A stretch of 64,000 nt of DNA, from positions 2,356,001 to 2,420,000 of the forward strand of contig NZ_JABUQZ010000001.1 in assembly GCF_013342145.1 (NCBI RefSeq), read 5' to 3'. The notes beneath the pieces are model-generated. The model was given only the letters and a program-made list of their open reading frames with translations. It did no database searches and was not told the origin of the DNA. Each line of letters starts with the position of its first letter. The stretch's first letter is position 1. Shown here one piece after another: positions 1 through 64,000 of this stretch. Made by a program: the position numbers and the translations under genes. This stretch comes from Haloterrigena gelatinilytica (GTDB lineage: Archaea; Halobacteriota; Halobacteria; Halobacteriales; Natrialbaceae).

Positions 1-2
1 AT

Positions 3-443
3 CGCTCGATCGAGGTCGCCCGCGAGCGTGCCGAAGACGCCGGTGTGGCAGACCGTATCTCCTTCGAGGTAGCGACCGCGAAAGAGTTCACCGGTGCCGA
101 TTACGACCTCGTGATGATGTTCGACGCGTATCACGACATGGGTGATCCGGTCGGCGTGGCGTCACACGTCCGGGAGACGCTCGTCGACGATGGAGCGTGG
201 CTGTTGGTCGAGCCGTTCGCCAACGATCGGCTCGAGGAGAACCTGAACCCGGTGAGCAGGGCGTTCTACTGCGCCTCGACGCTGGCCTGCGTCCCGAACT
301 CGCTCGACCAGGGCGGCGACCCGGTCCTGGGTGCTCAGGCCGGCGAAGCGCGCCTCCGGGACGTGATCACTGCGGGCGGGTTCACGCGGGTCCGTCGAGC
401 GGCTGAGACGCCGTTCAACATCGTGCTCGAGGCCAAACCGTGA
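3..443 (+). CDS. SAM-dependent methyltransferase, C-terminal part (5' end outside window)
   Basis: The reading frame is open from base 3, so the gene begins before the window. The visible 146 residues have the second half of a class I methyltransferase: a strand-4 like segment (DLVMMFDAYHDM), a loop after a helix (VRETLVDDGAWLLVEPF) and a C-terminal strand ending FNIVLEAKP. The SAM-binding glycine loop would lie upstream. The insert NPVSRAFYCASTLACVPNSL resembles the substrate-lid part of small-molecule methyltransferases that carry an extra N-terminal winged helix. The substrate cannot be told. An internal ATG at 45 is not the true start. Confidence 0.8.
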   Translation, partial: RSIEVARERAEDAGVADRISFEVATAKEFTGADYDLVMMFDAYHDMGDPVGVASHVRETLVDDGAWLLVEPFANDRLEENLNPVSRAFYCASTLACVPNSLDQGGDPVLGAQAGEARLRDVITAGGFTRVRRAAETPFNIVLEAKP

Positions 444-849
444 CGGCCCCTCGTCCCGATCGTCGGCGGTTCAGCCGAGGCTACCGAGAACGATGGCGGT
501 GTCGCTGAGTGTTTTCCTGGCCGGTCCGACGCGCGACGGACACGGGAGTCCGAGCTCACGCAGCGTCCCTGTCACTTAGCGGTCGATTCGCTGGATCGCC
601 GCGAGGTTGGTTAGACGCGACTCCCGGAGGCAGCCACTCCCCCGCTCACCCGTCGATCGAAATCAGAGAAGATCGTCGTCCGACCGATAATCGCCGCACC
701 GTTCGGCGAGTATTGTGGTACCGTCGCCCACGGATTCGCTCGCGACAGGAATATGGCGCTGCAGAATTTGTCCCGTCGGCCGCCACACGCGACCTCTCCG
801 CGCCTGATAGCGCGGACGCGACGGCGCGGTCCGAAGCGAGCGCGGTCGG
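444..849. other. Intergenic region with an old tRNA-end remnant
   Basis: About 400 bases between two convergent genes. I see no convincing coding sequence. It holds an imperfect inverted repeat at 687-713 and a decayed copy of the tRNA-Arg 3' end at 755-770, listed separately. Confidence 0.5.
755..770 (+). repeat. Degenerate tRNA-Arg 3'-end copy (candidate old att site)
   Basis: GGCGCTGCAGAATTTG differs at one base from GGCGCTGCAGGATTTG inside the intact tRNA-Arg gene at 54704-54719, and is in the same orientation. A 3'-end fragment of a tRNA away from its gene is the usual trace of integrase-mediated insertion. The bases to its left resemble those left of the copy at 6024. Confidence 0.55.
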
Positions 850-1962
850 TCACAGCGAGACCGCGAGCCCGTCTCCGTCCCGTTCGTACGTCGTCTCGAA
901 CGGCGCGGACCGATCGCGCATCGTCTCCCTGAGCCACGCCGCCGCGTCCTCACCGGCGCGGGAGACGCCGTCGTCGATCTCGATCGGAACGAGCCGTATC
1001 TCGCGGAGATCTCCGTCCTCGAGCGTCGCTTCGAAGAGGTAGCTGCTGTCGTTCCGGAGGCCGCCCTTGACCCCGAAATCGTTGACGAAATCGCCGGTGT
1101 CGTGGAGCACGACGCCGTCGCCGTATCGTTCGATTCCCTGGACGACGTGGGCGCTGTGACCGTGAACGAGGTCGACGCCCCGATCGACGAGCCAGTGACC
1201 GAACGCGACGAGCCGTCCGCTGGGACGCTCGACCCAGTTCGGCCCGAAGTGAACGGAGGCGACGAGGAGATCTGGATCGGTCACCTTCGCGCGCTCGATC
1301 GCGTCGCCGACGACCCGCCGGGTTTCGGAGGCCGACGGATCCGGAGCGATGTGGGCGATTCCCGCCCGGTCGTCGGTCGCAGCGTAGCCCGCGTATCGGT
1401 CGGCGAACGAGACGACGGCGACGTCGACGTCGCCGACGGCAAACGTGGCCGGCGCGCGGGCCGCCGACGGCGTCTCGCCGGCACCCGCGACGTCGATTCC
1501 CGCCTCGGTGAGCGCGTCTATCGTGTCGGTCAGTGACACCGGCCCGAAATCCATCGCGTGATTGTTCGCCAGCGATGCGAACCGAACGTTCCCCGCACTC
1601 AGCGCGGGAACCGCCCACTCCGGGTCGCCGCGAAAGTGATGCGTCCGTCCGGGGGCCGGTTCGCCGCGCGTCGACAGACAGCACTCGAGATTACAACAGA
1701 CGCCGTCGAGGGACTCGAGCCGGGGCCGGAGATCGCCCCAGATCGTCGCCGGGTCGACGTCGGACCGCCCGTACTGCCGGTTGAGCTCACGCCCGAGCAT
1801 CGTATCGCCGGCGAAGCCGATCGTCGTTTCGCCGCGCCCGCCGTCGCGATCGGCGGCGGAATCGCGGTCGTCGGTGACGGCCGGATCGCCTTCGGGGACG
1901 GCACAGCCGCCGATTGCGACCGCTCCGGCGGTCGCGAGAAACGTTCGCCGGTATCGGCTCAT
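850..1962 (-). CDS. CapA-like (PGA_cap family) predicted secreted lipoprotein
   Basis: This is a 370-residue protein of the CapA/metallophosphatase-like family, which in Bacillus takes part in anchoring poly-gamma-glutamate; the role in haloarchaea is unknown. The start at 1962 is preferred because it begins with a twin-arginine lipoprotein signal: SRYRRTFLA, a hydrophobic run and a lipobox ending IGGC. An upstream in-frame ATG at 2025 would bury that signal. Family hallmarks are FAGDTMLGR near residue 50, NLECCLS, ASLANNHAMDFG and VASVHFGPNW with later HGHSAHVVQGIERY. The protein is therefore probably exported folded by Tat and tethered outside the membrane. It sits alone between the two leftmost tRNA-end remnants, so it may be cargo of an old element rather than core genome. 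Confidence 0.85.
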   Translation of the reverse strand: MSRYRRTFLATAGAVAIGGCAVPEGDPAVTDDRDSAADRDGGRGETTIGFAGDTMLGRELNRQYGRSDVDPATIWGDLRPRLESLDGVCCNLECCLSTRGEPAPGRTHHFRGDPEWAVPALSAGNVRFASLANNHAMDFGPVSLTDTIDALTEAGIDVAGAGETPSAARAPATFAVGDVDVAVVSFADRYAGYAATDDRAGIAHIAPDPSASETRRVVGDAIERAKVTDPDLLVASVHFGPNWVERPSGRLVAFGHWLVDRGVDLVHGHSAHVVQGIERYGDGVVLHDTGDFVNDFGVKGGLRNDSSYLFEATLEDGDLREIRLVPIEIDDGVSRAGEDAAAWLRETMRDRSAPFETTYERDGDGLAVSL

Positions 1963-2321
1963 GGGCTCGCTGGAGTCGGGTGTGCGAACCGGTCGCGCCT
2001 TCGGATCGCAACTGTTCGAGTCCACTGTGATCGCCGCATAGGACCGTTATCGACTGGGCCGATCAAAACGTTCTCGCTTCCTCCTGTCGGTGAAGGAGAG
2101 AGGACGACCCGTCGCGGAAACGGATCCCGTCGAATGCAGTGCGGTACTCGACACCGTCGCAGAGAAGTGGGCGCTGCAGGCTCCAGCTCGAGTGTAGAAC
2201 GAATTAACATTTCAGGCATGAGGTAGTTGTTTTTCGAGGATTTGAAAATCGGCGTAATTGATGGAGGGGTCACGAGCTCGTAGCGTCTTGTTGACTTAAG
2301 TAGCGCGTATCGGTCACGAAT
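1963..2321. other. Non-coding stretch with second tRNA-end remnant
   Basis: Between the CapA gene start and the decayed response-regulator fragment I see no supported gene. The 13-bp tRNA-end copy at 2168-2180 lies in it. Confidence 0.5.
2168..2180 (+). repeat. tRNA-Arg 3'-end copy (candidate att site)
   Basis: TGGGCGCTGCAGG is identical to bases 54702-54714, which cover the 3' acceptor end of the intact tRNA-Arg gene plus one flanking base, in the same orientation. Thirteen bases alone could be chance, but three such copies left of the island make a common origin likely. Confidence 0.5.
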
Positions 2322-2402
2322 TCACCGACCATCTGCTAAGTACATGAAACGAACATCGCCCGGGTTATCCTCGGCCAGCAGAATATCGATTCCCTCACTC
2401 AT
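2322..2402 (-). pseudogene. Response-regulator receiver domain, truncated after about 18 codons
   Basis: Directly downstream of the histidine kinase, 14 bases after its stop, an ATG opens a 26-codon frame beginning MSEGIDILLAEDNPGDVR. This is the conserved first strand and acidic pocket (ED) of CheY-like receiver domains that haloarchaea pair with such kinases. After the arginine the match stops (FMYLADGR) and a TGA follows. The rest of the roughly 140-residue receiver is missing, so the partner gene seems to have been cut by deletion or recombination. The tRNA-end remnant at 2168 lies about 150 bases further on. Confidence 0.7.
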
Positions 2403-2416
2403 CTACGAACCACTAC

Positions 2417-5400
2417 CTATGCGGATTTGCTCGCTTTCTTCTCGGGAACTGCGAATGAGAACGTCGACCCCTCACCGGGTTCCGACTCGACCCAAATGCG
2501 GCCATCGTGAATATCGACGATCCGTTGGCAGAGTGCGAGGCCAATACCAGTGCCGGCATACTCGTCAGTGGTGTGGAGGCGGTTGAACACCTCAAAGATC
2601 TCTTCAGCATTTTCCGAATCGATCCCGATTCCGTTATCCCGGACCGACAGCACCCATTCATCGGTTTGCTTCTCGGCGGTGACGTGAATACGCGGCGACT
2701 CGTCACCAGCGTACGTAATAGCGTTATCGAGCAGATTTTGGAACAGCTGCACCAGTTGCTGCTCGTCGCCCATGACCGTGGGCAGTGAATCCGAGGTGAT
2801 CTCGGCGCTGGTCTCTTCGATGGCGATTTGAAGATTATCCGTCGCCTGGGCGAGCACGTCATTACAGTCCACGGGTTCGAATTCTTCGTCACTCGTGTTG
2901 AGCCGTGAATACTGCAGCAACGCATCGATCATCTCGCGCATCCGGTCGGCACCATCGACGGCGAACTCGATGTACTCCCGTGCGTCGGCATCGAGATCGT
3001 CGGCGTATCGCTGTTCGAGCAGTTGGACGTAACTCGACACCATCCGTAACGGCTCCTGGAGGTCGTGGGAGGCGGCGTAGGCGAACCGCTTCAATTCGGC
3101 GTTCGAGCGTTCCAGTTGCGCGTTAGTTTGTTCGAGTTCCTGCTGGCGATGCTTGCGCTCGGTGATGTCGCTCGCCATACCAATCCATTCGTCGATGTCA
3201 CCGTCCTCGTTCAGCATCGGTACCGCACGCGTGAATGACCAGCCCAGACTGCCATCGACCTGCTCCACCCGGTGTTCGAGCTCGAACGTGCTCTCGGTCC
3301 GGACGGCTTCGTTGACGGCCTCCATGACGCGCTCCTGGTCGTCCGGGTGAATGTATTTGTCAAGCCAGTCGCTGGTCGGTTCGTTCGTGTCGGCGAGGAA
3401 GCCCCGGGCTTCGAGGTGGTGCATTTCGTTCCAATCGGAGCTCATGCGAAACACGGCTTCCGAACTCACGGAGACCAACGCTCGGAATCGCTCCTCGCTT
3501 TCGCGCGCCGTTTCATACAGACGAGCGTTATCGATGGCGACGGACGCTTGAGAAGCAATCCCCGTGATGATGTTTTCGTCCTTCTCGGTGAAGACCCCCG
3601 GCTCCGAATGGCCGAAGAAAAGGCCGCCGTGTACTTCACCGGAGTTCGAAATTACGGGAACCGCCAGGTAACTGCAGACGGGCAGATGGCCGTCGGGCAT
3701 CCCATCGTAGGGCGCGTTGTTACCGTAGCGCGGATCTTCGGTGATGTCGTCCGAACGGACGACCCCCTCGCCGTGAAAGGTCGGGCCGAAGACCTCCGTA
3801 TTGCGCGGCATCGGGAAATCTTCGAATTCCTCATCAGGAACTCCTGAGAGGGTATAGAGCGTGTAGGATTCGCCCTGATCATCGACGACGTTATAGAAGA
3901 AGGCACCGAACTCCGCGCCGGTTATTTCCGTACCGGCGTCCGTAACCTCCTGCACCAGATTCTCGAGGTCGAGTTCGGCGGCCAATGAGTTGCCCACCTG
4001 GTTGATCGTTTCGAGGGTGTGGGTTTGTTCGCGCAGCGCCTCCGCGGCCTGCCTGCGTTCGAGTTCGTACTCCATCCACTGCCCCATCAGGTGGTGGAAC
4101 GTGCGTTCGGCCTCTGAGAACTCCTCCTTCCGTGACTCGTTCGAGACGAAGAAGAACGTCCGATCGTCGTCACCATCGACTTCGAGTTGGGTTCCGAGGT
4201 ATGTTTGGACGCCGAAGCGCTCGTAGCACAGCTTCCCCTCGAACCCCTCGCTTACGGGGTCAGTGACGGCGGCGGTTTCTCCGTTATCCGCCACCAATCG
4301 GCAGTAGGTTTCGGAGAGCGGATACTGCTCGCCCGGAACGAGGTGGTCGTGGTCCCCGCGTACGGTCTCCACCTCGAACAGATCGGCCGCCGGATCGATG
4401 CGGGCGATCCCGCCGTATTCGAGGCCGAACCGCTCGCAGCCGAGCTCGAGTACCGCTCGGAGTTTGTCGTCGAACGGCCTGTCGGAATCGGCCACGATCT
4501 CGTACAATCTCTGTTGGGCCTGCTCGTGTTCCTTGCGCTCGGTGATATCGCGGATCGCCGCGAGCACGACCGGGCGGTCGTCGACCTCGATTTGGGCCGC
4601 CGAGATCTCAGTCGGAATCCGACCCTGATCCCTGCTGCGGCAGGTGAGTTCGTCTGTCCAACCGATACCCTCTTCGAACACCTCGTCAACGAACGTACCG
4701 AATCCGTCGAGTTCGTCGGGATACAAGTCGGAGGGGCCGCGCGACAGCAACTCGTCTCGCGCGTATCCGAGCATCTCGGATGCGGCCGGATTTGCGTCGA
4801 GGATTTCGTCCGCGTCGGGGTCAACGATGAGGATCGCGTCGCGGCTGCTCTCGAAGACCTGCTTGAAGTGTTCTTTCGATCGCTGGAGTTCCGTCTTCGC
4901 CTCGGTCTGCTCGCGCAGCGTCCCCAGCATCCGATCAACTTTGTCGGCTGGCTGCTCGGGGCCGAAGAACTCCTCGGGCGGAGTGTAGTAGACGTTGTGA
5001 GAGACCACGTTGTCGTGGATGAGGTGCGGGTGGGTCTCGATGACGTCTTCGAGCACCTCGGGCGGGAACCGCTCGCGATTATACTGACACATGACGGTGT
5101 AGTCCTCGTTCTGGAACAGAGAGTTGAGGGCCGCTTCGTACTCGACCAGTCGATCGGGGCTCGTATCCTCATCCAGCGCCCACGTCATCTCGGCGGCTGC
5201 CCTGATTCCCGTGTAGCCGTCCTCGTCTGTCGCCTCCGTTAGGGAGTCCTCCCAGAACTCCAGTATCGCATCCCGATTGAACGTGCCGGTCCTGCGGTAC
5301 GTGTCCGCCTCCGTGTGGACGGAGAGCGCACCCGAGTCGAGGGCATCGTCCACGTCAATTCCGCGGGCCCGCATCGCTTCCAGTACTTCCGCTTTCGAGT

Positions 5401-5641
5401 TGTCATCCGCGATGTACAGGCATCGCTCGCCCCGCTCGAGCCCGTGGCGGATAAACGGAATGGCGGCCGCGAACTGCTCGTCTCGGCTCTTATAGATGAG
5501 TGCGAAATGGTCGTTGGCGTGGTCGTGACCATCGAGGGATTCGACCGGGCCGCGAAACGCAGGACTCTGACGCAATGCCTCGAGGCCGCTTTCGAAACCC
5601 GGCGTCCCCGGTCGGTCACTGCGTTCGCCCGGCTGACTCAT
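2417..5641 (-). CDS. Multi-sensor histidine kinase (MEDS-PAS-GAF-GAF-PAS-HisKA-HATPase)
   Basis: A 1074-residue cytosolic sensor kinase without membrane segments. Order of domains by sight: MEDS-like (DcmR-type) sensor at about 40-200 (HFALIYKSRDEQ, GERCLYIADDN); PAS at about 260-370; GAF at about 380-520; a second GAF at about 535-700; a PAS with PAC-like end at about 715-840; HisKA with FAYAASHDLQEP, phospho-His near 860; and an HATPase_c with VRDNGIGI, GTGIGLALC and GEGSTFSF. It should autophosphorylate and pass phosphate to a receiver protein. The receiver gene that follows is truncated, so the pathway may be broken or use another regulator. The ATG at 5641 is preferred over an in-frame TTG at 5647. 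It lies between two tRNA-end copies and may be element cargo. Confidence 0.9.
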   Translation of the reverse strand: MSQPGERSDRPGTPGFESGLEALRQSPAFRGPVESLDGHDHANDHFALIYKSRDEQFAAAIPFIRHGLERGERCLYIADDNSKAEVLEAMRARGIDVDDALDSGALSVHTEADTYRRTGTFNRDAILEFWEDSLTEATDEDGYTGIRAAAEMTWALDEDTSPDRLVEYEAALNSLFQNEDYTVMCQYNRERFPPEVLEDVIETHPHLIHDNVVSHNVYYTPPEEFFGPEQPADKVDRMLGTLREQTEAKTELQRSKEHFKQVFESSRDAILIVDPDADEILDANPAASEMLGYARDELLSRGPSDLYPDELDGFGTFVDEVFEEGIGWTDELTCRSRDQGRIPTEISAAQIEVDDRPVVLAAIRDITERKEHEQAQQRLYEIVADSDRPFDDKLRAVLELGCERFGLEYGGIARIDPAADLFEVETVRGDHDHLVPGEQYPLSETYCRLVADNGETAAVTDPVSEGFEGKLCYERFGVQTYLGTQLEVDGDDDRTFFFVSNESRKEEFSEAERTFHHLMGQWMEYELERRQAAEALREQTHTLETINQVGNSLAAELDLENLVQEVTDAGTEITGAEFGAFFYNVVDDQGESYTLYTLSGVPDEEFEDFPMPRNTEVFGPTFHGEGVVRSDDITEDPRYGNNAPYDGMPDGHLPVCSYLAVPVISNSGEVHGGLFFGHSEPGVFTEKDENIITGIASQASVAIDNARLYETARESEERFRALVSVSSEAVFRMSSDWNEMHHLEARGFLADTNEPTSDWLDKYIHPDDQERVMEAVNEAVRTESTFELEHRVEQVDGSLGWSFTRAVPMLNEDGDIDEWIGMASDITERKHRQQELEQTNAQLERSNAELKRFAYAASHDLQEPLRMVSSYVQLLEQRYADDLDADAREYIEFAVDGADRMREMIDALLQYSRLNTSDEEFEPVDCNDVLAQATDNLQIAIEETSAEITSDSLPTVMGDEQQLVQLFQNLLDNAITYAGDESPRIHVTAEKQTDEWVLSVRDNGIGIDSENAEEIFEVFNRLHTTDEYAGTGIGLALCQRIVDIHDGRIWVESEPGEGSTFSFAVPEKKASKSA

Positions 5642-5982
5642 TGGCAACCGGTAGTTGAGTGGTACGGTTAAATGTAGTCTTCATCTGCACGTGGATAATC
5701 CGCCCTCGTACTCCCACCGTTTGGAGCCAGCGCTCGGGAGATATGCACGCAGTACGTTACGGTCAGTGCAGTACCGATGAGACGAAATAACCGAGGGCCC
5801 CATGAGAGATGCAGCACAGAACTTCTGACAGGGTTTGGGTGGGGGTAATCTCCAGCGATGATCGGCCGCCAATCGGCGATCGATTTTCTCTCTACGGACC
5901 GGTTTGGATGTACGCGGATCCCCGTGATACCAACTCGCTTGGTCGGCATCGAACGAACGCAACGAACCGGCCCGTTCGACCG

Positions 5983-6009
5983 ATAATCGCCGCGCTGTCG
6001 GGCGATTAT
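5983..6009. repeat. Inverted repeat next to att site, also present near 687-713
   Basis: ATAATCGCC at 5983-5991 is the exact reverse complement of GGCGATTAT at 6001-6009, with a 9-base loop. A very similar stretch (ATAATCGCC at 687-695, GGCGAGTAT at 705-713, one mismatch) lies left of the tRNA-end copy at 755. The surrounding bases (GACCGATAATCGCCGC and TATTGT) are shared as well. It may be an integrase arm site or a terminator carried by related elements. Confidence 0.55.
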
Positions 6010-6023
6010 TGTACCGCAAATGT

Positions 6024-6037
6024 ATGGGCGCTGCAGG
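6024..6037 (+). repeat. Candidate attL: 14-bp copy of the tRNA-Arg 3' end
   Basis: ATGGGCGCTGCAGG is identical to 54701-54714, which covers the 3' end of the tRNA-Arg gene and two flanking bases. Same orientation, next to an integrase, and about 48.7 kb from the intact tRNA: these are the expected left and right ends of an integrated element. Confidence 0.75.
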
Positions 6038-6154
6038 CCTTGGTCACGCGGCGTGACAATCCTTACTTTTGGCCGATTCCGGCGTTGTAGCGGTAGGTTC
6101 GAGATGGGCAGTATCCGGGACTCGTGGGATTCGCTTAAGTGGAGAACACCAACC

Positions 6155-7168
6155 ATGAGTCTCGAACCAATCGACGCTGAAACCGCGCTCGAACTGTATC
6201 TCGCAGATAAGGAAAACGAACTCTCGGAAGCCTCGCTCAAGGGCCACAAGTACCGGCTCGGCCACTTCGTCCGCTGGTGCAACGAGGTCGAGGAGATTGA
6301 GAACCTCAACACGCTCAGTGGCCGTCAGCTGCACAGATACCGGCTCTGGCGACGAGAGGACGGCGACCTGAACAAGGTCAGTGAGAAGACCCAGATGGAC
6401 ACGCTCCGCGTGTTCATTCGATGGCTAGAGTCAATCGACGGCGTAGAACAGGACCTGAGCGAGAAGGTTCTGTCTCCATCGATCACTCCCGATGAGAATT
6501 CCCGTGACGTGATGCTGGACAGCGACAGTGCCTCGAAGGTGCTCGCTCACCTGGAGAAGTACGAGTATGCGAGCATCCAGCACGTAGCTATCACGCTGAT
6601 GTGGCATACGATGATGCGCGTCGGTGGCGTTCACGCCCTTGATGTCGATGACTACAACCCCGACGAACAGTACATCAAGGTTCGACACCGGCCAGAGACC
6701 GGCACGCCGATCAAGAATCAGGGTGATGGCGAGCGGATGGTCGCCCTGTCGGACCAAGTTTGCGAGCTTCTCGACGACTGGCTCGAAACTAAGCGACCAT
6801 CAGTGACTGACGAATACGGCCGGGAACCGTTGCTGGCCTCGCGGGAGGGACGAACGAACAAGACGACGCTGCGGGCCTACGTCTACCGCTGGACGCGCCC
6901 CTGTGTCTACAGCACGGAGTGTCCGCACGACCGCGGCCTCGGAGAGTGTTCGGCAGTCAAGCGAAACAAGGCCTACCAGTGTCCGTCGAGCGTGAGTCCA
7001 CACGCAATTCGCCGGGGAAGCATCACGCACAGTCTGAATAGCGATATGCCGGACAAGGTCGTCAGCGACCGAGCGAACGTCAGCCAGCGAGTTATTGAAC
7101 AGCACTACGACCGGCGCACAGAGCGCGAGAAGATGGAACAGCGGAGGGAATATTTAGATAATATCTAA
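6155..7168 (+). CDS. Tyrosine recombinase / phage-type integrase
   Basis: A 337-residue XerC/D-like integrase of the kind common in haloarchaeal elements. The N-terminal SAM-like core-binding domain (about 1-100: YLADKENELSEASLKGHKYR, LSGRQLHRYRLW) is followed by the catalytic domain with Arg in MWHTMMRVGGVHALD, the HxxR box in SPHAIRRGS and the nucleophile Tyr in IEQHYDRRT. A Cys-rich insert (RPCVYSTECPHDRG...YQCPSS) precedes the HxxR box and may bind zinc; the recombinase at 10418 has the same insert, so the two are one subfamily. The start at 6155 (ATGAGTCTC) is chosen because the longer upstream frame is low-complexity and runs over the att region. It probably catalyses integration and excision at the tRNA-Arg site. 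Confidence 0.9.
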   Translation: MSLEPIDAETALELYLADKENELSEASLKGHKYRLGHFVRWCNEVEEIENLNTLSGRQLHRYRLWRREDGDLNKVSEKTQMDTLRVFIRWLESIDGVEQDLSEKVLSPSITPDENSRDVMLDSDSASKVLAHLEKYEYASIQHVAITLMWHTMMRVGGVHALDVDDYNPDEQYIKVRHRPETGTPIKNQGDGERMVALSDQVCELLDDWLETKRPSVTDEYGREPLLASREGRTNKTTLRAYVYRWTRPCVYSTECPHDRGLGECSAVKRNKAYQCPSSVSPHAIRRGSITHSLNSDMPDKVVSDRANVSQRVIEQHYDRRTEREKMEQRREYLDNI

Positions 7169-7247
7169 GTTATAGGCGCTAGCAGCAAAATCGTCCAGCA
7201 TTATTATCTGTACGACGAAATCGAATATCGGTCTTCAAGTTATGATA

Positions 7248-10200
7248 CTATTCTGCGTTCTCAGATGGCTGTAGATGATAGAATATTCCATTTTGAACTT
7301 CTGCTTCTGGTTTATATTTGTAATCTACCTCTATCAGAACGCTTTGCTCAGGATTCAAACTCGCTTGATTTGCGACTGTGGCTGGATCAACCTCCTGGAC
7401 ATGAATAATCGGTATTTCATCATTGTCCTCATATTGTTCTTGGAGTGTAGCAGTTTCTGCTGAGAATATGATTGCAGCATCAAATTCCTTGTATGAATCG
7501 CTGTATACTGGTATGTCAAGTAAGTGCCCAATTGCACCATCCCTGACTCCTTCAAATGTGTCTCGTTTCCAAAGCTCACCTTCGATATCGAAATCACCGA
7601 GAACAATTGCTATAATATCATCGTTATTTCTGATTTGATATTCAATTTCGGTTAGAACTTCTTCAACACTTTCAAGGTCAACTTCATCAAAGGTAGGTTG
7701 GAGAGCTGAAACTAAGGGTGTACGGACTTGTTCAGCGAAATGTGCCCCATCCCGTGCGGTATTATCTTGCTGAACCTGGCCGAATCCGTCAACGAATGGT
7801 CTCTTTGAAAGAATGTTCTTCCACTGGATTCTTCGTATTTTTGAAGGTTTTCCGATAGAGCTAGCCCCCTCAATGATTCCTGCTTCGATACATGCTTTCC
7901 GAAGAGATATTCGATTTCCGAACCCATTCCTGAATTGGGATTTATATGTATCCACATTCTGCTGATCTAGGTTTGAATCGGCGATACGTTGTCTTTCCTC
8001 GTCTTTAGCCTGTTCTGCAGCCATTTCATGAAACGCACATGCCAGAAATATTCGTTCGTTCACATTATCCATCCCCTCAAACAGCTCATCCAGGTCATAT
8101 TGATCGGGAATTTCTTCTAACCGATTTATGATCTCCTCCTCACGCTGGATGATCGGATCTTCTGCTGGAATAGGATTTTCAGAAGGTAAGTTCTCACTGT
8201 CATTTAACCAGTCTTCTTCGAAATTGGCCAATAGGAGCAAGCAGTATCCATCTAAAATCCAGTCACCCACTGTCATTTGAACTGCTTTCGCACCGCCAAA
8301 GTCATCGGGACCAAACATATCTCCCCACCGCTCTAATTTGAGCGGGTCATTTGACCCAGAAAAGATCGCGTTATAACCTTCCACTACAACCTCAACTGAA
8401 TCAAAATATTCCAGTACGGCATTATCTCTTATATCATTGAATGTGTCCTCTGAGAGACTGCCTTCTGTATAATAGTGGAAAAGAGCAGATGCTGCAGTAA
8501 ACAGCAACCGTTGCCTATCGATAATCGCTTGTAGGAATCGTTCTTGGATAGCCTCTAGAACACTGATTCGAGAACTGGGTGAGGACTTCTCCTGCTCTGA
8601 ATCTTCACCGCTCCTGATCCGGTTGACTTCACTCCTGATAGCAGACTCTCTCTCAGAAGAATAATATTCCTTAGTCAGATTCCAAGAACGCTTGAATCCT
8701 AATGATGTATCTTTTTCCAGCGAATTCTTTAGAATCCATTCTAGTTCTTCAAGTGACTTCTGATTATACTGATAAAGATGTTTGAACTCTGTTAGCGAAT
8801 CTGCGCTAGTAACGTCCATCCCAAGTAATATTTGGCGGAAGGATAAGAGAGGATACTCCAAATGAGGGATCTCGCTAGGTGAGCGAACGTAACAAGAACG
8901 CAATCGTGTTAGTGCATTACTCACAGGAGAATACAGACGAGCTTCCTTCCACCGATAACCGGTCGCCGCAATTGTATCAATAACAACTATTCGAAAGTCA
9001 TGTTTTCCTAATTCAATTGTTTGGTCATGAATCTCCTGTAGATCGTTATAAAGAGGACCAATAGGATCTGTACTTAATGACCAATTCCAGTCCCCTTCAC
9101 TACTGACATCCTCGTAATATGTTTTCACAAGTTCTTCGTATATTTCACAGATTGATTTAAACCGGGGTTCGTTCCCTTCTTGGATTGCTTCGAAAGCTAA
9201 TTGTTGAAGTTGGCTTCGGGAATTTGCAAACTCTTCGTCATTAGTTCTCCAGACTGGATCTTTTGACACCTTGAATGTCTTAGAGAGCTTGACTGAGTCA
9301 ATGGACGTTCCATTTCTGTTATCAATCTGTACTAAAGTGGTATTCGGCTTGATTCTATCTCCGATCTGGGCCGAGATCTGGGCTTCTACTTGTCCACCAT
9401 TCTCACCCCCGTCTTGGATTGTAATAGACCTAATATTTTTATAATTTATATCTGATAAATAACCATCTGATTCCCCATCCTTCATATTTGCTCCAGTAAC
9501 TCGTTTAGTGCTGTCCAGAAACCTTCGTGATCCCGTGAACTGACCAACTCCAATCCCAGGGAGCGACATAACGAGTTCATCTGCCGCTGCACGAAGTCGT
9601 TCTCTATGGATTCTTTGTCTGACCTGTAGCTGCAACCTTGACTCCAATAGTTCACGAAACGGATACCCAAGTAACAACGAGATAGTCAGCCAATAGAATC
9701 CTCCAATGGCCACTAGTGATCCAGCAGACAGCAAAATAACCCCCGTGGTTTCTACAGGTCGTGAAGCGTCTACGATATGGACAATCGTCGCATTCGCTCC
9801 AATAGCAGAAAGGAGAAACCCAACAAATGGAACAACTTTACTTCGTGCCAAGAACAAATTGAGGATGTTCGTTCCGAGGTCACGAGACGCAATTCGTTCA
9901 ATTAGAAAGACGATTACAATAGTTCCTGCACCAGTCAACCCCACTTGAAGACTCAATAACTGACCTGGAACATCCTTCCCAAGATTTGTCTCTGGCAATA
10001 ACCAGATGGATATGCCAAGAATAAGAAGAGTAAAAACAGGGCCTGTCAGAAGTCCATTTTTTCCGAATATCGAAAGATAGGCACGCGTTCCTCTTTTCCG
10101 AAATGAAATCCGGCCCGTGCTGAGTAGATTACCGATGGTGGCTCTCAACCGGATGGAGTTCCAAGGAGGGAGAAAGAATTTGAAGTACCATAGGATAAGC

Positions 10201-10331
10201 GCAGTCAAAAGTACGAGAAAAAGAAACGTGCCGAACAGAGTGAATGGCTGACTGGGGTCTGGAATATCAGAAGGGGCCCAAGGCCCGAGTTGAGTCATAC
10301 TAATGGCGAAAAATCCCACACCCTTAGTCAT
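7248..10331 (-). CDS. Large membrane protein of unknown function in recombinase operon
   Basis: I do not recognise this 1027-residue protein. The first 230 residues carry about five hydrophobic segments (roughly 28-52, 93-113, 126-146, 165-187, 195-222), and the remaining 800 residues look soluble and rich in charged and helical sequence. The gene is strikingly AT-rich compared with all neighbours, with codon choice (ATA, TTA, AGA) unlike the host, which points to recent transfer from a lower-GC source. It is the last gene of an apparent three-gene operon behind two tyrosine recombinases (86-base gap). An alternative start at 10298 would remove 11 residues. A membrane-anchored effector or defence function is possible but is only a guess. 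Confidence 0.8.
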   Translation of the reverse strand: MTKGVGFFAISMTQLGPWAPSDIPDPSQPFTLFGTFLFLVLLTALILWYFKFFLPPWNSIRLRATIGNLLSTGRISFRKRGTRAYLSIFGKNGLLTGPVFTLLILGISIWLLPETNLGKDVPGQLLSLQVGLTGAGTIVIVFLIERIASRDLGTNILNLFLARSKVVPFVGFLLSAIGANATIVHIVDASRPVETTGVILLSAGSLVAIGGFYWLTISLLLGYPFRELLESRLQLQVRQRIHRERLRAAADELVMSLPGIGVGQFTGSRRFLDSTKRVTGANMKDGESDGYLSDINYKNIRSITIQDGGENGGQVEAQISAQIGDRIKPNTTLVQIDNRNGTSIDSVKLSKTFKVSKDPVWRTNDEEFANSRSQLQQLAFEAIQEGNEPRFKSICEIYEELVKTYYEDVSSEGDWNWSLSTDPIGPLYNDLQEIHDQTIELGKHDFRIVVIDTIAATGYRWKEARLYSPVSNALTRLRSCYVRSPSEIPHLEYPLLSFRQILLGMDVTSADSLTEFKHLYQYNQKSLEELEWILKNSLEKDTSLGFKRSWNLTKEYYSSERESAIRSEVNRIRSGEDSEQEKSSPSSRISVLEAIQERFLQAIIDRQRLLFTAASALFHYYTEGSLSEDTFNDIRDNAVLEYFDSVEVVVEGYNAIFSGSNDPLKLERWGDMFGPDDFGGAKAVQMTVGDWILDGYCLLLLANFEEDWLNDSENLPSENPIPAEDPIIQREEEIINRLEEIPDQYDLDELFEGMDNVNERIFLACAFHEMAAEQAKDEERQRIADSNLDQQNVDTYKSQFRNGFGNRISLRKACIEAGIIEGASSIGKPSKIRRIQWKNILSKRPFVDGFGQVQQDNTARDGAHFAEQVRTPLVSALQPTFDEVDLESVEEVLTEIEYQIRNNDDIIAIVLGDFDIEGELWKRDTFEGVRDGAIGHLLDIPVYSDSYKEFDAAIIFSAETATLQEQYEDNDEIPIIHVQEVDPATVANQASLNPEQSVLIEVDYKYKPEAEVQNGIFYHLQPSENAE

Positions 10332-10417
10332 TTACCAACGAAGTATGATCATCAGAATACTCAAATCTACCTGATTTCTTCATCCACGGCGTTTCAGTGT
10401 TGACGAAGGATCCGTGA

Positions 10418-11599
10418 TTACTCGTGATTGAACCCAGAGTTGGGATCGTCAGCGGCGTTCCGGAACTCGTCTTCGTAGCGTTCGCGTTCTTCTGCGTCGT
10501 CAGGAAGGTCGTAGTGTAGTTTCTGGACACGTGGGGAGACATCACAGCGCTGGTCGATTCCGCCTGCAGAGACTCCTCTGTTCTTTTGGTCTGTGATATA
10601 CCCTGTTCGGATGTGATGGGGGGCTCGACTGCTAGGACATTTGTAGGCGGAGTTGTTTTTCTGGGCTGCTTCGCAGTCTTCTGGATCTCGGTCGTGTGGA
10701 CAGTCTAATCCGACTGCACACGGGCGAGTCCACTTGTAAGCGATTTTCTGTAACGTTGACGGACTCATTCTACCGTCGCCTTTCGTGAGCAATGGTTCCC
10801 TTCCCTCCTCGTCAATTACTGGCGGTCGCTGGTCATTGAGATAGTCCTGAATGATCTCTGGAACATCGTCATAGAGAGTGATTTCCCGTTTACTGCCTTC
10901 GTCATTTTTGAGCGGAGTCGTCTCTTGGCTCTCGTAGTGAAGAACCCGCTCATCGTAGTCGAAGTGAGGTACATCACGGCCGATCAACCCGCCTTTCCGC
11001 GGACCTGAATGGCACATCAACTCCATCGAGACGTGTTCTATATCGGCGTACTCGTATTTCCGAAGGTGATCTAGAGCTGCTTTTGCTATTTCTGGGTCGA
11101 GTTTCTTCTCGTCAACACCCTCTCCTCCGTCATAGTCTATTTCTGGGATTTCAACGCACTTCTCGAAGCGAACCGGAGCCATACGATGTTCGATCAAATA
11201 GCGGATGAACTCACGGAACAGATACATATCGTCTCTGAGCGTCGTGTCCGATAACGGTTCGTCCCGAGACAGAGACTCGTACTTCCGCCATTTGTCGTAT
11301 CGCTCTACGTCCTCGCTTGTGAGGTCCTCGGTTGTCTCAACGCACGCTTCATCTTCGAGGTACGTCTGGAGATAGTTCAGTTTCCGCTTGTACTGCCCTG
11401 TCGAATTGACCTCCTCTAGTTTCTTTTCCCGGAACTCACTCAAGACTGCCTCCATCGAGCGGGACTTCAGCGAGAGTTCGGGAAAGGAGTCCGCCATGTG
11501 GTCCACGACGGTGGACGCGATTTGTTCGAGTAATTCCTCTGGCGGATCACCCGAGAGGTGTTGTTTGAGGAACTCTACGTCATCGAGGTGGTCGGTCAT
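10418..11599 (-). CDS. Tyrosine recombinase, second of a tandem pair
   Basis: A 393-residue phage-type integrase. After an extra N-terminal segment (1-60), the core-binding domain (YKRKLNYLQTYLEDEA, DLTSEDVERYDKW) leads to the catalytic domain: Arg in MCHSGPRKGGLIG, HxxR in APHHIRTG, Tyr in KLHYDLPD. It shares the Cys-rich insert (TRPCAVGLDCPHDRDPEDCE...YKCPSS) with the integrase at 6155 and is a diverged paralogue of it. It lies 34 bases behind the recombinase at 11634 and ahead of the 1027-residue membrane protein, all on the minus strand. Its base composition is intermediate between host and the AT-rich neighbour. It may act together with the upstream recombinase to move this module. Confidence 0.88.
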   Translation of the reverse strand: MTDHLDDVEFLKQHLSGDPPEELLEQIASTVVDHMADSFPELSLKSRSMEAVLSEFREKKLEEVNSTGQYKRKLNYLQTYLEDEACVETTEDLTSEDVERYDKWRKYESLSRDEPLSDTTLRDDMYLFREFIRYLIEHRMAPVRFEKCVEIPEIDYDGGEGVDEKKLDPEIAKAALDHLRKYEYADIEHVSMELMCHSGPRKGGLIGRDVPHFDYDERVLHYESQETTPLKNDEGSKREITLYDDVPEIIQDYLNDQRPPVIDEEGREPLLTKGDGRMSPSTLQKIAYKWTRPCAVGLDCPHDRDPEDCEAAQKNNSAYKCPSSRAPHHIRTGYITDQKNRGVSAGGIDQRCDVSPRVQKLHYDLPDDAEERERYEDEFRNAADDPNSGFNHE

Positions 11600-11633
11600 T
11601 GGTTAGTGTGATCAGTTTTGTGATGAGTTTGTC

Positions 11634-12932
11634 TCACTCGAAGTCGTCAAGTGAGCTGTCGAAGTCGGGTTGGTAGTCTGTGCAGGCGTCGTCTGGCAGG
11701 ATCTGACGGATTCGTTTCCGGAAGAAGACGCGCCGGTATTGTCGCCGCTGTTCTGCTGTGAGGTAGAAGTCCCGGACTGCTGCCGCGTCGCTACTGCCCT
11801 GTTCCTCGGCTATCTCACCAGCGGTGTCCAACAGATCAGTCTCAGCTTCCGCCAGGATGTTGTAGTAGAACGCCCGACCGTGCTTTGGAGTCCCCACGTC
11901 ACCGCCGACAGTCACGTCCGCCTTCCGGCACAGGTCTTTGAAACGCTGCCGCATCTGCTTGGGGCTCAAGAACGACCGGCCTTCTACGTCACTCGGAAAG
12001 AGATGCCCATTCCAGTTTGGCCGCTGAGTGTGTTTCTCGATCAGACTAGCGAGTGCATCGAGGCCGAACATGAGCGCGACTTGCCCCTGACCGTTCTTTC
12101 GCTCAGGTTCCTCAAACTCGATGTACGAATCGTCCACATCGAGGTTGATTTGATCTACGTGTACCGCGGGCAGTTCCTTTGTACGAACGCCCCAGATGCA
12201 GTATCCGATCACTAGCATTCGCTCTTCATCTGTCTCAGCAGCGATCCATAGTCGTCGAACCTGCTCGGGTGCTAGAGGTGTCGAGTCGGAGTGCCAGTCC
12301 CACCGGAAGTCGTCTTCGAGGTCCTCCATCGGATCGTAGGCGATACGACCGGATCGACCAAGCCACTCGAAGAATCGATGTGCAGCACGTACGTAGTGAT
12401 AGGCTGAATCGTGCGATGTAAGCTCACGTCGGAGACTTTTGACGACCTCTTTGAACGAGTCGTAGACTTCGGTTTTGAGTTCGGGGTCGTTTGCTATGGC
12501 GAGGATCCTATCATCACCGTATTCGTTACTGAATCGGCGGAGAACCTCGTTGAGGCGTGCACGTTGTGTACGTTTCGTAGAGGGCCTCCAACCTCGACAT
12601 TCGACGCGATCATCGAGGTATGCTTTAGCTCGCTCGATGGTGGCGACGTCGTCGATGCTCCATTCGTACTCTTCCGATCCGCCTGCGGAGGTGAGTAGAA
12701 TGAAGAACTCGGGCGTTCCCATATTGTGCTTCTCACGAAGAACCCACCGAAGGTGCGAGTAGCCGTTATCGGTCAACCACCGCACCGCTGGGTAGTCCCG
12801 TGGTGATTGCGGGATTTCTGTTCTCCATTCTTCGAGGAGTTCCTCCCCGATTTCCTGAAGGGCTGCGAGATCATGGCTCCAGTTTCGATACCCTTCTGGA
12901 TCGTCTGAGTTGTCTTCTGAACTGTTCGTCAT
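11634..12932 (-). CDS. Tyrosine recombinase, first of a tandem pair
   Basis: A 432-residue recombinase of a different subfamily from its neighbour, without the Cys-rich insert. A core-binding region spans about 85-210 (AYHYVRAAHRFFEWLGRSGR) and the catalytic domain follows: Arg in YCIWGVRTKELPAV, a HxR box in TPKHGRAFYYN and a Tyr in VRDFYLTAEQ. The start at 12932 (MTNSSEDN) is chosen because the upstream extension would be hydrophobic and unlike the family; AT-rich sequence at about 12970-12985 (ATACAAATATGTAT) can serve as promoter. It heads the operon 11634-10418-7248. Two unlike recombinases in tandem with a third non-recombinase gene recall Tn554-type tnpA/tnpB/tnpC arrangements, although the third gene here is much larger. 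Confidence 0.8.
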   Translation of the reverse strand: MTNSSEDNSDDPEGYRNWSHDLAALQEIGEELLEEWRTEIPQSPRDYPAVRWLTDNGYSHLRWVLREKHNMGTPEFFILLTSAGGSEEYEWSIDDVATIERAKAYLDDRVECRGWRPSTKRTQRARLNEVLRRFSNEYGDDRILAIANDPELKTEVYDSFKEVVKSLRRELTSHDSAYHYVRAAHRFFEWLGRSGRIAYDPMEDLEDDFRWDWHSDSTPLAPEQVRRLWIAAETDEERMLVIGYCIWGVRTKELPAVHVDQINLDVDDSYIEFEEPERKNGQGQVALMFGLDALASLIEKHTQRPNWNGHLFPSDVEGRSFLSPKQMRQRFKDLCRKADVTVGGDVGTPKHGRAFYYNILAEAETDLLDTAGEIAEEQGSSDAAAVRDFYLTAEQRRQYRRVFFRKRIRQILPDDACTDYQPDFDSSLDDFE

Positions 12933-13039
12933 ATCTCCCCATAGCAGGAGCGGGAACATAATTCCTATCAGAATACAAATATGTATGTGAGGAGGATTTG
13001 TCCGCAATGAAAATTTGTATTGCCAGCAGGACTTCACGA

Positions 13040-13418
13040 GAAGTCCAGGACGGTAACGGCCTCATCTCACACTAGCCCAAATCATTCAACGACTCTCTTA
13101 GCACTGCTAAAGGATACTATAATTATCCCGTCATAATTGCACACCACCGTGTTGAAAGCTATGTCACGCCCATTCCTTACCCAATAGCCTAATCCCCGTT
13201 CCGTCACTCGATCCCAGAAGCGTCTCAAAACATCTGTGTGTAATTCAGGATGCGTAACTCGCCGCAGTCATGCGTTTTCCAAACTAGTCATATCATCACA
13301 CAGTATGCTAGATATTACGACAGTTCAAGGGTGAGGGGAATCCTATTATGCCGCGACAGAAACACGAAAACAATCTATCCGAATGGCTGAGCCGGCTATC
13401 GTTATCTAGCCACCCATG
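13040..13418. other. Intergenic region, nothing recognised
   Basis: About 380 AT-rich bases upstream of the recombinase operon and downstream of the 186-residue gene. I see no gene, RNA or clear repeat in it. Confidence 0.4.
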
Positions 13419-13979
13419 TTAGATAGAATTGGCATGCATATCATAAGCACCAATGACATTCGAAGCCTCATGTGAAATTGCTTCATCCTCATTAGTTGGG
13501 TTTCGCTTCTGATCCACATTTGGCAGTGATCCCTGATCATACTCACCCCCAGGGTAGACGGACACGCACGTTCCGTTCAATTCAGCGTACTTAGCGGCGT
13601 ACAAGGGCTTCAGTACGAGGCTATTCGTAATGAGTCTCTCGTAGAGCGATTCAGGAAGATCAGTAATAATAGTCACCCGTGCGCCGCTTACATCGCCTGA
13701 TTCCAGGTCCTCGTTACTGACTCCGGAGAGCGCGGAGGCTCCGACCAAATCCAGCAACGGTCTGTCTATTGTGCTGTTTGCGAGTACTGCCTTCTCATGT
13801 TCCTCATGGTAGTACCATGCAACTTTCGCACTCTGAACGGGATCCAATCGGGAACTCTTAAACCCGACTTCACGCACGAGGCGCGCCGGAAGCTGAAACT
13901 TGTTGTCTCCGAACACCGGTCGGCGCATTTCGGACGGGAAGTCAGTCGAATACGGGGGCTCTTTCGGTGTCTTAGCCAT
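13419..13979 (-). CDS. Hypothetical protein with possible AbrB-like N-terminus
   Basis: A 186-residue soluble protein that I do not recognise with certainty. Residues 20-70 (DNKFQLPARLVREVGFKSSRL ... VAWYYHEEHEKAVLANS) have the pattern of a swapped-hairpin AbrB/SpoVT domain: a strand, a proline-containing turn, a helix, then two strands. If so it would bind DNA as a dimer. The rest (TIITDLPESLYERLITN, GGEYDQGSLPN) is not assignable. The gene is isolated, minus strand, with long non-coding flanks, which would fit a self-regulated small regulator or antitoxin without its toxin. Confidence 0.6.
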   Translation of the reverse strand: MAKTPKEPPYSTDFPSEMRRPVFGDNKFQLPARLVREVGFKSSRLDPVQSAKVAWYYHEEHEKAVLANSTIDRPLLDLVGASALSGVSNEDLESGDVSGARVTIITDLPESLYERLITNSLVLKPLYAAKYAELNGTCVSVYPGGEYDQGSLPNVDQKRNPTNEDEAISHEASNVIGAYDMHANSI

Positions 13980-14447
13980 CGGTCTAACCCCGTTAAAGGG
14001 AACTCATAAACAAAAACCCTCGCTGGCCACGAACTACCTAACGTCACACCGCGAATCTAAGACCTGGAGAACCTCGTCATCAGCACCAATAACGGCAGAT
14101 TCGGTAGAATCGAAGATTGGAGCTGCTATCGGAGTAATGGTGGAACCGGCTTCGATGAATCGTTTGTAATCGATGGATGGTGAGTGAATCTCGTTCAGCT
14201 AAAGGTCATCTTCACAAGGAAAGCAACTCCTTGACAATAGCGATAAAGCAACCGCCCATCACGGCTTCGTGGAAATCGCGCGTCTAGGAGGCGAGTGGGA
14301 TGTGGTCCTCGGTATTCTTTCGGTGATTCGTAACTTGCGCTCGGTCCGTGATGCGCAGCTACGAATTGTGACAGGATCATTCTACGCAGCTCGAAGGAAT
14401 ATAGTTCTCTGCCAGAGATCTATGTTCCCTCAATACGAAGTGAGCAT
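13980..14447. other. Intergenic region with a possible decayed coding fragment
   Basis: About 470 bases between divergent genes. On the minus strand, 14034-14198 is an open frame with protein-like sequence (DYKRFIEAGSTITPIAAP, ESAVIGADDEVLQVLDS) but no usual start codon; it could be the tail of a lost gene. Nothing else is seen. Confidence 0.3.
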
Positions 14448-15038
14448 ATGACTGGTTCCACTGGCCCCGACGAGTTTGACGATGTCAACGAGGCAGTCGG
14501 CGCGGAATGGGAAGATGAGACTACCCCTTACGAGCGCATCCGCGACGTCATCAGTCGCGTCCACACCCCAGTTTCCACAGACGCTGTCGCCGACACTGCA
14601 CGCACGTCGCCGAAGACGGCACGAAAACACCTCAACACTCTCGCAGATGAAGGATTCGTCACAACCGATACCGGCGAGAACGGGGGTACGACCTACCGAC
14701 GTTCACCGGAGTCGCTCGTTGTCGAGCAGGCGGCAGACATCCGAGAGCACGTCTCGACAGAGGAGTTGATCACCCGCGTCTCGGAAATGAGAGAGCACAT
14801 TAGCGACTTCCAGGCCGAATACGGCGTCGAATCACCAGAGGAACTACTCGTCGAACGAACGAATCAAACCCTGTCCGAGGCGGCCGCAACCCACGACGAT
14901 CTCGACCCCGAGACACTCCAGGAGTGGCAGACAACGCGGCGGAACCTCGCGTTCGCCAACGCTGCGCTTTCAATCGCCACCGCTGAACGGTTCGTCGGTG
15001 ACGAGTCACGACCGAATGGAAGCACACTTGCCCAGTAA
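14448..15038 (+). CDS. Winged-helix DNA-binding protein, haloarchaeal DUF7342-like
   Basis: A 196-residue transcription regulator. Residues 27-80 form a winged helix: YERIRDVISRVHTPVSTDAVA, the recognition helix SPKTARKHLNTLADEGFV and the wing GENGGTTYRRSP. Residues 85-190 are a helical, probably coiled-coil dimerisation region (ELITRVSEMREHISDFQAEYG, WQTTRRNLAFANAALSIATAERF). Many haloarchaeal elements carry such proteins, often followed by a short partner gene. Here the following sequence has no recognisable partner, so the pair looks broken. The target is unknown. Confidence 0.85.
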   Translation: MTGSTGPDEFDDVNEAVGAEWEDETTPYERIRDVISRVHTPVSTDAVADTARTSPKTARKHLNTLADEGFVTTDTGENGGTTYRRSPESLVVEQAADIREHVSTEELITRVSEMREHISDFQAEYGVESPEELLVERTNQTLSEAAATHDDLDPETLQEWQTTRRNLAFANAALSIATAERFVGDESRPNGSTLAQ

Positions 15039-15334
15039 CTCATTGGAAGACACAGTATGGCAGACGACGCCCGACACTCACACAGCACACGACAAGGTGG
15101 TGTGCGGGACGAGCCAGGATTCCCGTGCATCAACGCCTGTGACAGGCAAGCTCAGCGAACAAGGCATAGCCATTTGTTGAGTGTTAGTCGGAATAGAGCG
15201 CTGGCATGAATCACGCGTTTCGCGTCGGGCAACGATCCGGGATACGGGGAGTTATCGAAACCCGGACGACCAGTTCCTGCGGTGGATTCGGTTTTCTACT
15301 ACCGGTGGGTTTGTCCACAGTCCACTTGATTCTC
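15039..15334. other. Intergenic region, no supported gene
   Basis: Between the winged-helix gene and the convergent HNH gene. A 50-codon open frame from 15058 on the plus strand lacks protein-like composition and is not called. Confidence 0.4.
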
Positions 15335-16384
15335 CTACAGCGCTTCATCCACCTCCTGTAACGCATCGATTGCTTGCTGGAGATGCTCTCGTAGCTCGTT
15401 ACTGCCACTGCCATCACTTGCTACTCGGTCTGTACGCTGCTCGTTCACATCGGTGGACTGCACCGTAGACTCTGACTCGGGTGCCCCCCACGTTTCAGTC
15501 CGGCCCAGTGATTCATCCTCTCCTTCAGCAACTGCATTGAGCCGTTGCTGTTCATCACTCTCATCCGTCGGTGACTCATCTACAGTTTCGTTCTGGTTCG
15601 GTCCTGGTTCTTCTGACGGTCGGCCACCGCGGCTGAACGCGTCTAGCGGGAAGTCGTACGCGTATGCTCGCTTGATCTTGTTGAACGTTGTGCGGCGCGA
15701 GATACCGAGAACGTCCGTCACAGCACTCCGATCACAGCCGCGTTCCAGTGCTTGCCTGACTTGCTCGTCTTCCATGCGTTGCAGCAACAGCTGTTGATCG
15801 TCGGGGATGTGGCCACGCGCCGAGTTCTCGATTTGCTCGGTCAACCCCCACTCTCCGGTCTCGACGTCTTTATCAACGATTTGCTGGTCACGCGATTCGA
15901 CGCGGTTGTCAAGCCCCATCAGCACCCACAATCGCTCACGGACTGCCGACACGGACAACTCCAACGTCAACCCGGACGCGATGTCCCCGGTTCGAAGCGG
16001 CCCGTTCGCCGCGAGGAACCGCAGGATCTCGATGTCCTGCGGCAGCAAAACGCTTCGATCTTCGTCCGTGATCTCGACCGGTGAGTCAGCCGGCGTTGAT
16101 TGTTGATGCAGCCAACTGTGACACGCCCGGCACAGCAGGGTGAGGTTCTCCATGTCGTGTTCGTCCATCCCGTCCGGATCACGCTCGATGTGATGCACGT
16201 GCAGCGTCGCTAACCCGCCTTCTGCAGGCCCGCACCGCCCGCATGACTGGCAGCGGTGCTTGTACTCCGCCAGCACGTCCTCGCGTGTCTCCGGATCCAC
16301 CGTCTCGTGACACTCACAGTGTTCGTTCTTCTTCGTCGATTCGGTACTCGCGTCGTCGTGAGATCGTGACTCCGAGTCTGTCAT
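15335..16384 (-). CDS. HNH endonuclease with winged-helix and HTH regions
   Basis: A 349-residue protein. The HNH nuclease lies at about 30-95: two zinc CxxC pairs (CQSCGRCG, LLCRACHSW) around the catalytic LHVHHIERD and the Asn of MENLTLLC. A winged helix follows (about 115-200: DIEILRFLAANGPLRTGDIA), then a resolvase-like HTH (about 215-260: ERGCDRSAVTDVLGISRRTTFNKIKRAY) and an acidic, low-complexity tail. The start at 16384 (MTDSESRSHDD) is chosen because the upstream extension looks unconserved. It is the last gene of the minus-strand RAMP operon (125-base gap to the exonuclease gene), so it may be that system's DNA-cutting effector. Family and fold are clear; the link to the RAMP genes is inference. 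Confidence 0.88.
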   Translation of the reverse strand: MTDSESRSHDDASTESTKKNEHCECHETVDPETREDVLAEYKHRCQSCGRCGPAEGGLATLHVHHIERDPDGMDEHDMENLTLLCRACHSWLHQQSTPADSPVEITDEDRSVLLPQDIEILRFLAANGPLRTGDIASGLTLELSVSAVRERLWVLMGLDNRVESRDQQIVDKDVETGEWGLTEQIENSARGHIPDDQQLLLQRMEDEQVRQALERGCDRSAVTDVLGISRRTTFNKIKRAYAYDFPLDAFSRGGRPSEEPGPNQNETVDESPTDESDEQQRLNAVAEGEDESLGRTETWGAPESESTVQSTDVNEQRTDRVASDGSGSNELREHLQQAIDALQEVDEAL

Positions 16385-16509
16385 TCGTTGGTCGTGGAAC
16401 CGCTGATTCGTCGAATCTCGATGCGTCACCGCGATTCTACCTGGGATATCGCTTCAATCTGCAAGCACGGACCGTCCTGACTCCGCGTGACTCGTACACT
16501 CGAATACCG

Positions 16510-17178
16510 TCAGCCCTCCGTCGTCGGCGTCAGCGACTTCACGTTGAAATCGGACTTACTGCAGTACCGTTCCGCAAGCCGGCCGAGCGATCGCGTCCGC
16601 AACATGTCCGCGACGTTATGCACCACGAGTTCCGCGAACCGTTCATTCTCGTACGCTGTCACCGCCTCACTACTCTCCGCGAACGGATCCATATCACCGT
16701 ACCTCCCGTCGCACAACGCTTCGTACACGCCCGCCAGGTCGCCTCGCGGCTCATCCTCGTCACTGACGGTCGTATTGAACCGGTTCGTGACGAGCGGCAT
16801 CACGTCGGCGTACGGCACGTCCGTGAACGGCCAGTCGATATCGTGGTGTGCGTACTGCGTCCGGAGAAACGGGACGTCGAACCCGCCTTTCCACCGCTCC
16901 CCGTTATACGCGACCAGCAACACGTCCTCATCACGGAACCGCACCTCGACAAACCCGCTCACCGCTTCGAACAACTCTCGTTCCGACTCGTGCCTAGTCA
17001 CCTTCACGTGCGACTCGACACGATCCCCCACCGCAGCCTCCACGCCCGGTGCTTCCTGCCCGTTCGTCTGGACGAACACACGCACCCCGAGCGGCACCGC
17101 GAACCCGACCGTCGTCACCACATCATCTACGCTGAACCCCGACGTCTCAATGTCGACCACTACCTGCTCCAACGTCAC
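16510..17178 (-). CDS. RNase H-fold 3'-5' exonuclease-like protein of the RAMP operon
   Basis: A 222-residue protein of the DnaQ/PolB-exonuclease superfamily. Visible catalytic acids are D9 and E11 in VVDIETSG, Asp in the helix of GFDVPFLRTQY (about residue 101), and His and Asp in HNVADMLRT (about 193-197). The last box, HNxxD followed by L..L, resembles YprB-like RNase H proteins. Starts with GTG overlapping the stop of the RAMP gene (GTGA), so the two are translationally coupled. It may trim or degrade guide or target nucleic acid for the RAMP complex. All four acids seem intact, so activity is expected; the substrate is not known. Confidence 0.82.
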   Translation of the reverse strand: MTLEQVVVDIETSGFSVDDVVTTVGFAVPLGVRVFVQTNGQEAPGVEAAVGDRVESHVKVTRHESERELFEAVSGFVEVRFRDEDVLLVAYNGERWKGGFDVPFLRTQYAHHDIDWPFTDVPYADVMPLVTNRFNTTVSDEDEPRGDLAGVYEALCDGRYGDMDPFAESSEAVTAYENERFAELVVHNVADMLRTRSLGRLAERYCSKSDFNVKSLTPTTEG

Positions 17179-18137
17179 GCCGCATCACCTTCCCTGTCCA
17201 CAACGCGTTCCGGAACGCGATCAGCTCCCGGCGGCCACACGCGAAGCTCACCGAACCCGAACCGCGAGTGCGTCCCGACACGGTATACGCCGTTCACCGC
17301 TGTTCGAACCGGGTTCGGCCCCGTATACGGAACGAGTTGCCCGTGATCAACCGTCGTCACAGCGTACGTCTCGTCCCCGTCAACAAACCGTGTCTCCCGG
17401 CACCGCAACTCAGACTTATCGACACCCCACCACCACGGAATCGACTGGGCATCCCCACACGGATGCTCCGTCTCCAGCACGAACGGTGTCACCAACTCAA
17501 TCCAGCACGACTCGTCACTGCGTTGAGCCGCTTCCAACCGCGAGAAATCCAGTGCCTCCACGTCCACGACCTGCGTCTCCGCAACCGACAACTTCCCAAA
17601 TTCGTAGTTCCTCGCTCCCCCAACCTGCACGCCGTTGAGGACGTCCGTAGACACTGGGAGCACGTCATCGTCGCCAGGCTGGGCGTGCACGTAGCAATGC
17701 AGGTACCACGACACAGACCGTCGGTGATCCCGCATCTTCTTCGGGCGACCGAACCAGCACGTCGAATCAAACGCCACGCGATCCCCGTGTACCTGCAACG
17801 GATGCGTGTTATGCGCATCTCGCGGACGTGAGTCAAGCAACCAGCGGTGCGCCGGGTCACGAAACACGAACAAATCCTCGTACGCCTCCACCTCAGGAAG
17901 CGACTGCCCGAGTTTCCCCGCGTACCCATCCTGCGACGCCGCCAGCGGGTACTCACCGTACTCGCCCGGCAGGAAAACGCCGTGACTCACGTTCAACGCG
18001 CGAGCGACCTGCTCATCCACACGGCGTGCGATCGCATTGAACAACGCATTCCCAGTCACGAAATACGGGTGTCCCAAGTACTGCCCGTCCAACTTGAACA
18101 GCACCTGCTGCAATCGCGTCACGCACACCACCACCAT
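17175..18137 (-). CDS. RAMP-superfamily protein (Cas5/Cas6-like)
   Basis: A 320-residue protein with two glycine-rich loops typical of Cas RAMP (RRM-fold) proteins: VQVGGARNYEFGKLSV at about 172-187 and YRVGTHSRFGFGELRVW near the C-terminus. The first loop is close in sequence to that of the Cas7-like protein at 19446 (IGGARNFGAGIAD), so the two are related. An N-terminal ferredoxin-like strand (VCVTRLQQVLFKLDG) and the helix GNALFNAIARRV also fit. Start at 18137 is chosen: the longer frame runs through the direct-repeat region. It presumably binds an RNA as part of a multi-subunit complex, as Cas5/Cas6/Cas7 proteins do. There are no cas1/cas2 or effector-helicase genes nearby. Confidence 0.78.
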   Translation of the reverse strand: MVVVCVTRLQQVLFKLDGQYLGHPYFVTGNALFNAIARRVDEQVARALNVSHGVFLPGEYGEYPLAASQDGYAGKLGQSLPEVEAYEDLFVFRDPAHRWLLDSRPRDAHNTHPLQVHGDRVAFDSTCWFGRPKKMRDHRRSVSWYLHCYVHAQPGDDDVLPVSTDVLNGVQVGGARNYEFGKLSVAETQVVDVEALDFSRLEAAQRSDESCWIELVTPFVLETEHPCGDAQSIPWWWGVDKSELRCRETRFVDGDETYAVTTVDHGQLVPYTGPNPVRTAVNGVYRVGTHSRFGFGELRVWPPGADRVPERVVDREGDAA

Positions 18138-18376
18138 GATCGGGACCTCGCCCGCAGCCAAGGCGACCCCCACACCCCGTTTCCAGTGCCATCGCCGCGA
18201 CACAGGTTCTTGAACCAGAACCCAGGCAATTGGCAGTCAGGGTCGGGCCGCTCATACCGTGAGACTAACCACACCCCGTTTCCAGTGCCACGACCAGCAC
18301 ACCAACTCTCCCGGCGTTCTTCAAGCAGCTCAGTCGTACCGGCGTAGCTCGGCACGTCGACGAGACACTTACTCAC
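18119..18376 (-). CDS. Possible small ORF running through the direct repeats
   Basis: An 85-codon frame opens with GTG overlapping the stop of the 278-residue gene by 8 bases, the same style of overlap used elsewhere in this operon, and ends 19 bases inside the start of the RAMP gene. The first 30 residues have normal haloarchaeal codon use (CLVDVPSYAGTTELLEERRE). The two 22-bp repeats are in frame with it and give GTGNGVW twice, 33 residues apart. It may be a real small Cys-containing protein, or the frame may be incidental to a repeat-bearing RNA. Confidence 0.35.
   Translation of the reverse strand: MSKCLVDVPSYAGTTELLEERRESWCAGRGTGNGVWLVSRYERPDPDCQLPGFWFKNLCRGDGTGNGVWGSPWLRARSRSWWWCA
18170..18290 (-). 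repeat. Two identical 22-bp direct repeats with a 77-bp spacer inside the RAMP operon
   Basis: The 22 bases at 18170-18191 recur exactly at 18269-18290. On the operon strand each repeat contains GGCACTGGAAACGGGGTGTG, and the bases flanking the two copies differ. Between them lies a short hairpin-forming stretch (GGTTCT ... AGAACC, about 18215-18232). A pair of identical repeats with a unique spacer is a minimal CRISPR-like unit, but the 77-base spacer is longer than normal and the repeat is not one of the known haloarchaeal CRISPR repeats I can recall. It lies just upstream of the Cas5/6-like gene. Confidence 0.7.
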
Positions 18377-19205
18377 GACGACCACCTCTCGACTCAGCAG
18401 CGCCACGCCTACGCTGTGAGTTCGACTCGGGCTCAAACGCTGCGACGAACTCCTCTACGTACTGCAGCGCCACCGACCACGACCGCACTCGACGAAGCTG
18501 CGCATCCAACACGCGCCACAGACGCGACGCATCTACATCGAACGGTAATTCCGGAAGCCGAGCCCACGTATCAGCAAACGACCGCGCCGGCACGTCACCA
18601 AGCTGCGCCGCCGGTCGCCCGTCCGGCTCCCCAGTCACATGAAGCGCGAACCCAGGCGTCGCTAACACCGTCTGGTGCGGCACGATCTCCCGCGCAGCGT
18701 CACGCGGCGTCACCGCGAGGAACAACTCATCGAACTCAAACCCTGACCGGTAATTATCGAGCAACGCCGCCGCAAGCAACGTATGGAACTTCAACGACGT
18801 GTACGGGTAGTATGGCGACTCACTGAACAACGCCGGCACCGACGACTCCACCCACGCCGCATGCAACGTCTCTGCGTCCTCACACTCGACCAGTTCACGC
18901 AACGCAGCATTGACATCATCCACTGCCTCGGTCGTCGACACTACCTGTCCAGTCAGCAGCGACAAGCGATACCAGGACTCGTGTGCGTCCACCGTTTGCT
19001 CAGGCTCACCGCGCGGCCGGCTTAGCAACGCTGCGTCCGCGTCCGCACCATGTGGCACCGGTTCGTTCACCCGCACGCCATGAAGCTCGTGCTCCGCATG
19101 CTCGTGCGACCGCGATCGCGCCTTATGCACATCATGCCGGTACACCGCCACCATCGGCTCCACATCCGACTTCACGGAATCACTCGACACAGACACGTCA
19201 CTCAT
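18369..19205 (-). CDS. Unknown protein of the RAMP operon
   Basis: A 278-residue protein I cannot assign. It starts at 19205 (MSDVSVSSD), overlapping the end of the acidic small gene by 8 bases. The first 70 residues are polar; the middle has a helical hydrophobic region (SPYYPYTSLKFHTLLAAALLDNYRSGFEFDEL) and the C-terminus a helical stretch (LWRVLDAQLRRVRSWSVALQYVEEFVAAF) with an Arg-rich tail. The position between two RAMP genes suggests a structural subunit, perhaps a small- or large-subunit analogue of a Cas complex. No catalytic motif is visible. Confidence 0.7.
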   Translation of the reverse strand: MSDVSVSSDSVKSDVEPMVAVYRHDVHKARSRSHEHAEHELHGVRVNEPVPHGADADAALLSRPRGEPEQTVDAHESWYRLSLLTGQVVSTTEAVDDVNAALRELVECEDAETLHAAWVESSVPALFSESPYYPYTSLKFHTLLAAALLDNYRSGFEFDELFLAVTPRDAAREIVPHQTVLATPGFALHVTGEPDGRPAAQLGDVPARSFADTWARLPELPFDVDASRLWRVLDAQLRRVRSWSVALQYVEEFVAAFEPESNSQRRRGAAESRGGRRE

Positions 19206-19449
19206 CCCGATCACCCTCATCGTCATCGGCAGTCGCATCCTGTTCCACTGCCGACCGCAACTCCGACGCCGGCGGTTGCAACTCGTCTAACCCAGTCGAA
19301 TCAGATTCTATTTCACCAGCCACCGCGTCCTCATCTTCAGCATCTTGCGCCTCCGATTCAGTAGCCGCCCGCAACTCCGTCGCCGGCGGCTGCAACTCGT
19401 CGAGCCCGTCACGCGTGTCCTCGGGCTCGTCATCACCGCGATCCGTCAC
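19198..19449 (-). CDS. Small acidic protein with an internal duplication
   Basis: An 83-residue, very acidic protein made of two similar halves: GLDELQPPATELRAATE at about 15-31 and GLDELQPPASELRSAVE at about 53-69, separated by an acidic linker. Its start overlaps the stop of the Cas7-like gene (ATGA) and its end overlaps the next gene, so it is embedded in the operon. The duplicated short helix motif may be a docking peptide that binds two copies of a partner subunit. The family is not recognised. Confidence 0.7.
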   Translation of the reverse strand: MTDRGDDEPEDTRDGLDELQPPATELRAATESEAQDAEDEDAVAGEIESDSTGLDELQPPASELRSAVEQDATADDDEGDRDE

Positions 19450-20426
19450 GCCGACTCACCTCCCACTATCGACTCCGACTCATCCGGTATCGACACGTCT
19501 TCATCACGCGCCGCCACACGCGCCTGCAACGCCCGCACAAACGCCGGTCGGCACTCCGACGCCCACACCTCATCCTTCTCCTCCATCGCCGACGTCGTCG
19601 CCTGCGCCCTGTTAAACACGCGACGCACCTCCCGCTCGGTGTACAACGGGTTGATCAGCCAGGCATCTGCGATCCCAGCGCCAAAGTTTCTAGCACCCCC
19701 GATCTGGAACGCGAACTCGTCACTGTGTGCGTCAAGGAACGACACTGCTTCAAGCAGCAGCCCGACGAACTCCGGCTTCACCTCACGGAGCGTCAGCTTC
19801 CACGTCCCCTCAACATTCCCCAGCACATCACGATCCGCCTGCCGAAGCGGCTTCCCACCATCCTCATCATTCCGCGACCGGACTTGATTCGACACTTGTC
19901 GGTAATGCGCCTCCGCCTCACCGTCAAGGACATCCACGTTCCGCCGAATCGGCGAAAACGACATCGGGCGGCGAAGCAGTTTGCCCGGCTGGTCACCGAA
20001 CCCGCCGAACACGTTGTACACCACGCACCCGTCATCGTGATCGTCAAGACAGGTACCTTTCTCATGGTATCCCGAGTCGAGATCGCGCTCGTACACGTTC
20101 GCACGCATGTAATCCGCGTTCGCCTCCCCCGGATGGCACGCCGTCGCACCAGCAGCTTGGAGTACCTGTTCGCACCCGTGACGTAGCCAACCGCTCAACG
20201 TGAACGGCGAAATCTGGCCCTCAATCTGATTCATCGGATCATCCGCCTCATACCGATCCGACGACGCATGATGTCTATCCGTCACGATGCCATCCCCAGG
20301 GGACAACAGATTGATTTCGAGACCAACGTATAGATCCGGAAATAGCATCTCCTCAACCGATCGCGGGAGATCCAGGTCAACATCCAAGTGCGACACATCT
20401 AGCGTAGGCTCGTCACTCGACGTCAT
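19446..20426 (-). CDS. RAMP-superfamily protein (Cas7-like)
   Basis: A 326-residue protein with a clear RAMP signature. The segment QISPFTLSGWLRHGCEQVL (about 71-89) matches the 'select-substrate/G-S-x-R' helix of Cas7-type proteins; CVVYNVFGGFGDQP (about 134-147) matches the conserved FGG motif; and FQIGGARNFGAGIADAW (about 242-258) is the glycine-rich loop. The start at 20426 overlaps the stop of the preceding Zn-ribbon gene (ATGA). Cas7 proteins form the RNA-binding backbone of class 1 effector complexes; here it stands in an operon without adaptation genes or a classical array. It most resembles the Csf2/Cas7 type by general layout, but this should be tested by profile search. Confidence 0.82.
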   Translation of the reverse strand: MTSSDEPTLDVSHLDVDLDLPRSVEEMLFPDLYVGLEINLLSPGDGIVTDRHHASSDRYEADDPMNQIEGQISPFTLSGWLRHGCEQVLQAAGATACHPGEANADYMRANVYERDLDSGYHEKGTCLDDHDDGCVVYNVFGGFGDQPGKLLRRPMSFSPIRRNVDVLDGEAEAHYRQVSNQVRSRNDEDGGKPLRQADRDVLGNVEGTWKLTLREVKPEFVGLLLEAVSFLDAHSDEFAFQIGGARNFGAGIADAWLINPLYTEREVRRVFNRAQATTSAMEEKDEVWASECRPAFVRALQARVAARDEDVSIPDESESIVGGESA

Positions 20427-20860
20427 TGACCCACCTCGCTCTCCGCACTCATCAAGTCTGATTCTCCTTGATCGTCTGCAGACGGGCACTTCCGAAGCGA
20501 CTTCGTCGCCGCCTCGCTCACCCCCAGTACCTCTGGAGCAAGCAAAACTGGCCACGACGATTGCGTCGCCCCATCAGAACACCACCCGACACGGCCCTTG
20601 ACAAGCAATTCGCGCACGCCTAAGGTATACTCTGACGGATACTCATCTCGATTACCATCCCATAGGATGTATCCGACCTGGAACATAATATCGTCAGAAG
20701 GCCGAAACACGTACACAACAACCGCATCTCCTTCAGGAAGAGAAGAGCCGCACACCAAACATGTCGCGGCCCCTTCCCCGAGAGAAATATGTTCTATTTG
20801 TGGTATATATTCAGTTAGCCTATCAGCAACTTCTTCATCCTCTGCAGTTAATTCTTTCAT
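20423..20860 (-). CDS. Zn-ribbon-like protein heading the RAMP operon
   Basis: A 145-residue protein with a CLVCGSSLPEGDAVVVYVFRP segment (about 34-54) and a second Cys region (GRVGWCSDGATQ, then a lone Cys later), likely one zinc site. The start at 20860 (MKELTAED) is chosen over an upstream extension that overlaps the promoter region. It is the first gene of the minus-strand RAMP operon and overlaps the Cas7-like gene by 4 bases. Zn-ribbon proteins begin type IV (csf1) loci too, but similarity beyond the Cys pair is not visible. Confidence 0.68.
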   Translation of the reverse strand: MKELTAEDEEVADRLTEYIPQIEHISLGEGAATCLVCGSSLPEGDAVVVYVFRPSDDIMFQVGYILWDGNRDEYPSEYTLGVRELLVKGRVGWCSDGATQSSWPVLLAPEVLGVSEAATKSLRKCPSADDQGESDLMSAESEVGQ

Positions 20861-20968
20861 GGGTTCTTTGGTGCTATTGCTGAGAACCCGCCTCGGCGGC
20901 CCTACCCGCCGGGATTTCTTCGAGAGACGGGTTCTCACTCAGTTCTTGAACCCTCACCGACTTATTGG

Positions 20969-21037
20969 TTTGCATATTCGCATATGTTTGCCTATTCGCA
21001 AAGTTTGTACATTTGCAAATGGTGGGTATATTTGCAA
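20969..21037. promoter_or_regulatory. Array of 17-18 bp palindromic operator-like repeats
   Basis: Three imperfect palindromes follow each other: TTTGCATATTCGCATA at 20969, TTTGCCTATTCGCAAA at 20987 and TTTGTACATTTGCAAA at 21004, then a half site TTTGCAA at 21031. The period is 17-18 bases. The array occupies the gap between the RAMP operon and the divergent 78-residue gene and overlaps its start. This is a likely binding array for a small dimeric repressor controlling one or both directions. Confidence 0.6.
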
Positions 21038-21273
21038 TGGGCGACGGAAGCAAGGACAAGATGGCGCGGACCCGAGCATTACTGACAAAGACTGATAGAA
21101 AGCAGATCTCGAATACAGAGGAGGCCGATGAAAACAAGCGGTATCAAGCGATTTCACGTGTCAGAAGCCGTATCCAAGATGAACTTTCTAAAGACGTAGA
21201 AGTACTACGAGAACACCATCCAGAACTCTATGAAGAACTACAGGATGTAGTCTGCCAGGGAGACTCTAAATAA
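21037..21273 (+). CDS. Small helical protein, haloarchaeal family, divergent from RAMP operon
   Basis: A 78-residue basic-then-acidic helical protein. The C-terminal part (YQAISRVRSRIQDELSKDVEVLREHHPELYEELQDVVC) resembles a short domain I recall in many haloarchaeal small proteins of unknown function. Start at 21037 is chosen because the upstream frame runs through the operator repeats. It is transcribed away from the RAMP operon across the palindrome array, so it may be the regulator that binds there, though no clear HTH is visible. Confidence 0.65.
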   Translation: MGDGSKDKMARTRALLTKTDRKQISNTEEADENKRYQAISRVRSRIQDELSKDVEVLREHHPELYEELQDVVCQGDSK

Positions 21274-21793
21274 CGATGTGAGGAAATACTTCAGCCGTGC
21301 GACCCAACTACTTCCATGCCCGTGCTGGTAAATAAATATTCAAAGGAACCAGAAATATAGACCGCAATTCATGTCCGGCTCTGGCTCGGGTATCGGACTC
21401 TTCTGGTCCGGCCGTATACCGCCGACAATCTGACGGCCAGCCTCTATGATCGCATTAAAGATGCGTTCAATCATGATTTCGTCTCTTCGGAAGTGATAGA
21501 TCGGATTGTGGCTACCGTGGCTGATAACCGGTATGACTGCCCACATACGTTCACCAGTTGTCCATTGGTTAAGTCCACTGACACCCGTCCGTGCCGAATT
21601 TGTCTTACCCATAGTTCCTGTCGATATAGTAATGTGTTAAGGGAGATTCAGGCTCCTCGTAGACATACTTTACCAACAGATACTTGATATGATCTTGTAT
21701 TTTGAGAATTCTCAATAGCTTCATCCAATGGGTGCGGTTGAATCGTGTAACATTTAGTAAATTATTTCCAGCCCTACTCGTTTTGTCAGAGTT
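21274..21793. other. Long gap before the DISARM genes
   Basis: About 520 bases. A 90-codon minus-strand frame at 21340-21612 (possible start MIERIFNAII, tail PDMNCGLYFWFL) has weak coding character and is listed apart. The last 150 bases are AT-rich and probably carry the promoter for the drmE-like gene. Confidence 0.4.
21340..21612 (-). CDS. Doubtful small ORF
   Basis: A 90-codon frame, shorter if started at the internal ATG before IERIFNAIIEAGRQIV. The central helix looks protein-like, but both ends do not. No recognisable domain. Confidence 0.22.
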   Translation of the reverse strand: MGKTNSARTGVSGLNQWTTGERMWAVIPVISHGSHNPIYHFRRDEIMIERIFNAIIEAGRQIVGGIRPDQKSPIPEPEPDMNCGLYFWFL

Positions 21794-24259
21794 ATGCCGC
21801 TCAGCGAACTCTTCGACACACCAGCGGTTAAGTCGCCGTTCATCTTGTCCGGCAATCTCGCTGATGAAGAGCGACTAGCCCACTTCCCCGCCACGACGAG
21901 AGTACACGCAGGCCTCCTCAACGCAATGGTAGAGCGTGGCCAGGACCTCGTCATTGTGACGCCGTCCGACAGAGCCGAATTTCTGCACCTCCACGCCCTT
22001 GAAGCACTCTTCGGACCCAAGGTAGATGGCCGCAACGCGGTCTTCCTGCTCAGCTCTAACACGGAATTCCGCGAACGGTTCCGGCAGCTTGCTCCGATGT
22101 CGATGCGGCCGCCACACGACAAGTCTCGCTACGCACGTGAGGAGACCCCGATAGCTAACGTGACGAAAGACGGATCCCTAGCGACAGTAACGAAGAACCT
22201 GAACCACCCCGACAAGCCTGCGCGGTTTCTCTTCTCGTACACGAGCACGCGTATTCCTTCAGACGATGTCGGAGACCGGGTTCGATGTGTGATCTACGAC
22301 GACTCTGTGAAGTACGACGAAGAACGCCTCCTCCGGTTATGGAAATGGAAACAGCGAAACGACGTGCCCGCGATAGTCTACTTCACGAGCAATCCGACGT
22401 CAGACCTTGTGGAGAAACTACATGGACGAGCGTTCCTCTGGACGTGGCCACCTCGGTTGTTGTCTGCCGTAGTCGAGAGTGATCGGGATAGTGGGCATGA
22501 ATGGATAGGTGCCGACGAGGAAGTGAGTCCGACAACCCACTGTGCGCAGGTCGTCGCTAGGCGGGAGCAGAACCGCGTTTCGGGGCTCTCTATCGACGTC
22601 CATACGTGCGGTGACGGGGAACTCCTCACAGCCCTAAAACGGGCAAACGACCGTCGAGCGAGGTTCGAGTATTTAGCACGAGAGCTGGACGCCAACATCC
22701 TTAAGCGAGGCCAGCAGCTCGTGCGGTACACTCTGGGGAGTTTCCGCGAACTCTTGACCCCCCTTGACGTGGCGGACTTTCATGCCCGGCGGACGACGAT
22801 ATCAAGCCGGCTTGCGCAACTTGATCGATTCGCGGACCGCATCGCATCCGATCCCGAGGCTAATCCCGCAACCGGCACATTCCGGGATGTAGTCTCGGCT
22901 CTCGAAGAGTTGGAGGAACTTTGGGACGATGTGCCTGCGAGCGACAAGAAACAGGGCGTGCTAGTTGACAACCTGCTCTACGGTGCACTTGACAGAGGGG
23001 ACTCGATTTCCGTCGTCACGGCAACAGAGAGTCAACAGCAGGCACTCAAGACGTTCCTCCAGTCTGAGCACGCTGCTCTCTACCGTGACCTGGGTGACGA
23101 CCTCTCGATACACGATACTCACAGTATTCGCTCGGCAGACCCGACGGACCACATCGTCCTATACGGCGCACTCAGGTGGGGCGACCGTGATCTCCTCCGC
23201 ACCGACGTCGCAACAGACGTTATCGTCATGGCGTATCCCATCGAAATGGGTCTCCTCCACTCACAGGTGGACGCCTTGGAGGATTCCTTTGAGTCGATTG
23301 CGGACACGACGTTCTGGAACGTGATCGACAACCTGACCCGTATCGCTACGGACGAACCTGCGGACGTCGAACGTGTGAACATTGACCTCCCCGAGTATGA
23401 GGAGCCCAGTACGAGCGATCTCGGTGAGGACATCTCCGTAGATGAGGCCGAAGGAGAAGACCTGGGTGAAATCGTGCGAGGGTACGAGACAGATTACGAG
23501 GACAGCGAAGACTTCGGCCCTACCGAGTATGAGACGTCCACCACACAACAGACGACCACCTCTGGTGGACGAACCGAGACCGACTGTCTCGACATCCACT
23601 TTGACGACGGCCTGTCCATGTATCTTCGCAAGGACACTGAAGTGTGCACCGTGCGCGAAGGCCACGACAAACTGTTCCAGAAGAACGCCTCACGCCTCAA
23701 GGAACACGATGTCGTCGTCCACCTGGAAGACACCAACGAGATGCGTGACCAATTATACGCGTTGATTCGTGAACGCGGAGATGTCGGACTGTACTACTAC
23801 GCGAACCTGTGGAAAGTCAATCTTGAAGCCGCCTTGGAGAAGACCGGCGACGACCTTGACGACTTCGTTAAGAAGATGGAGCAACAGGGTCTCAACAAGA
23901 ACCGCGGCACCTACGAGCGGTGGTACGAGATGGAAGTCCACCGAACACGGTCAAAGAAGAGCTTCTGGGCTATCGCCGATGCGTACGATCTCGACAGTGT
24001 CAAAGAGAACTTCAGCCAGGTGTGGAACGCCGTACAGGAGATGGAGACGATATACAGTCGTCTGAAGAAAGCACTCAGACAGACAGCACTTCGATCTGCC
24101 GCCGACGGAACACTAGACGACGTAATGCTGTCGGAGAGTCCGGACATCCGACTCAGCGACTTCGAGATCGGGAAGTACCTCTTCCGACTCAACGTCCAAT
24201 CGATAGAGGAGGGTGTTGAGGCCAAGAGTTCACAGATAGGACGATTACGTGGGCTCTGA
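21794..24259 (+). CDS. drmE: DISARM protein DrmE-like
   Basis: An 821-residue protein placed directly upstream of drmA, drmB and drmC on the same strand, the position and size of DrmE in class 2 DISARM. I see no classical nuclease or Walker motif. The first 540 residues look like a degenerate two-lobe helicase-type fold (VIVTPSDRAEFLHLHALEALFG, VRCVIYDDSVKYDE, ISVVTATESQQQALKTFL, IVLYGALRWGD), then an acidic linker (about 550-600) and a helical C-terminal domain (YYYANLWKVNLEAALEK, TYERWYEMEVHRTRSKKSFWAIADAYDL). In DISARM, DrmE is required in class 2 systems but its biochemical role is not well known. The assignment rests mainly on gene context. Confidence 0.72.
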   Translation: MPLSELFDTPAVKSPFILSGNLADEERLAHFPATTRVHAGLLNAMVERGQDLVIVTPSDRAEFLHLHALEALFGPKVDGRNAVFLLSSNTEFRERFRQLAPMSMRPPHDKSRYAREETPIANVTKDGSLATVTKNLNHPDKPARFLFSYTSTRIPSDDVGDRVRCVIYDDSVKYDEERLLRLWKWKQRNDVPAIVYFTSNPTSDLVEKLHGRAFLWTWPPRLLSAVVESDRDSGHEWIGADEEVSPTTHCAQVVARREQNRVSGLSIDVHTCGDGELLTALKRANDRRARFEYLARELDANILKRGQQLVRYTLGSFRELLTPLDVADFHARRTTISSRLAQLDRFADRIASDPEANPATGTFRDVVSALEELEELWDDVPASDKKQGVLVDNLLYGALDRGDSISVVTATESQQQALKTFLQSEHAALYRDLGDDLSIHDTHSIRSADPTDHIVLYGALRWGDRDLLRTDVATDVIVMAYPIEMGLLHSQVDALEDSFESIADTTFWNVIDNLTRIATDEPADVERVNIDLPEYEEPSTSDLGEDISVDEAEGEDLGEIVRGYETDYEDSEDFGPTEYETSTTQQTTTSGGRTETDCLDIHFDDGLSMYLRKDTEVCTVREGHDKLFQKNASRLKEHDVVVHLEDTNEMRDQLYALIRERGDVGLYYYANLWKVNLEAALEKTGDDLDDFVKKMEQQGLNKNRGTYERWYEMEVHRTRSKKSFWAIADAYDLDSVKENFSQVWNAVQEMETIYSRLKKALRQTALRSAADGTLDDVMLSESPDIRLSDFEIGKYLFRLNVQSIEEGVEAKSSQIGRLRGL

Positions 24260-24461
24260 CCACTTCGTATAGTCTCTGGTTAGTTAAGACCTTGTCTGAG
24301 TGAACTGTACCATCTGGTTTCTGCTGCTGCGCTCCTCTAGTCCCAGGCTGTTATACGGCGACTGGAACGAGTGGACTGAGTAACCTACTCCCCAGATAGA
24401 TTAGTCATCCCGGACCGGACTCCTTCCCTAAACTTATGATACTTTGCTATGACGAGAGCAT
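24260..24461. promoter_or_regulatory. Gap with probable separate promoter for drmA
   Basis: About 200 bases separate the drmE-like gene from drmA, unusual within a tight operon. An AT-rich box near 24433-24442 (AACTTATGATACT) lies about 25 bases before the drmA ATG, as expected for a leaderless haloarchaeal promoter. Confidence 0.4.
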
Positions 24462-27400
24462 ATGGGCCTTGGGCCGCGTGAAATTCCACCACAATCCGAC
24501 TCCCGTGGTTACGTTCGACCACCGGACGACGCGTACGAGATAGACGAAGACGACAAGGAGTATCAGCAGCACCAAGCTGTCAACAACGTTCTACTGGAAC
24601 GACTCGTCGAACGTATCACGGGACGAGGCGACTACGGTCAGACCGTCTACGACGTTAATCCGAAGGACCAGTTCTTCGCGGGCGCACTAGCGAGCCAGTA
24701 CCAGTACCGCGAAGCCCAAGAGTCCGACGACGCGTTCGGGAACATCGCTACACGAGTCGCGCCCTTCACTATGGGGCTCCAGTTCAAGCTCCCAGCGTCA
24801 GTTCCGGACGACGAGACGGTGACGATCAATCCTACTGCGAAGGTCTACTATCGCCGTCTACCGACCTACGAGGAGCAACAGGAGTTCGGTGGGCCCGTCG
24901 GATTCGATCCGGAGATTGCTGAAGATGATGCGCTCACACCGCCTGAGGAGGACGAAGAGTCCGAGGCAGGAGATTCCGAGGACGAAGAATCCGGGGAGTA
25001 TGCAGGAGACGACGCGTCACTAGAGGAACTCAGACCAGTGTACGAACGAGTTCAGATTGAAGCTGGCCCTCTCACAGTTACTGCAGGCGACCTAAAGCGA
25101 GCCGCAAAGTCCGACGGCGAGCTACCCCCACTCACGGCCGACGATGCGCTGACGGATGCGATGGAGACCTACCGGCAAGATGAGCGCCGGTACCGGGAGC
25201 CGGACCCGCCAGAAGAGGTAGACAGTCGTAACGAGGACAAGATTCCGGAAGCTGCTCTAGAAGACGAGGAAACCTTCGAGACGTTCTTAGAACAACGATT
25301 CAGTGGAGACACGCCGACGCCAGTGTGGGATTTCGAGATATCACTTACAGCTCAATACGACGAGGACGACATCATCGTCTCCGTCTCCTTCGTGAACAAA
25401 CACGGTGTTGAGTACCCCGATGCGCTTAACCCTAAAGGCGAGGAATGGCGGGCTTTCTTCTTCGACGTCAACTCCGAAGTTTCTGTCGAGGAGACTCCGA
25501 TTGAGCCGTTCGTCTCCGACGAGATCAAGAACGAGTACCACTACGACCCCGAGATGGATGGTCTCGGACGCAACTGTAGCGTCGAACGAACCGATCCCAC
25601 CACGATAGAGACGGTGACCGTTCCGATTCACGAGCAGCGGAAGTACCGTAGCCGAGAGACACTCTCAGCCCCGTTCAGCGACTTCGCGTGGGGGACTATC
25701 GAGACGCACTTGGACCGCATCTCTCGAGAGATGGAAGAAGCCCGGGAACAATACGTGTCAATGCGCTCCGAAGTCCTGACCGACCGGAGCGACGAAGCAC
25801 GCGAGAAGTTCGACGAAAACCTGGCGGCGTTCGAGAAGGAACGACGGCGCTTCGACCAAGGCCGGAAGCTCATCCGGGATGACGTGGGCCACAGTCGAGC
25901 GGCATTCAAGTTCATGAACCAGACGTTCGATCAGATGGGGGAGAAGTACGAGGAGTGGTACCTCTTCCAGATCATCTACATCGTTATGGCCATCCCGGAC
26001 GTCGTGGCCCAAACCGAAGATATCGACGCTGAAGACCACTGTTTGGACGAGGTTGACGTAATCTATTTCCCAACCGGTGGTGGGAAGACCGAGGCATACC
26101 TCGGCCTCGTCGTCTTCACCGCGTTCCGAGATCGACTCAGGGGAAAGGCTCACGGGACGACGGCGCTCACGAAGTTTCCCCTCCGGTTGCTCTCTCTCCA
26201 ACAACTCCAGCGCATCGCAGACGTCTTCGCGCAAGCGGAACTGATTCGCCGTCGTGAGTGCCCAGACACCGACGAGTTCAGCCTCGGGTACTTCGTCGGG
26301 AGCGGGAACACTCCGAACCAACTGATGGAAACGGACGAGGACGGAAATCTCACTGACAACATCAGTCTGGTGAAAGAGGAAAACAGTCGATACGCCGAGA
26401 AGTGGAAGATCGTGACGACGTGTCCGTTCTGTGGTGAGGATGCCGTCAAACTGGATGGCGACTACGACCGGATGCGCCTCCTCCACATCTGCACGAACGA
26501 CGACTGCGACGAAGAGGAGCTCCCAATCTACGTGACAGACCGAGAGGTCTATCGGTACGCTCCGACCTTCGTGGTGAGCACGATTGACAAGATCGCGGTA
26601 GTCGGGATGCAACGCCGTTTCCGCACCCTCTTCGGGCGGTTGAAGAAACGCTGTCCGAAGCACGGGTTCTCGGGAGAGAACCGATGCTTGGTGGCGAACC
26701 GAGGGTACTCACGGTACAGCTGCGACGAAGACGTTGAGGACGTTGACCCAGTGGACCCGCCGTCTATCCTGATTCAGGACGAACTCCACCTCCTCCGTGA
26801 GGAGTTCGGCGCGTTCGACTCCCACTACGAGACGTTCCTCCAGGAGTGGGCCAACCGGGTCGGTGACGGCTGGGACATCAAGAACGTCACCGCGACGGCG
26901 ACGATCAAGGGTGCCGAGAACCAGGTTCACGCCCTCTACTGGAGGGACGTGAACACCTATCCCTCTCCAGGTCCGCTCCTCAAACAGTCGTTCTACGCGT
27001 ACGAGGATCCCCACCGACTCGGTCGTCGCATCGTCGGTTCGGTCCCGCACAACGTATCGCGGACGTACGCGTTGGTCGAGGTTCTCCGCGAGTACGCTGA
27101 CGTTATCCAGCACTACCAGCGGAACCCAGACGAACTCTCGGCGGCATTAGAACGGGAACACCACCGCACGACACCGTACGGGGAGGTCGTTGGCCTCGGT
27201 CTTCCCGACGACGATTTAGAGAGACGGAACGCTATCTTGGACATCTTGGAGTACTACGATACGCAGATCGCGTACAACATCCAGAAGGTGGACAGCGACC
27301 GTCTACAGCGTGCCGTCCCCTCCATGATCAACCCGTGGCTGGAGACGCGGGACGAAGAGCGCGACGCGCTGAACTCCGTAGTGATGAGCGGTGAGACCGG

Positions 27401-28166
27401 TTTCGATGTCGTTCGTGACGTGTTGGACCGTCTCGAATCGGACGACCCCGAGGATCCAGTGGATATAGTGAACGCGACGAGCATGATATCCCACGGCGTT
27501 GACGTGGACACGCTGAACTTCATCTCATTCTTCGGGATGCCACGACAGACGGCGGAGTACATCCAGGCGTACTCCCGTGTTGGTCGCCAGGTCACCGGTA
27601 CCGTCTTCAATCTGTTCAACCCGGTCCACGTCCGCGACCGCTCCCACTACACGCGGTTCGACCGGTACCACGACTTCCAGGACCTCCTCGTCGAAGCAAC
27701 CCCGCTGGAACGCTGGGCCGAGTTCGCGGTGAACTGTACGATGCCGGGTATCTTCGCTGCGACGCTCCTCCAGTACTACGACGAGCAACTCGAATCCTCC
27801 GCTGGGCGCGTATACCTCTACGATTCGTTCCGAGAGGCGCAGCGTGCGGGCGATCTCGACAAGGACGAGCTCCTCGAATTCGTGAAACGGTCCTACTGTG
27901 TCACGTCCGACCAGCGCCCCGAGTGGGCGGAGGATCGGACGGTTGATCTCTACGAGCAGAAAGTTGAGCGGGAGTTCGAAGATATCTGGGAACGGTGCAT
28001 GTCCGGCCACCCGAAGGACGGCTACCAAGGATGGATCGGGAACATGATCAAGCGTAGTGAGGACGACCGAGGACCGATGCGGAGTCTACGGGACATTGAC
28101 GAGCAGCTCCCGATTGACGTCGATACGGGTACCGCACAGGTGCTGAATATGTTCGACAGGAGGTAG
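24462..28166 (+). CDS. drmA: DISARM helicase DrmA
   Basis: A 1234-residue SF2-type helicase. Walker A is FPTGGGKTEAYLG near residue 536-548, the DExH-like box is IQDELHLLREEFG near 770-783, and the C-terminal RecA lobe has SMISHGVDVDTLNFI near 1007 and the arginine-finger motif EYIQAYSRVGRQ. An inserted Zn-finger (CPFCGEDAV ... CTNDDCDEEEL) and a second (KKRCPKHGFSG ... CLVANRGYSRYSC) lie between the lobes. An acidic stretch at about 145-185 is low complexity. DrmA forms a core complex with DrmB in DISARM that senses unmethylated incoming DNA. The gene is followed by drmB after 5 bases. Confidence 0.92.
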   Translation: MGLGPREIPPQSDSRGYVRPPDDAYEIDEDDKEYQQHQAVNNVLLERLVERITGRGDYGQTVYDVNPKDQFFAGALASQYQYREAQESDDAFGNIATRVAPFTMGLQFKLPASVPDDETVTINPTAKVYYRRLPTYEEQQEFGGPVGFDPEIAEDDALTPPEEDEESEAGDSEDEESGEYAGDDASLEELRPVYERVQIEAGPLTVTAGDLKRAAKSDGELPPLTADDALTDAMETYRQDERRYREPDPPEEVDSRNEDKIPEAALEDEETFETFLEQRFSGDTPTPVWDFEISLTAQYDEDDIIVSVSFVNKHGVEYPDALNPKGEEWRAFFFDVNSEVSVEETPIEPFVSDEIKNEYHYDPEMDGLGRNCSVERTDPTTIETVTVPIHEQRKYRSRETLSAPFSDFAWGTIETHLDRISREMEEAREQYVSMRSEVLTDRSDEAREKFDENLAAFEKERRRFDQGRKLIRDDVGHSRAAFKFMNQTFDQMGEKYEEWYLFQIIYIVMAIPDVVAQTEDIDAEDHCLDEVDVIYFPTGGGKTEAYLGLVVFTAFRDRLRGKAHGTTALTKFPLRLLSLQQLQRIADVFAQAELIRRRECPDTDEFSLGYFVGSGNTPNQLMETDEDGNLTDNISLVKEENSRYAEKWKIVTTCPFCGEDAVKLDGDYDRMRLLHICTNDDCDEEELPIYVTDREVYRYAPTFVVSTIDKIAVVGMQRRFRTLFGRLKKRCPKHGFSGENRCLVANRGYSRYSCDEDVEDVDPVDPPSILIQDELHLLREEFGAFDSHYETFLQEWANRVGDGWDIKNVTATATIKGAENQVHALYWRDVNTYPSPGPLLKQSFYAYEDPHRLGRRIVGSVPHNVSRTYALVEVLREYADVIQHYQRNPDELSAALEREHHRTTPYGEVVGLGLPDDDLERRNAILDILEYYDTQIAYNIQKVDSDRLQRAVPSMINPWLETRDEERDALNSVVMSGETGFDVVRDVLDRLESDDPEDPVDIVNATSMISHGVDVDTLNFISFFGMPRQTAEYIQAYSRVGRQVTGTVFNLFNPVHVRDRSHYTRFDRYHDFQDLLVEATPLERWAEFAVNCTMPGIFAATLLQYYDEQLESSAGRVYLYDSFREAQRAGDLDKDELLEFVKRSYCVTSDQRPEWAEDRTVDLYEQKVEREFEDIWERCMSGHPKDGYQGWIGNMIKRSEDDRGPMRSLRDIDEQLPIDVDTGTAQVLNMFDRR

Positions 28167-28171
28167 TAAAG

Positions 28172-30121
28172 ATGGCAGATTCAGAGATGAAACGCGGTCT
28201 GGCGCAGGTGATGTATCGATTCGGTCCCGAGTCGCTCTTCGACTATGGACGGCGGGGACTGTCGATGAAAGTGTCACGTTGGGAGACCAACAAGATCAGC
28301 TCGCTTGACGCGAACTACGTCGCAGAACAGATCGCCACTCACGCATCCAGCTTCCGGAACGACGACGAGGACCCCTGGGTAGACCTCACGGTGGACGACG
28401 TGGATTTCCGCCGACCGAACCGCGTCGTCGGATCGCTCTACCCGCTGACCATGTACTGTCAGAACCGGAGTTGCCACCGGGTCGTGAGTAAGAAAGAGCC
28501 CAGTCACTTCGTCTACACCAACGGGGAGTGCCCCGAGTGTAGCGATGAACTCCGCCAACTCGCCTTCGTTCTTGTGCACGACTGCGGGAACATGATGTCG
28601 ATCAACCCGCAACCCTGCAGCAATCCGGATCACGGATACGACCACATCTACCTCAACAAGCAGAACATCAACGACCCCCTCTCGTGGCACTTCTACTGTG
28701 GTGAGTGTGGCGACTTCTGTGGGAACATGTCGAAGCGTTGTACCAAGTGCCACAAGGAACGAGTCTACTTCCGTCCGATAGCGAGCAACTCCGTCTACTA
28801 CTCCCAAGGCGACGTCCTCGTCAATCTCCCAATCGACCAACGATACAGCGACGACATCGAATACGGAGAGAGCTGGGCCCGCATACTGATGGCTGCCCAC
28901 CTCGGTGACCTCGACGATGTCGTCGAAGAGGAGGGGAAGACTTACGAAGAACTCGGCCGGATGACGACGGACGAACGCGACGCGAAACGCCGGGAGAAGC
29001 AGATAGAGGATCTGAAGGAGGAAGTGGGCGCAGAACAGGTTGAAAAGATGATTGAAAGCGGTGTGGATATCGAAGACGTCTTCGATGTCGCGGAAGACAC
29101 GATAAAGGGTTCGACGCGAGAAGAGGTCGTTGAAGAGAACCGCGAACGTGTCAAGCTCCCCTCCCAGCGAGGCGGCGATAGTGACGTAGATCAGGCGTAC
29201 TCGACACTCTCTCACGAACTTTTCACCTACCTTCGCTCGACTCAGGGATACGAAGGGAATCTAGACGCTACGGATGGGATGGAACGGCAACCCACTCCTC
29301 TGTCCCTAGACGGTCTATTGGAGCAGGAAGACTTCCTCGAATCGAACCCGGAGGCAGAGGTATACCCGGAAAAACTCCAGAAAGTGAACATTGCGTCGGC
29401 GTGGGTCGTGGACAATCTCCCCCTGCTGAACTACACGTTCGGATTCACACGCGACCGCCCCGAACGGTCGCGGACGGACCTACAGCCCTTCCCCCATCCC
29501 CGGGGTGAGGACAGCACCCCCGTGTACGTTGACCAAACTCCCTCTGAGGCCATCGTCCTCCAAGTGGACCGATCCGCGATCATCGAGTGGCTGGACGAGA
29601 AGGGCGCACTACGTGGTGTCGAGCGCCCCGATACAGACGATGAGAGTGACCTCAAGGAGTGGTTCTTGGAGAACGTGGACACCAACGAACTCCGGGACCA
29701 CTACTCGCCCATCGAAGACGATCTCACACGGGAAGTGTACACACTCCTTCACTCAATGAGCCACGCGTTGATGCGGACGGCGAGCGGACAGTGTGGTCTC
29801 GACAGCAACAGCATCTCGGAGTACGTGATGCCGAGCGTTCCGGCGATCTTCCTATACGCGAGCAGCACTGAACACTTCTCCCTAGGTGGGATGCACACAC
29901 TGTTCAAAACGAGGATTCACCCTTGGGTGGACGAGACAATCGCGGATGTCCAGCAGTGCGTCTACGACCCCGTGTGTGAACACGAGGACGGTGCCTGCCA
30001 CGCGTGCCTTCACATGAGTGAAGTCGCTTGCGAGAGCGCCAACGGGAACCTCGACCGCCGATATCTAGTCGGCGGCGACAGAGGTCGAATACCCGCGTTC
30101 TGGGAGTCAGGGTACGTGTGA
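28172..30121 (+). CDS. drmB: DISARM protein DrmB (DUF1998)
   Basis: A 649-residue protein. The N-terminal third holds Cys pairs (CQNRSCHRVVS, GECPECSDEL, FYCGECGDFCGNMSKRCTKCHKE) for zinc; a coiled-coil-like charged region runs from about 250 to 330. The C-terminal DUF1998 module is clear: LHSMSHALMRTASGQCGLD, VPAIFLYASSTEHFSLGG and the Cys cluster CVYDPVCEHEDGACHACL. In DISARM, DrmB pairs with DrmA. It starts 5 bases after drmA and overlaps drmC by 4 bases, so drmABC is one operon. Confidence 0.92.
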   Translation: MADSEMKRGLAQVMYRFGPESLFDYGRRGLSMKVSRWETNKISSLDANYVAEQIATHASSFRNDDEDPWVDLTVDDVDFRRPNRVVGSLYPLTMYCQNRSCHRVVSKKEPSHFVYTNGECPECSDELRQLAFVLVHDCGNMMSINPQPCSNPDHGYDHIYLNKQNINDPLSWHFYCGECGDFCGNMSKRCTKCHKERVYFRPIASNSVYYSQGDVLVNLPIDQRYSDDIEYGESWARILMAAHLGDLDDVVEEEGKTYEELGRMTTDERDAKRREKQIEDLKEEVGAEQVEKMIESGVDIEDVFDVAEDTIKGSTREEVVEENRERVKLPSQRGGDSDVDQAYSTLSHELFTYLRSTQGYEGNLDATDGMERQPTPLSLDGLLEQEDFLESNPEAEVYPEKLQKVNIASAWVVDNLPLLNYTFGFTRDRPERSRTDLQPFPHPRGEDSTPVYVDQTPSEAIVLQVDRSAIIEWLDEKGALRGVERPDTDDESDLKEWFLENVDTNELRDHYSPIEDDLTREVYTLLHSMSHALMRTASGQCGLDSNSISEYVMPSVPAIFLYASSTEHFSLGGMHTLFKTRIHPWVDETIADVQQCVYDPVCEHEDGACHACLHMSEVACESANGNLDRRYLVGGDRGRIPAFWESGYV

Positions 30122-31005
30122 CCGACGACCACGACGCGATTTGTACGAACTTCGCGGTAGTCCGCCAGTTCGACGACCTTGACCGTGTCGTCGCTATCCG
30201 AGACACCATCTCGGCCCTCAACCACAGCGACGTAACTCGGGCAGACGTGGATCGGGGGTTAGAAACACCGCTGACCACCCGAGAAGCAGCTGCCCTCTTT
30301 ACCTGTCTTCAGAAGAACGGAGCAGCAACTCAATCGGCGACCGACGAGCGGGGTTTTTGGGCCTACACTTTTGAGGTTGATCCTCTCGAAGTAGACCGAG
30401 TACTAACCCAGCAAGCCGCGGTGATTGCATCAGACGGCCGTTCCCCTCAGACAGGCAAGGACGAGGTCGTCGAGTTCGTGGCCACACTTCCGGGAGGATT
30501 CGAACCGACCTCTGCCCGAGTCCGGTCAATCCCCGACATCGCCTCTACGATCCGCAACCAGGTGTTCAACGCCGATTCGTCGGTACGGATCGCCAACCCG
30601 TACTTCGATCCATCACTCGAACTCGTATCCGACCTTGCGAGTCTCCCTCGACGTGGTGTCGAAACACAACTACTGACCCGAGAGACCGCAGACGAGGAAG
30701 GCGATACACGAACGACGCTCAACAAGATGTGGGACTTGATAGACGAGGACAACCGCGATAACTTCGAAGTGAGAGACCTCTATCGATGGGACGAGAGCCA
30801 GGGATCCCAAGCGTTTGCGACTCACGCGAAGATCGTGATCGTAGACTGCAGGGTCTGCTACGTCGGAAGCGCGAATCTGACCGATACGAGTCTCTCGACT
30901 AACTTCGAGTTCGGCGTCGTCGTCGAAGGTGACATCGTTGAGGACGCTGCGACGGTATTTGACGAAGTGTTCGAGTACTCGTACCCAGTTGATCTGCCGA
31001 TATAG
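30118..31005 (+). CDS. drmC: DISARM phospholipase D-like protein DrmC
   Basis: A 295-residue PLD-superfamily protein. The GTG start at 30118 overlaps the drmB stop (GTGA). The C-terminal half carries one HKD motif: THAKIVIVDCRVCYVGSANLTDTS, with His, Lys, Asp and the following GSxN. The N-terminal part (REAAALFTCLQKNGAATQSATDERG) looks like a winged helix. Single-HKD proteins act as dimers. In known DISARM systems DrmC was dispensable for some phages, and it is the expected third gene here. No methylase follows directly; see findings. Confidence 0.9.
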   Translation: MTDDHDAICTNFAVVRQFDDLDRVVAIRDTISALNHSDVTRADVDRGLETPLTTREAAALFTCLQKNGAATQSATDERGFWAYTFEVDPLEVDRVLTQQAAVIASDGRSPQTGKDEVVEFVATLPGGFEPTSARVRSIPDIASTIRNQVFNADSSVRIANPYFDPSLELVSDLASLPRRGVETQLLTRETADEEGDTRTTLNKMWDLIDEDNRDNFEVRDLYRWDESQGSQAFATHAKIVIVDCRVCYVGSANLTDTSLSTNFEFGVVVEGDIVEDAATVFDEVFEYSYPVDLPI

Positions 31006-31204
31006 TCCGGGATACTGCTCGTGTTCGGATTTTACCGGCTATCTATGGCTTCGTTTTCTTTGTTGAAATTCTCAGGAGGCGATAAGTTTCAGTAGTCGTG
31101 CTGAATACATAGCGCGGATTTTGAAGTATCACTAGCGGTAGTGGGGTTGTCTCATACAGATGAAAAGTAAACTCTAAATACACAGTATTGACAAAGTTAC
31201 TGTC
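31006..31204. promoter_or_regulatory. AT-rich gap with promoter for the 181-residue gene
   Basis: About 200 AT-rich bases after drmC. CTCTAAATA near 31171-31179 lies about 25-30 bases before the GTG at 31205 and is the best TATA-like box. A T-rich run near 31051-31063 may end drmC transcription. Confidence 0.4.
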
Positions 31205-31750
31205 GTGTCTGACCAAAACATTATAAAATCGTTCTCCGACGAAGGTGCAACAATCGTACTCCACCGTAATAACCCCGACCTGCCACAGTCCACCTGCCGT
31301 GAACTTACTCAGAACGGTATCGGTGTCGTGGATTTCGGGATGGGAACGAATTTAGACCCCGACGAAAGCGATGACGCAGCCGAGACCAGAACAAAGAACA
31401 CACTTCGGCGTATTTCGGCCGGTGGTGCCTACGGAGCCATTCACATGAGGAATAGAGAGGTTGTCGTAGTCGGGTATGCGTCCCCACGAGCAATTCGGTT
31501 TTTTGAATTAGAGAATGTCAATGGGGAGAAACGCACCTACCCAGGCTTCCAGTTTGAGCGGTTTGGCGAAGTTCCAGATAGAGCAGATGAAGTCTTTGAA
31601 CGACTCGACACGGCAATCAAGAATCGTCTAAACAAGCCCACGCTCTACGAACCTGACGAAGGAACGCCGGACCGTCCGGGGATTGAAACTATTCCAGAGG
31701 CGTTCATCGAACTTGACAAAATGGGACGACTCCGCCGACCAATCAAGTAA
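31205..31750 (+). CDS. Hypothetical protein
   Basis: A 181-residue protein starting with GTG. I do not recognise it. The core (GIGVVDFGMGTNLDP, ISAGGAYGAIHMRNREVVVVGYASPRAIRFFEL, KRTYPGFQFERFGEV) reads as an alternating strand-rich fold of about 120 residues followed by a charged tail. The gene stands alone between drmC and an HNH nuclease with its own promoter. No catalytic motif is obvious. Confidence 0.7.
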   Translation: MSDQNIIKSFSDEGATIVLHRNNPDLPQSTCRELTQNGIGVVDFGMGTNLDPDESDDAAETRTKNTLRRISAGGAYGAIHMRNREVVVVGYASPRAIRFFELENVNGEKRTYPGFQFERFGEVPDRADEVFERLDTAIKNRLNKPTLYEPDEGTPDRPGIETIPEAFIELDKMGRLRRPIK

Positions 31751-31932
31751 GCCACTGGGGGTCTATCAATAATAAGAACATTTCCTGTGCTGGTGGAAAG
31801 GCTCTGCTGAAAATTCAATTTTATTACAATATTGGGTCTTTCTGCATACAGGGCCCGAATACAGTAAATATCGGCGCGATCCAGGACTTTCCCAGAGAAT
31901 GATTTATGAAATAACAAGCACTCTTCTCTCGC

Positions 31933-32685
31933 ATGAGTGGTGCCATCTGGACACGGGACGAACATTTGATAGTGCTGGACTTGTATCTCAATCATCCTGA
32001 GATTGTTGAAGATACGAGTGACGCGACCGTTCAGGAGGTTGCTGATCTAATAAATCGATCACCAGATTCGGTTGTCTTTCGGTTAGGGAACTACCGATAC
32101 CTTGACCCTAGGAGCACCCAGGGACTTAGCAACATCAGCCAAGGCTGTCGTGAGATTTGGGAGGATTACTACGGTAATGAAGATGAGTTAGCGTACGAAG
32201 CGGAACGTGCCCGTCAACGACTTCGCACAGGAGAAGAACCCACAGACGGTGATACTGGCACTGAGGAACGCGATATCGAAACAGGCGTTTCATCAACTGA
32301 AGGCTCCCGTCGACATGGACAGTGCGATTTCCGAGCAGCAGTCCGGGAGCAATATCAGGACTCTTGCCTTCTCTGTGACGTTTCCACACCGGGGTTGCTT
32401 CAAGCCGGCCATATCTTGCCCTGGAGCGAGTTTGAGGAGTTGCGAGGAGATCCGAAAAATGGGCTGCTCCTATGCTACACCCATCATCGTGCCTTCGATC
32501 TGGGGTTGTTTACCATCACGGAGTCTCACGACGTGATTGTGCGACCTGGACTCTCTGACTTAGGGGCATTCCTCAATCGCACACTGCATGATACGCAGAC
32601 AGTGGTATTCCCGAAGGATGCACCACCAAGTGACTACTTCCGGCAGCGCAACGAGCGTTTGGAGTGGTGGCCCCCAGGGGAGTAG
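31933..32685 (+). CDS. HNH endonuclease with N-terminal specificity-like domain
   Basis: A 250-residue McrA-type HNH protein. The N-terminal 95 residues (WTRDEHLIVLDLYLNHP, VVFRLGNYRYLDPRSTQGL) form a domain I recall in front of HNH nucleases in restriction-like genes. The HNH core is CLLCDVSTPGLLQAGHILPWSEF with NGLLLCYTHHRAFDLGLFTI at about 145-195. Such proteins cut DNA, often modified or foreign. The gene is separate from its neighbours (180-base gaps on both sides). The same HNH subfamily is seen at 48090. Confidence 0.86.
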   Translation: MSGAIWTRDEHLIVLDLYLNHPEIVEDTSDATVQEVADLINRSPDSVVFRLGNYRYLDPRSTQGLSNISQGCREIWEDYYGNEDELAYEAERARQRLRTGEEPTDGDTGTEERDIETGVSSTEGSRRHGQCDFRAAVREQYQDSCLLCDVSTPGLLQAGHILPWSEFEELRGDPKNGLLLCYTHHRAFDLGLFTITESHDVIVRPGLSDLGAFLNRTLHDTQTVVFPKDAPPSDYFRQRNERLEWWPPGE

Positions 32686-32864
32686 TCGGGAAATTTGTCA
32701 TACTGAGCACACACTCTGTATTCAGAACGCGCTTTAAACCAGTTGCTGAGGGTTTCAGCAGAGCCAGAAAGATACTTATGTGAGTAGCAAATTGGTGTTA
32801 GTACACTTACTCTCACGTACTTCGTGTCGAACACTCAAACGCCCATTCCCGAGGTAACACGGTA

Positions 32865-33872
32865 ATGCATCCGGACACTCCACCGGACGAGTCTAACGTT
32901 CTCGAAAAAGTCGAGACTGCCCTGAAACAGGCAGTGAGAGAGCACTCCGACCTAAACTGGGGGTACGGGACTCGGATCAAGCGACAGAAGTACACGTACC
33001 TCGCGGTTGAGCACTTCACCGGTGACGACAAGGCGTTCCCGGTCACGTATAGCTGGTACAAGTTCGGGGCCGTAATGCCAGCAGCTCCGAAGTCGGGAAC
33101 GGTTGGTCCAGCGAGCACGCAGATGGCCACACCGGACGCACGCGAGTCGGGGATATTCACGGCGGCTTTCGACGACATCGTCGATTTCTACCGACGGAGT
33201 GACTTCACACCCGGGTTAGACCAGGACTGGTGGTACGCGAGCGACCTGGACTTCCTCGCGGCATTCTACGAGTCACATGCACCAGAGGAGTATCGGGACT
33301 TGTACCTGGGGAACGTGGCACTCCGACAGCACCTTGATTCCGCCATAGAGGGGGTTCAGACAGCTCAACGGGAATCATCAGCAGATCAGCCTTCTCCGGT
33401 GTTCGGAACAGAACAGTACGAGAACGTCGGGCGTGCTGCAGCTCGAATGCACCTCGGCTTGGTAGGTATCGACTTCCTGAGTCAGACTCTCGACGAAGTT
33501 CGAGAGTTTACGAATCTAGTAGAGGACGCGTTTCTCGTCCTCAGTCAGACGCGTGCTTCAGAAGTCACGGAGTCACAGGTGGCCGTGCTGGAAGAACTGA
33601 AGCAGGTCTACAACGAGTGGATCTGGGAGTATCCCGCCCTTTTGATGTCGAAAGAGACTGCGAAGGGCCCGAACGCCCCGACCTTGCGGAAGTGGTCTGC
33701 CCAGAAGCACTTCTCTGTGGAGGACAACCTACAGAAACACATCGACAGTGTTGGTCAATCGTGTGTGGATGCTGGCCTAGTTCCGACTTCAGATCAGTAC
33801 CCGGAACACGACGACGACGTGGAAACTATCGGTCAAGCGGTCGCGCTCCAGACGATGCGTCAAGATGAGTGA
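32865..33872 (+). CDS. Hypothetical protein, partner of PIN-like gene
   Basis: A 335-residue soluble protein that I do not recognise. N-terminal strands (TYLAVEHFTGDDKAFPVTYSWYKFGAVMP) precede a mostly helical body (YRRSDFTPGLDQDWWYASDLDFLAAFYESHAPEEYRDLY ... VEDAFLVLSQTRASEVTESQVAVLEELKQVYNEWIWEYPALL). Its last 8 bases overlap the following PIN-like gene, so the two are translated together. Two-gene units of a helical protein and a PIN-domain RNase are commonly toxin-antitoxin or defence pairs; here that is inference. Confidence 0.72.
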   Translation: MHPDTPPDESNVLEKVETALKQAVREHSDLNWGYGTRIKRQKYTYLAVEHFTGDDKAFPVTYSWYKFGAVMPAAPKSGTVGPASTQMATPDARESGIFTAAFDDIVDFYRRSDFTPGLDQDWWYASDLDFLAAFYESHAPEEYRDLYLGNVALRQHLDSAIEGVQTAQRESSADQPSPVFGTEQYENVGRAAARMHLGLVGIDFLSQTLDEVREFTNLVEDAFLVLSQTRASEVTESQVAVLEELKQVYNEWIWEYPALLMSKETAKGPNAPTLRKWSAQKHFSVEDNLQKHIDSVGQSCVDAGLVPTSDQYPEHDDDVETIGQAVALQTMRQDE

Positions 33873-34629
33873 AATTGCACCTGCAGGAGACGTAGAGGAC
33901 GTATTCACTGATACCTGCGTGTTGTTCGCTTACGCTGTCGAAGGGGAGGCAGATGCAAGAAAGCTCTTCGAAGACACCACTTTCGACAAAGTAGCCAGCG
34001 AGCGCATCAAACGCGAGTTCGTCTCGGTAGCTGATCGACACCAAGACATCCACCGAGAGCTCCTAGAGTTTGCTGCGACGGACGATCTGAACGAGTACGA
34101 GCCCACTGACCTGCACCAGAAGAACGACGTTCGGTACGTCATCGACCTATACTCCGACCTCACCGATATGGACGATGTTGAAGTGGTTCGTCGATTAAAC
34201 GAGCTGATTAACCGGCTGGAGAAGGCGAGAGACGAACTCTTCGAAACCGACGGAGCCCTCACTATCCTGGCCCTTGATGGAGTTGACGCTCAGCTGGTTA
34301 GCCTGCTACGCGGTGTGGTCGAGAACGAGGACGATATCCGAGTTCTCTGTGATGCAGCGGCGTGGAGCCGAAACGGCGGCTCGGGTACATTCCTCACCGA
34401 AGATACTGAAGACCTCTTGGGAAACGACGAGGATGCAGGAAATGCTGTAGAAGGTGGTGAAACGGATGAGTGCGGTGATGGTCTTCCCGACTCCTTTGCG
34501 GATTTCTTGGGCTCAGAAAACAAGTCCGTACCGGAGCGAATCAACGACCAGATAGTGAGTCGCTACGACACAGACTCAGCGTTACAGATTCTCTCGATAG
34601 AAGATTTTCTTACTATCGAGGCTAAGTGA
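33865..34629 (+). CDS. PIN-like nuclease domain protein
   Basis: A 254-residue protein. The start DVFTDTCVLFAYAVEGEADARKLFED matches the first strand and acidic residue of PIN domains (D in TDTCVL, then A..LF). A later segment DDIRVLCDAAAWSRNGGSGTFLTEDTEDLL supplies the other acids in the usual order (D.....A......G...L.T.D...L). Between them is an inserted helical region. PIN proteins are Mg-dependent RNases. It overlaps the upstream 335-residue gene by 8 bases (ATGAGTGA). The C-terminal 60 residues are acidic and unconserved-looking. Confidence 0.72.
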   Translation: MSEIAPAGDVEDVFTDTCVLFAYAVEGEADARKLFEDTTFDKVASERIKREFVSVADRHQDIHRELLEFAATDDLNEYEPTDLHQKNDVRYVIDLYSDLTDMDDVEVVRRLNELINRLEKARDELFETDGALTILALDGVDAQLVSLLRGVVENEDDIRVLCDAAAWSRNGGSGTFLTEDTEDLLGNDEDAGNAVEGGETDECGDGLPDSFADFLGSENKSVPERINDQIVSRYDTDSALQILSIEDFLTIEAK

Positions 34630-34636
34630 GAGGTCC

Positions 34637-35326
34637 TTACTGAGACTCAGCAACAATTTGTCTAATCATCTCTCGTGCCTCATTCTCTGATAGTCCTTCA
34701 AGCTGCACGTTCGTCAGTGCGTGATTGAATCGCCGTGTCGTCTCGTCTATGACACGTGACGGTTCGTCTGCGAGTTCGTCACACATGGCTCGAACGGCGG
34801 GTTGGTAGCGCGCGAACCAGCGGTCAAACACCTTGTTGACCATCGTCTGGTTGGCAAAGACCGCGTCAGTCGTCGAATAATCGTCGCCACGCGAAGTGAG
34901 TTCCGCGATCCACCAGAGACGGTGGATGGCGTTTGAGTACAAGTCGGAGCCCGCACCAAGGAACTTCTCTCTCATCGCCTCCTCGGAGCGATACTCCCAA
35001 CGGTGCCGGACCAGATCGGGATACCGCACGACTGCCAGCCAGTGCCAGAGGCCTGGATCGCCGGCGGTTCGTCTCGTGATGTCGAGACCACGGTGAATCT
35101 CTTCAGCGAGTGCGCCGTCTATAGCTGTGTCGTACTCCGGGTACTCCTCAAGCACTTGCTTTACTGCCGAATCGATCCTGTCCAGGTCGGCTGTCGGACG
35201 ACCCGGCATGGGCTCCACGTACTCGTTCAGTTGTTCGTCAGTGAGCGTCACCTCACCCTTCATGAATGATTCACCAACGAGGCGACGTCCGTCTTCGGTC
35301 AATCGGTGTAATTCTGTCTCGGTCAC
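34637..35326 (-). CDS. DUF6339-like protein (first copy, left trio)
   Basis: A 229-residue protein. The conserved core is PGLWHWLAVVRYPDLVRHRWEYR, then GAGSDLYSNAIHRLWWIAELT, and VNKVFDRWFARYQPAVRAMCDEL. The same boxes are in the protein at 45950 (AGLWHYLCVVRFPEFVHYRW, GTDAYSNALHRIWWGAELT), so these are paralogues. The pattern of paired Trp residues fits the family I recall as DUF6339, function unknown. It starts with GTG one base after the stop of the 345-residue gene, third in a trio GHKL ATPase - middle protein - DUF6339. Confidence 0.78.
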   Translation of the reverse strand: MTETELHRLTEDGRRLVGESFMKGEVTLTDEQLNEYVEPMPGRPTADLDRIDSAVKQVLEEYPEYDTAIDGALAEEIHRGLDITRRTAGDPGLWHWLAVVRYPDLVRHRWEYRSEEAMREKFLGAGSDLYSNAIHRLWWIAELTSRGDDYSTTDAVFANQTMVNKVFDRWFARYQPAVRAMCDELADEPSRVIDETTRRFNHALTNVQLEGLSENEAREMIRQIVAESQ

Positions 35327-35327
35327 G

Positions 35328-36365
35328 TTAGATCTGGAGGCCTTCCTCCATGAGATGGATCAGTTGCTCTCGGGGGTTTATGTACTCCTGAAGTTCGCTA
35401 TCGATCCGTTGTATCACGTGAGGTAGGGTCTGTGGGTCAGAGAGATCGTCGCTAAGACGGTAAGTTGCCTCCGACACGTCGCTGGTATCGTAGAGGTTAC
35501 GAGCAAACGTCTGAAGTACCATCTCCTGCCACTCGTGTTCAACGTCACCCTCTGCGTCTACGGCACTCCCAGCCCGAACAAGCAGTTGCACCCACACACC
35601 GTAGCTCACCTGGTCGAGTATCACGTCACGCATCCGAGCCTCGGCCCCGACAGATCCTCTACTCTGGAGGACCTCGGCAATACGGGGATGGTCGGAGTTG
35701 ATCCACAATTTAGGACGACTCTCGTTCCGGAAGTCGAGGTAGTATAGCTTGTTCCCATCTGGGAGGTGAGCGTTTTGTGAGAAACGTACTCGCTCACCAT
35801 CAATGGCGGCTCGCTCTTCGTCGTCTGGGCGGTCAACGACGACGTAGTACAGCGTCCCACTAGCGACGCGGAAGTTCTTTTGCTCGGCATAATCGCTTGA
35901 TCCTTCTCCCGAATGAGATTCTGTGCGAACGAGATACGGACGTAGTTCGACAGTCCCTCGGACAGTGCTCTTCGGAACTTCTAGCGTGACGTTGTATTCA
36001 CCGGGCGTCGTAGGAGCTTCAGAAATGATGACCCGGTCACGGTAGATCGTTTCGTGACAGCGAATGGCTACATAGAGCTTGGCCGGAGGCTGTGCCCGTT
36101 CGTCCTGCGGAAAGACCGCTTGAACCGTCTCCTCAGGCAGGCGTAGTTTCCCGTAGAGAGTGATGGTTTCCCAATCCGGATCATCACTACTGTCGGATGA
36201 CGACACTGCCGACGCGAGGTTGATCTCTGTCTGTGCTGGGTTCAGTTCAAGTGCTGTTTGATTCCCGTCGTCAACGGTGAACGAGTCCAGTTCGAAGTCT
36301 ATTCCCTTATCCCGATAACTGAACGGAAGTGTCGTAGTACGGTGTCGCTGCGAGTGCCTGGTCAC
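35328..36365 (-). CDS. Middle protein of GHKL trio (left copy)
   Basis: A 345-residue protein without a recognised catalytic motif. The N-terminal 180 residues are strand-rich (GIDFELDSFTVDDG, WETITLYGKLRLPEE, GEYNVTLEVPKSTVRGTVELRPYLVRT). The C-terminal half is shared with its paralogue at 44890: RPKLWINSDHPRIAEVLQSRG, ARMRDVILDQVSYGVWVQLLVRAG versus NPQLYLNREHPQVVEVLNNSG, PRLRDVLYDYIEHSVWTQLLMQTA. The GTG start overlaps the stop of the GHKL gene (GTGA). It presumably forms a complex with the GHKL ATPase and the DUF6339 protein. Confidence 0.8.
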   Translation of the reverse strand: MTRHSQRHRTTTLPFSYRDKGIDFELDSFTVDDGNQTALELNPAQTEINLASAVSSSDSSDDPDWETITLYGKLRLPEETVQAVFPQDERAQPPAKLYVAIRCHETIYRDRVIISEAPTTPGEYNVTLEVPKSTVRGTVELRPYLVRTESHSGEGSSDYAEQKNFRVASGTLYYVVVDRPDDEERAAIDGERVRFSQNAHLPDGNKLYYLDFRNESRPKLWINSDHPRIAEVLQSRGSVGAEARMRDVILDQVSYGVWVQLLVRAGSAVDAEGDVEHEWQEMVLQTFARNLYDTSDVSEATYRLSDDLSDPQTLPHVIQRIDSELQEYINPREQLIHLMEEGLQI

Positions 36366-38266
36366 GCTTGATCCTCCTCTGGTGTCTGTAACTCTGCGAG
36401 TATCTCTAGTTGTGTCGCGCCGACATCACCGTGTACTAAGTCAGCGGCTTCATCAGAATGAGAACGACCAGAGAACGAGACTTCATTGACGTGTTCGTCG
36501 GCGACAAGGTGAGCGCATCCATCGTCGTACGACACGGTCACGCCGGATTGTTCGATCTCGACGTAGTCAATGGGAATGTCGTCGTAACGGGATCCGTCCT
36601 CACCAATACCGGTGAGTGAGATGTCGGCACTCCATCCATCGAACTCCTCTGAGAGTACTTTAATTCGACCAGATATCGTCCATGCGTCGCCATTGAAGCG
36701 CGACGAGCTGTCGATCTCAAAGGCAGGGTCGGCGGGCGACGTCGTGGATCGTGGATTCCCACTTCCGTGGATCGGGAATCGATTCAGAACGTTGTCGGAG
36801 AGGGAGTCGCCGTTGCTGCCCTTCGAGATCAAGTGACGGAGGCCGTCGCGCAGCGTTCCGAACATATCGTCAAGTGCCATCCGAAAGCCACGTTGATACT
36901 GCTCACGGAGATTCTCGGTGGACTCCCACTCGTCGTGTTCTGGTGGTTCGGCGAACCGAAGGAACCGGTCGATTTCCCGGTCACTCTTCGACGGAGTCCC
37001 TTCCGGCCGTGCTTCACCAGCGGCTAACACGCCGAAGAAGTTTCGGTCACCATAGGCGACACGGCTCTGGTCGTAGTACTTGACCACCATCCCTGCTCCC
37101 CGGAAGAGCGCGACATTATTCAGGTACGCATCGTTGTCTGCGGGGGATGCGAGACGTGCCGATAATCGGACTGAGCCGTCGGGAGTCTCAGTTCCATCGG
37201 CACGAGGCGGGAGCTTAACGGGAATATCAAGTCCAGCAACGTCTCCGGGGTCTACCAGCGTCTGAGCATCCGTAGTTCTCTCATCATATGCCTCGACGAA
37301 CGGTCGGATCGCCGGGACGCTCTCTACATCGGCCGTCAGTGTCTCGTCTGGCGTTTCGACCGTGATTTCGAGGTCTCCCCGATAGATCGCTGGCCAGAAG
37401 TACTTGACCGAAGCGTCAACGAATTCCTGTGCGAGGTCTTCAACCTCTGGTCGCTCGTCCCGCGTCGGATCCTGAAACTCAACGACCATAGCGCTCGTTC
37501 CGCTGACAGCGGGCCGTTCTACGTGCAGTTGTTCTGCGAGCCGCGACGCGTGCTCCCCCCAGAAGGACTCTGGGCGAGGGCCGTCGTCCGTCTCAATAGG
37601 CTGGCAAAGCCACCCCGCACCTTGGTACGTCGTATCGTCCTCCGGGAGTTGGTGTGTTGGGAATTTAGAGCGGGCGATGAGTCGCGGAGAATCGTCCTCA
37701 CGCACACTATGTGTGAGGTGCGAGTTGAAGACGACCGTCGAAGCACCCGAGAACGTCCAGAGTACGGACTTACCGAGGCCGTACGAGCCGCCGGCGGTGT
37801 CGTCTTGCTTGCTGCTGTAGAGTTCGTCGCGGACTAGCGCGGCGTAGTTCGAGTCTTCGTCCCAGCTTCCGGTCAAGCCGGTCGTGTTTCTGTCTTCAAC
37901 GACGAGGAGGCGGAGTTCGGCATCAGGGTCGTTGACTCGTTCGACGACCCGTTCGTAGCGATGGCCATTATGTGTGTCTGCGACCGCTCGCATCCGTTCA
38001 CCGAGTCTATCGTCCCAGCCGAGTCCGTCAAGGAACTCCTCTTTCTCGTCACCCGTGAGCGTGACGAAACGGAACGTCACTTCAACTGGATCGCCATTCG
38101 GGAGGCCCTGATCGTTCGCGTTTTGGAGGACCTCACGGACGAACGCCTCGGAGTCATGGTCAACGGCGTGTTTGGTCGGATCGTCACCGTAGCGTGGCGC
38201 TCCTGGTCCACCACTGAAGAAGAACCATTCGACCGCTTCGTTGATTTGTATCTGCTCCTGATCCAT
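36362..38266 (-). CDS. GHKL ATPase, MORC/Hsp90-like (left copy)
   Basis: A 634-residue ATPase. The N-box is FVREVLQNANDQG (about 45-57; Glu and Asn for Mg-ATP), the G1-like box is LLVVEDRNTTGLTG (about 118-131) and the G2 box is GGSYGLGKSVLW (about 158-169). The order matches the MutL/MORC/Hsp90 type, and a large S5-like region (FWPAIYRGDLEITVETPD, VALFRGAGMVVKYYD) follows. Prokaryotic MORC-like GHKL ATPases are known from restriction-modification neighbourhoods. A paralogue lies at 43001 in the opposite orientation. It heads a minus-strand trio and is divergent from the cytosine methyltransferase at 38456. Confidence 0.88.
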   Translation of the reverse strand: MDQEQIQINEAVEWFFFSGGPGAPRYGDDPTKHAVDHDSEAFVREVLQNANDQGLPNGDPVEVTFRFVTLTGDEKEEFLDGLGWDDRLGERMRAVADTHNGHRYERVVERVNDPDAELRLLVVEDRNTTGLTGSWDEDSNYAALVRDELYSSKQDDTAGGSYGLGKSVLWTFSGASTVVFNSHLTHSVREDDSPRLIARSKFPTHQLPEDDTTYQGAGWLCQPIETDDGPRPESFWGEHASRLAEQLHVERPAVSGTSAMVVEFQDPTRDERPEVEDLAQEFVDASVKYFWPAIYRGDLEITVETPDETLTADVESVPAIRPFVEAYDERTTDAQTLVDPGDVAGLDIPVKLPPRADGTETPDGSVRLSARLASPADNDAYLNNVALFRGAGMVVKYYDQSRVAYGDRNFFGVLAAGEARPEGTPSKSDREIDRFLRFAEPPEHDEWESTENLREQYQRGFRMALDDMFGTLRDGLRHLISKGSNGDSLSDNVLNRFPIHGSGNPRSTTSPADPAFEIDSSSRFNGDAWTISGRIKVLSEEFDGWSADISLTGIGEDGSRYDDIPIDYVEIEQSGVTVSYDDGCAHLVADEHVNEVSFSGRSHSDEAADLVHGDVGATQLEILAELQTPEEDQA

Positions 38267-38455
38267 GTGAGAAACCGGTATGTCCGTACGGAACTAAGAC
38301 CACCTAGTTAGTATTACTGTTACGAGTTGATGGAGTCCGGTCAGTCGGAACAAGCAGAGGTTCTAATCGGGTGCTGTCACTCTTCACGCGGTAGGATGTA
38401 GTCGGGTTGGTGTCGTTGCCGAACGCTTATGTGACGATACGCAAGAAAGAGGGTT
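38267..38455. promoter_or_regulatory. Divergent promoter region between GHKL trio and methyltransferase
   Basis: About 190 bases hold the start signals for both the left trio (minus strand) and the methyltransferase set (plus strand). ACTAGGTGGTCTTAG-like AT-rich sequence near 38300-38325 is the best candidate for the minus-strand promoter. The shared control region would allow joint regulation of the two halves. Confidence 0.4.
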
Positions 38456-39571
38456 ATGAAGGTAGCCGCAGTGGATCTGTTCTGCGGGGCCGGCGGACTC
38501 AGTTATGGCCTCCAGCAAGCCGGCATCTCGGTCGTTGCAGGGATTGATCATGACCGAGACTGTGAGCACCCGTACGAACAGAACATAAACGGCGAATACG
38601 TACGAGCGGACATCCCCGCGTTGGCACAGGATCCCGAACCAATCGCACAGATGTATCCGTGGGATGCAGACCTAAAGGTCCTCGCAGCATGCGCACCTTG
38701 TCAACCATACTCTACGATGGGACATTCGAAGGGAGAGGGCCACGAGGACCATCAAAAATGGGGGCTGCTAAACGAGGTGTCACGGATCGTAGAGTACGTT
38801 GAACCGGACGTAGTCGTCACCGAAAACGTACTCCAAGTGAAACAGGAGGATGGCGTCTACGACGCGTTCATCGAGAGCCTTGAATCCCAAGGTTATCAGG
38901 TCAACAGCGACGATAACAAGAACGTCTATTGTCCCGAATACGGAATCCCACAGAAGCGGAAGCGGTGGGTTGTCATGGCGTCCAAGCGTGGCTCCCTCTC
39001 TCTGCCCGACCCCCCGATTCAGAACGAGGACGACTATCCAACGGTCAAGAACACGATCGATCACTTGCCACCAATTGAAGCTGGAGAAGTTAGTGACGTG
39101 AACGACGTGCATAGAGCACGTTCTCTCTCGAAAAAGAACCTGGAACGTATCGATAACATGGAGCCCGGTGGAGATTGGACTCTCTGGGAAGAGGCGGGCC
39201 TTGATCACCTCCTTGCAGACTGCCACCGGAAGGCAAGTGGACGGTCGTACAAGGCACCCTACAGCCGGATGCGACCCGACGAACCCTCTCCGACGATCAC
39301 GACGCAGTTCTACAATTACGGGAGTGGTCGCTTCGGACACTACGATACAGATCAGAATCGGGCACTCTCACTCCTCGAGGGAGCATTGCTTCAGACATTC
39401 CCGGAGGACTACGACTTCTACGACGAGTGGGAGGACGTCGGCGTGTCAAACCTGGGCCGAATGATCGGTAATGCAGTCCCCCCGAAGCTCGGTGAGTACA
39501 TGGGAAAGGCGATCCTCTCGCACGTCGGCGCGGCAGCGCCGTCTGTTGAGTCCACCGTCGCCGACGATTGA
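38456..39571 (+). CDS. DNA (cytosine-5-)methyltransferase
   Basis: A 371-residue C5-methylase with all key motifs in order: I DLFCGAGGLS (7-16), IV with the catalytic Cys in ACAPCQPYS (81-83 PCQ), VI VVTENV, VIII QKRKRW, and IX/X RMIGNAVPPKLG near the C-terminus. The target-recognition region lies between about 190 and 300. It transfers a methyl group from SAM to cytosine C5 in a DNA site not deducible here. It could serve as drmMII for the DISARM set 7.4 kb upstream or, more likely from position, as the modifying enzyme of the GHKL/GIY-YIG cluster. It is followed after 10 bases by a glycosylase gene. Confidence 0.93.
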   Translation: MKVAAVDLFCGAGGLSYGLQQAGISVVAGIDHDRDCEHPYEQNINGEYVRADIPALAQDPEPIAQMYPWDADLKVLAACAPCQPYSTMGHSKGEGHEDHQKWGLLNEVSRIVEYVEPDVVVTENVLQVKQEDGVYDAFIESLESQGYQVNSDDNKNVYCPEYGIPQKRKRWVVMASKRGSLSLPDPPIQNEDDYPTVKNTIDHLPPIEAGEVSDVNDVHRARSLSKKNLERIDNMEPGGDWTLWEEAGLDHLLADCHRKASGRSYKAPYSRMRPDEPSPTITTQFYNYGSGRFGHYDTDQNRALSLLEGALLQTFPEDYDFYDEWEDVGVSNLGRMIGNAVPPKLGEYMGKAILSHVGAAAPSVESTVADD

Positions 39572-39581
39572 GTGAGAACTG

Positions 39582-40217
39582 ATGTCGTCTGAGATGGAGC
39601 ACCGATTTCGGACAAACCTGCTTGAATGGGGGAAGGAGAACCGCCGCGAATACCCGTGGCGGGAACCGGATCGAACACTGTACGAGGTATTCATAGCGGA
39701 GTTCTTCCTGACTCAGACACCGGCTGACAACGTTGCAGGGGTCTATCCGAGGTTCCTGGAACGGTTCCCCACGCTGGAAGAGCTAGCGGAGGCCAGTGAG
39801 CACGAACTCGTCGAAGTTATTGAGCCCCTCGGATTCCAAAACATGCGCGCAGAGGCGCTGAAGCAGATCGCCTCAACGTACGACCACCTCCCCACCGAGC
39901 CGGAATCGCTGATGGAACTTCCGCGAGTGGGCCGGTACGTGGCGAACGCCACGTTGTGCTTTGCTCGTGGTGACCGATTGCCGGTACTTGACAGGAACGT
40001 CGAGAGGGTGTACAGTCGAGTATTTCGAGATGCATGGCCCGAAACAGAAGCGGATCAGTTGGCTTTCACGCAGAGACTGGTGCCTGATGACGCCCGTGCG
40101 TACAACCTCGCCCTGCTTGATTTCGGTGCGCTGGTCTGTCAGACTGAACCGTTGTGTGAGCAGTGTTTCGCCAACGAGTATTGTGTCTACTTCCAAAAAT
40201 CGAGAAGGAGTGCATAG
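39582..40217 (+). CDS. HhH-GPD DNA glycosylase, likely T/G-mismatch type, linked to methyltransferase
   Basis: A 211-residue member of the Nth/MutY family. The helix-hairpin-helix is LPRVGRYVANATL (about 113-125), the catalytic Asp is D137 in PVLDRNVERV, and four Cys (186, 192, 195, 201) form an iron-sulfur site with C-x5-C-x2-C-x5-C spacing. At the place of the Nth catalytic Lys (LPGVGRKTAN) there is Tyr119. Tyr at that position is the hallmark of Mig-type thymine glycosylases, which remove T from T/G mismatches arising by deamination of 5-methylcytosine. Being 10 bases downstream of a C5-methylase fits exactly that repair role, as Mig and Vsr do in other modification systems. Confidence 0.88.
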   Translation: MSSEMEHRFRTNLLEWGKENRREYPWREPDRTLYEVFIAEFFLTQTPADNVAGVYPRFLERFPTLEELAEASEHELVEVIEPLGFQNMRAEALKQIASTYDHLPTEPESLMELPRVGRYVANATLCFARGDRLPVLDRNVERVYSRVFRDAWPETEADQLAFTQRLVPDDARAYNLALLDFGALVCQTEPLCEQCFANEYCVYFQKSRRSA

Positions 40218-40495
40218 CGCTACGAGATCGCCGGCAGTTGTTCTTGGGATGCTGTCGTATGACCAAATCGCGTTATGTATCCAGCACGACCACTGGAACT
40301 TCCCACCGTGTAGGGTTTCCGACAGAACCGGTGAGTTGGACTATACTTTAGTACCGTTTTCAGATGGAGGCTTTAAATTGGGTCAATGTCTAAGCGCATA
40401 GCAGTGACAATCTACGTGAACGCTACACGGGTCTGCCCTACCAGATATTCTCTTAGTGGCTTCCAGCGAGCTGAACCAGTTATGGGTGGTTCTGC
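40218..40495. other. Gap between glycosylase and methyltransferase-like gene
   Basis: About 280 bases. No gene supported. AT-rich sequence around 40350-40375 could include a promoter for the next gene. Confidence 0.35.
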
Positions 40496-41269
40496 GTGAC
40501 ATCAGATGGAGAGACCACACGCGAAGAGCCACTTATCCTCCACTGTTTCGCAGACTACGGAACGGAATCAGAGGTACTCAGCGACTTTGGCAACGTAATT
40601 CGTGTCGGAATTGACCCCAAGGACACGAACGAAAGTGCGCCGATCAAGGCAGACGCCCACATTGAAGAAAAAGAGTGGGACCTACCGATAGAGGACGGCA
40701 CTACGTTCGATCTCGGGCTGTTCCACCCGGTCTGCTCACGGTGGGCCGCGACGACGAGTATCTCGGGGGATCCCGATGAGCACGAGAACATGATCCCGAG
40801 TGCACGGATACTCGCCGAGAAGTACTGTGATCACTACGTCATCGAAAACGTTCCGCGCGCACCCCTTAACGATCCCGTTGTGTTGAACGGGCGGATGTTT
40901 GGTATGCCGATCGAATACGAACGCGCGTTCGAGACTTCGTTCAAGGTTCCACAGCCACCCCGTGAGAAACGGTTCTTGACTACAGATGGATCGTCTGAGA
41001 AAGCTGAGACCTCGTCGTTCTTCTTCTCCGAACGGTCCAGAGAGTGGTGGGCAGCGGTCAAAAACTACTCACCAAGGTCGTATCCGAAGAGTCACATAGC
41101 GAAGAACGCGATTCCCGCGCCATTCATTTACTACCTGGTTCGGGTGTGGTTGATGGTGTACGAGGACGAACAAGGAATCTCGGAGGGGCGAGTGGACTAC
41201 TCCGACTACAATGAGCGAATGGACATCAAGCGCAAAAGTGAGGACAACCGTCAGTTAGACGAGTTCTGA
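40496..41269 (+). CDS. Divergent DNA methyltransferase-like protein
   Basis: A 257-residue protein beginning with GTG. It has the layout of a short, phage-type C5 methylase: a first strand with cofactor-like loop (ILHCFADYGTESEVLSDFG), an acidic second strand (RVGIDPKDTN), the sequence FHPVCSRWAATTS where the catalytic PCQ loop should be, the motif VI IENVPRAPLNDPVVLNGRMFG and a C-terminal AIPAPFIYYLVRVW resembling motif X. The glycine-rich motif I is poor, and PCQ is changed to PVC, so the Cys is shifted; activity is uncertain. It may have become a non-catalytic or differently acting DNA-recognising subunit. Confidence 0.7.
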   Translation: MTSDGETTREEPLILHCFADYGTESEVLSDFGNVIRVGIDPKDTNESAPIKADAHIEEKEWDLPIEDGTTFDLGLFHPVCSRWAATTSISGDPDEHENMIPSARILAEKYCDHYVIENVPRAPLNDPVVLNGRMFGMPIEYERAFETSFKVPQPPREKRFLTTDGSSEKAETSSFFFSERSREWWAAVKNYSPRSYPKSHIAKNAIPAPFIYYLVRVWLMVYEDEQGISEGRVDYSDYNERMDIKRKSEDNRQLDEF

Positions 41270-41335
41270 TGTGACACAAAACAGGTATCCGATACGGACA
41301 AGTGGATCGCAGGTTTCGGTAAGAGGTACAGTCTG

Positions 41336-42862
41336 ATGGGCGAGAACAAGTGTCACGTATATCTGGATCGAGAGTCAAACTCGTCGTACGTCGGGGACCC
41401 GTTCGTCGGTGTGCCCATCTCCCGCGACATCATTGAAGCCGTCGCTACTCAGTATCACGTAGAGTCCCATTCACTCGCCAGAGCCCTGCGAGAAGTGCGA
41501 AACACGTCCGTGATTAACGTTGAAACCCTCTTCACGGGTTTTGATCCTCTTCCTGTCGGTAGAAGTGACGATGGGCTGTTGTACGTACTAGCCGAGGCGG
41601 ACGGATGTTGGGACACTGTGGCCAGCCGAATCGGACTCACAGAAGATGGCCGAGAAGCCGTAGCGGCCGCTCACGACTGGCAAGTCCGAGAAGTGATTAA
41701 AGACAGAGAAGTGAGAGGTGGCGGCGGGTTCGTCGTCTCCTGCTCGGAGTTTCCCGTAGACGCTATTGACGATATCGTAGCGGTGGTGGCCAAGACCAGA
41801 CTGACGAATCGACAGGCGACGTCTTGGATCCTCTCACAGTACGTCCCAGGTAGTGATGCAATCGCCCGAATACTCTCGGTCCCCGAGTCGATCGTTCAGT
41901 CGGAGCTCGCCACCGTTGACCAGGCTACGCGGCAGAGCGCGGCAGAGATACGAACTCTCAACGTCCCCGGACCACTCACTCGCCTTGAACCGGAGCCCCA
42001 GGCCTCAACGTGGATGGGGCTTAATTGGTCTAGATGGTTCGACCTTCAAGACTGGAAAACGCTCCGTAAAGAACTGCCACGCCGCCCAGGCCTCTACCGA
42101 GTTCGACACTCAGAACTCCCGGGATTGATGTACATTGGGGAGTCGGGATCCGAGGGAGGCGTTCGACAGCGCGTAGGGTTAGGTCTGTCAGCCGGAGTAA
42201 ATGAATCAAATCAACAGACTAGTGACAAACACGGTGCTGCCCATCCTCTCCAGCAAATTACTGAGATCGCGGGGGGTAAGATGGAGGTCTCTGTTACTAC
42301 ACCTCCAATATCGTCGAATCAAAGACATCGCCGCGCCATAGAGGCGACTCTGGTGGCGGTCTGTCGGCGAGAAATTGGCTGGACACCTATGGTCCAACTG
42401 AACCGAGAGCCTGCTGTGCACGTAAGCGACTCCGACGGCGAGTTACATCATGAGTTAAGGGACATCGCAGAACGGTCCTCATACACCGTACCGTCGTGGC
42501 AGCCCTGGCGTGATGTGACCGCCCCACAATGGGTGGGTCTCAACTGGACCGAGAGCCGTCCGCTCTCTGAGCGAGACGGGATCAACAGTAGTGGAGTACA
42601 TGCGTTTCGACTGTGGCGGGAGGATCAAACGGGGGAATGGTGGGATCAAACGGTCCAAGAAGTGGGTACGACCGGATCGATATCAAGTCGGCTGTTCAAA
42701 CTGCAGAACGAGTATGGAGACGAGATGCGTTTCTCTGTCGTCACCCTTGACGGGCTAAGCTCTGACACACAACGTCGGTCGCGTGAACTCAGAGAAACCC
42801 GCTACGATCTCGTCGGCGCACACTACCTGGCCACTGGCACTCCCCCGAAGGCACAGTTCTGA
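41336..42862 (+). CDS. GIY-YIG nuclease-like protein, candidate restriction effector
   Basis: A 508-residue protein. The GIY-YIG domain is in the middle: RPGLYRVRHSELPGLMYIGESG (GLY near 252 and YIG near 266), an Arg in GGVRQRVGLGL, and the metal-binding Glu in RRAIEATLVAVCRREIG with a late Asn (VQLN). The N-terminal 230 residues are helical and unassigned. The C-terminal 130 residues begin with the same lead-in (WVGLNWTESRP versus WMGLNWSRWF) and look like a second, degenerate GIY-YIG copy (GVHAFRLWREDQTGEWW). Placed between methylase genes and a GHKL trio, it is the best candidate for the DNA-cutting subunit. Confidence 0.78.
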   Translation: MGENKCHVYLDRESNSSYVGDPFVGVPISRDIIEAVATQYHVESHSLARALREVRNTSVINVETLFTGFDPLPVGRSDDGLLYVLAEADGCWDTVASRIGLTEDGREAVAAAHDWQVREVIKDREVRGGGGFVVSCSEFPVDAIDDIVAVVAKTRLTNRQATSWILSQYVPGSDAIARILSVPESIVQSELATVDQATRQSAAEIRTLNVPGPLTRLEPEPQASTWMGLNWSRWFDLQDWKTLRKELPRRPGLYRVRHSELPGLMYIGESGSEGGVRQRVGLGLSAGVNESNQQTSDKHGAAHPLQQITEIAGGKMEVSVTTPPISSNQRHRRAIEATLVAVCRREIGWTPMVQLNREPAVHVSDSDGELHHELRDIAERSSYTVPSWQPWRDVTAPQWVGLNWTESRPLSERDGINSSGVHAFRLWREDQTGEWWDQTVQEVGTTGSISSRLFKLQNEYGDEMRFSVVTLDGLSSDTQRRSRELRETRYDLVGAHYLATGTPPKAQF

Positions 42863-43000
42863 CCCCAATCGGGGGACTACACCGGCGACGTACCGCACAT
42901 ATTTATGTCGGAAGGGGAGAGTTGTGGCAATTATGAATCGTAGCACACACTTTTCCGACATATCTGGGGTCACACCCGCTAGTGCCAGTGGGGTGTCGTG

Positions 43001-44890
43001 ATGAGCGGTCAGTGGGGATTCACCACGTCTCGACCAACTGATGCTCGGTACGGTGACGACGTCGCAAAGTACGCGATGTCGCACGGTGAACCGGGGCTGA
43101 AGACGTTCGTTCGGGAGGTATTGCAGAACTCGAATGACGCACGGTTGGACAACGATCAACCAGCACGGGTCACGTTCAAGTTGGAATCCTTACAGGGTGA
43201 CGAGGCAATAGAGTACCTTAGAGCACTTGATATCGAGACGTGGTCCGAACACGCTAATTTAGCGACAGATACGGAGAGCGGCAAGCACATCGCTGAGGCG
43301 ATCAAGCGCATAAAAGACGACGAGAAGATCCGTATTCTGACCATCGAGGACGAAAACACAGAGGGTCTACTCGGTGAGGAGAACGCCGACGAATCAAACT
43401 TTACCGCTCTGGTCCGCGACGTCCTGTTCAGCAGTAAATCAGGGGATACTGCCGGCGGGAGTTACGGTCTGGGGAAGGCTGTCCTCTGGCTGTACTCGGG
43501 CCTGTCACTCGTCATGTTCAACTCAACGTTGAGCGAACCCGACCCGAAAGACAAGTCCCCCCGATTGATCGGTCGGACGCGCTTGCCGACGCACAAGTCG
43601 GAGGACGGCGATACGGTGTACCAAGGGCACGGTTGGTACGGTGGTCTGAACGGCAATGAGGAGGGTGCAAGGCCGGAGTCCATCTGGGGAGAAGAAGCTG
43701 AAGCGATAGCGGATGGCCTCCAGTTGGGTCGTCCGGACGGACCAGGAACGAGCATCCAAGTTGTGGACTTCCGGGTACCTACAGCGGAAGAGCGACTGGA
43801 CAACGAAGAGTTAGCGGACCAGATCACGGAGATGGCAATCGAATGGTTCTGGCCCGCGATTTATCGTGGCGATCTGGAGGTAGCAGTCAAAGTAGAAGGT
43901 GAGACGAAGCAAGCAAGTATCGACGAGTATCCGCAGTACGAACCCTTTACGAGCTGTCTGGACGACCGTGCTAACTCGGTCAGCCAGCTGGACGAACCTG
44001 GAGATGTCGCGCAAGCGGCCATATCACTTGACGTCCCAGAGAAGAGTGACGGGAGTAGCGGTGCAGACGGCCAACTTGATTTGCTAGTTCGGCGTGCAGA
44101 TACGAGCGAGTATCAGCATCAGAACGAGGTGGCGTTCGTTCGAGGTTCGGGGATGGTTGTTGAGTACTACGACCGAAACCGAGTCGTTGTCGGGAACCAG
44201 GACTTCCACGCCGTCCTCCTCGGTGGGCGCGCGCGACCTTGGGGAACCGATGAAAGTCCACGAGACGCAGACACTATCGTTGAAGAATTCTTGACCGCTG
44301 CGGAGCCACCTCAGCACGACGAGTGGGTGCGAACGGAGACACTGGCGAACACCTACTCTCGGGGATTCCGGACCGCAGTAGAGGGTATCAAGTCTGACGT
44401 GACCGAAACGTTACGTGGACTCGTCGCACCTGACGTTGACAGAGGCGCGACTGGACCTCAGCGTCTGGGAAACCGGTTCAAAATCGGAAACGAATCACGA
44501 AGTGGTCGTTCTGATCGTGAGTCACCCAGTAGTCAGCGTGTCACTGGAAACACGAACATCTCGTTCGACGAGGTGTACACACACTGGTCGTTCAACGGTG
44601 AGGTGGAGCCTTTGAGCGACCGTAACGAGATACGGGCAGTCACCGTCTCACTGGTCCGGATGGCAGAGGAGAGAGCGACATCGGATCGCCTCCCCGTACA
44701 GAACATCTCGTCAGATACGGCTGGGGTCTCGATATCGCTCCCAGAACAGAAGGGAGTCCAAGTGGGACGGCTGGAGCCAGCACCTGGCACATCGAAGATT
44801 TCCTTTGAGGGAATCTCAACGGAGGACCACAGACAAGTAGAAACCAGATTGAAGGTATCGGTTGACGTGGCAGAACGGAGGGACGAGTAA
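43001..44890 (+). CDS. GHKL ATPase, MORC/Hsp90-like (right copy)
   Basis: A 629-residue paralogue of the protein at 36362. The N-box is FVREVLQNSNDAR, the G1-like box ILTIEDENTEGLLG and the G2 box GGSYGLGKAVLW. The later region FWPAIYRGDLEVAVKVEGE and VAFVRGSGMVVEYYDRNRVVVG matches box for box. The N-terminus is about 15 residues shorter than that of the left copy. ATG at 43001 is used; a GTG at 42998 is in frame. It is the first gene of the right trio and shares a TAATG overlap with the next gene. Confidence 0.88.
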   Translation: MSGQWGFTTSRPTDARYGDDVAKYAMSHGEPGLKTFVREVLQNSNDARLDNDQPARVTFKLESLQGDEAIEYLRALDIETWSEHANLATDTESGKHIAEAIKRIKDDEKIRILTIEDENTEGLLGEENADESNFTALVRDVLFSSKSGDTAGGSYGLGKAVLWLYSGLSLVMFNSTLSEPDPKDKSPRLIGRTRLPTHKSEDGDTVYQGHGWYGGLNGNEEGARPESIWGEEAEAIADGLQLGRPDGPGTSIQVVDFRVPTAEERLDNEELADQITEMAIEWFWPAIYRGDLEVAVKVEGETKQASIDEYPQYEPFTSCLDDRANSVSQLDEPGDVAQAAISLDVPEKSDGSSGADGQLDLLVRRADTSEYQHQNEVAFVRGSGMVVEYYDRNRVVVGNQDFHAVLLGGRARPWGTDESPRDADTIVEEFLTAAEPPQHDEWVRTETLANTYSRGFRTAVEGIKSDVTETLRGLVAPDVDRGATGPQRLGNRFKIGNESRSGRSDRESPSSQRVTGNTNISFDEVYTHWSFNGEVEPLSDRNEIRAVTVSLVRMAEERATSDRLPVQNISSDTAGVSISLPEQKGVQVGRLEPAPGTSKISFEGISTEDHRQVETRLKVSVDVAERRDE

Positions 44891-45960
44891 TGGCGACTGT
44901 CAATGAGGAAGGCGAAGCAGTAGAACCGGACGAAGAGGGGGAAGATAACGTCCAGACAGGTAGCCTAGTCAGCCAGTCCCTCCCGCATGAGTACCAAGAA
45001 AATGCGCTCGAATTTGATGTCGAATCGTTCCATCTAGATGGGACCCCTCTCGGTGATAGAGGTGACGTTGACGAGGATGAGCAGTTTCTGTCGCTGGTGG
45101 ATGAGGGTAGCTGGAAGACTCTGGAGTTAGAAGGTACGGTTACCGTTGATCAGGATACTGTTGAAGATGTCTTCCCGTTTGACGAGTGGGAAGAGACGCC
45201 GGGCCGTCTCGCACTAGTGAAGGAGAACCCCCTCGCAATGAGTCGAGACCGGCAGATACTCGCCGACTCTCCCTTGGATGGAGGGACCTACGACTTCACT
45301 TTGTGCATCAATCGTAACGATCACCGTGGACGGGTGAAAATCAAGCCGTTCCTCACCAGAACCGAAAAAGGCGACTCTGGTGGGTCGAAACACGCGTCCA
45401 AAGTTGGGGCACGAGTCGCTGACGGGCTCTCGTGGGTCATTCGACTCGACGAGAGGGATGACGGTGGGAGTCTTCTCATGCCGATCATAGAGGATTTCAG
45501 CGACTACGACAGCTTCCCCGACGAAGACCACATCCACTATCTCAGTCTGGAGGCACCCCGGAACCCGCAGCTCTACCTGAACAGGGAACACCCACAGGTG
45601 GTCGAGGTTCTGAACAACTCGGGGGCTACAGGTGGCCCACCGCGGCTACGCGACGTACTCTACGACTACATTGAGCACTCCGTCTGGACGCAGCTATTGA
45701 TGCAGACGGCACGCGACACGAGCCCCGATACCGGCGAACCGGAGTACGGCTGGCAGGAAGACGTATTGGACATCTTCTTGGACGATTTGTACCCGGGTCT
45801 CGGAGACGACGAGGCAGCGATCCAACTTGCCGAGGACGTTCGAAGTCACGTCGATATCCCTGACCTCGTCCAGCGAATCGAACGTGCGGTACATCAACAG
45901 TACGACATCCCGTCCGACACGACGAATCTGATTGAGGAGGCGATCCAAAGTGACGACTGA
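44890..45960 (+). CDS. Middle protein of GHKL trio (right copy)
   Basis: A 356-residue paralogue of the left middle protein at 35328. It shares strand-rich N-terminal parts (GTYDFTLCINRNDHRGRVKIKPFLTRTEK) and the C-terminal box NPQLYLNREHPQVVEVL, PRLRDVLYDYIEHSVWTQLL. The start codon overlaps the stop of the GHKL gene (TAATG) and its end overlaps the next gene by 11 bases. No catalytic motif is seen. Conservation of the order in both trios shows the three proteins work together. Confidence 0.8.
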   Translation: MATVNEEGEAVEPDEEGEDNVQTGSLVSQSLPHEYQENALEFDVESFHLDGTPLGDRGDVDEDEQFLSLVDEGSWKTLELEGTVTVDQDTVEDVFPFDEWEETPGRLALVKENPLAMSRDRQILADSPLDGGTYDFTLCINRNDHRGRVKIKPFLTRTEKGDSGGSKHASKVGARVADGLSWVIRLDERDDGGSLLMPIIEDFSDYDSFPDEDHIHYLSLEAPRNPQLYLNREHPQVVEVLNNSGATGGPPRLRDVLYDYIEHSVWTQLLMQTARDTSPDTGEPEYGWQEDVLDIFLDDLYPGLGDDEAAIQLAEDVRSHVDIPDLVQRIERAVHQQYDIPSDTTNLIEEAIQSDD

Positions 45961-46741
45961 TCTTTACCACCTGCAGAGTGCGGCTCATCCGATGATTGAC
46001 AATCGATTCCTTGCGGACGAGCGTGAGCTCACGGAGGAGGATCTTCGTCCGTACTTACAGCCGCTAGGTCGTTCCATAGACCTAAGTCCGGTAGACGAGC
46101 GGATTAAGGAGATCCGTGCTGATGACGAGATCGACGCTCAGGACTCGCTTATTGACGCCGAGCTAGCGCCGACACTCCATCGGACTCTTGATCTGACACG
46201 CAACGAGGCGGCAGACGCCGGCCTGTGGCACTACCTCTGTGTCGTTCGGTTCCCGGAGTTCGTTCACTACCGGTGGGATCACGTCTTCGATCCGGAGAGC
46301 CCAGATAACATGGAGGAGAAGTTCTTAAAGGCCGGAACGGACGCCTACTCCAACGCACTGCACCGGATCTGGTGGGGTGCTGAGCTCACCTATGAGGAAG
46401 GTGAATCGGGAGAGGCCAAGGACCGGGACTACAGTAGAACGAAGCAAGTCCTCGGTTTCCAAGAACTCGCCAATGACATCCTGGACCACGACTTTGCACG
46501 GTACATCCCTGTTACGCACGCCTGTGGTGATCTCCTCTGTCCCGACACACTGAACGAGATTAAGGAAGAGAGTACGTACGAAGATCCACCGTCAAACAGT
46601 AATATTGCAAGCCGAACGACAACGCTACTCCGAGAGGAACTGACGGTTCGACGTGTCGAGATGATGGAAAAAGACGACATTGTGGAGACGATAAAGGATC
46701 TCCGTGACGACGTGATGCGTCAGGAGGCTGGCTGGTCGTAG
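45950..46741 (+). CDS. DUF6339-like protein (second copy, right trio)
   Basis: A 263-residue paralogue of the protein at 34637, with conserved boxes AGLWHYLCVVRFPEFVHYRW, LKAGTDAYSNALHRIWWGAELT and DFARYIPVTHACGDLL. GTG at 45950 is taken as the start: it lies inside the end of the upstream gene, as in the left trio, while the longer frame adds only basic residues. It has an extra charged loop (YEEGESGEAKDRD) after the Trp-pair box. Function unknown. Confidence 0.78.
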   Translation: MTTDLYHLQSAAHPMIDNRFLADERELTEEDLRPYLQPLGRSIDLSPVDERIKEIRADDEIDAQDSLIDAELAPTLHRTLDLTRNEAADAGLWHYLCVVRFPEFVHYRWDHVFDPESPDNMEEKFLKAGTDAYSNALHRIWWGAELTYEEGESGEAKDRDYSRTKQVLGFQELANDILDHDFARYIPVTHACGDLLCPDTLNEIKEESTYEDPPSNSNIASRTTTLLREELTVRRVEMMEKDDIVETIKDLRDDVMRQEAGWS

Positions 46742-47121
46742 CGTATTCGTGGAGACGGCGTTAAATAGAGTAAGTTCTTAATAGAGTTCGGTGGAGAAGG
46801 GGTTTATGCGGACTGAACTCCCGCAGTGAGGGATGCTTAGATGAGTGATGGGCGTACATTCGAGAATGTAGCTCACATTGAACGGTGTTGGTCAACCGGT
46901 ACGGATTTCCATAGTGAGGATAATACGGTCCATTGGTTAAGGTTGAACTGCAGATCAACGTGATCGTTTGATTAGTGCAGGTATCGCCACTGAGCGCGAT
47001 CTGGCAGGAGACTAATCTGGACCGTAATTCTGCAAAGCGTTGAATCGTACTACTGAGAGCAACAACAGAGGTAAGAAGCCAAGTTCTGTTAACAGGTGAC
47101 AGAAGCAGAGGTGAGATGGTG
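46742..47121. other. Gap after the right GHKL trio
   Basis: About 380 bases between convergent genes. A minus-strand frame covering 46761-47288 has no protein-like composition. I see no RNA or repeat. Confidence 0.4.
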
Positions 47122-47550
47122 TTACTCGCCGTCCACCGGGTCAAAATCAACGATAAATGTCTCTCCGTCTTGTACCCGGAATAGGATGCCACGTTGATTG
47201 CCTTCCGGATCAGCAACTGGGTAGAGTTGCTCTCCGGTGTCCACCGTGAGTACGGGCGGCCGGTACCCAGAGACGGCTTCCCATCCACGATACTCCATTG
47301 CCGACAGTGCCATCGGGGTCAGATCCGTGATACGGGAGCCGGTGATGACATCCCAGTTGTTGACGTCTTCTGTGTAGAATACCCCGGGCTTGTTGCCCTC
47401 AACGTCACTGACTGGGATGAGCAGCGAGCCGTCACCAAGCTCAAGTGCGATCGCTGCGTCGGGGACGGCGACAGTCCACGCGAACCCGGCAGGGACGTCA
47501 CTGGCCAGGTGACGTACAGCGGTGATGATTTGGCCCTCGATATCGCTCAT
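47122..47550 (-). CDS. Hypothetical protein with two similar strand-rich modules
   Basis: A 142-residue protein starting at 47550 (MSDIEGQII); a longer in-frame start at 47592 exists. Two halves repeat one pattern: GSLLIPVSDVEGNKPGVFYT and EQLYPVADPEGNQRGILFRV, each a beta segment with an (A/S)D.EGN turn. No family is recognised. Isolated gene on the minus strand. Confidence 0.6.
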   Translation of the reverse strand: MSDIEGQIITAVRHLASDVPAGFAWTVAVPDAAIALELGDGSLLIPVSDVEGNKPGVFYTEDVNNWDVITGSRITDLTPMALSAMEYRGWEAVSGYRPPVLTVDTGEQLYPVADPEGNQRGILFRVQDGETFIVDFDPVDGE

Positions 47551-47664
47551 ACCGTTTCCGTTGGAGACGCCATGGATAAACATTGCCGCCATCTGATTCG
47601 TTGATCACAACACTCTATCCAATTTACCCCGATTCCACTCGTGAACATCCGCATGCAAGGGTTG

Positions 47665-47905
47665 ACGATTGATTCATTGTAGTGGAGGAACGGTTTCCCG
47701 ACGGTTGTCCCGATTGTCCTCGTTGTGATCGGTCGTTTGTATCAGTTAAGGCCGGTGCGCCGGGTTCGAAGGAGTGCCGAATTCATGTGTCCGGCGATCT
47801 GAGTGCTTGGCTCTAATTCGATACGGACGGGAGATCAGCAACTGTCGCATTAAAATTGAGTGAACCAACGTAATCAGGCTTCAGAGCGTCGGTTTTCTTC
47901 CCTAT
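47665..47905 (-). pseudogene. Internally deleted copy of the cyclin-like gene at 49486
   Basis: Bases 47665-47772 match 49504-49608, the C-terminal coding end of the gene at 49486, at most positions (for example CCTCGTTGTGATCGGTCGTT in both). Bases 47802-47905 then match about 50091-50190, from its N-terminal part. The roughly 480 bases between are missing. So an older, diverged copy lost its middle and is dead. Confidence 0.75.
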
Positions 47906-48089
47906 TGGTGATACGTGGGGATTCTTGTCTATATTGGGCGTCCTTGATTCGGTGAGGAAGCTAGTTTCCGCTGGCGAAACCTGTGGTTGCCGACTGATGA
48001 GTCTCTAAAGTCGTAATCAAGTTCTTCGACAATAGCCGACTCTGGGTTAACGGGAAAGGATCATCATCTGGCATTACCACTGTTTCTGC
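47906..48089. other. Gap before the HNH gene
   Basis: Together with the pseudogene remnant, this fills the stretch between the 142-residue gene and the HNH gene. No other gene is seen. Confidence 0.4.
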
Positions 48090-49076
48090 ATGACTCCGGA
48101 TCAACTTCGCAGCATTGTCCCGATGTTCGGTGGGGGAACGCGGTACGTTGAGACGTTAGACGCGATTCTTGAGTTCGTAGAGGCGCACCAGCCAACGACG
48201 GACGAACTCGTTGGATGGCATCGTGGGTCGTTTGCGAATGTGTCGAGTCGGGAGTCGATTATGCGGCGGGTGAGTTATCTGCAGCAGGTGGGCTTCTTGC
48301 AGCAGGTAGACGGTCAGTGGGTGCTGAATGATGCTGGTCGAGAGTACGTGCAGCAGGGTGATGTGGCGACGTTGCTTCGCATCATGTGTGAGCGGAACGT
48401 GGGGCTTCGGAGTCTGCTGTATGCGTTGTCTGCGGGGCCGATGACGCTCGGGGAGGTGAGTGACCAGCAGTTGGATACGCACCCGGAGTTGGGGTGGAGT
48501 CACGGGGAGACGGACATGGCGAGACAACGAGTGAATTGGTTGCGAAGCATGGGACTCGTTGAGGAGCGAGGTGACGCGTATGTGTTGACTGATGAGGGAC
48601 GGTCGTTCGTCGAGAACGCTGTTGCAGAGTGGAGTGGCTCAAACTGGACGCCAGCGACGAGTGACGACGGGATGAGTGCTGGGACGTACACGACGACGAT
48701 TCACGCTCGAGCGGTTGACCCTGAGTTCCGCGCGACAGTGATTTCTCGACATGACCGAGAGTGCCCGATCTCGGGTGTTGATCACCCCGGACTGCTGGAC
48801 GTGGCGCACGTACTGTCGTGGAGTGACTACCCGGAGTACAGGGCGGATTTGACGAACGTACTCCCGTTGAGTAAGACGCATCACGCTGCGTTCGACCGGG
48901 AGCTGTTCACGATTGACCGGGACTACCGGCTACTCGTGAATCCGTCCTTCGAGACGCAAAGCGAGTTATTGCAGCAAACGATTATTGAGCAAGACGGTGA
49001 GCGAGTCCCGCTTCCTGAGGAGAGTCTGAATCCGGAGTACCTTGCGCAGCACAACGCGTCACTTGCGTGGGTATAG
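48090..49076 (+). CDS. HNH endonuclease with two N-terminal winged helices
   Basis: A 328-residue protein. Two consecutive winged-helix units occupy about 10-90 and 95-180 (IMRRVSYLQQVGFLQQVDGQWVLNDAGREYV; VNWLRSMGLVEERGDAYVLTDEGRSFV). The C-terminal HNH of McrA type is CPISGVDHPGLLDVAHVLSWSDYPEY with NVLPLSKTHHAAFDRELFTI at about 225-280. The same HNH subfamily ends the protein at 31933 (LLQAGHILPWSEF, THHRAFDLGLFTI). Such proteins may be modification-dependent restriction enzymes. It is flanked by the live and dead copies of the cyclin-like gene. Confidence 0.86.
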   Translation: MTPDQLRSIVPMFGGGTRYVETLDAILEFVEAHQPTTDELVGWHRGSFANVSSRESIMRRVSYLQQVGFLQQVDGQWVLNDAGREYVQQGDVATLLRIMCERNVGLRSLLYALSAGPMTLGEVSDQQLDTHPELGWSHGETDMARQRVNWLRSMGLVEERGDAYVLTDEGRSFVENAVAEWSGSNWTPATSDDGMSAGTYTTTIHARAVDPEFRATVISRHDRECPISGVDHPGLLDVAHVLSWSDYPEYRADLTNVLPLSKTHHAAFDRELFTIDRDYRLLVNPSFETQSELLQQTIIEQDGERVPLPEESLNPEYLAQHNASLAWV

Positions 49077-49132
49077 AGTTTGGATGTGTGGTTTGATTTC
49101 GGCGGAAGAAGGGCAGATGCTGGGGTTGCGAC

Positions 49133-49390
49133 TTAGCTTCGGAGTTTGGCTACGAGTTCTTCGACTTCTTTCCCATTGTCCTCAGTCGTTTCTTCAGTCT
49201 GACGTTCTTGGAGTTGGGATGGTACTTCGACAGTCTCGTCAATGACCGGTGTCTGCCCGTATTTGTCGTGGAGTGTCCGTTGCGCGTCACCGACAGTACC
49301 TGGCATTGAATCGCCAATACTGTGGTCTCCAGTAGAGCGGTGCCGCCTGTTGAACGCGTCGCGGTTATCGTTGGACCCCACACTTACCAT
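49133..49390 (-). CDS. Small hydrophilic hypothetical protein
   Basis: An 85-residue, highly charged protein (DNRDAFNRRHRSTGDHS, VPSQLQERQTEETTEDNG) with haloarchaeal codon use. It ends in a short helix EVEELVAKLRS. No family is recognised. The upstream 95 bases are AT-rich and can supply a promoter. Confidence 0.5.
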   Translation of the reverse strand: MVSVGSNDNRDAFNRRHRSTGDHSIGDSMPGTVGDAQRTLHDKYGQTPVIDETVEVPSQLQERQTEETTEDNGKEVEELVAKLRS

Positions 49391-49485
49391 ATTATTAAGA
49401 AGTCACTTAGTATTATCCTTACTAGTATCACACATTACGTTTCGAAATTACGAACTGTTGGCAGGAAGTATCCAACGACGGTCTC

Positions 49486-50262
49486 TTACTCGCGGTGGGT
49501 GATGATTGATTTGTTGTAGTGGAGAAACGGCTTCCCAACGGCTGCCCCGATGGTCCTCGTTGTGATCGGTCGTTTGTATCGGTTGAGTCCGGGTGCGCCG
49601 GGTTCGAAAAAGTCGATGGCTTTCAGTTCCTCTTTGACTTTTCTGGAGAGCTGTACGTGGTTGTTTGCGAGGCCGAATTCGTGGGCGAGCATTTTGAATA
49701 CGGGGTCCGATCCGAGCCGGTCGGCAGACGGGTCTCGGTTTTTGTATCGGCGGTGGTAGTCGGTGATCACGCAGATTACAGCGAGGGCGGTGCGCTCGAT
49801 TTGTTTGTGTGCGCCGAATGACCGTAGGTCAAGGGCGAGCATTGCGCGCACTGCTTCTTCTTGGATGAGCCCGTCAATGTCGAGGCGTGAGCAGAGTGTT
49901 TGTGTTAGTCGTTTCTTGTCGAGTTCTGCGAGGCGTTTGCTTTGTGTGCCGTCTGATGGGTGACGTCCTTCGTTGTGGTCGGAGAGTTTTGTTGATTTCA
50001 CGCGGAGTCCGCGGCGGCGACTATGGCTGCGGCGCTCTTGTTCAACGCCGATTGAGGTCGCGCCGATCGGTTCGTATCCGACGGTCCAAGTGCTCGGCTT
50101 TGGTTCCCATGCGGGTGGGAGATCCGTGACCGTGGCGTCAGACTCGAGCGGGCCAGCGTAATCAAGCTGCGGAGCGTCGATCTCAACATCCTCTGGATCT
50201 GTACGCTCCGTGACTTGGTTGTAGAGGCGGCCGCGAATCCGCTCCCGCTGGCGTTGCATCAT
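49486..50262 (-). CDS. Cyclin-fold (TFB-like) hypothetical protein
   Basis: A 258-residue protein starting at 50262 (ATG before MQRQRERIRGRL; a longer start exists at 50295). The C-terminal half has the helical rhythm of one cyclin repeat as in archaeal TFB: RLTQTLCSRLDIDGLIQEEAVRAMLALD..SFGAHKQIERTALAVICVITDYHRR, then a region with AHEFGLANNHVQLSRKVKEEL. The N-terminal part is disordered-looking with an Arg-rich segment (SHSRRRGLRVKS). It may act as a transcription- or replication-associated factor of the element. A deleted copy is at 47665-47905. Confidence 0.65.
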   Translation of the reverse strand: MMQRQRERIRGRLYNQVTERTDPEDVEIDAPQLDYAGPLESDATVTDLPPAWEPKPSTWTVGYEPIGATSIGVEQERRSHSRRRGLRVKSTKLSDHNEGRHPSDGTQSKRLAELDKKRLTQTLCSRLDIDGLIQEEAVRAMLALDLRSFGAHKQIERTALAVICVITDYHRRYKNRDPSADRLGSDPVFKMLAHEFGLANNHVQLSRKVKEELKAIDFFEPGAPGLNRYKRPITTRTIGAAVGKPFLHYNKSIITHRE

Positions 50263-50295
50263 CCTGCCGGACTCTTTCTCTGACAGTCTCTTCAA

Positions 50296-50797
50296 AGTTC
50301 ACCTCAAAGGGACAATCACACCCTATAACTTATACAAATCATCTAAATATGTTTATCATTAGTTATTATTTATATGAGTGCTCGCTACAATACCATCATA
50401 CGGAGGAGCGACGCGATTTGGGCCGACCGGCCTCCTTACGGAGAGACCCGCTTATCGAGAGCCAGTAGTTCCAGCCCCTATGGAAGGGGGTCCGGTCACC
50501 CCAGGCCCTTCGAACCCATTACGGGTTCGGCAGACTCCTGAACCCCTTTGAAGGGGTCCGTCAAGAGGTGCTTTTCACGAAACGCGCGCGAAGTCGCCCG
50601 GTTCGCCGAAGAATCAACCCTCGTTCCTTGTTGAAGGGGTCGTCATTGTGCGCGTGAAGGGTTGCAGGTGACCATCAGTAGATCAACCCCTTAGGGGTCC
50701 TGCAGTCAGGTGCTTCCGAAGCGAAGGCTGTGTCCCGCTTGGATAGCGAGGCCTCTCGCGTTTCCTCCAGTGCTCTTCGTCGTTCAGTCAGTCTTCC
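50296..50797. other. AT-rich stretch plus hairpin-rich non-coding region
   Basis: Bases 50320-50375 are AT-rich (TAAATATGTTTATCATTAG). After that come several short hairpins built on CCCC/GGGG: 50475-50490, 50511-50529 (CGAACCC / GGGTTCG, perfect 7 bp), 50542-50557 (ACCCCT / AGGGGT), 50686-50698 (ACCCC / GGGGT), and a longer-range pair CAACCC 50615-50620 with GGGTTG 50659-50664. AAGGGGTCC-like words recur four to five times. This could be a replication origin with an AT-rich unwinding part, or a structured RNA upstream of 50798. Confidence 0.6.
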
Positions 50798-51235
50798 GTG
50801 AGCGGTAGCTATCGCTCTCAGGAGACGGAGACTGCATACGCAGCAACCACTATGACAGTACGATCATTCCACGCCGTCAACGGCCAGCTACCGGTATTCG
50901 AACAGCACGCTGAAGAACGCTACCAGGAACGCATCCCGGTTGAGAACCCGATCCCGATGTACGAAGCATACCACAACTCGCTTCGATGCATGATCGAAGA
51001 TGACTGCGAAGCCCGTGTCTACCCTGAATACGACATCGTCTTCGTGAAGCGAGGAGCGGTCGTTAAGACCGAACTCGTTGCCGACTACGACCGCATGACT
51101 GTTCAACGGGCGATCTGGTGTGCGGAGTGTGGGAAGCCGTTCAAGACGGATCTCCGCTGCCCGTACTGTGGACAGCCCATTGAGGGACGGGAGACGGATG
51201 GCGTCATTGACATCACCATCGCGGGGGGTGAGTGA
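50798..51235 (+). CDS. Small protein with C-terminal zinc ribbon
   Basis: A 145-residue protein with GTG start; an ATG at 50852 (MTVRSFHAV) gives 127 residues and is also plausible. The C-terminal part has a rubredoxin-like zinc ribbon CAECGKPF ... CPYCGQPI. The middle region FEQHAEERYQERIPVENP resembles a HAxxRxxxR motif seen in small phage and plasmid proteins. It is followed after one base by the OB-like gene, so the two form a unit. Confidence 0.62.
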   Translation: MSGSYRSQETETAYAATTMTVRSFHAVNGQLPVFEQHAEERYQERIPVENPIPMYEAYHNSLRCMIEDDCEARVYPEYDIVFVKRGAVVKTELVADYDRMTVQRAIWCAECGKPFKTDLRCPYCGQPIEGRETDGVIDITIAGGE

Positions 51236-51236
51236 A

Positions 51237-51548
51237 ATGGCTGCCCGGAGCGGTCGGACGATGTTGACCGACATGGACGGGTCCGGTGACAACGTCTTCG
51301 TGATCGCCACGGTGACGAAGACGTGGGATCTCGCCTCGCACAAGCCGTATCAGAAAGGATTCCTCACGGATCCATCAAAATCGGATGACGAAGAGCGGTA
51401 TTTCGTCGTGTACGATCCGGACGTTCGACTCGAAGAGGGGAAGACGTACAAGCTCAACGGCATCGACTACGCCTTCGATCGGTACGAGGAAATTCAACTC
51501 ATGCTCAGCGAAGGAGCGTACGTCGAAGAGTGGGAGCCGAAAAAGTAG
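51237..51548 (+). CDS. Small OB-fold-like protein
   Basis: A 103-residue protein started at 51237, one base after the preceding stop; the much longer upstream frame is a shadow of the zinc-ribbon gene. The pattern DNVFVIATVTKTWDL ... GFLTDPSKSDDEERYFVVYDP ... LEEGKTYKLNGIDYAFDRYEEIQLML fits a single OB barrel of the ssDNA-binding RPA type in order and spacing. No zinc or aromatic signature confirms it. It may bind single-stranded DNA of the element. Confidence 0.6.
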   Translation: MAARSGRTMLTDMDGSGDNVFVIATVTKTWDLASHKPYQKGFLTDPSKSDDEERYFVVYDPDVRLEEGKTYKLNGIDYAFDRYEEIQLMLSEGAYVEEWEPKK

Positions 51549-51662
51549 GGGTGACACTACCCCCCTTTTCGAAAGCTCTCAGTGGTCGTTGCTGCGTGAC
51601 TCTGTTTTGCCAGTATACTCGTTACAAATCCCGGGGCGTACGCATTGATGTGCGGTAATCTA

Positions 51663-52151
51663 CTATCCTCGTTCGGCTACGGACAGGTAGAGAGCGTAGT
51701 TCCCTGTTTGTTCTCCGGTTTCCTTGTCTTCTGTCTCTTTGAGATTGATTTCGATACGCCGGCTGTAGTCTTCCATATCGACGATCCAGGAGAAGAGCCC
51801 TGCAATGGTTTCGATAAACTGGGGGTCACCTGTAAGTCGGATTGTGGAAATATCCGTTGGAAACGTACTGCCGGTGAAGTCGGTCGGTTTTTCAAGCGTT
51901 GCTCGACGAAGTTCAGCGCTAGATGGTCGATTTCGGTTCTCTAACCATTCCATGGCATCTGCTTTCTTGACGCTTCCACTGCTGGTCGTCGGTAACTCTT
52001 CTAATTCTGTTGATGATGTCTGGGTCGGTGTTCCACCATCTGTCTGTGGTGTCTCCGTGGTAGACCGATCAAATGACGCTCCGCACTGCTGGCATTGGGT
52101 AATGTCCTTATTTGCTGGTGCGAGTGTCCCACAGTTGTCGCAGAATTCCAT
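51663..52151 (-). CDS. Protein with N-terminal zinc ribbon
   Basis: A 162-residue protein. Residues 3-24 (FCDNCGTLAPAN ... CQQCGASF) are a compact zinc ribbon like those of TFS/RPB9 or RNA polymerase-related proteins. A Thr/Ser-rich linker to about 60 leads to an alpha/beta domain (IRLTGDPQFIETIAGLFSWIVDMEDYSRRIEINLKETEDKETGEQTGNYALYLSVAERG). Not recognised. Convergent with the OB-like gene. Confidence 0.68.
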   Translation of the reverse strand: MEFCDNCGTLAPANKDITQCQQCGASFDRSTTETPQTDGGTPTQTSSTELEELPTTSSGSVKKADAMEWLENRNRPSSAELRRATLEKPTDFTGSTFPTDISTIRLTGDPQFIETIAGLFSWIVDMEDYSRRIEINLKETEDKETGEQTGNYALYLSVAERG

Positions 52152-52321
52152 TGTTGAGACTGGTCAGTAGAGCAGTACTGTTAATCTTGCGCACCTATTG
52201 GAAAAGTAGACACTTAAATCCACCATCATTTGATTGATGTCTTATCTACCGTCTTGACCGTAAATTCGGTTTCAAAGAATGTTACCATTACAAACATATG
52301 GCCCTACGCTGATTCCCGAAC

Positions 52322-53710
52322 ATGGTTCTTCATCTCGGGCCACGAGCGACTCAGGTCTTAACTGCTTGGGGAGAAGTGGTGGACGCGCATTCGACTGGCC
52401 CTCGATACGATGTAACGTCGCCGACGCGTTCGGAACGGTACCGAAATCATCTAGAGACGTTCGTAAGCGACCCGACAGAGTCGAACTTTGAGGCGCTCTG
52501 GACCGAGGAGGCGCTCGCGGCAGCAACCGAGTGGCACGCAGCCACGATTCTGAATCTGTGGCCTGAATCGATAGCTGAGCTAGCGTCGTTTCTCAACGAA
52601 CTCCGCACTGCCAAGGAGTACGATGCTGACTGGGAAGACCGTGCGAACTGGGGGCTGGTCATCGCCGAACTCTACACGCGAACTACTTCTGAACACCCGA
52701 TCGTGAGCGATCAAGCTCGACGTGGGTTACGGAAATTCGGTGTCGAACCGGCAACCGAGTTCGAGAACCTTCGGGACCAGCTTGCGTCGTTCCGTGACGT
52801 GTATCTTGACGTTGCTGGCCACGTCACCGCGTCGAACGAGACGCCGCTGCCCGTGTATGAGGAGATCGATCAGTTGTTCACACTCGTCACGACTGCAACG
52901 GCGGACGCTATCGCGGCGGAGGAGACGGGACCGCGGGGTGATCTGTACGCGGCGCTTCGCGGGTATCCTGCTGCGTCGACGAAGGATCGCGGCCCGATCG
53001 AGATCGATTTCGAAGCTGCGACGCCGGCGATCAATGGGCACGTCGTTGCGCGGCAGAACAATGCGTACGCTGATACAGACATTGAGCACTGGGCTGGGAA
53101 GCATTACGAGACGTGGAAGTGGGATTTCGCGGAGTACGTGTCTGAGCAGGTTGCCGCGTCGTACACGCTGGACGATTTGGCCGCGGACGACGTGGAGCCG
53201 TTTTTCGACGCGTTCTGGGCGAACGCTGACGAGTACACTGACACAGGTACCCTCTCGACGCCGGTGCCGCAGTACTTGCTCGGCAGGTGGGGTGTTGTGC
53301 AACTCCAGGATTTCCAGGCGACGTGTCTCGACGATCCTGAGGAAGCGGCGGCAGTCCTCTCAATGCTGTTCGATGAGGACAAGCACTTGGTTGAGCGGTT
53401 ACGCCGGTTCCATACGTTTGCTGTCAGTGACGACGTTTCCGATGGGAACTTGCTTCGGATTGCGACGACGCTCCTGATGGGTGCGTATCCGGACGAGTAC
53501 GTGAACTTCCAGTACGAGCGGTTTGACACGTTTTTTACCGCGTGTAGCAATCTCGACTCGCTTGACACAGGATTCGACGCGCGGCAGTACTACCGCATCG
53601 TGCTTGCGTGCCGCGACCTTCGGGACGCAATGCGCAAGGAACTCCCAGATGCGTCGATGCTCGACGTCCACACGTTGATTCGCCTGTATCAGGACTTCCA
53701 GAACGATTGA
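52322..53710 (+). CDS. Unknown 462-residue protein, possible N-terminal part of a McrB-like restriction protein
   Basis: The sequence begins HLGPRATQVLTAWGEVVDAHS ... YDVTSPTRSERYRNHLETFVSDPTE and stays helical through to the stop. I have the impression that haloarchaeal McrB-type AAA proteins and related restriction proteins start in a similar way, but no Walker motif is here and the gene ends at 53710. It is either a stand-alone recognition module or the remaining N-terminal part of a longer gene. A recognisable later feature is the conserved-looking PQYLLGRWGVVQLQDFQATCL. Confidence 0.62.
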   Translation: MVLHLGPRATQVLTAWGEVVDAHSTGPRYDVTSPTRSERYRNHLETFVSDPTESNFEALWTEEALAAATEWHAATILNLWPESIAELASFLNELRTAKEYDADWEDRANWGLVIAELYTRTTSEHPIVSDQARRGLRKFGVEPATEFENLRDQLASFRDVYLDVAGHVTASNETPLPVYEEIDQLFTLVTTATADAIAAEETGPRGDLYAALRGYPAASTKDRGPIEIDFEAATPAINGHVVARQNNAYADTDIEHWAGKHYETWKWDFAEYVSEQVAASYTLDDLAADDVEPFFDAFWANADEYTDTGTLSTPVPQYLLGRWGVVQLQDFQATCLDDPEEAAAVLSMLFDEDKHLVERLRRFHTFAVSDDVSDGNLLRIATTLLMGAYPDEYVNFQYERFDTFFTACSNLDSLDTGFDARQYYRIVLACRDLRDAMRKELPDASMLDVHTLIRLYQDFQND

Positions 53711-53743
53711 GGGGCGGCTGGGGAGGTTGTTACGGCAGGTCTT

Positions 53744-53944
53744 CTACTCGTCCCATTCGATTGGGCGTTCAACGATCGGGTCGTCGCTGAGATCGAAGCT
53801 TCGAAGGTCAAGTTACACTTCACGTTCGCGGCGTTCGCGTCGGTGTCTGGTCAGCGTTTGGAACGGTCGTGGAATCTCTAATAGCGTTGCATCGCCGCTC
53901 TTTCCTATACGGATGTTGCGGGCTACGTAGAGATAGTACTCCAC
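53744..53944 (-). pseudogene. Small ORF with an in-frame stop
   Basis: On the minus strand, GTG at 53944 opens YYLYVARNIRIGKSGDATLLEIPRPFQTLT... ending at a TAA at 53813-53815. The same frame then continues with protein-like sequence LDLRSFDLSDDPIVERPIEWDE to a TAG at 53744. Both parts have coding character, so this looks like one 66-residue gene cut by a stop mutation. It faces the 462-residue gene. Confidence 0.35.
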
Positions 53945-54030
53945 TGGCGATTACTGCTAGTGGTGTCAGCATCAATACCTGCCGTGCGCACCGGACTCGC
54001 TATCTGGAATTAATCAGTAGGTGAACCATG

Positions 54031-54132
54031 TTACAGGAACAGAAGGCCGATCAGCCTTACAGTAATCATGGCGAACCCAAGACCAAGAATGAGGAGTTGA
54101 TCGGGTCCGACTGCGTCGTGAATTGAGGTCAT
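54031..54132 (-). CDS. Possible 33-residue membrane peptide
   Basis: ATG at 54132 opens MTSIHDAVGPDQLL followed by one hydrophobic helix (ILGLGFAMITVRLIGLLFL) and a TAA. The composition is that of a single-span membrane peptide. Too short to be sure. Confidence 0.3.
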   Translation of the reverse strand: MTSIHDAVGPDQLLILGLGFAMITVRLIGLLFL

Positions 54133-54265
54133 AGGTTACTGTTTAACGATCCCCATGTAGTCTTTGCTCGGTGACGTATTCGTATTGGGGTCGATTGATC
54201 CGTTAGTAGTCAAAGATTCAGTTAAACCGCCGTTCTTTCTGGATGGGCTGTCTGAAATAATCAAG

Positions 54266-54457
54266 TTACGACAGAGCCTGATAACTTCGCAATAAGTCTC
54301 TCGAAGCGGCAACAAGCCCGGCTGCGATCACTGCACCAAGTATGATCGGGGATTCTACAACACCGAGCAAGACACCAGCCGCCATGAGCATCACGGCAAT
54401 CCATACAGGGAACGTCCGGTGCATACCGGACACTACGTTCTTATCCAACAAATGCAC
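54266..54457 (-). CDS. Small membrane protein with two predicted helices
   Basis: A 63-residue frame (or 52 residues from the ATG at 54424, MHRTFPVW). Two hydrophobic segments (WIAVMLMAAGVLLGVV and IILGAVIAAGLVAA) are joined by a short ESP turn; the end is basic (SRDLLRSYQALS). Typical of small haloarchaeal membrane proteins. Function unknown. Confidence 0.5.
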   Translation of the reverse strand: MHLLDKNVVSGMHRTFPVWIAVMLMAAGVLLGVVESPIILGAVIAAGLVAASRDLLRSYQALS

Positions 54458-54700
54458 TGAGGGTAACCAGGCATAGTGGTGTCGATCAAGCCACCCAGAA
54501 AGGCATTGATCTGCCGTGATGCGTTACCAGTTGCACTTCGCTCCCTAGTATTATGTGTCTGTGCTGTCATTCAAATGTAAGCGAATCGCATGACACCGGC
54601 GACCCCCGTCACGAACCGTGATGAAATCAAATCGGCCGAAGAGGGGTTTCTTTATAAGCGTCGTACTGCCGTCTGCCAAATGTTGCCCGTCACGCAGAAG

Positions 54701-54714
54701 GATGGGCGCTGCAG
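54701..54714 (+). repeat. Candidate attR at the tRNA-Arg 3' end
   Basis: ATGGGCGCTGCAGG, identical to the copy at 6024-6037. It covers the 3' acceptor end of the tRNA gene and reconstitutes the gene after integration. Confidence 0.75.
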
Positions 54715-54776
54715 GATTTGAACCCGCGACAGCTTGGTCCGAAGCCAAGTACTCTGTCCAGACTGAGCTAAGCGCC
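54703..54776 (-). tRNA. tRNA-Arg (anticodon TCG)
   Basis: On the minus strand: acceptor GGGCGCT pairs with AGCGCCC; D arm GCTC/GAGT; anticodon stem CTTGG/CCAAG around loop CTTCGGA with anticodon TCG (reads CGA); T arm GCGGG TTCAAAT CCTGC. No intron and no encoded CCA. Its 3' end faces the island and is the integration target. Confidence 0.93.
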
Positions 54777-54942
54777 CTCACCACTGAATTTCCGGCGGTG
54801 CCGTATAAGTCACTCGATTTGGGACGCTTTCGATAGCCACCACCACACGCACCTCGAGTCGACCACCCTCACCTGCACTTCTCAGTCGGTGAAAATTGGC
54901 TCAGGGGGTCTTTGTCGTGGGAAGTCAACGATCGAACGTGCC

Positions 54943-55125
54943 ATGACGGTAAACGAGACCCCCATCCCCGACGACGAGCAGGCCGCAGCGATGCCGCTCG
55001 AGTTGCTCACCGACGACGAGGACGTCTGGACGGCCGTCCCGGCCGACGCTACCGGTGACGAGCGCGTGACCAAGTGGCTCTCGGTCGACGTCGACACGCT
55101 GTGCGATCTCGAGGAGTGGCAGTAA
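54943..55125 (+). CDS. Short conserved haloarchaeal protein (DUF7511-like)
   Basis: A 60-residue acidic protein from the ATG at 54943; the longer frame upstream lacks coding character. The pattern PLELLTDDEDVWTAVP ... RVTKWLSVDVDTLCDLEEWQ resembles short haloarchaeal proteins I recall as DUF7511, of unknown function. It begins the normal chromosome to the right of the tRNA. Confidence 0.65.
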   Translation: MTVNETPIPDDEQAAAMPLELLTDDEDVWTAVPADATGDERVTKWLSVDVDTLCDLEEWQ

Positions 55126-55308
55126 CGCTCCGCGCAAGCCCCTCGGGACGACTCCGAACCGCGTCTCGTACCGCCACCAAGCCGCGCTCTCGCCAGCGAT
55201 TGCCGTAGTCGCCAGCCACAGCGGGGGACTCGAGGCCGTCGTTTCCTCCCCGCCGTCTCGGCGCGGCGGATCGCACCGTTTAACCACCAGCGTTGACCAG
55301 TCCAGCCT

Positions 55309-56163
55309 ATGACAGCAGGCGAGACGGGCCGCGGACTCCTCGAGTTGACGCGGCCGGTGAACGTGGTCGCGGCGAGCGTCTTGCCCTTCATCGGCGCGTT
55401 CGTCGCGGGCGGGGTCGTCGATCAGCCGTTCCGGGTCGCGACGGCGGTCGCCGCCACGGCGCTCGCGGTCGGCGCCGGCAACGCGATCAACGACTACTTC
55501 GATCGGGAGATCGACCGGATCAACCAGCCCGACAGGCCGATTCCCCGCGGAGCGGTGAGTCCGCGCGGCGCGCTCGCGTTCAGTCTCGGCTGCTTCGGCG
55601 CGGCCGTCGCGCTCGCGGTGACGCTCCCGCCGGCGGCGCTGGCCATCGCGGGGATCAACCTCGTCGCGCTGGTGGCGTACACGGAGGTCTTCAAGGGGCT
55701 GCCGGGAGTCGGGAACGCGCTGGTCGCCTACCTCGTCGGGAGTGCGTTCCTCTTCGGGGCCGCCGCGGTGGGCGACATGGCGCCCGCGGCCGTCCTCTTC
55801 CTGCTCTCGGCGATCACGACGCTGACGCGAGAGATCATCAAGGACGTCGAGGACGTCGAGGGCGACCGCGAGGAGGGGCTCAACACGCTCCCGATCGCCA
55901 TCGGGGAGCGCCGCGCGCTGTACGTCGCGACGGGGCTGCTCGCGATCGGCGCCGCGGCGAGCCCGCTCCCGTACGTCCTCCTCGAGGACTTCGGGGTCGC
56001 GTACCTGGTCGTGGTGGGTCCGGCCGTCGCCGTGATGTGTTATGCGGCCTACGAGAGTTTCTCGGATCCGACGGCGGGACAGGGACATCTCAAGTACGGG
56101 ATGTTTCTCGCCGCGCTGGCGTTTATCGTGGGGCGGGCGGCGGCGATGCCCGCCGTGCTCTGA
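55309..56163 (+). CDS. Geranylgeranylglycerol-phosphate geranylgeranyltransferase (UbiA family)
   Basis: A 284-residue membrane prenyltransferase with 7-9 hydrophobic segments. The two Asp-rich motifs are NAINDYFDREIDRINQPDRP (about 60-80) and KDVEDVEGDREEG (about 180-192). In archaea this UbiA subgroup adds the second geranylgeranyl chain to make digeranylgeranylglyceryl phosphate, the core of the ether lipids. The gene starts near a promoter after a 180-base gap. A housekeeping gene with typical host composition. Confidence 0.9.
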   Translation: MTAGETGRGLLELTRPVNVVAASVLPFIGAFVAGGVVDQPFRVATAVAATALAVGAGNAINDYFDREIDRINQPDRPIPRGAVSPRGALAFSLGCFGAAVALAVTLPPAALAIAGINLVALVAYTEVFKGLPGVGNALVAYLVGSAFLFGAAAVGDMAPAAVLFLLSAITTLTREIIKDVEDVEGDREEGLNTLPIAIGERRALYVATGLLAIGAAASPLPYVLLEDFGVAYLVVVGPAVAVMCYAAYESFSDPTAGQGHLKYGMFLAALAFIVGRAAAMPAVL

Positions 56164-56332
56164 GACCGTTCGCGGTGTCAGCGCCGGCGGTTGTCGACCC
56201 ACAACCGTGGGGAATAAGCAATAGTTGTGCCCGTACAATCAAAAGTAATATAAGCTGGATACCGCATTCTCATATCACACGCCGGAGTAGCCAGCGGATT
56301 CCACTACGGCTGTATGGATGTGAGTATTTGGC

Positions 56333-56965
56333 ATGTATGACCTCGCAGATGTCCTCCCGGACGCCGACATCGAGCCCGGGACGAACCTGCTCATTGCGGG
56401 CCCGCCACTGACGGGAAAGCGCGAGATCGCCTTCGACATCCTCGCCAGCGGCGCCAACCGTGGTAACGGTTCGATCGTCGTTACGACCAAAGACAGCGCC
56501 GACAAGGTTCTCGAGACGTTCACCGGCTCGCTCGAGGCGGGCGTCGATCCGGACGTCGGGATCGTCGACTGCGTCACGAAACAGCGCGGGATCGGCACCG
56601 TCGACGACGATCCGCGGATCAAGTACGCCTCCTCGCCGGTCGACATGACCGGTATCGGGATTAAACTCTCGGAGTTCCTTCAGGAATTTTACGAGGGCCA
56701 CGGCCTGACCGAGAACCGCGTGCTGTTACACTCGGTGTCGACGCTGCTGATGTACTCCGACCTCCAGACCGTGTTCCGGTTCCTCCACGTCTTCACGGGC
56801 CGGATCCAGAGCGCCGACGCCATGGGGCTGTACGTCATCGACTCGACGGCCCACGACGACCAGACCATGAACACGCTCAAACAGCTGTTCGACGCCGTCA
56901 TCGAACTCGAGGAGCCGGCCGACGGCGAGGAACCCGAGATTCGAACCGCCGGCCTCTCGAGTTGA
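56333..56965 (+). CDS. KaiC/RecA-like ATPase-related protein
   Basis: A 210-residue protein. A P-loop variant GPPLTGKREIAFD is near residue 23, followed by strands like those of KaiC (SIVVTTKDSADKV, VGIVDCVTKQ, NRVLLHSVSTLLMYSDLQTVFRFLHVF, GLYVIDSTAHDDQTMNTLKQLFD). The layout matches the haloarchaeal KaiC-related family often called DUF7504. Upstream AATATAAG near 56249 is a good TATA-like box. Role unknown, possibly regulatory. Confidence 0.8.
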   Translation: MYDLADVLPDADIEPGTNLLIAGPPLTGKREIAFDILASGANRGNGSIVVTTKDSADKVLETFTGSLEAGVDPDVGIVDCVTKQRGIGTVDDDPRIKYASSPVDMTGIGIKLSEFLQEFYEGHGLTENRVLLHSVSTLLMYSDLQTVFRFLHVFTGRIQSADAMGLYVIDSTAHDDQTMNTLKQLFDAVIELEEPADGEEPEIRTAGLSS

Positions 56966-57238
56966 GTAGCAGTCTCGTTCGCGACCGCTGGCTTCGCGTT
57001 TCGTTTTCCGAGCACTGATATCACGCGTTAGAGGCTCGTCGGGACTCCCGCATCGACTGCAAACACCACGAAAACCCCGGCCGCTTTCAATCCCACCCGA
57101 GTCGGCTGGCCGGTCGTGTCACCGCGGGTGGGCTTTCGTGGTGTTCGACGCAGTGCAGTGAGCGTCCCGCCTCGAGTCAGGTACCGGCGGTACGAGACCC
57201 CGAAACGTTTCAGCGCCGAGCGCGTACTCGAGACTACC

Positions 57239-57649
57239 ATGCCAGTCGATACCGCGGAGGAGATCGAGGAGATCCTCGAGTACGAGACGATCGCCGTCGT
57301 GGGCTGCTCGAGCACGCCGGGGAAGGCGGCCCACGATGTGCCCGAGTACCTGCTCGAGCGCGGCTACGACGTGATTCCCGTCAACCCGTACGCCGACGAG
57401 ATCTTCGAGCGGGAGGTCTACGACTCGCTCGACGAAGTCGACGCGGAGATCGACGTCGTCTGCGTCTTCCGGCCCAGCGAGGAGGTCAGCGGGATCGTCG
57501 ACGCGGCCCTCGAGCGCGACGACGTGAAGGTCGTCTGGACCCAGCAGGGGATCCGCGACGACGAGGCCGCGGCCAGAGCCGAAGACGACGGCCGGCGGGT
57601 CGTCCAGGATCGGTGTATGAAGGTCGAACACCGACGGCTCGCCGCCTGA
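57239..57649 (+). CDS. CoA-binding domain protein
   Basis: A 136-residue Rossmann-fold protein from ATG 57239. The pattern IAVVGCSSTPGKAAHDVPEYLLERGYDVIPVNPYADEIFEREVYDSLDEV matches the CoA-binding domain of succinyl-CoA-synthetase-type and YccU-like proteins. Later VVCVFRPSEEVSGIVDAAL and VVWTQQGIRDDEAAARAEDDG also match. Role is unknown; such stand-alone domains are common in haloarchaea. Confidence 0.9.
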   Translation: MPVDTAEEIEEILEYETIAVVGCSSTPGKAAHDVPEYLLERGYDVIPVNPYADEIFEREVYDSLDEVDAEIDVVCVFRPSEEVSGIVDAALERDDVKVVWTQQGIRDDEAAARAEDDGRRVVQDRCMKVEHRRLAA

Positions 57650-57823
57650 AGCGGACCTCGAGTAGGCGACGAGCAATCTCGCGGCGCCGACGCCCGCCGC
57701 TCGAGGCCGTCGAGCGCGTCCGACAGCGACGGTCTGATCGCATCGTCGGCGGCCGTCAAAACGTCGCAACCATTTTAGCAGAATGAGTGTCCTCCGCGCT
57801 GCCGTTCGATTCCGGGCTCGGCG

Positions 57824-58804
57824 TTAGCCCTCCCACTCCTCGAACGACCGGTAGATCCCCTTCGAGAGGTAGCGCTCGCTCGAGTCCGGAAACACCGTCA
57901 CGACGGTCTCGTGGGGCGCGTCGATCTCGCCCGTCGAAATCGCCCGCGCTACCCGCCTCGCGGCGACGCTCGCCGCGCCCGCACTCGAGGCGACGAGGTG
58001 GCCCTCCTCGCGGGCCAGTCGCCGGAGCTCGTCGTGGGCGTCCCGGTCCGGGATCGCGTAGACGGCGTCGACGAGGTCGGGATCGAACAGTTCGTTGGTC
58101 GCCAGATCGTGGGTACCGATCCCCTCGATCTTGTACTCGTCCTCCTCGCGGTCGTCGCCCAGCGCCTCGCCGTAGATCGAGCCCTCGGGTTCGACCGCGG
58201 CGACGTAGGTCGAGTCGTCCCGCTCGAGGGCGTACTCCGCGATGCCCATCAGCGTCCCTGCGGTGCCACAACCGGCGACGACGGCCCCCACCTCGCCGTC
58301 CAGCGCCTCGTAGATCTCGGGTCCGGTGGTCTCGTAGTGGGCTTCGACGTTGAGCGGATTCGAGAACTGCTGGGGAACGACGGCGTCGTCGAGCTCCGCG
58401 GCCAGTTCGTGGGCGCGCTCGATCGCCCCGCCCATCCCCGCGTCCGTGGGCGTGTTGATGATCTCGGCGCCCAGCGCGGCCATCAGCTGCTGTTTCTCGA
58501 CGCTGAACCGCTCCGGGACGACGAAGATCGCCTCGAGACCCAGCTGTTCGGCGGCGATCGCGAACCCGATCCCCGTGTTCCCCGCGGTCGGTTCGATGAT
58601 CGTCCCGTCCTCGGAGAGCTCCCCGCGCTCGAGCATCGCCTCGAGCATGTACCGGCCGATGCGATCCTTGACGCTGGCCCCGGGGTTGAACGTCTCGAGT
58701 TTCGCGTACAGGTCGACATCCGTGGGTCCGTCCTGCAGGGCGACCAGCGGCGTCCGACCGATCGTCTCGAGGACCGAGTCGACCGGCTGCTCGTGGCTCG
58801 TCAT
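57824..58804 (-). CDS. Cysteine synthase family protein (CysK/CysM/CBS type)
   Basis: A 326-residue PLP enzyme of the cysteine synthase / cystathionine beta-synthase group. Lys of GASVKDRIG holds PLP; PTAGNTGIGFAIA binds the phosphate side; GCGTAGTLMGIAEY is the glycine loop; a C-terminal VVTVFPDSSERYLS is typical. It makes cysteine from O-acetylserine or O-phosphoserine, or cystathionine, and the substrate cannot be fixed from this view. Convergent with the CoA-binding gene. Confidence 0.92.
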   Translation of the reverse strand: MTSHEQPVDSVLETIGRTPLVALQDGPTDVDLYAKLETFNPGASVKDRIGRYMLEAMLERGELSEDGTIIEPTAGNTGIGFAIAAEQLGLEAIFVVPERFSVEKQQLMAALGAEIINTPTDAGMGGAIERAHELAAELDDAVVPQQFSNPLNVEAHYETTGPEIYEALDGEVGAVVAGCGTAGTLMGIAEYALERDDSTYVAAVEPEGSIYGEALGDDREEDEYKIEGIGTHDLATNELFDPDLVDAVYAIPDRDAHDELRRLAREEGHLVASSAGAASVAARRVARAISTGEIDAPHETVVTVFPDSSERYLSKGIYRSFEEWEG

Positions 58805-58915
58805 CGACTCGAAAAACGGGAGCCGTGGCCGTAGGGCTTTCCCTATACGTCCACACCGGTCGGTCGACCGTTCGGGGCTGGACGCGCCCGGATTCGGGAA
58901 CCGCTCCCGAGTAGC

Positions 58916-59251
58916 CTATTTGGCCGTCGCGTCGCTCGCGTCGGCGTCCGCCGATTCGTCGGTCGTCTCGTCCGCAGTAGCGTCGCTCTCCTCGGCCTCT
59001 AGTTCGGCCTCGTCGATGGCCGCGTCGGCGAGGATCTGTTCGCCGTCGATGTCGTGTTCCTCGGCGATGGCCAGCAGGAGCGCGCGCTGTTCGGTCAGCT
59101 GGTGGTCCATTCGGTTGACCGTGTCGTGGGTGTCGTCCATCTCCTCCTCCAGCGAGATGATCCGCTTTTGGAGCTGTTGTACCTGCTTGTACATCGCCTC
59201 GGCGCGATCCGAGAGGCTCTGAATCTTCTTTGCGGTGCTGCCAAGTCCCAT
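58916..59251 (-). CDS. Haloarchaeal coiled-coil protein (DUF5798-like)
   Basis: A 111-residue protein. Residues 1-70 form a long amphipathic coiled coil (MGLGSTAKKIQSLSDRAEAMY ... DTVNRMDHQLTEQRALLLAIAEEHDID). The tail is acidic and Ala/Asp-rich. This conserved beginning is found in a haloarchaeal family I recall as DUF5798. Role unknown. Confidence 0.82.
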   Translation of the reverse strand: MGLGSTAKKIQSLSDRAEAMYKQVQQLQKRIISLEEEMDDTHDTVNRMDHQLTEQRALLLAIAEEHDIDGEQILADAAIDEAELEAEESDATADETTDESADADASDATAK

Positions 59252-59408
59252 GCCTAGTCGAGGTGTCGGGAAACTAATGGGCCTTTTCCTCCGTCGGACG
59301 CGTTCGAACTATTCTGTCATTAGCGCCTTCTGTGATAACATACTGCATGGATCGACAGATTTTTTACGAACCGCGAACAATCTTCTGTTGAACTCGAGGT
59401 GAACAGCC

Positions 59409-59777
59409 ATGGTGCTCCGACCGACGCCAAGCACCTGGACGCAAGGCCTCGACGTACCGTCCCAACTGTTCAGTGACCGAGGCGGCAACGACTACGAACT
59501 GTACGAGGAGGACGACGAGTTCGTCCTGACGATCGACATGCCGGGCTTCGAGACCGACGAGATCGGGCTCTCGTGGGACGACGGCGTCCTCAACGTCGCC
59601 GCCGAGCACGTCGACGACGAGCGCGGTCGCAAGAAGACCTACCACCGGCGGTTCCGGTTCCCCAAGACCATCGACGAGGACGCCATCTCCGCCGAGTACA
59701 CCAACGGCGTCCTCGAGGTCGAACTGCCGGTCGCCGACGCCGTCACCCGCGGGAAGGAGATCCCTCTCGAGGGGTGA
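59409..59777 (+). CDS. Hsp20/alpha-crystallin small heat-shock protein
   Basis: A 122-residue chaperone. The alpha-crystallin domain runs over about 30-118: EFVLTIDMPGFETDEIGLSWDDGVLNVAAEH, FRFPKTIDEDAISAEYTNGVLEVELP. The N-terminal arm is short. It prevents aggregation of unfolding proteins. The AT-rich stretch at about 59358-59367 (AGATTTTTTA) may be its heat-responsive promoter. Confidence 0.93.
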   Translation: MVLRPTPSTWTQGLDVPSQLFSDRGGNDYELYEEDDEFVLTIDMPGFETDEIGLSWDDGVLNVAAEHVDDERGRKKTYHRRFRFPKTIDEDAISAEYTNGVLEVELPVADAVTRGKEIPLEG

Positions 59778-60043
59778 TCCAGCCCCGACCGACGGCCGGT
59801 CGGGACCCGTCTCGAGACGCGATCGTCGGCCCGTCCTCCCCGCGGTCGCCGCCGATCGCCGTTCCCGTCGGCGAACCGCCTCGTGAAATCGGCCGCTGAA
59901 CCGACACCCGGCATCGACCGGCGAACCGATCGCCGCCGACGCGTGTCCCGCCGGATCGCGTCGGCCGAGCCGTTCGCCGGCCACGTCCGTCGTTTTCCGC
60001 ACGCGTCGGCGCCCTCCCGACGTTCGAGTTCGAACGCAGGACC

Positions 60044-62329
60044 ATGCGACTCCGCGTACGACCGCTCAAACGGAAGGACGCAGGCAGCGGTCTCGCCGCG
60101 ATCGATCGCGACGCGCTCGAGGAACTGGGCGTCTCGAGCGGCGAGTTCGTCGCGATCGAGGGTCGCGACGGCCGGGTGATCGCCCGCGTCTGGCCCGGCC
60201 GCTCCGAAGACCGAGGTCGGGGTATCGTCCGCATCGACGGCCAACTTCGACAGGCCGCAGGCGTCCGAATCGACGACCGCGTGACCGTCGAACCCGCCGA
60301 CGTCGAGCCCGCCGAACGCGTCACGATCGCGCTCCCCGAGAACGTGCGCATCCGGGGCGACGTCGGCTCCTACCTGGGCGACAAACTCACGGAGCGGGCC
60401 GTCAGCCCCGGCGACCAGTACTCGCTGTCGCTTGGCTTCGGCCTGCTCTCGAGTCGCTCCGGGCGGCGGCTCCCGGTGACCGTCGTCGACACCGAGCCCG
60501 ACGGCCCGGTCGTCGTCGACGCGAGCACCGAGATCGAGGTCGCCGAGCGCGATCCCGATCGGCTCTCCGTCGAAGCCGAAGGGCCGCTCGAGGAGAGCGA
60601 AACCGCCGCCGCTGCGGGCGCCGCTGGAGCCGAGAGCCCGACCGTCACCTACGAGGACGTCGGCGGTCTCGACGATGAACTCGAGCAGGTCCGCGAGATG
60701 ATCGAACTGCCGATGCGCCACCCCGAACTCTTCCGCGCGCTCGGCATCGAGCCGCCGAAGGGCGTCCTGCTGCACGGTCCGCCGGGCACCGGGAAGACGC
60801 TGATCGCCCGCGCGGTCGCCAACGAGGTCGACGCCCACTTCCTGACGATCTCCGGCCCGGAGATCATGTCGAAGTACTACGGCGAGAGCGAAGAGCAGCT
60901 CCGCGAGGTGTTCGAGGAGGCCGCCGAGAACGAGCCGGCGATCGTCTTCATCGACGAACTCGACTCCATCGCGCCAAAGCGCGAGGAGGTCCAGGGCGAC
61001 ACCGAACGGCGCGTCGTCGCCCAACTCCTCTCGCTGATGGACGGGCTCGAGCAACGGGGCGAGATCACCGTCATCGGCACCACGAACCGCGTCGACGACA
61101 TCGATCCCGCGCTGCGCCGGCCGGGCCGGTTCGACCGCGAGATCGAGATCGGCGTCCCCGACGCCGCGGGCCGCGAGGAGATCCTGCAGATCCACACCCG
61201 CGGGATGCCCCTAGCCGAGGAGATCGACCTCGAGCGCTACGCCGAGAACACTCACGGCTTCGTCGGCGCCGACCTCGAGAACTTGGCGAAGGAAGCCGCG
61301 ATGACGGCGATGCGCCGCGTGCGGCCCGAACTCGACCTCGAGGAGGCGGAGATCCCCGCGAACGTCCTCGAGGAGATCGAGGTCACCGCCGACGATTTCA
61401 AGTCGGCGCTGCGGGGGATCGAGCCCTCCGCGATGCGCGAGGTCTTCGTCGAGGTCCCCGACGTCACCTGGGACGACGTCGGCGGCCTCGAGGAGGCCAA
61501 GGAACGACTCCGCGAGAGCGTCCAGTGGCCGATGGAACACGCCGACGCCTACGAGCGTGTCGCCCTGGAGCCCGCCAAGGGCGTCCTGCTGCACGGCCCG
61601 CCGGGCACCGGAAAGACGCTGCTCGCCAAAGCCGTCGCCAACGAGTCCCAGTCGAACTTCATCTCTGTGAAGGGCCCGGAGCTGTTCGACAAGTACGTCG
61701 GCGAGTCGGAGAAGGGCGTCCGCGAGATCTTCAGCAAGGCCCGCGAGAACGCGCCGACGATCGTCTTCTTCGACGAGATCGACGCCATCGCGAGCGAACG
61801 AGGTAGCGGCGTCGGCGACTCGAACGTCGGCGAGCGCGTCGTCTCCCAGCTGCTGACCGAACTCGACGGCCTCGAGGAACTCGAGGACGTGGTCGTGATC
61901 GCGGCCTCGAACCGGCCCGAACTGATCGACGACGCGCTGCTCCGACCCGGCCGCCTCGACCGCCACGTCGCGGTCGACGAACCCGACGAACGGGCTCGCC
62001 GGGAGATCTTCGCGATCCACACCGAAGACCGGCCCCTCGCGGACGACGTGGATCTCGACGAACTCGCGGCCGAGACCGAAGGGTACACCGGCGCCGACGT
62101 CGAGGCGGTCTGTCGCGAGGCCGCGACTATCGCCGTCCGCGAGCACGTCCGGGCCGAAGCCGAGGGCGAGGACCGCGACGTCGAGGCGATCGTGCTGACG
62201 GCCGAGCACTTCGAGCGGGCCCTCGAGGAGATTTCGCCCGAATCGGCCGCGGAGTTCGAGGGCGGTCCCAGCGCGAGCGAGTTCGAGGGCGTCCTCGAGA
62301 GCGGCGAGAGCGAAACGGAGGCCGAGTAA
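60044..62329 (+). CDS. AAA ATPase of the CDC48/VAT family
   Basis: A 761-residue protein: an N-terminal double-psi barrel/N-domain (1-190; [26 protein letters not shown]), then two AAA domains. D1 has [28 protein letters not shown] and [22 protein letters not shown]2 has [29 protein letters not shown] and [21 protein letters not shown]. The C-terminal tail is acidic. It is a hexameric unfoldase acting with the proteasome. Housekeeping gene. Confidence 0.97.
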
Positions 62330-62566
62330 CGGGACGCCCTCGAGCGCCGGTTTCGCCGCTCGGTTCCCGAAACCGCGCGACCCGAGCCCCCACTCCGATG
62401 AGCGACGGCGCCGATCATCATCGGCCCGTCGGCGGATCTCGGGAGTCTCGAGGTGGTCGACGGAACTTTCGAGGACGGTCCGACGTCGGCCTCGGTTGCC
62501 GACGGAACCCTTATCCATATATTCTCTCGAAATACATAATCATGCATAAATTTCAAAACAGAATAT

Positions 62567-63227
62567 ATGTTCAGCGGTCGCAGCCGCCGCGACCTGCTCT
62601 CGGCCGCGGGAGTGGCGCTGACGACCGGATTGACGGGCTGTCTCGGCGCGCTCGAGGGGAACGAGGGCGAAACCGAGAACGTGAACTGTGGGGACGGCGA
62701 CACCGAATCCGACGGGGAATCGACTGACTCGTCCGACGAGACGGCCGAACTGCGGGACACGCTGGCCGCCGCCGACCGTCACCGACGACGCCTGCTACGT
62801 CCCGCTCGGCGACGGGACCGTCGCGGCGCTCGAGCGCGACGGCGCGCTGCGCTGGCGCCGACAGGTCGAACGCGGCGGCCACGGCTCGGGGATGAATTTC
62901 GTCACGTCGCCGGCGATCGCCGGCGGGACACTGTACGTCACGAACGCGTGGCAACTGACGGCACTCGACGCAGAGACCGGGAGGGAGCAGTGGTCGGTCG
63001 AGACCGGCAACGACCATCCCGTCATCGCCGACGGCGTCGTCTACGTGAGCGGGCTGAACGCGATCGCGGCCTACAACGGGAGCGACGGGAGCGAACTGTG
63101 GCGGTATCGACCCGGGGCGACGAGCGGTGGCGGGGAGCGAGTCGCCCCCGTCGTCGGCGGCGTAGTTTTCTACCCGAGCGCGGGACTTCACGCGCTCCGC
63201 GGATCGGACACGAGCGATTCGACCTGA
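62567..63227 (+). pseudogene. Frameshifted PQQ-repeat (beta-propeller) lipoprotein
   Basis: The start codes for a Tat lipoprotein signal: [19 protein letters not shown] with a lipobox ending LTGC. After an acidic linker the frame breaks near 62760. The other frame carries PQQ/beta-propeller-like repeats ([75 protein letters not shown]). Only about four blades remain and the expected full length is much greater, so the gene is also internally deleted. Not functional. Confidence 0.78.
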
Positions 63228-63332
63228 CTGATGCTCCCTCGAGTCGACCGGTCGGAGTCCGGTTCCGACCTCGATGGAACCCGTCCGTTCGCGACTGCCG
63301 CCGCGCCGTCGGGCGGTCGGAGAGACGAAAGG

Positions 63333-63345
63333 TCCTTAAGTCACC
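63333..63345 (+). promoter_or_regulatory. Probable promoter of the SRP RNA gene
   Basis: GGTCCTTAAGTCA lies about 25-30 bases before the start of the RNA. CTTAAG is a plausible TATA-like element. Confidence 0.45.
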
Positions 63346-63362
63346 TTCCCCTACGAAGAGAT

Positions 63363-63667
63363 GGATAGGTCGGGCAGTTAGGCCCTGCTCGTTACCCGCG
63401 ATATGGCCTTTAGCGGGGACCAAACACCGCGGGCGTCCGGTCAGACCGGCCGGGGCCCCGGGAGCCAACGCAGAAGCCTCGTCCGTCGGGGACAGCGGTC
63501 CGCGATGGCCGTCCGCAGGGACGTCCCATCGCGGTTAGTCGGCGACAGCCCATCAGGCGCGGAAGCGAGCAGTGGACCGCCGGACACCTGTCGCTCGACG
63601 GGTCGCGGGGTGGAGGAGGCAACCGGGATTCCCCCGGCCGGAACGCCGGGCAATCGCGGCTTCCACA
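63363..63667 (+). ncRNA. Archaeal signal recognition particle RNA (7S RNA)
   Basis: The region from AGGTCGGGCAGTTAGG onward has the features of haloarchaeal 7S RNA, including the conserved helix-8 loop GGAAGCGAGCAGTGGACC at 63561-63578 and the long GC-rich helical arms (CCGGCCGGAACGCCGG near the 3' end). The exact ends are approximate. Together with SRP54/SRP19 it targets membrane proteins. Confidence 0.88.
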
Positions 63668-63678
63668 TTCATACTTCC

Positions 63679-63830
63679 GAAATTTCACTCTACGCGAGCG
63701 GCGGCGCTACCGCGTCTTGCTCGCTCGGTGAAATTTCGATCAAAAGCACCGGAAGACGCTTCGCGTCTTCCGAGCCCTCGTTCACTACGTTCACGAGGAC
63801 GCTCCTCCTTCCGTTCGTTCCTCCGTCACT
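63679..63830. repeat. REP-like cluster of inverted repeats
   Basis: CGAAATTTCAC at 63679-63689 is the reverse complement of GTGAAATTTCG at 63729-63739. Right after it CGGAAGACGC-TTC-GCGTCTTCCG at 63750-63772 is a perfect hairpin, and CCTCGT...ACGAGG at about 63776-63797 pairs too. Such intergenic hairpin clusters are common in haloarchaeal genomes and may end transcription of the SRP RNA and of the convergent gene. Confidence 0.6.
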
Positions 63831-63898
63831 CACAACAGTCGTCGGCCCGCTCGCTCAGCCTACGGCTTCGCTCGCGGCTGATACGACGTGGGACTTCT

Positions 63899-64000
63899 TC
63901 AGGCCGCACTGGCCGTCTCGAGGAACGTCTCGCTCGCGGTGTTGAACGCGTTCGGACGGTCGAGATTGACGAGGTGGCCCGAGTCGGACAGTTCCAGGTG
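63899..64000 (-). CDS. Alpha/beta-hydrolase C-terminus (5' part outside window)
   Basis: The last 33 codons of a gene that begins beyond the window. The sequence SGHLVNLDRPNAFNTASETFLE is the usual end of an alpha/beta-hydrolase, with the catalytic His in GHLVNLDRP and the helix FNxA...FLE. The stop TGA is at 63899. Confidence 0.8.
   Translation of the reverse strand, partial: HLELSDSGHLVNLDRPNAFNTASETFLETASAA

What the first reader, a model, noticed from the sequence alone, without database searches (positions are those of the whole stretch)
39582..40217. Glycosylase with Tyr in place of the catalytic Lys next to a C5-methylase
Tyr119 sits where Nth has its catalytic Lys, as in the Mig thymine glycosylase, and D137 and the iron-sulfur Cys are kept. 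Beside a C5-methylase this predicts repair of T/G mismatches made by deamination of methylcytosine, or, if linked to defence, excision of modified bases in foreign DNA. The first Cys gap is one residue shorter than usual.
Basis: partly seen in the sequence, partly recalled or inferred. Interest (0 to 1): 0.6.

Follow-up and report, generated by a model that had tools for sequence, protein, structure and literature searches.

The report
Mismatch-repair glycosylase escorting a DISARM methylase
This salt-loving archaeon carries, directly behind the DNA-methylating gene of a DISARM antiviral island, a small enzyme predicted to repair the T/G mismatches that the methylation causes; the enzyme type is known, but its regular place in archaeal DISARM and methylase islands seems not to have been described.

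Summary
ORF 39582-40217 is an intact 211-aa HhH-GPD iron-sulfur glycosylase with Tyr119, Asp137 and C-X5-C-X2-C-X5-C. It starts 10 bases after a C5-cytosine methylase (38456-39571). Tyr alone is a weak argument, because Geobacillus MutY and haloarchaeal MutYs also have it. Better evidence exists: E40, A48 and L176 match the Mig.MthI residues E42/A50/L187 that separate T/G from A/G glycosylases; the predicted structure is closest to Mig (1KEA, Z 27.3, 1.4 A); and the tree, with moderate support, places it with Mig rather than MutY. Mig-type genes track C5-methylases: 30 of 33 haloarchaeal loci against 0 of 11 other HhH genes, and 18 of 22 other loci of the phylum. One genome encodes both as one reading frame. 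Vsr, the bacterial equivalent, was not found in 293 genomes of the order. The methylase scores as DrmMII of a class 2-like DISARM (DrmE-A-B-C upstream). DrmB lies within 20 kb of 17 of 33 Mig-type loci. Most likely the enzyme is a thymine glycosylase that protects the host from its own methylase; nothing indicates a defence effector. New member of the Mig kind; activity is inferred, not shown.

The parts
39582..40217 (+). Mig-type HhH-GPD [4Fe-4S] glycosylase, 211 aa; E40, A48, Y119, D137, L176; Cys 186/192/195/201
38456..39571 (+). C5-cytosine DNA methylase, 371 aa (motifs APCQPYS, ENV); full-length match to a PADLOC DrmMII model
   Evidence: stop codon 10 bases before the glycosylase start
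21794..24259 (+). DrmE of DISARM
   Evidence: PADLOC PDLC02636, 1599 bits
24462..28166 (+). DrmA helicase of DISARM
   Evidence: PADLOC PDLC02576, 2890 bits; DEAD and Helicase_C
28172..30121 (+). DrmB of DISARM
   Evidence: PADLOC PDLC02582, 1541 bits
30028..31005 (+). DrmC, PLD nuclease of DISARM (true start probably about 30118)
   Evidence: PADLOC PDLC02601 matches from residue 31; PLDc_2
40496..41269 (+). Conserved 257-aa partner with a weak C5-methylase-like look (HPxC, IENxP, YERxFE motifs); present in many of the same loci
   Evidence: low-confidence model, best Foldseek row M.HaeIII at E 7e-3
36362..38266 (-). PDC-M33A-like protein, first of three genes divergent from the methylase (with 35328-36365 and 34637-35326)
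   Evidence: PADLOC PDC-M33A 2.7e-22 and PDC-M33C 5.7e-14; DUF6339
42998..44890 (+). Second PDC-M33A-like protein (with 44890-45960 and 45932-46741)
   Evidence: PADLOC PDC-M33A 2.4e-35, PDC-M33C 3.4e-14

Best explanation
The gene encodes a monofunctional thymine (and uracil) DNA glycosylase of the Mig type that escorts the adjacent C5-methylase. The methylase marks host DNA with 5-methylcytosine so that the linked DISARM/restriction genes spare it. Spontaneous deamination of 5mC gives T opposite G. The glycosylase flips out that T, with E40 and Y119 contacting the base, A48, L176 and Y24 lining a pocket for its methyl group, and D137 supporting N-glycosidic bond cleavage. The abasic site is then passed to the host's AP endonuclease and short-patch repair. 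It does the job that Vsr does for Dcm in bacteria. Shown by computation: fold, catalytic and pocket residues, gene order, conserved linkage. Inferred: the reaction itself, the mismatch specificity, and the in vivo role.
For: Best solved relative by sequence is Mig 1KEA; AlphaFold model pLDDT 96, 1KEA first by Foldseek and by VIA-align, Z 27.3 and 1.4 A against 24.4 and 2.3 A for the best MutY. E40, A48, Y119, D137 and L176 equal Mig E42, A50, Y126, D144 and L187; A50V/L187Q turns Mig from T/G to A/G (PMC2714593). Methylase-linked relatives keep a small residue at 50 and mostly a large hydrophobic one at 187, while MutYs have V/L and Q/E/N. C5-methylase in the 20-kb stretch: 30 of 33 Mig-type haloarchaeal loci, 0 of 11 other HhH genes. 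In a 99-genome census all 9 close relatives lie within 5 kb of PF00145 and none of about 92 others within 10 kb. Outside haloarchaea 18 of 22 loci have a methylase within 1.5 kb, as do Thermus and Caldicellulosiruptor plasmids. One genome has methylase and glycosylase in one reading frame. No Vsr found in 293 genomes of the order.
Against: No assay exists. The gene is dispensable: a methylase 89% identical lacks it in G027, where two other genes sit in the gap; a transposase remnant lies in the gap in G051; copies in L038, L045, L051 and L083 have stop codons. Many haloarchaeal C5-methylases have no such neighbour. Two Mig pocket residues differ here (F27 is Y24, R47 is Q45). The glycosylase half of the fused protein has lost E42 (now Q) and the hairpin Gly. 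Three of 33 Mig-type genes have no C5-methylase in reach.
Confidence: 0.8

Rival explanations
1. It is an accessory defence effector: a glycosylase that excises modified or mismatched bases in incoming DNA, making abasic sites that block virus replication or feed DISARM's DrmAB.
For: It sits in a DISARM island; DrmB within 20 kb of 17 of 33 Mig-type loci; in L060 it is directly upstream of DrmA-B-C. Glycosylases can be defence effectors, as the Brig family shows (PMC13160076).
Against: Of the 16 Mig-type loci without DrmB in reach, 14 still have a C5-methylase, so it tracks the methylase. The pocket is that of Mig. Brig enzymes belong to the uracil-DNA-glycosylase superfamily, not HhH.
Confidence: 0.08
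2. It is a MutY paralogue that removes A opposite G or 8-oxoG.
For: About 33% identity to MutY catalytic domains; NCBIfam's best model is mutY, far under its cut-off.
Against: mutY model scored 151.9 against a cut-off of 286.5; no C-terminal 8-oxoG domain at 211 aa; A48/L176 instead of V/Q; the genome has another, MutY-like gene at C1:1068288.
Confidence: 0.07
3. It excises 5-methylcytosine itself (ROS1/DME-like active demethylation or self-restriction).
For: ROS1 is in the wider fold family (Z 17.5) and the gene lies next to a 5mC-making enzyme.
Against: ROS1 is far more distant than Mig; Tyr replaces the lyase Lys; attacking the partner methylase's own product would damage host DNA.
Confidence: 0.03

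Closest known systems
Mig.MthI (1KEA), T/G and U/G mismatch glycosylase of Methanobacterium thermoautotrophicum
   Same: Whole-length fold, Fe-S cluster, E/A/Y/D/L active-site set, length; from general knowledge Mig too is encoded beside a C5-methylase, on plasmid pFV1
   Different: About 30% identity; F27 is Tyr and R47 is Gln here; first Cys gap one residue shorter; lies in a chromosomal DISARM island of a halophile rather than on a thermophile plasmid
MutY adenine glycosylase
   Same: HhH-GPD fold, Fe-S cluster, catalytic Glu and Asp; some MutYs also have the Tyr
   Different: No C-terminal 8-oxoG-recognition domain; A and L instead of V and Q in the base pocket
Vsr (very short patch repair endonuclease, escort of Dcm)
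   Same: Predicted job: correcting T/G from 5mC deamination next to a C5-methylase
   Different: Unrelated fold (PD-(D/E)xK nuclease) and chemistry (strand nick, not base removal)
DISARM class 2
   Same: DrmE, DrmA, DrmB, DrmC and DrmMII homologues in one island
   Different: Methylase is 7.5 kb from drmC, with other defence genes between; carries a Mig-type glycosylase directly after drmMII

Membership tests
Mig-type thymine mismatch glycosylase | HhH-GPD fold with C-terminal [4Fe-4S] loop, no extra C-terminal domain | tested here: met
Mig-type thymine mismatch glycosylase | Tyr (Mig Y126) and Asp (D144) instead of Nth's Lys/Asp | tested here: met
   Y119 and D137, invariant in 29 aligned relatives
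Mig-type thymine mismatch glycosylase | T/G specificity residues A50 and L187 | tested here: met
   A48 and L176; role of the residues from PMC2714593
Mig-type thymine mismatch glycosylase | Mig F27 and R47 of the methyl pocket | tested here: inconclusive
   Y24 (aromatic kept) and Q45 (changed); one search says these two may not be strictly required
Mig-type thymine mismatch glycosylase | Groups with Mig, apart from MutY, in a tree | tested here: inconclusive
   Fork with Mig and relatives 87/74; MutY and the other short HhH group fall outside
Mig-type thymine mismatch glycosylase | Excises T from T/G mismatches | not testable with these tools
   needs an assay
MutY | V45/Q182-type adenine pocket and C-terminal 8-oxoG domain | tested here: not met
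   A48/L176; 211 aa; mutY model below cut-off
Endonuclease III (Nth) | Catalytic Lys in the hairpin | tested here: not met
   Tyr119; nth model 46 bits against a cut-off of 212
Vsr / very short patch repair | Vsr nuclease domain (PF03852) | tested here: not met
   no Vsr hit on this protein; none in 293 genomes of the order
DISARM class 2 | drmA, drmB, drmC with drmMII and drmE | tested here: met
   full-length PADLOC matches
DISARM class 2 | Protects against viruses; methylase marks self DNA | not testable with these tools
   needs infection assays and methylome

The most novel reading that the evidence does not exclude
The glycosylase takes part in DISARM immunity itself: it makes abasic sites or gaps in DNA carrying T/G, U/G or modified bases, and these become entry points for DrmAB.
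Probability: 0.07. Interest if true: 0.8.

Novelty: new member of a known kind. Interest (0 to 1): 0.42.

Why it matters
Defence systems that methylate cytosine impose a mutation cost on the host: 5mC deaminates to T. Bacteria pair some such methylases with Vsr. These data indicate that haloarchaea, in which no Vsr was found, and other archaea pair them with Mig-type glycosylases instead, and that such a gene lies in or near about two fifths of the haloarchaeal DISARM loci sampled. These genes are annotated as 'hypothetical protein' or 'A/G-specific adenine glycosylase', or modelled as 'nicking endonuclease', so their role is easily missed. If confirmed, this explains how a mutagenic immune methylase is tolerated and offers a simple mutation-spectrum test in genetically tractable haloarchaea.

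Tried and rejected
The argument from Tyr alone was rejected as non-specific. MutY, Nth and Vsr membership was tested and not met. I looked for a replacement T/G repair gene where the glycosylase is missing: G027 has an ATPase-like pair in the gap and G051 a transposase remnant, so no replacement was seen. A phage origin was checked: only MutY-like hits of 36% identity or less. No attachment-site repeat of the tRNA-Arg end was found in the window. The 257-aa neighbour could not be firmly assigned: model pLDDT 59, best Foldseek E 7e-3; its PDB profile hits are short stretches of unrelated protein A constructs. The original Mig papers are not held.

Full report
Observation. The ORF at 39582-40217 (+) is real and intact, 211 aa. 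It matches HhH-GPD in Pfam at 8e-16. The closest solved relative is Mig, 1KEA (4e-31), ahead of all MutY and Nth chains; with a profile of 29 relatives the order is the same (1KEA 5e-59, MutY 9e-49). In an alignment with Mig, MutY and Nth, Y119 sits at Mig Y126 / Nth Lys, D137 at the catalytic Asp, and the cluster motif is C-X5-C-X2-C-X5-C. The shortened first gap is shared by its close relatives (for example L040-L051) and recurs in L067 and L094, while other relatives have the usual X6; it is a clade trait. The upstream gene 38456-39571 is a C5-cytosine methylase, same strand, 10 bases away.

What the Tyr means. Geobacillus MutY and the haloarchaeal MutY-like proteins (L002, L075-L077, L079) also have Tyr there, so Tyr argues against an Nth-type lyase but not for Mig. 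The sharper test is the base pocket. Published mutants show that A50V/L187Q turns Mig from T/G to A/G (PMC2714593). P0001 has A48 and L176 at these positions and keeps E40 (Mig E42) and an aromatic residue at Mig F27. E. coli MutY has V/Q, Geobacillus MutY V/E, haloarchaeal MutY-like proteins L/N. Thus the pocket is Mig's, with one change (Mig R47 is Q45).

Structure and tree. AlphaFold2 with the 29-row alignment gives pLDDT 96. Foldseek ranks 1KEA first. VIA-align gives Z 27.3 at 1.4 A for 1KEA, against 24.4 at 2.3 A for the best MutY and 22.9 for the best Nth. In a maximum-likelihood tree, Mig and the methylase-linked genes, including Caldicellulosiruptor and Thermus plasmid genes, form one group with moderate support (87/74); MutYs and a second group of short haloarchaeal HhH proteins fall outside.

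Linkage to methylases. Of 293 genomes of the order, 41 have a match to P0001 at 1e-30 or better. I read 20-kb stretches around 33 Mig-type loci and around 11 other HhH genes. A profile for C5-methylases finds one in 30 of the 33 Mig-type stretches and in none of the 11 others (Fisher p 5e-8). Comparing the full tables of HhH genes and PF00145 genes in 99 genomes (compared by eye), all nine P0001-like genes lie within 5 kb of a C5-methylase, and none of about 92 other HhH genes lies within 10 kb (apart from a decayed Mig-type remnant in G057, which does; a Mig-type fragment in G029 does not). Outside the haloarchaea, 18 of 22 Mig-type loci in the phylum have a C5-methylase within 1.5 kb. On plasmids the same pair is seen in Thermus thermophilus, Caldicellulosiruptor and Natronobeatus. 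In G225 the methylase and a glycosylase form one 629-aa reading frame, though that glycosylase half has lost the Glu and the hairpin Gly and may be inactive.

Linkage to DISARM. Upstream in the window lie DrmE, DrmA, DrmB and DrmC with full-length PADLOC matches, and the methylase itself matches a DrmMII model over its whole length. The island is mostly 51-62% G+C (43% at its lowest) between flanks of about 66-69%. A DrmB search finds 41 of 293 genomes. Seventeen of the 33 Mig-type loci have DrmB within 20 kb on the same contig, where about 0.2% would be expected by a rough density estimate. These include divergent DISARM loci whose DrmA/B/C are only 24-36% identical to the window's (L060, L062, L065, L067, L070, L074). 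Of the 16 Mig-type loci without DrmB nearby, 14 still have a C5-methylase. The glycosylase therefore follows the methylase, and DISARM is one of the settings in which such methylases live.

Absence of Vsr and loss of the gene. Vsr (PF03852) was not found in any of the 293 genomes, while the control genomes gave the expected hits. The glycosylase is an accessory: it is missing beside an 89% identical methylase in G027 and beside a 70% one in G051, and four copies carry stop codons (L038, L045, L051, L083), while the methylases there remain open.

Mechanism. Best reading: a monofunctional T(U)/G glycosylase that removes the product of 5mC deamination, followed by host AP-site repair, protecting the host from its own defence methylase. 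Shown: fold, residues, linkage. Inferred: substrate and role. A defence-effector role cannot be excluded but has no positive evidence; the known phage-restricting Brig glycosylases belong to another superfamily.

Novelty. The enzyme kind (Mig) and the idea of a methylase escort (Vsr, Mig) are known; PADLOC even has a related model, named 'Type II nicking endonuclease'. A recent survey of archaeal R-M systems speaks only of Vsr, and the words mismatch, DISARM and glycosylase do not occur in its main text. I found no paper in the held open library that describes Mig-type glycosylases in DISARM loci, but subscription papers were not searched. Hence: a new member of a known kind, with a recurrent DISARM association that looks undescribed.

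Noticed in passing
window 40496-41269: 257-aa protein without Pfam match, conserved beside the methylase and glycosylase in many loci; HPxC, IENxP and YERxFE motifs look like a strongly diverged C5-methylase, and a weak model matches M.HaeIII best.
   Followed up: partly
window 34637-38266 and 42998-46741: Two PDC-M33-like three-gene sets (with DUF6339 proteins) flank the methylase-glycosylase pair on both sides; further divergent copies occur in the same islands of relatives.
   Followed up: partly
window 41336-42862: 508-aa protein with a GIY-YIG-nuclease-like stretch (GLYRVRH...LMYIGES...R) read by eye; no Pfam match.
   Followed up: no
L059:9758-11644 (-): C5-methylase and Mig-type glycosylase in one 629-aa reading frame; the glycosylase half has E to Q and hairpin G to E changes and may be inactive.
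   Followed up: partly
L055:9620-12800: Mig-type glycosylase without a C5-methylase in reach, beside a Piwi-domain (Argonaute-like) gene.
   Followed up: no
window 54703-54777: tRNA-Arg gene at the right edge of the low-G+C island, a possible integration site; no repeat of its end was found in the window.
   Followed up: partly
L003 (same genome, C1:117263-117862): A second short HhH glycosylase with A/Y in the pocket, in a separate haloarchaeal group (L069, L071, L073, L078) without a C5-methylase nearby; specificity unknown.
   Followed up: partly
L038, L045, L051: Nonsense changes in decayed glycosylase copies are all at Trp or Gln codons, as C-to-T or G-to-A change would give; too few to test whether methylated sites are involved.
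   Followed up: no
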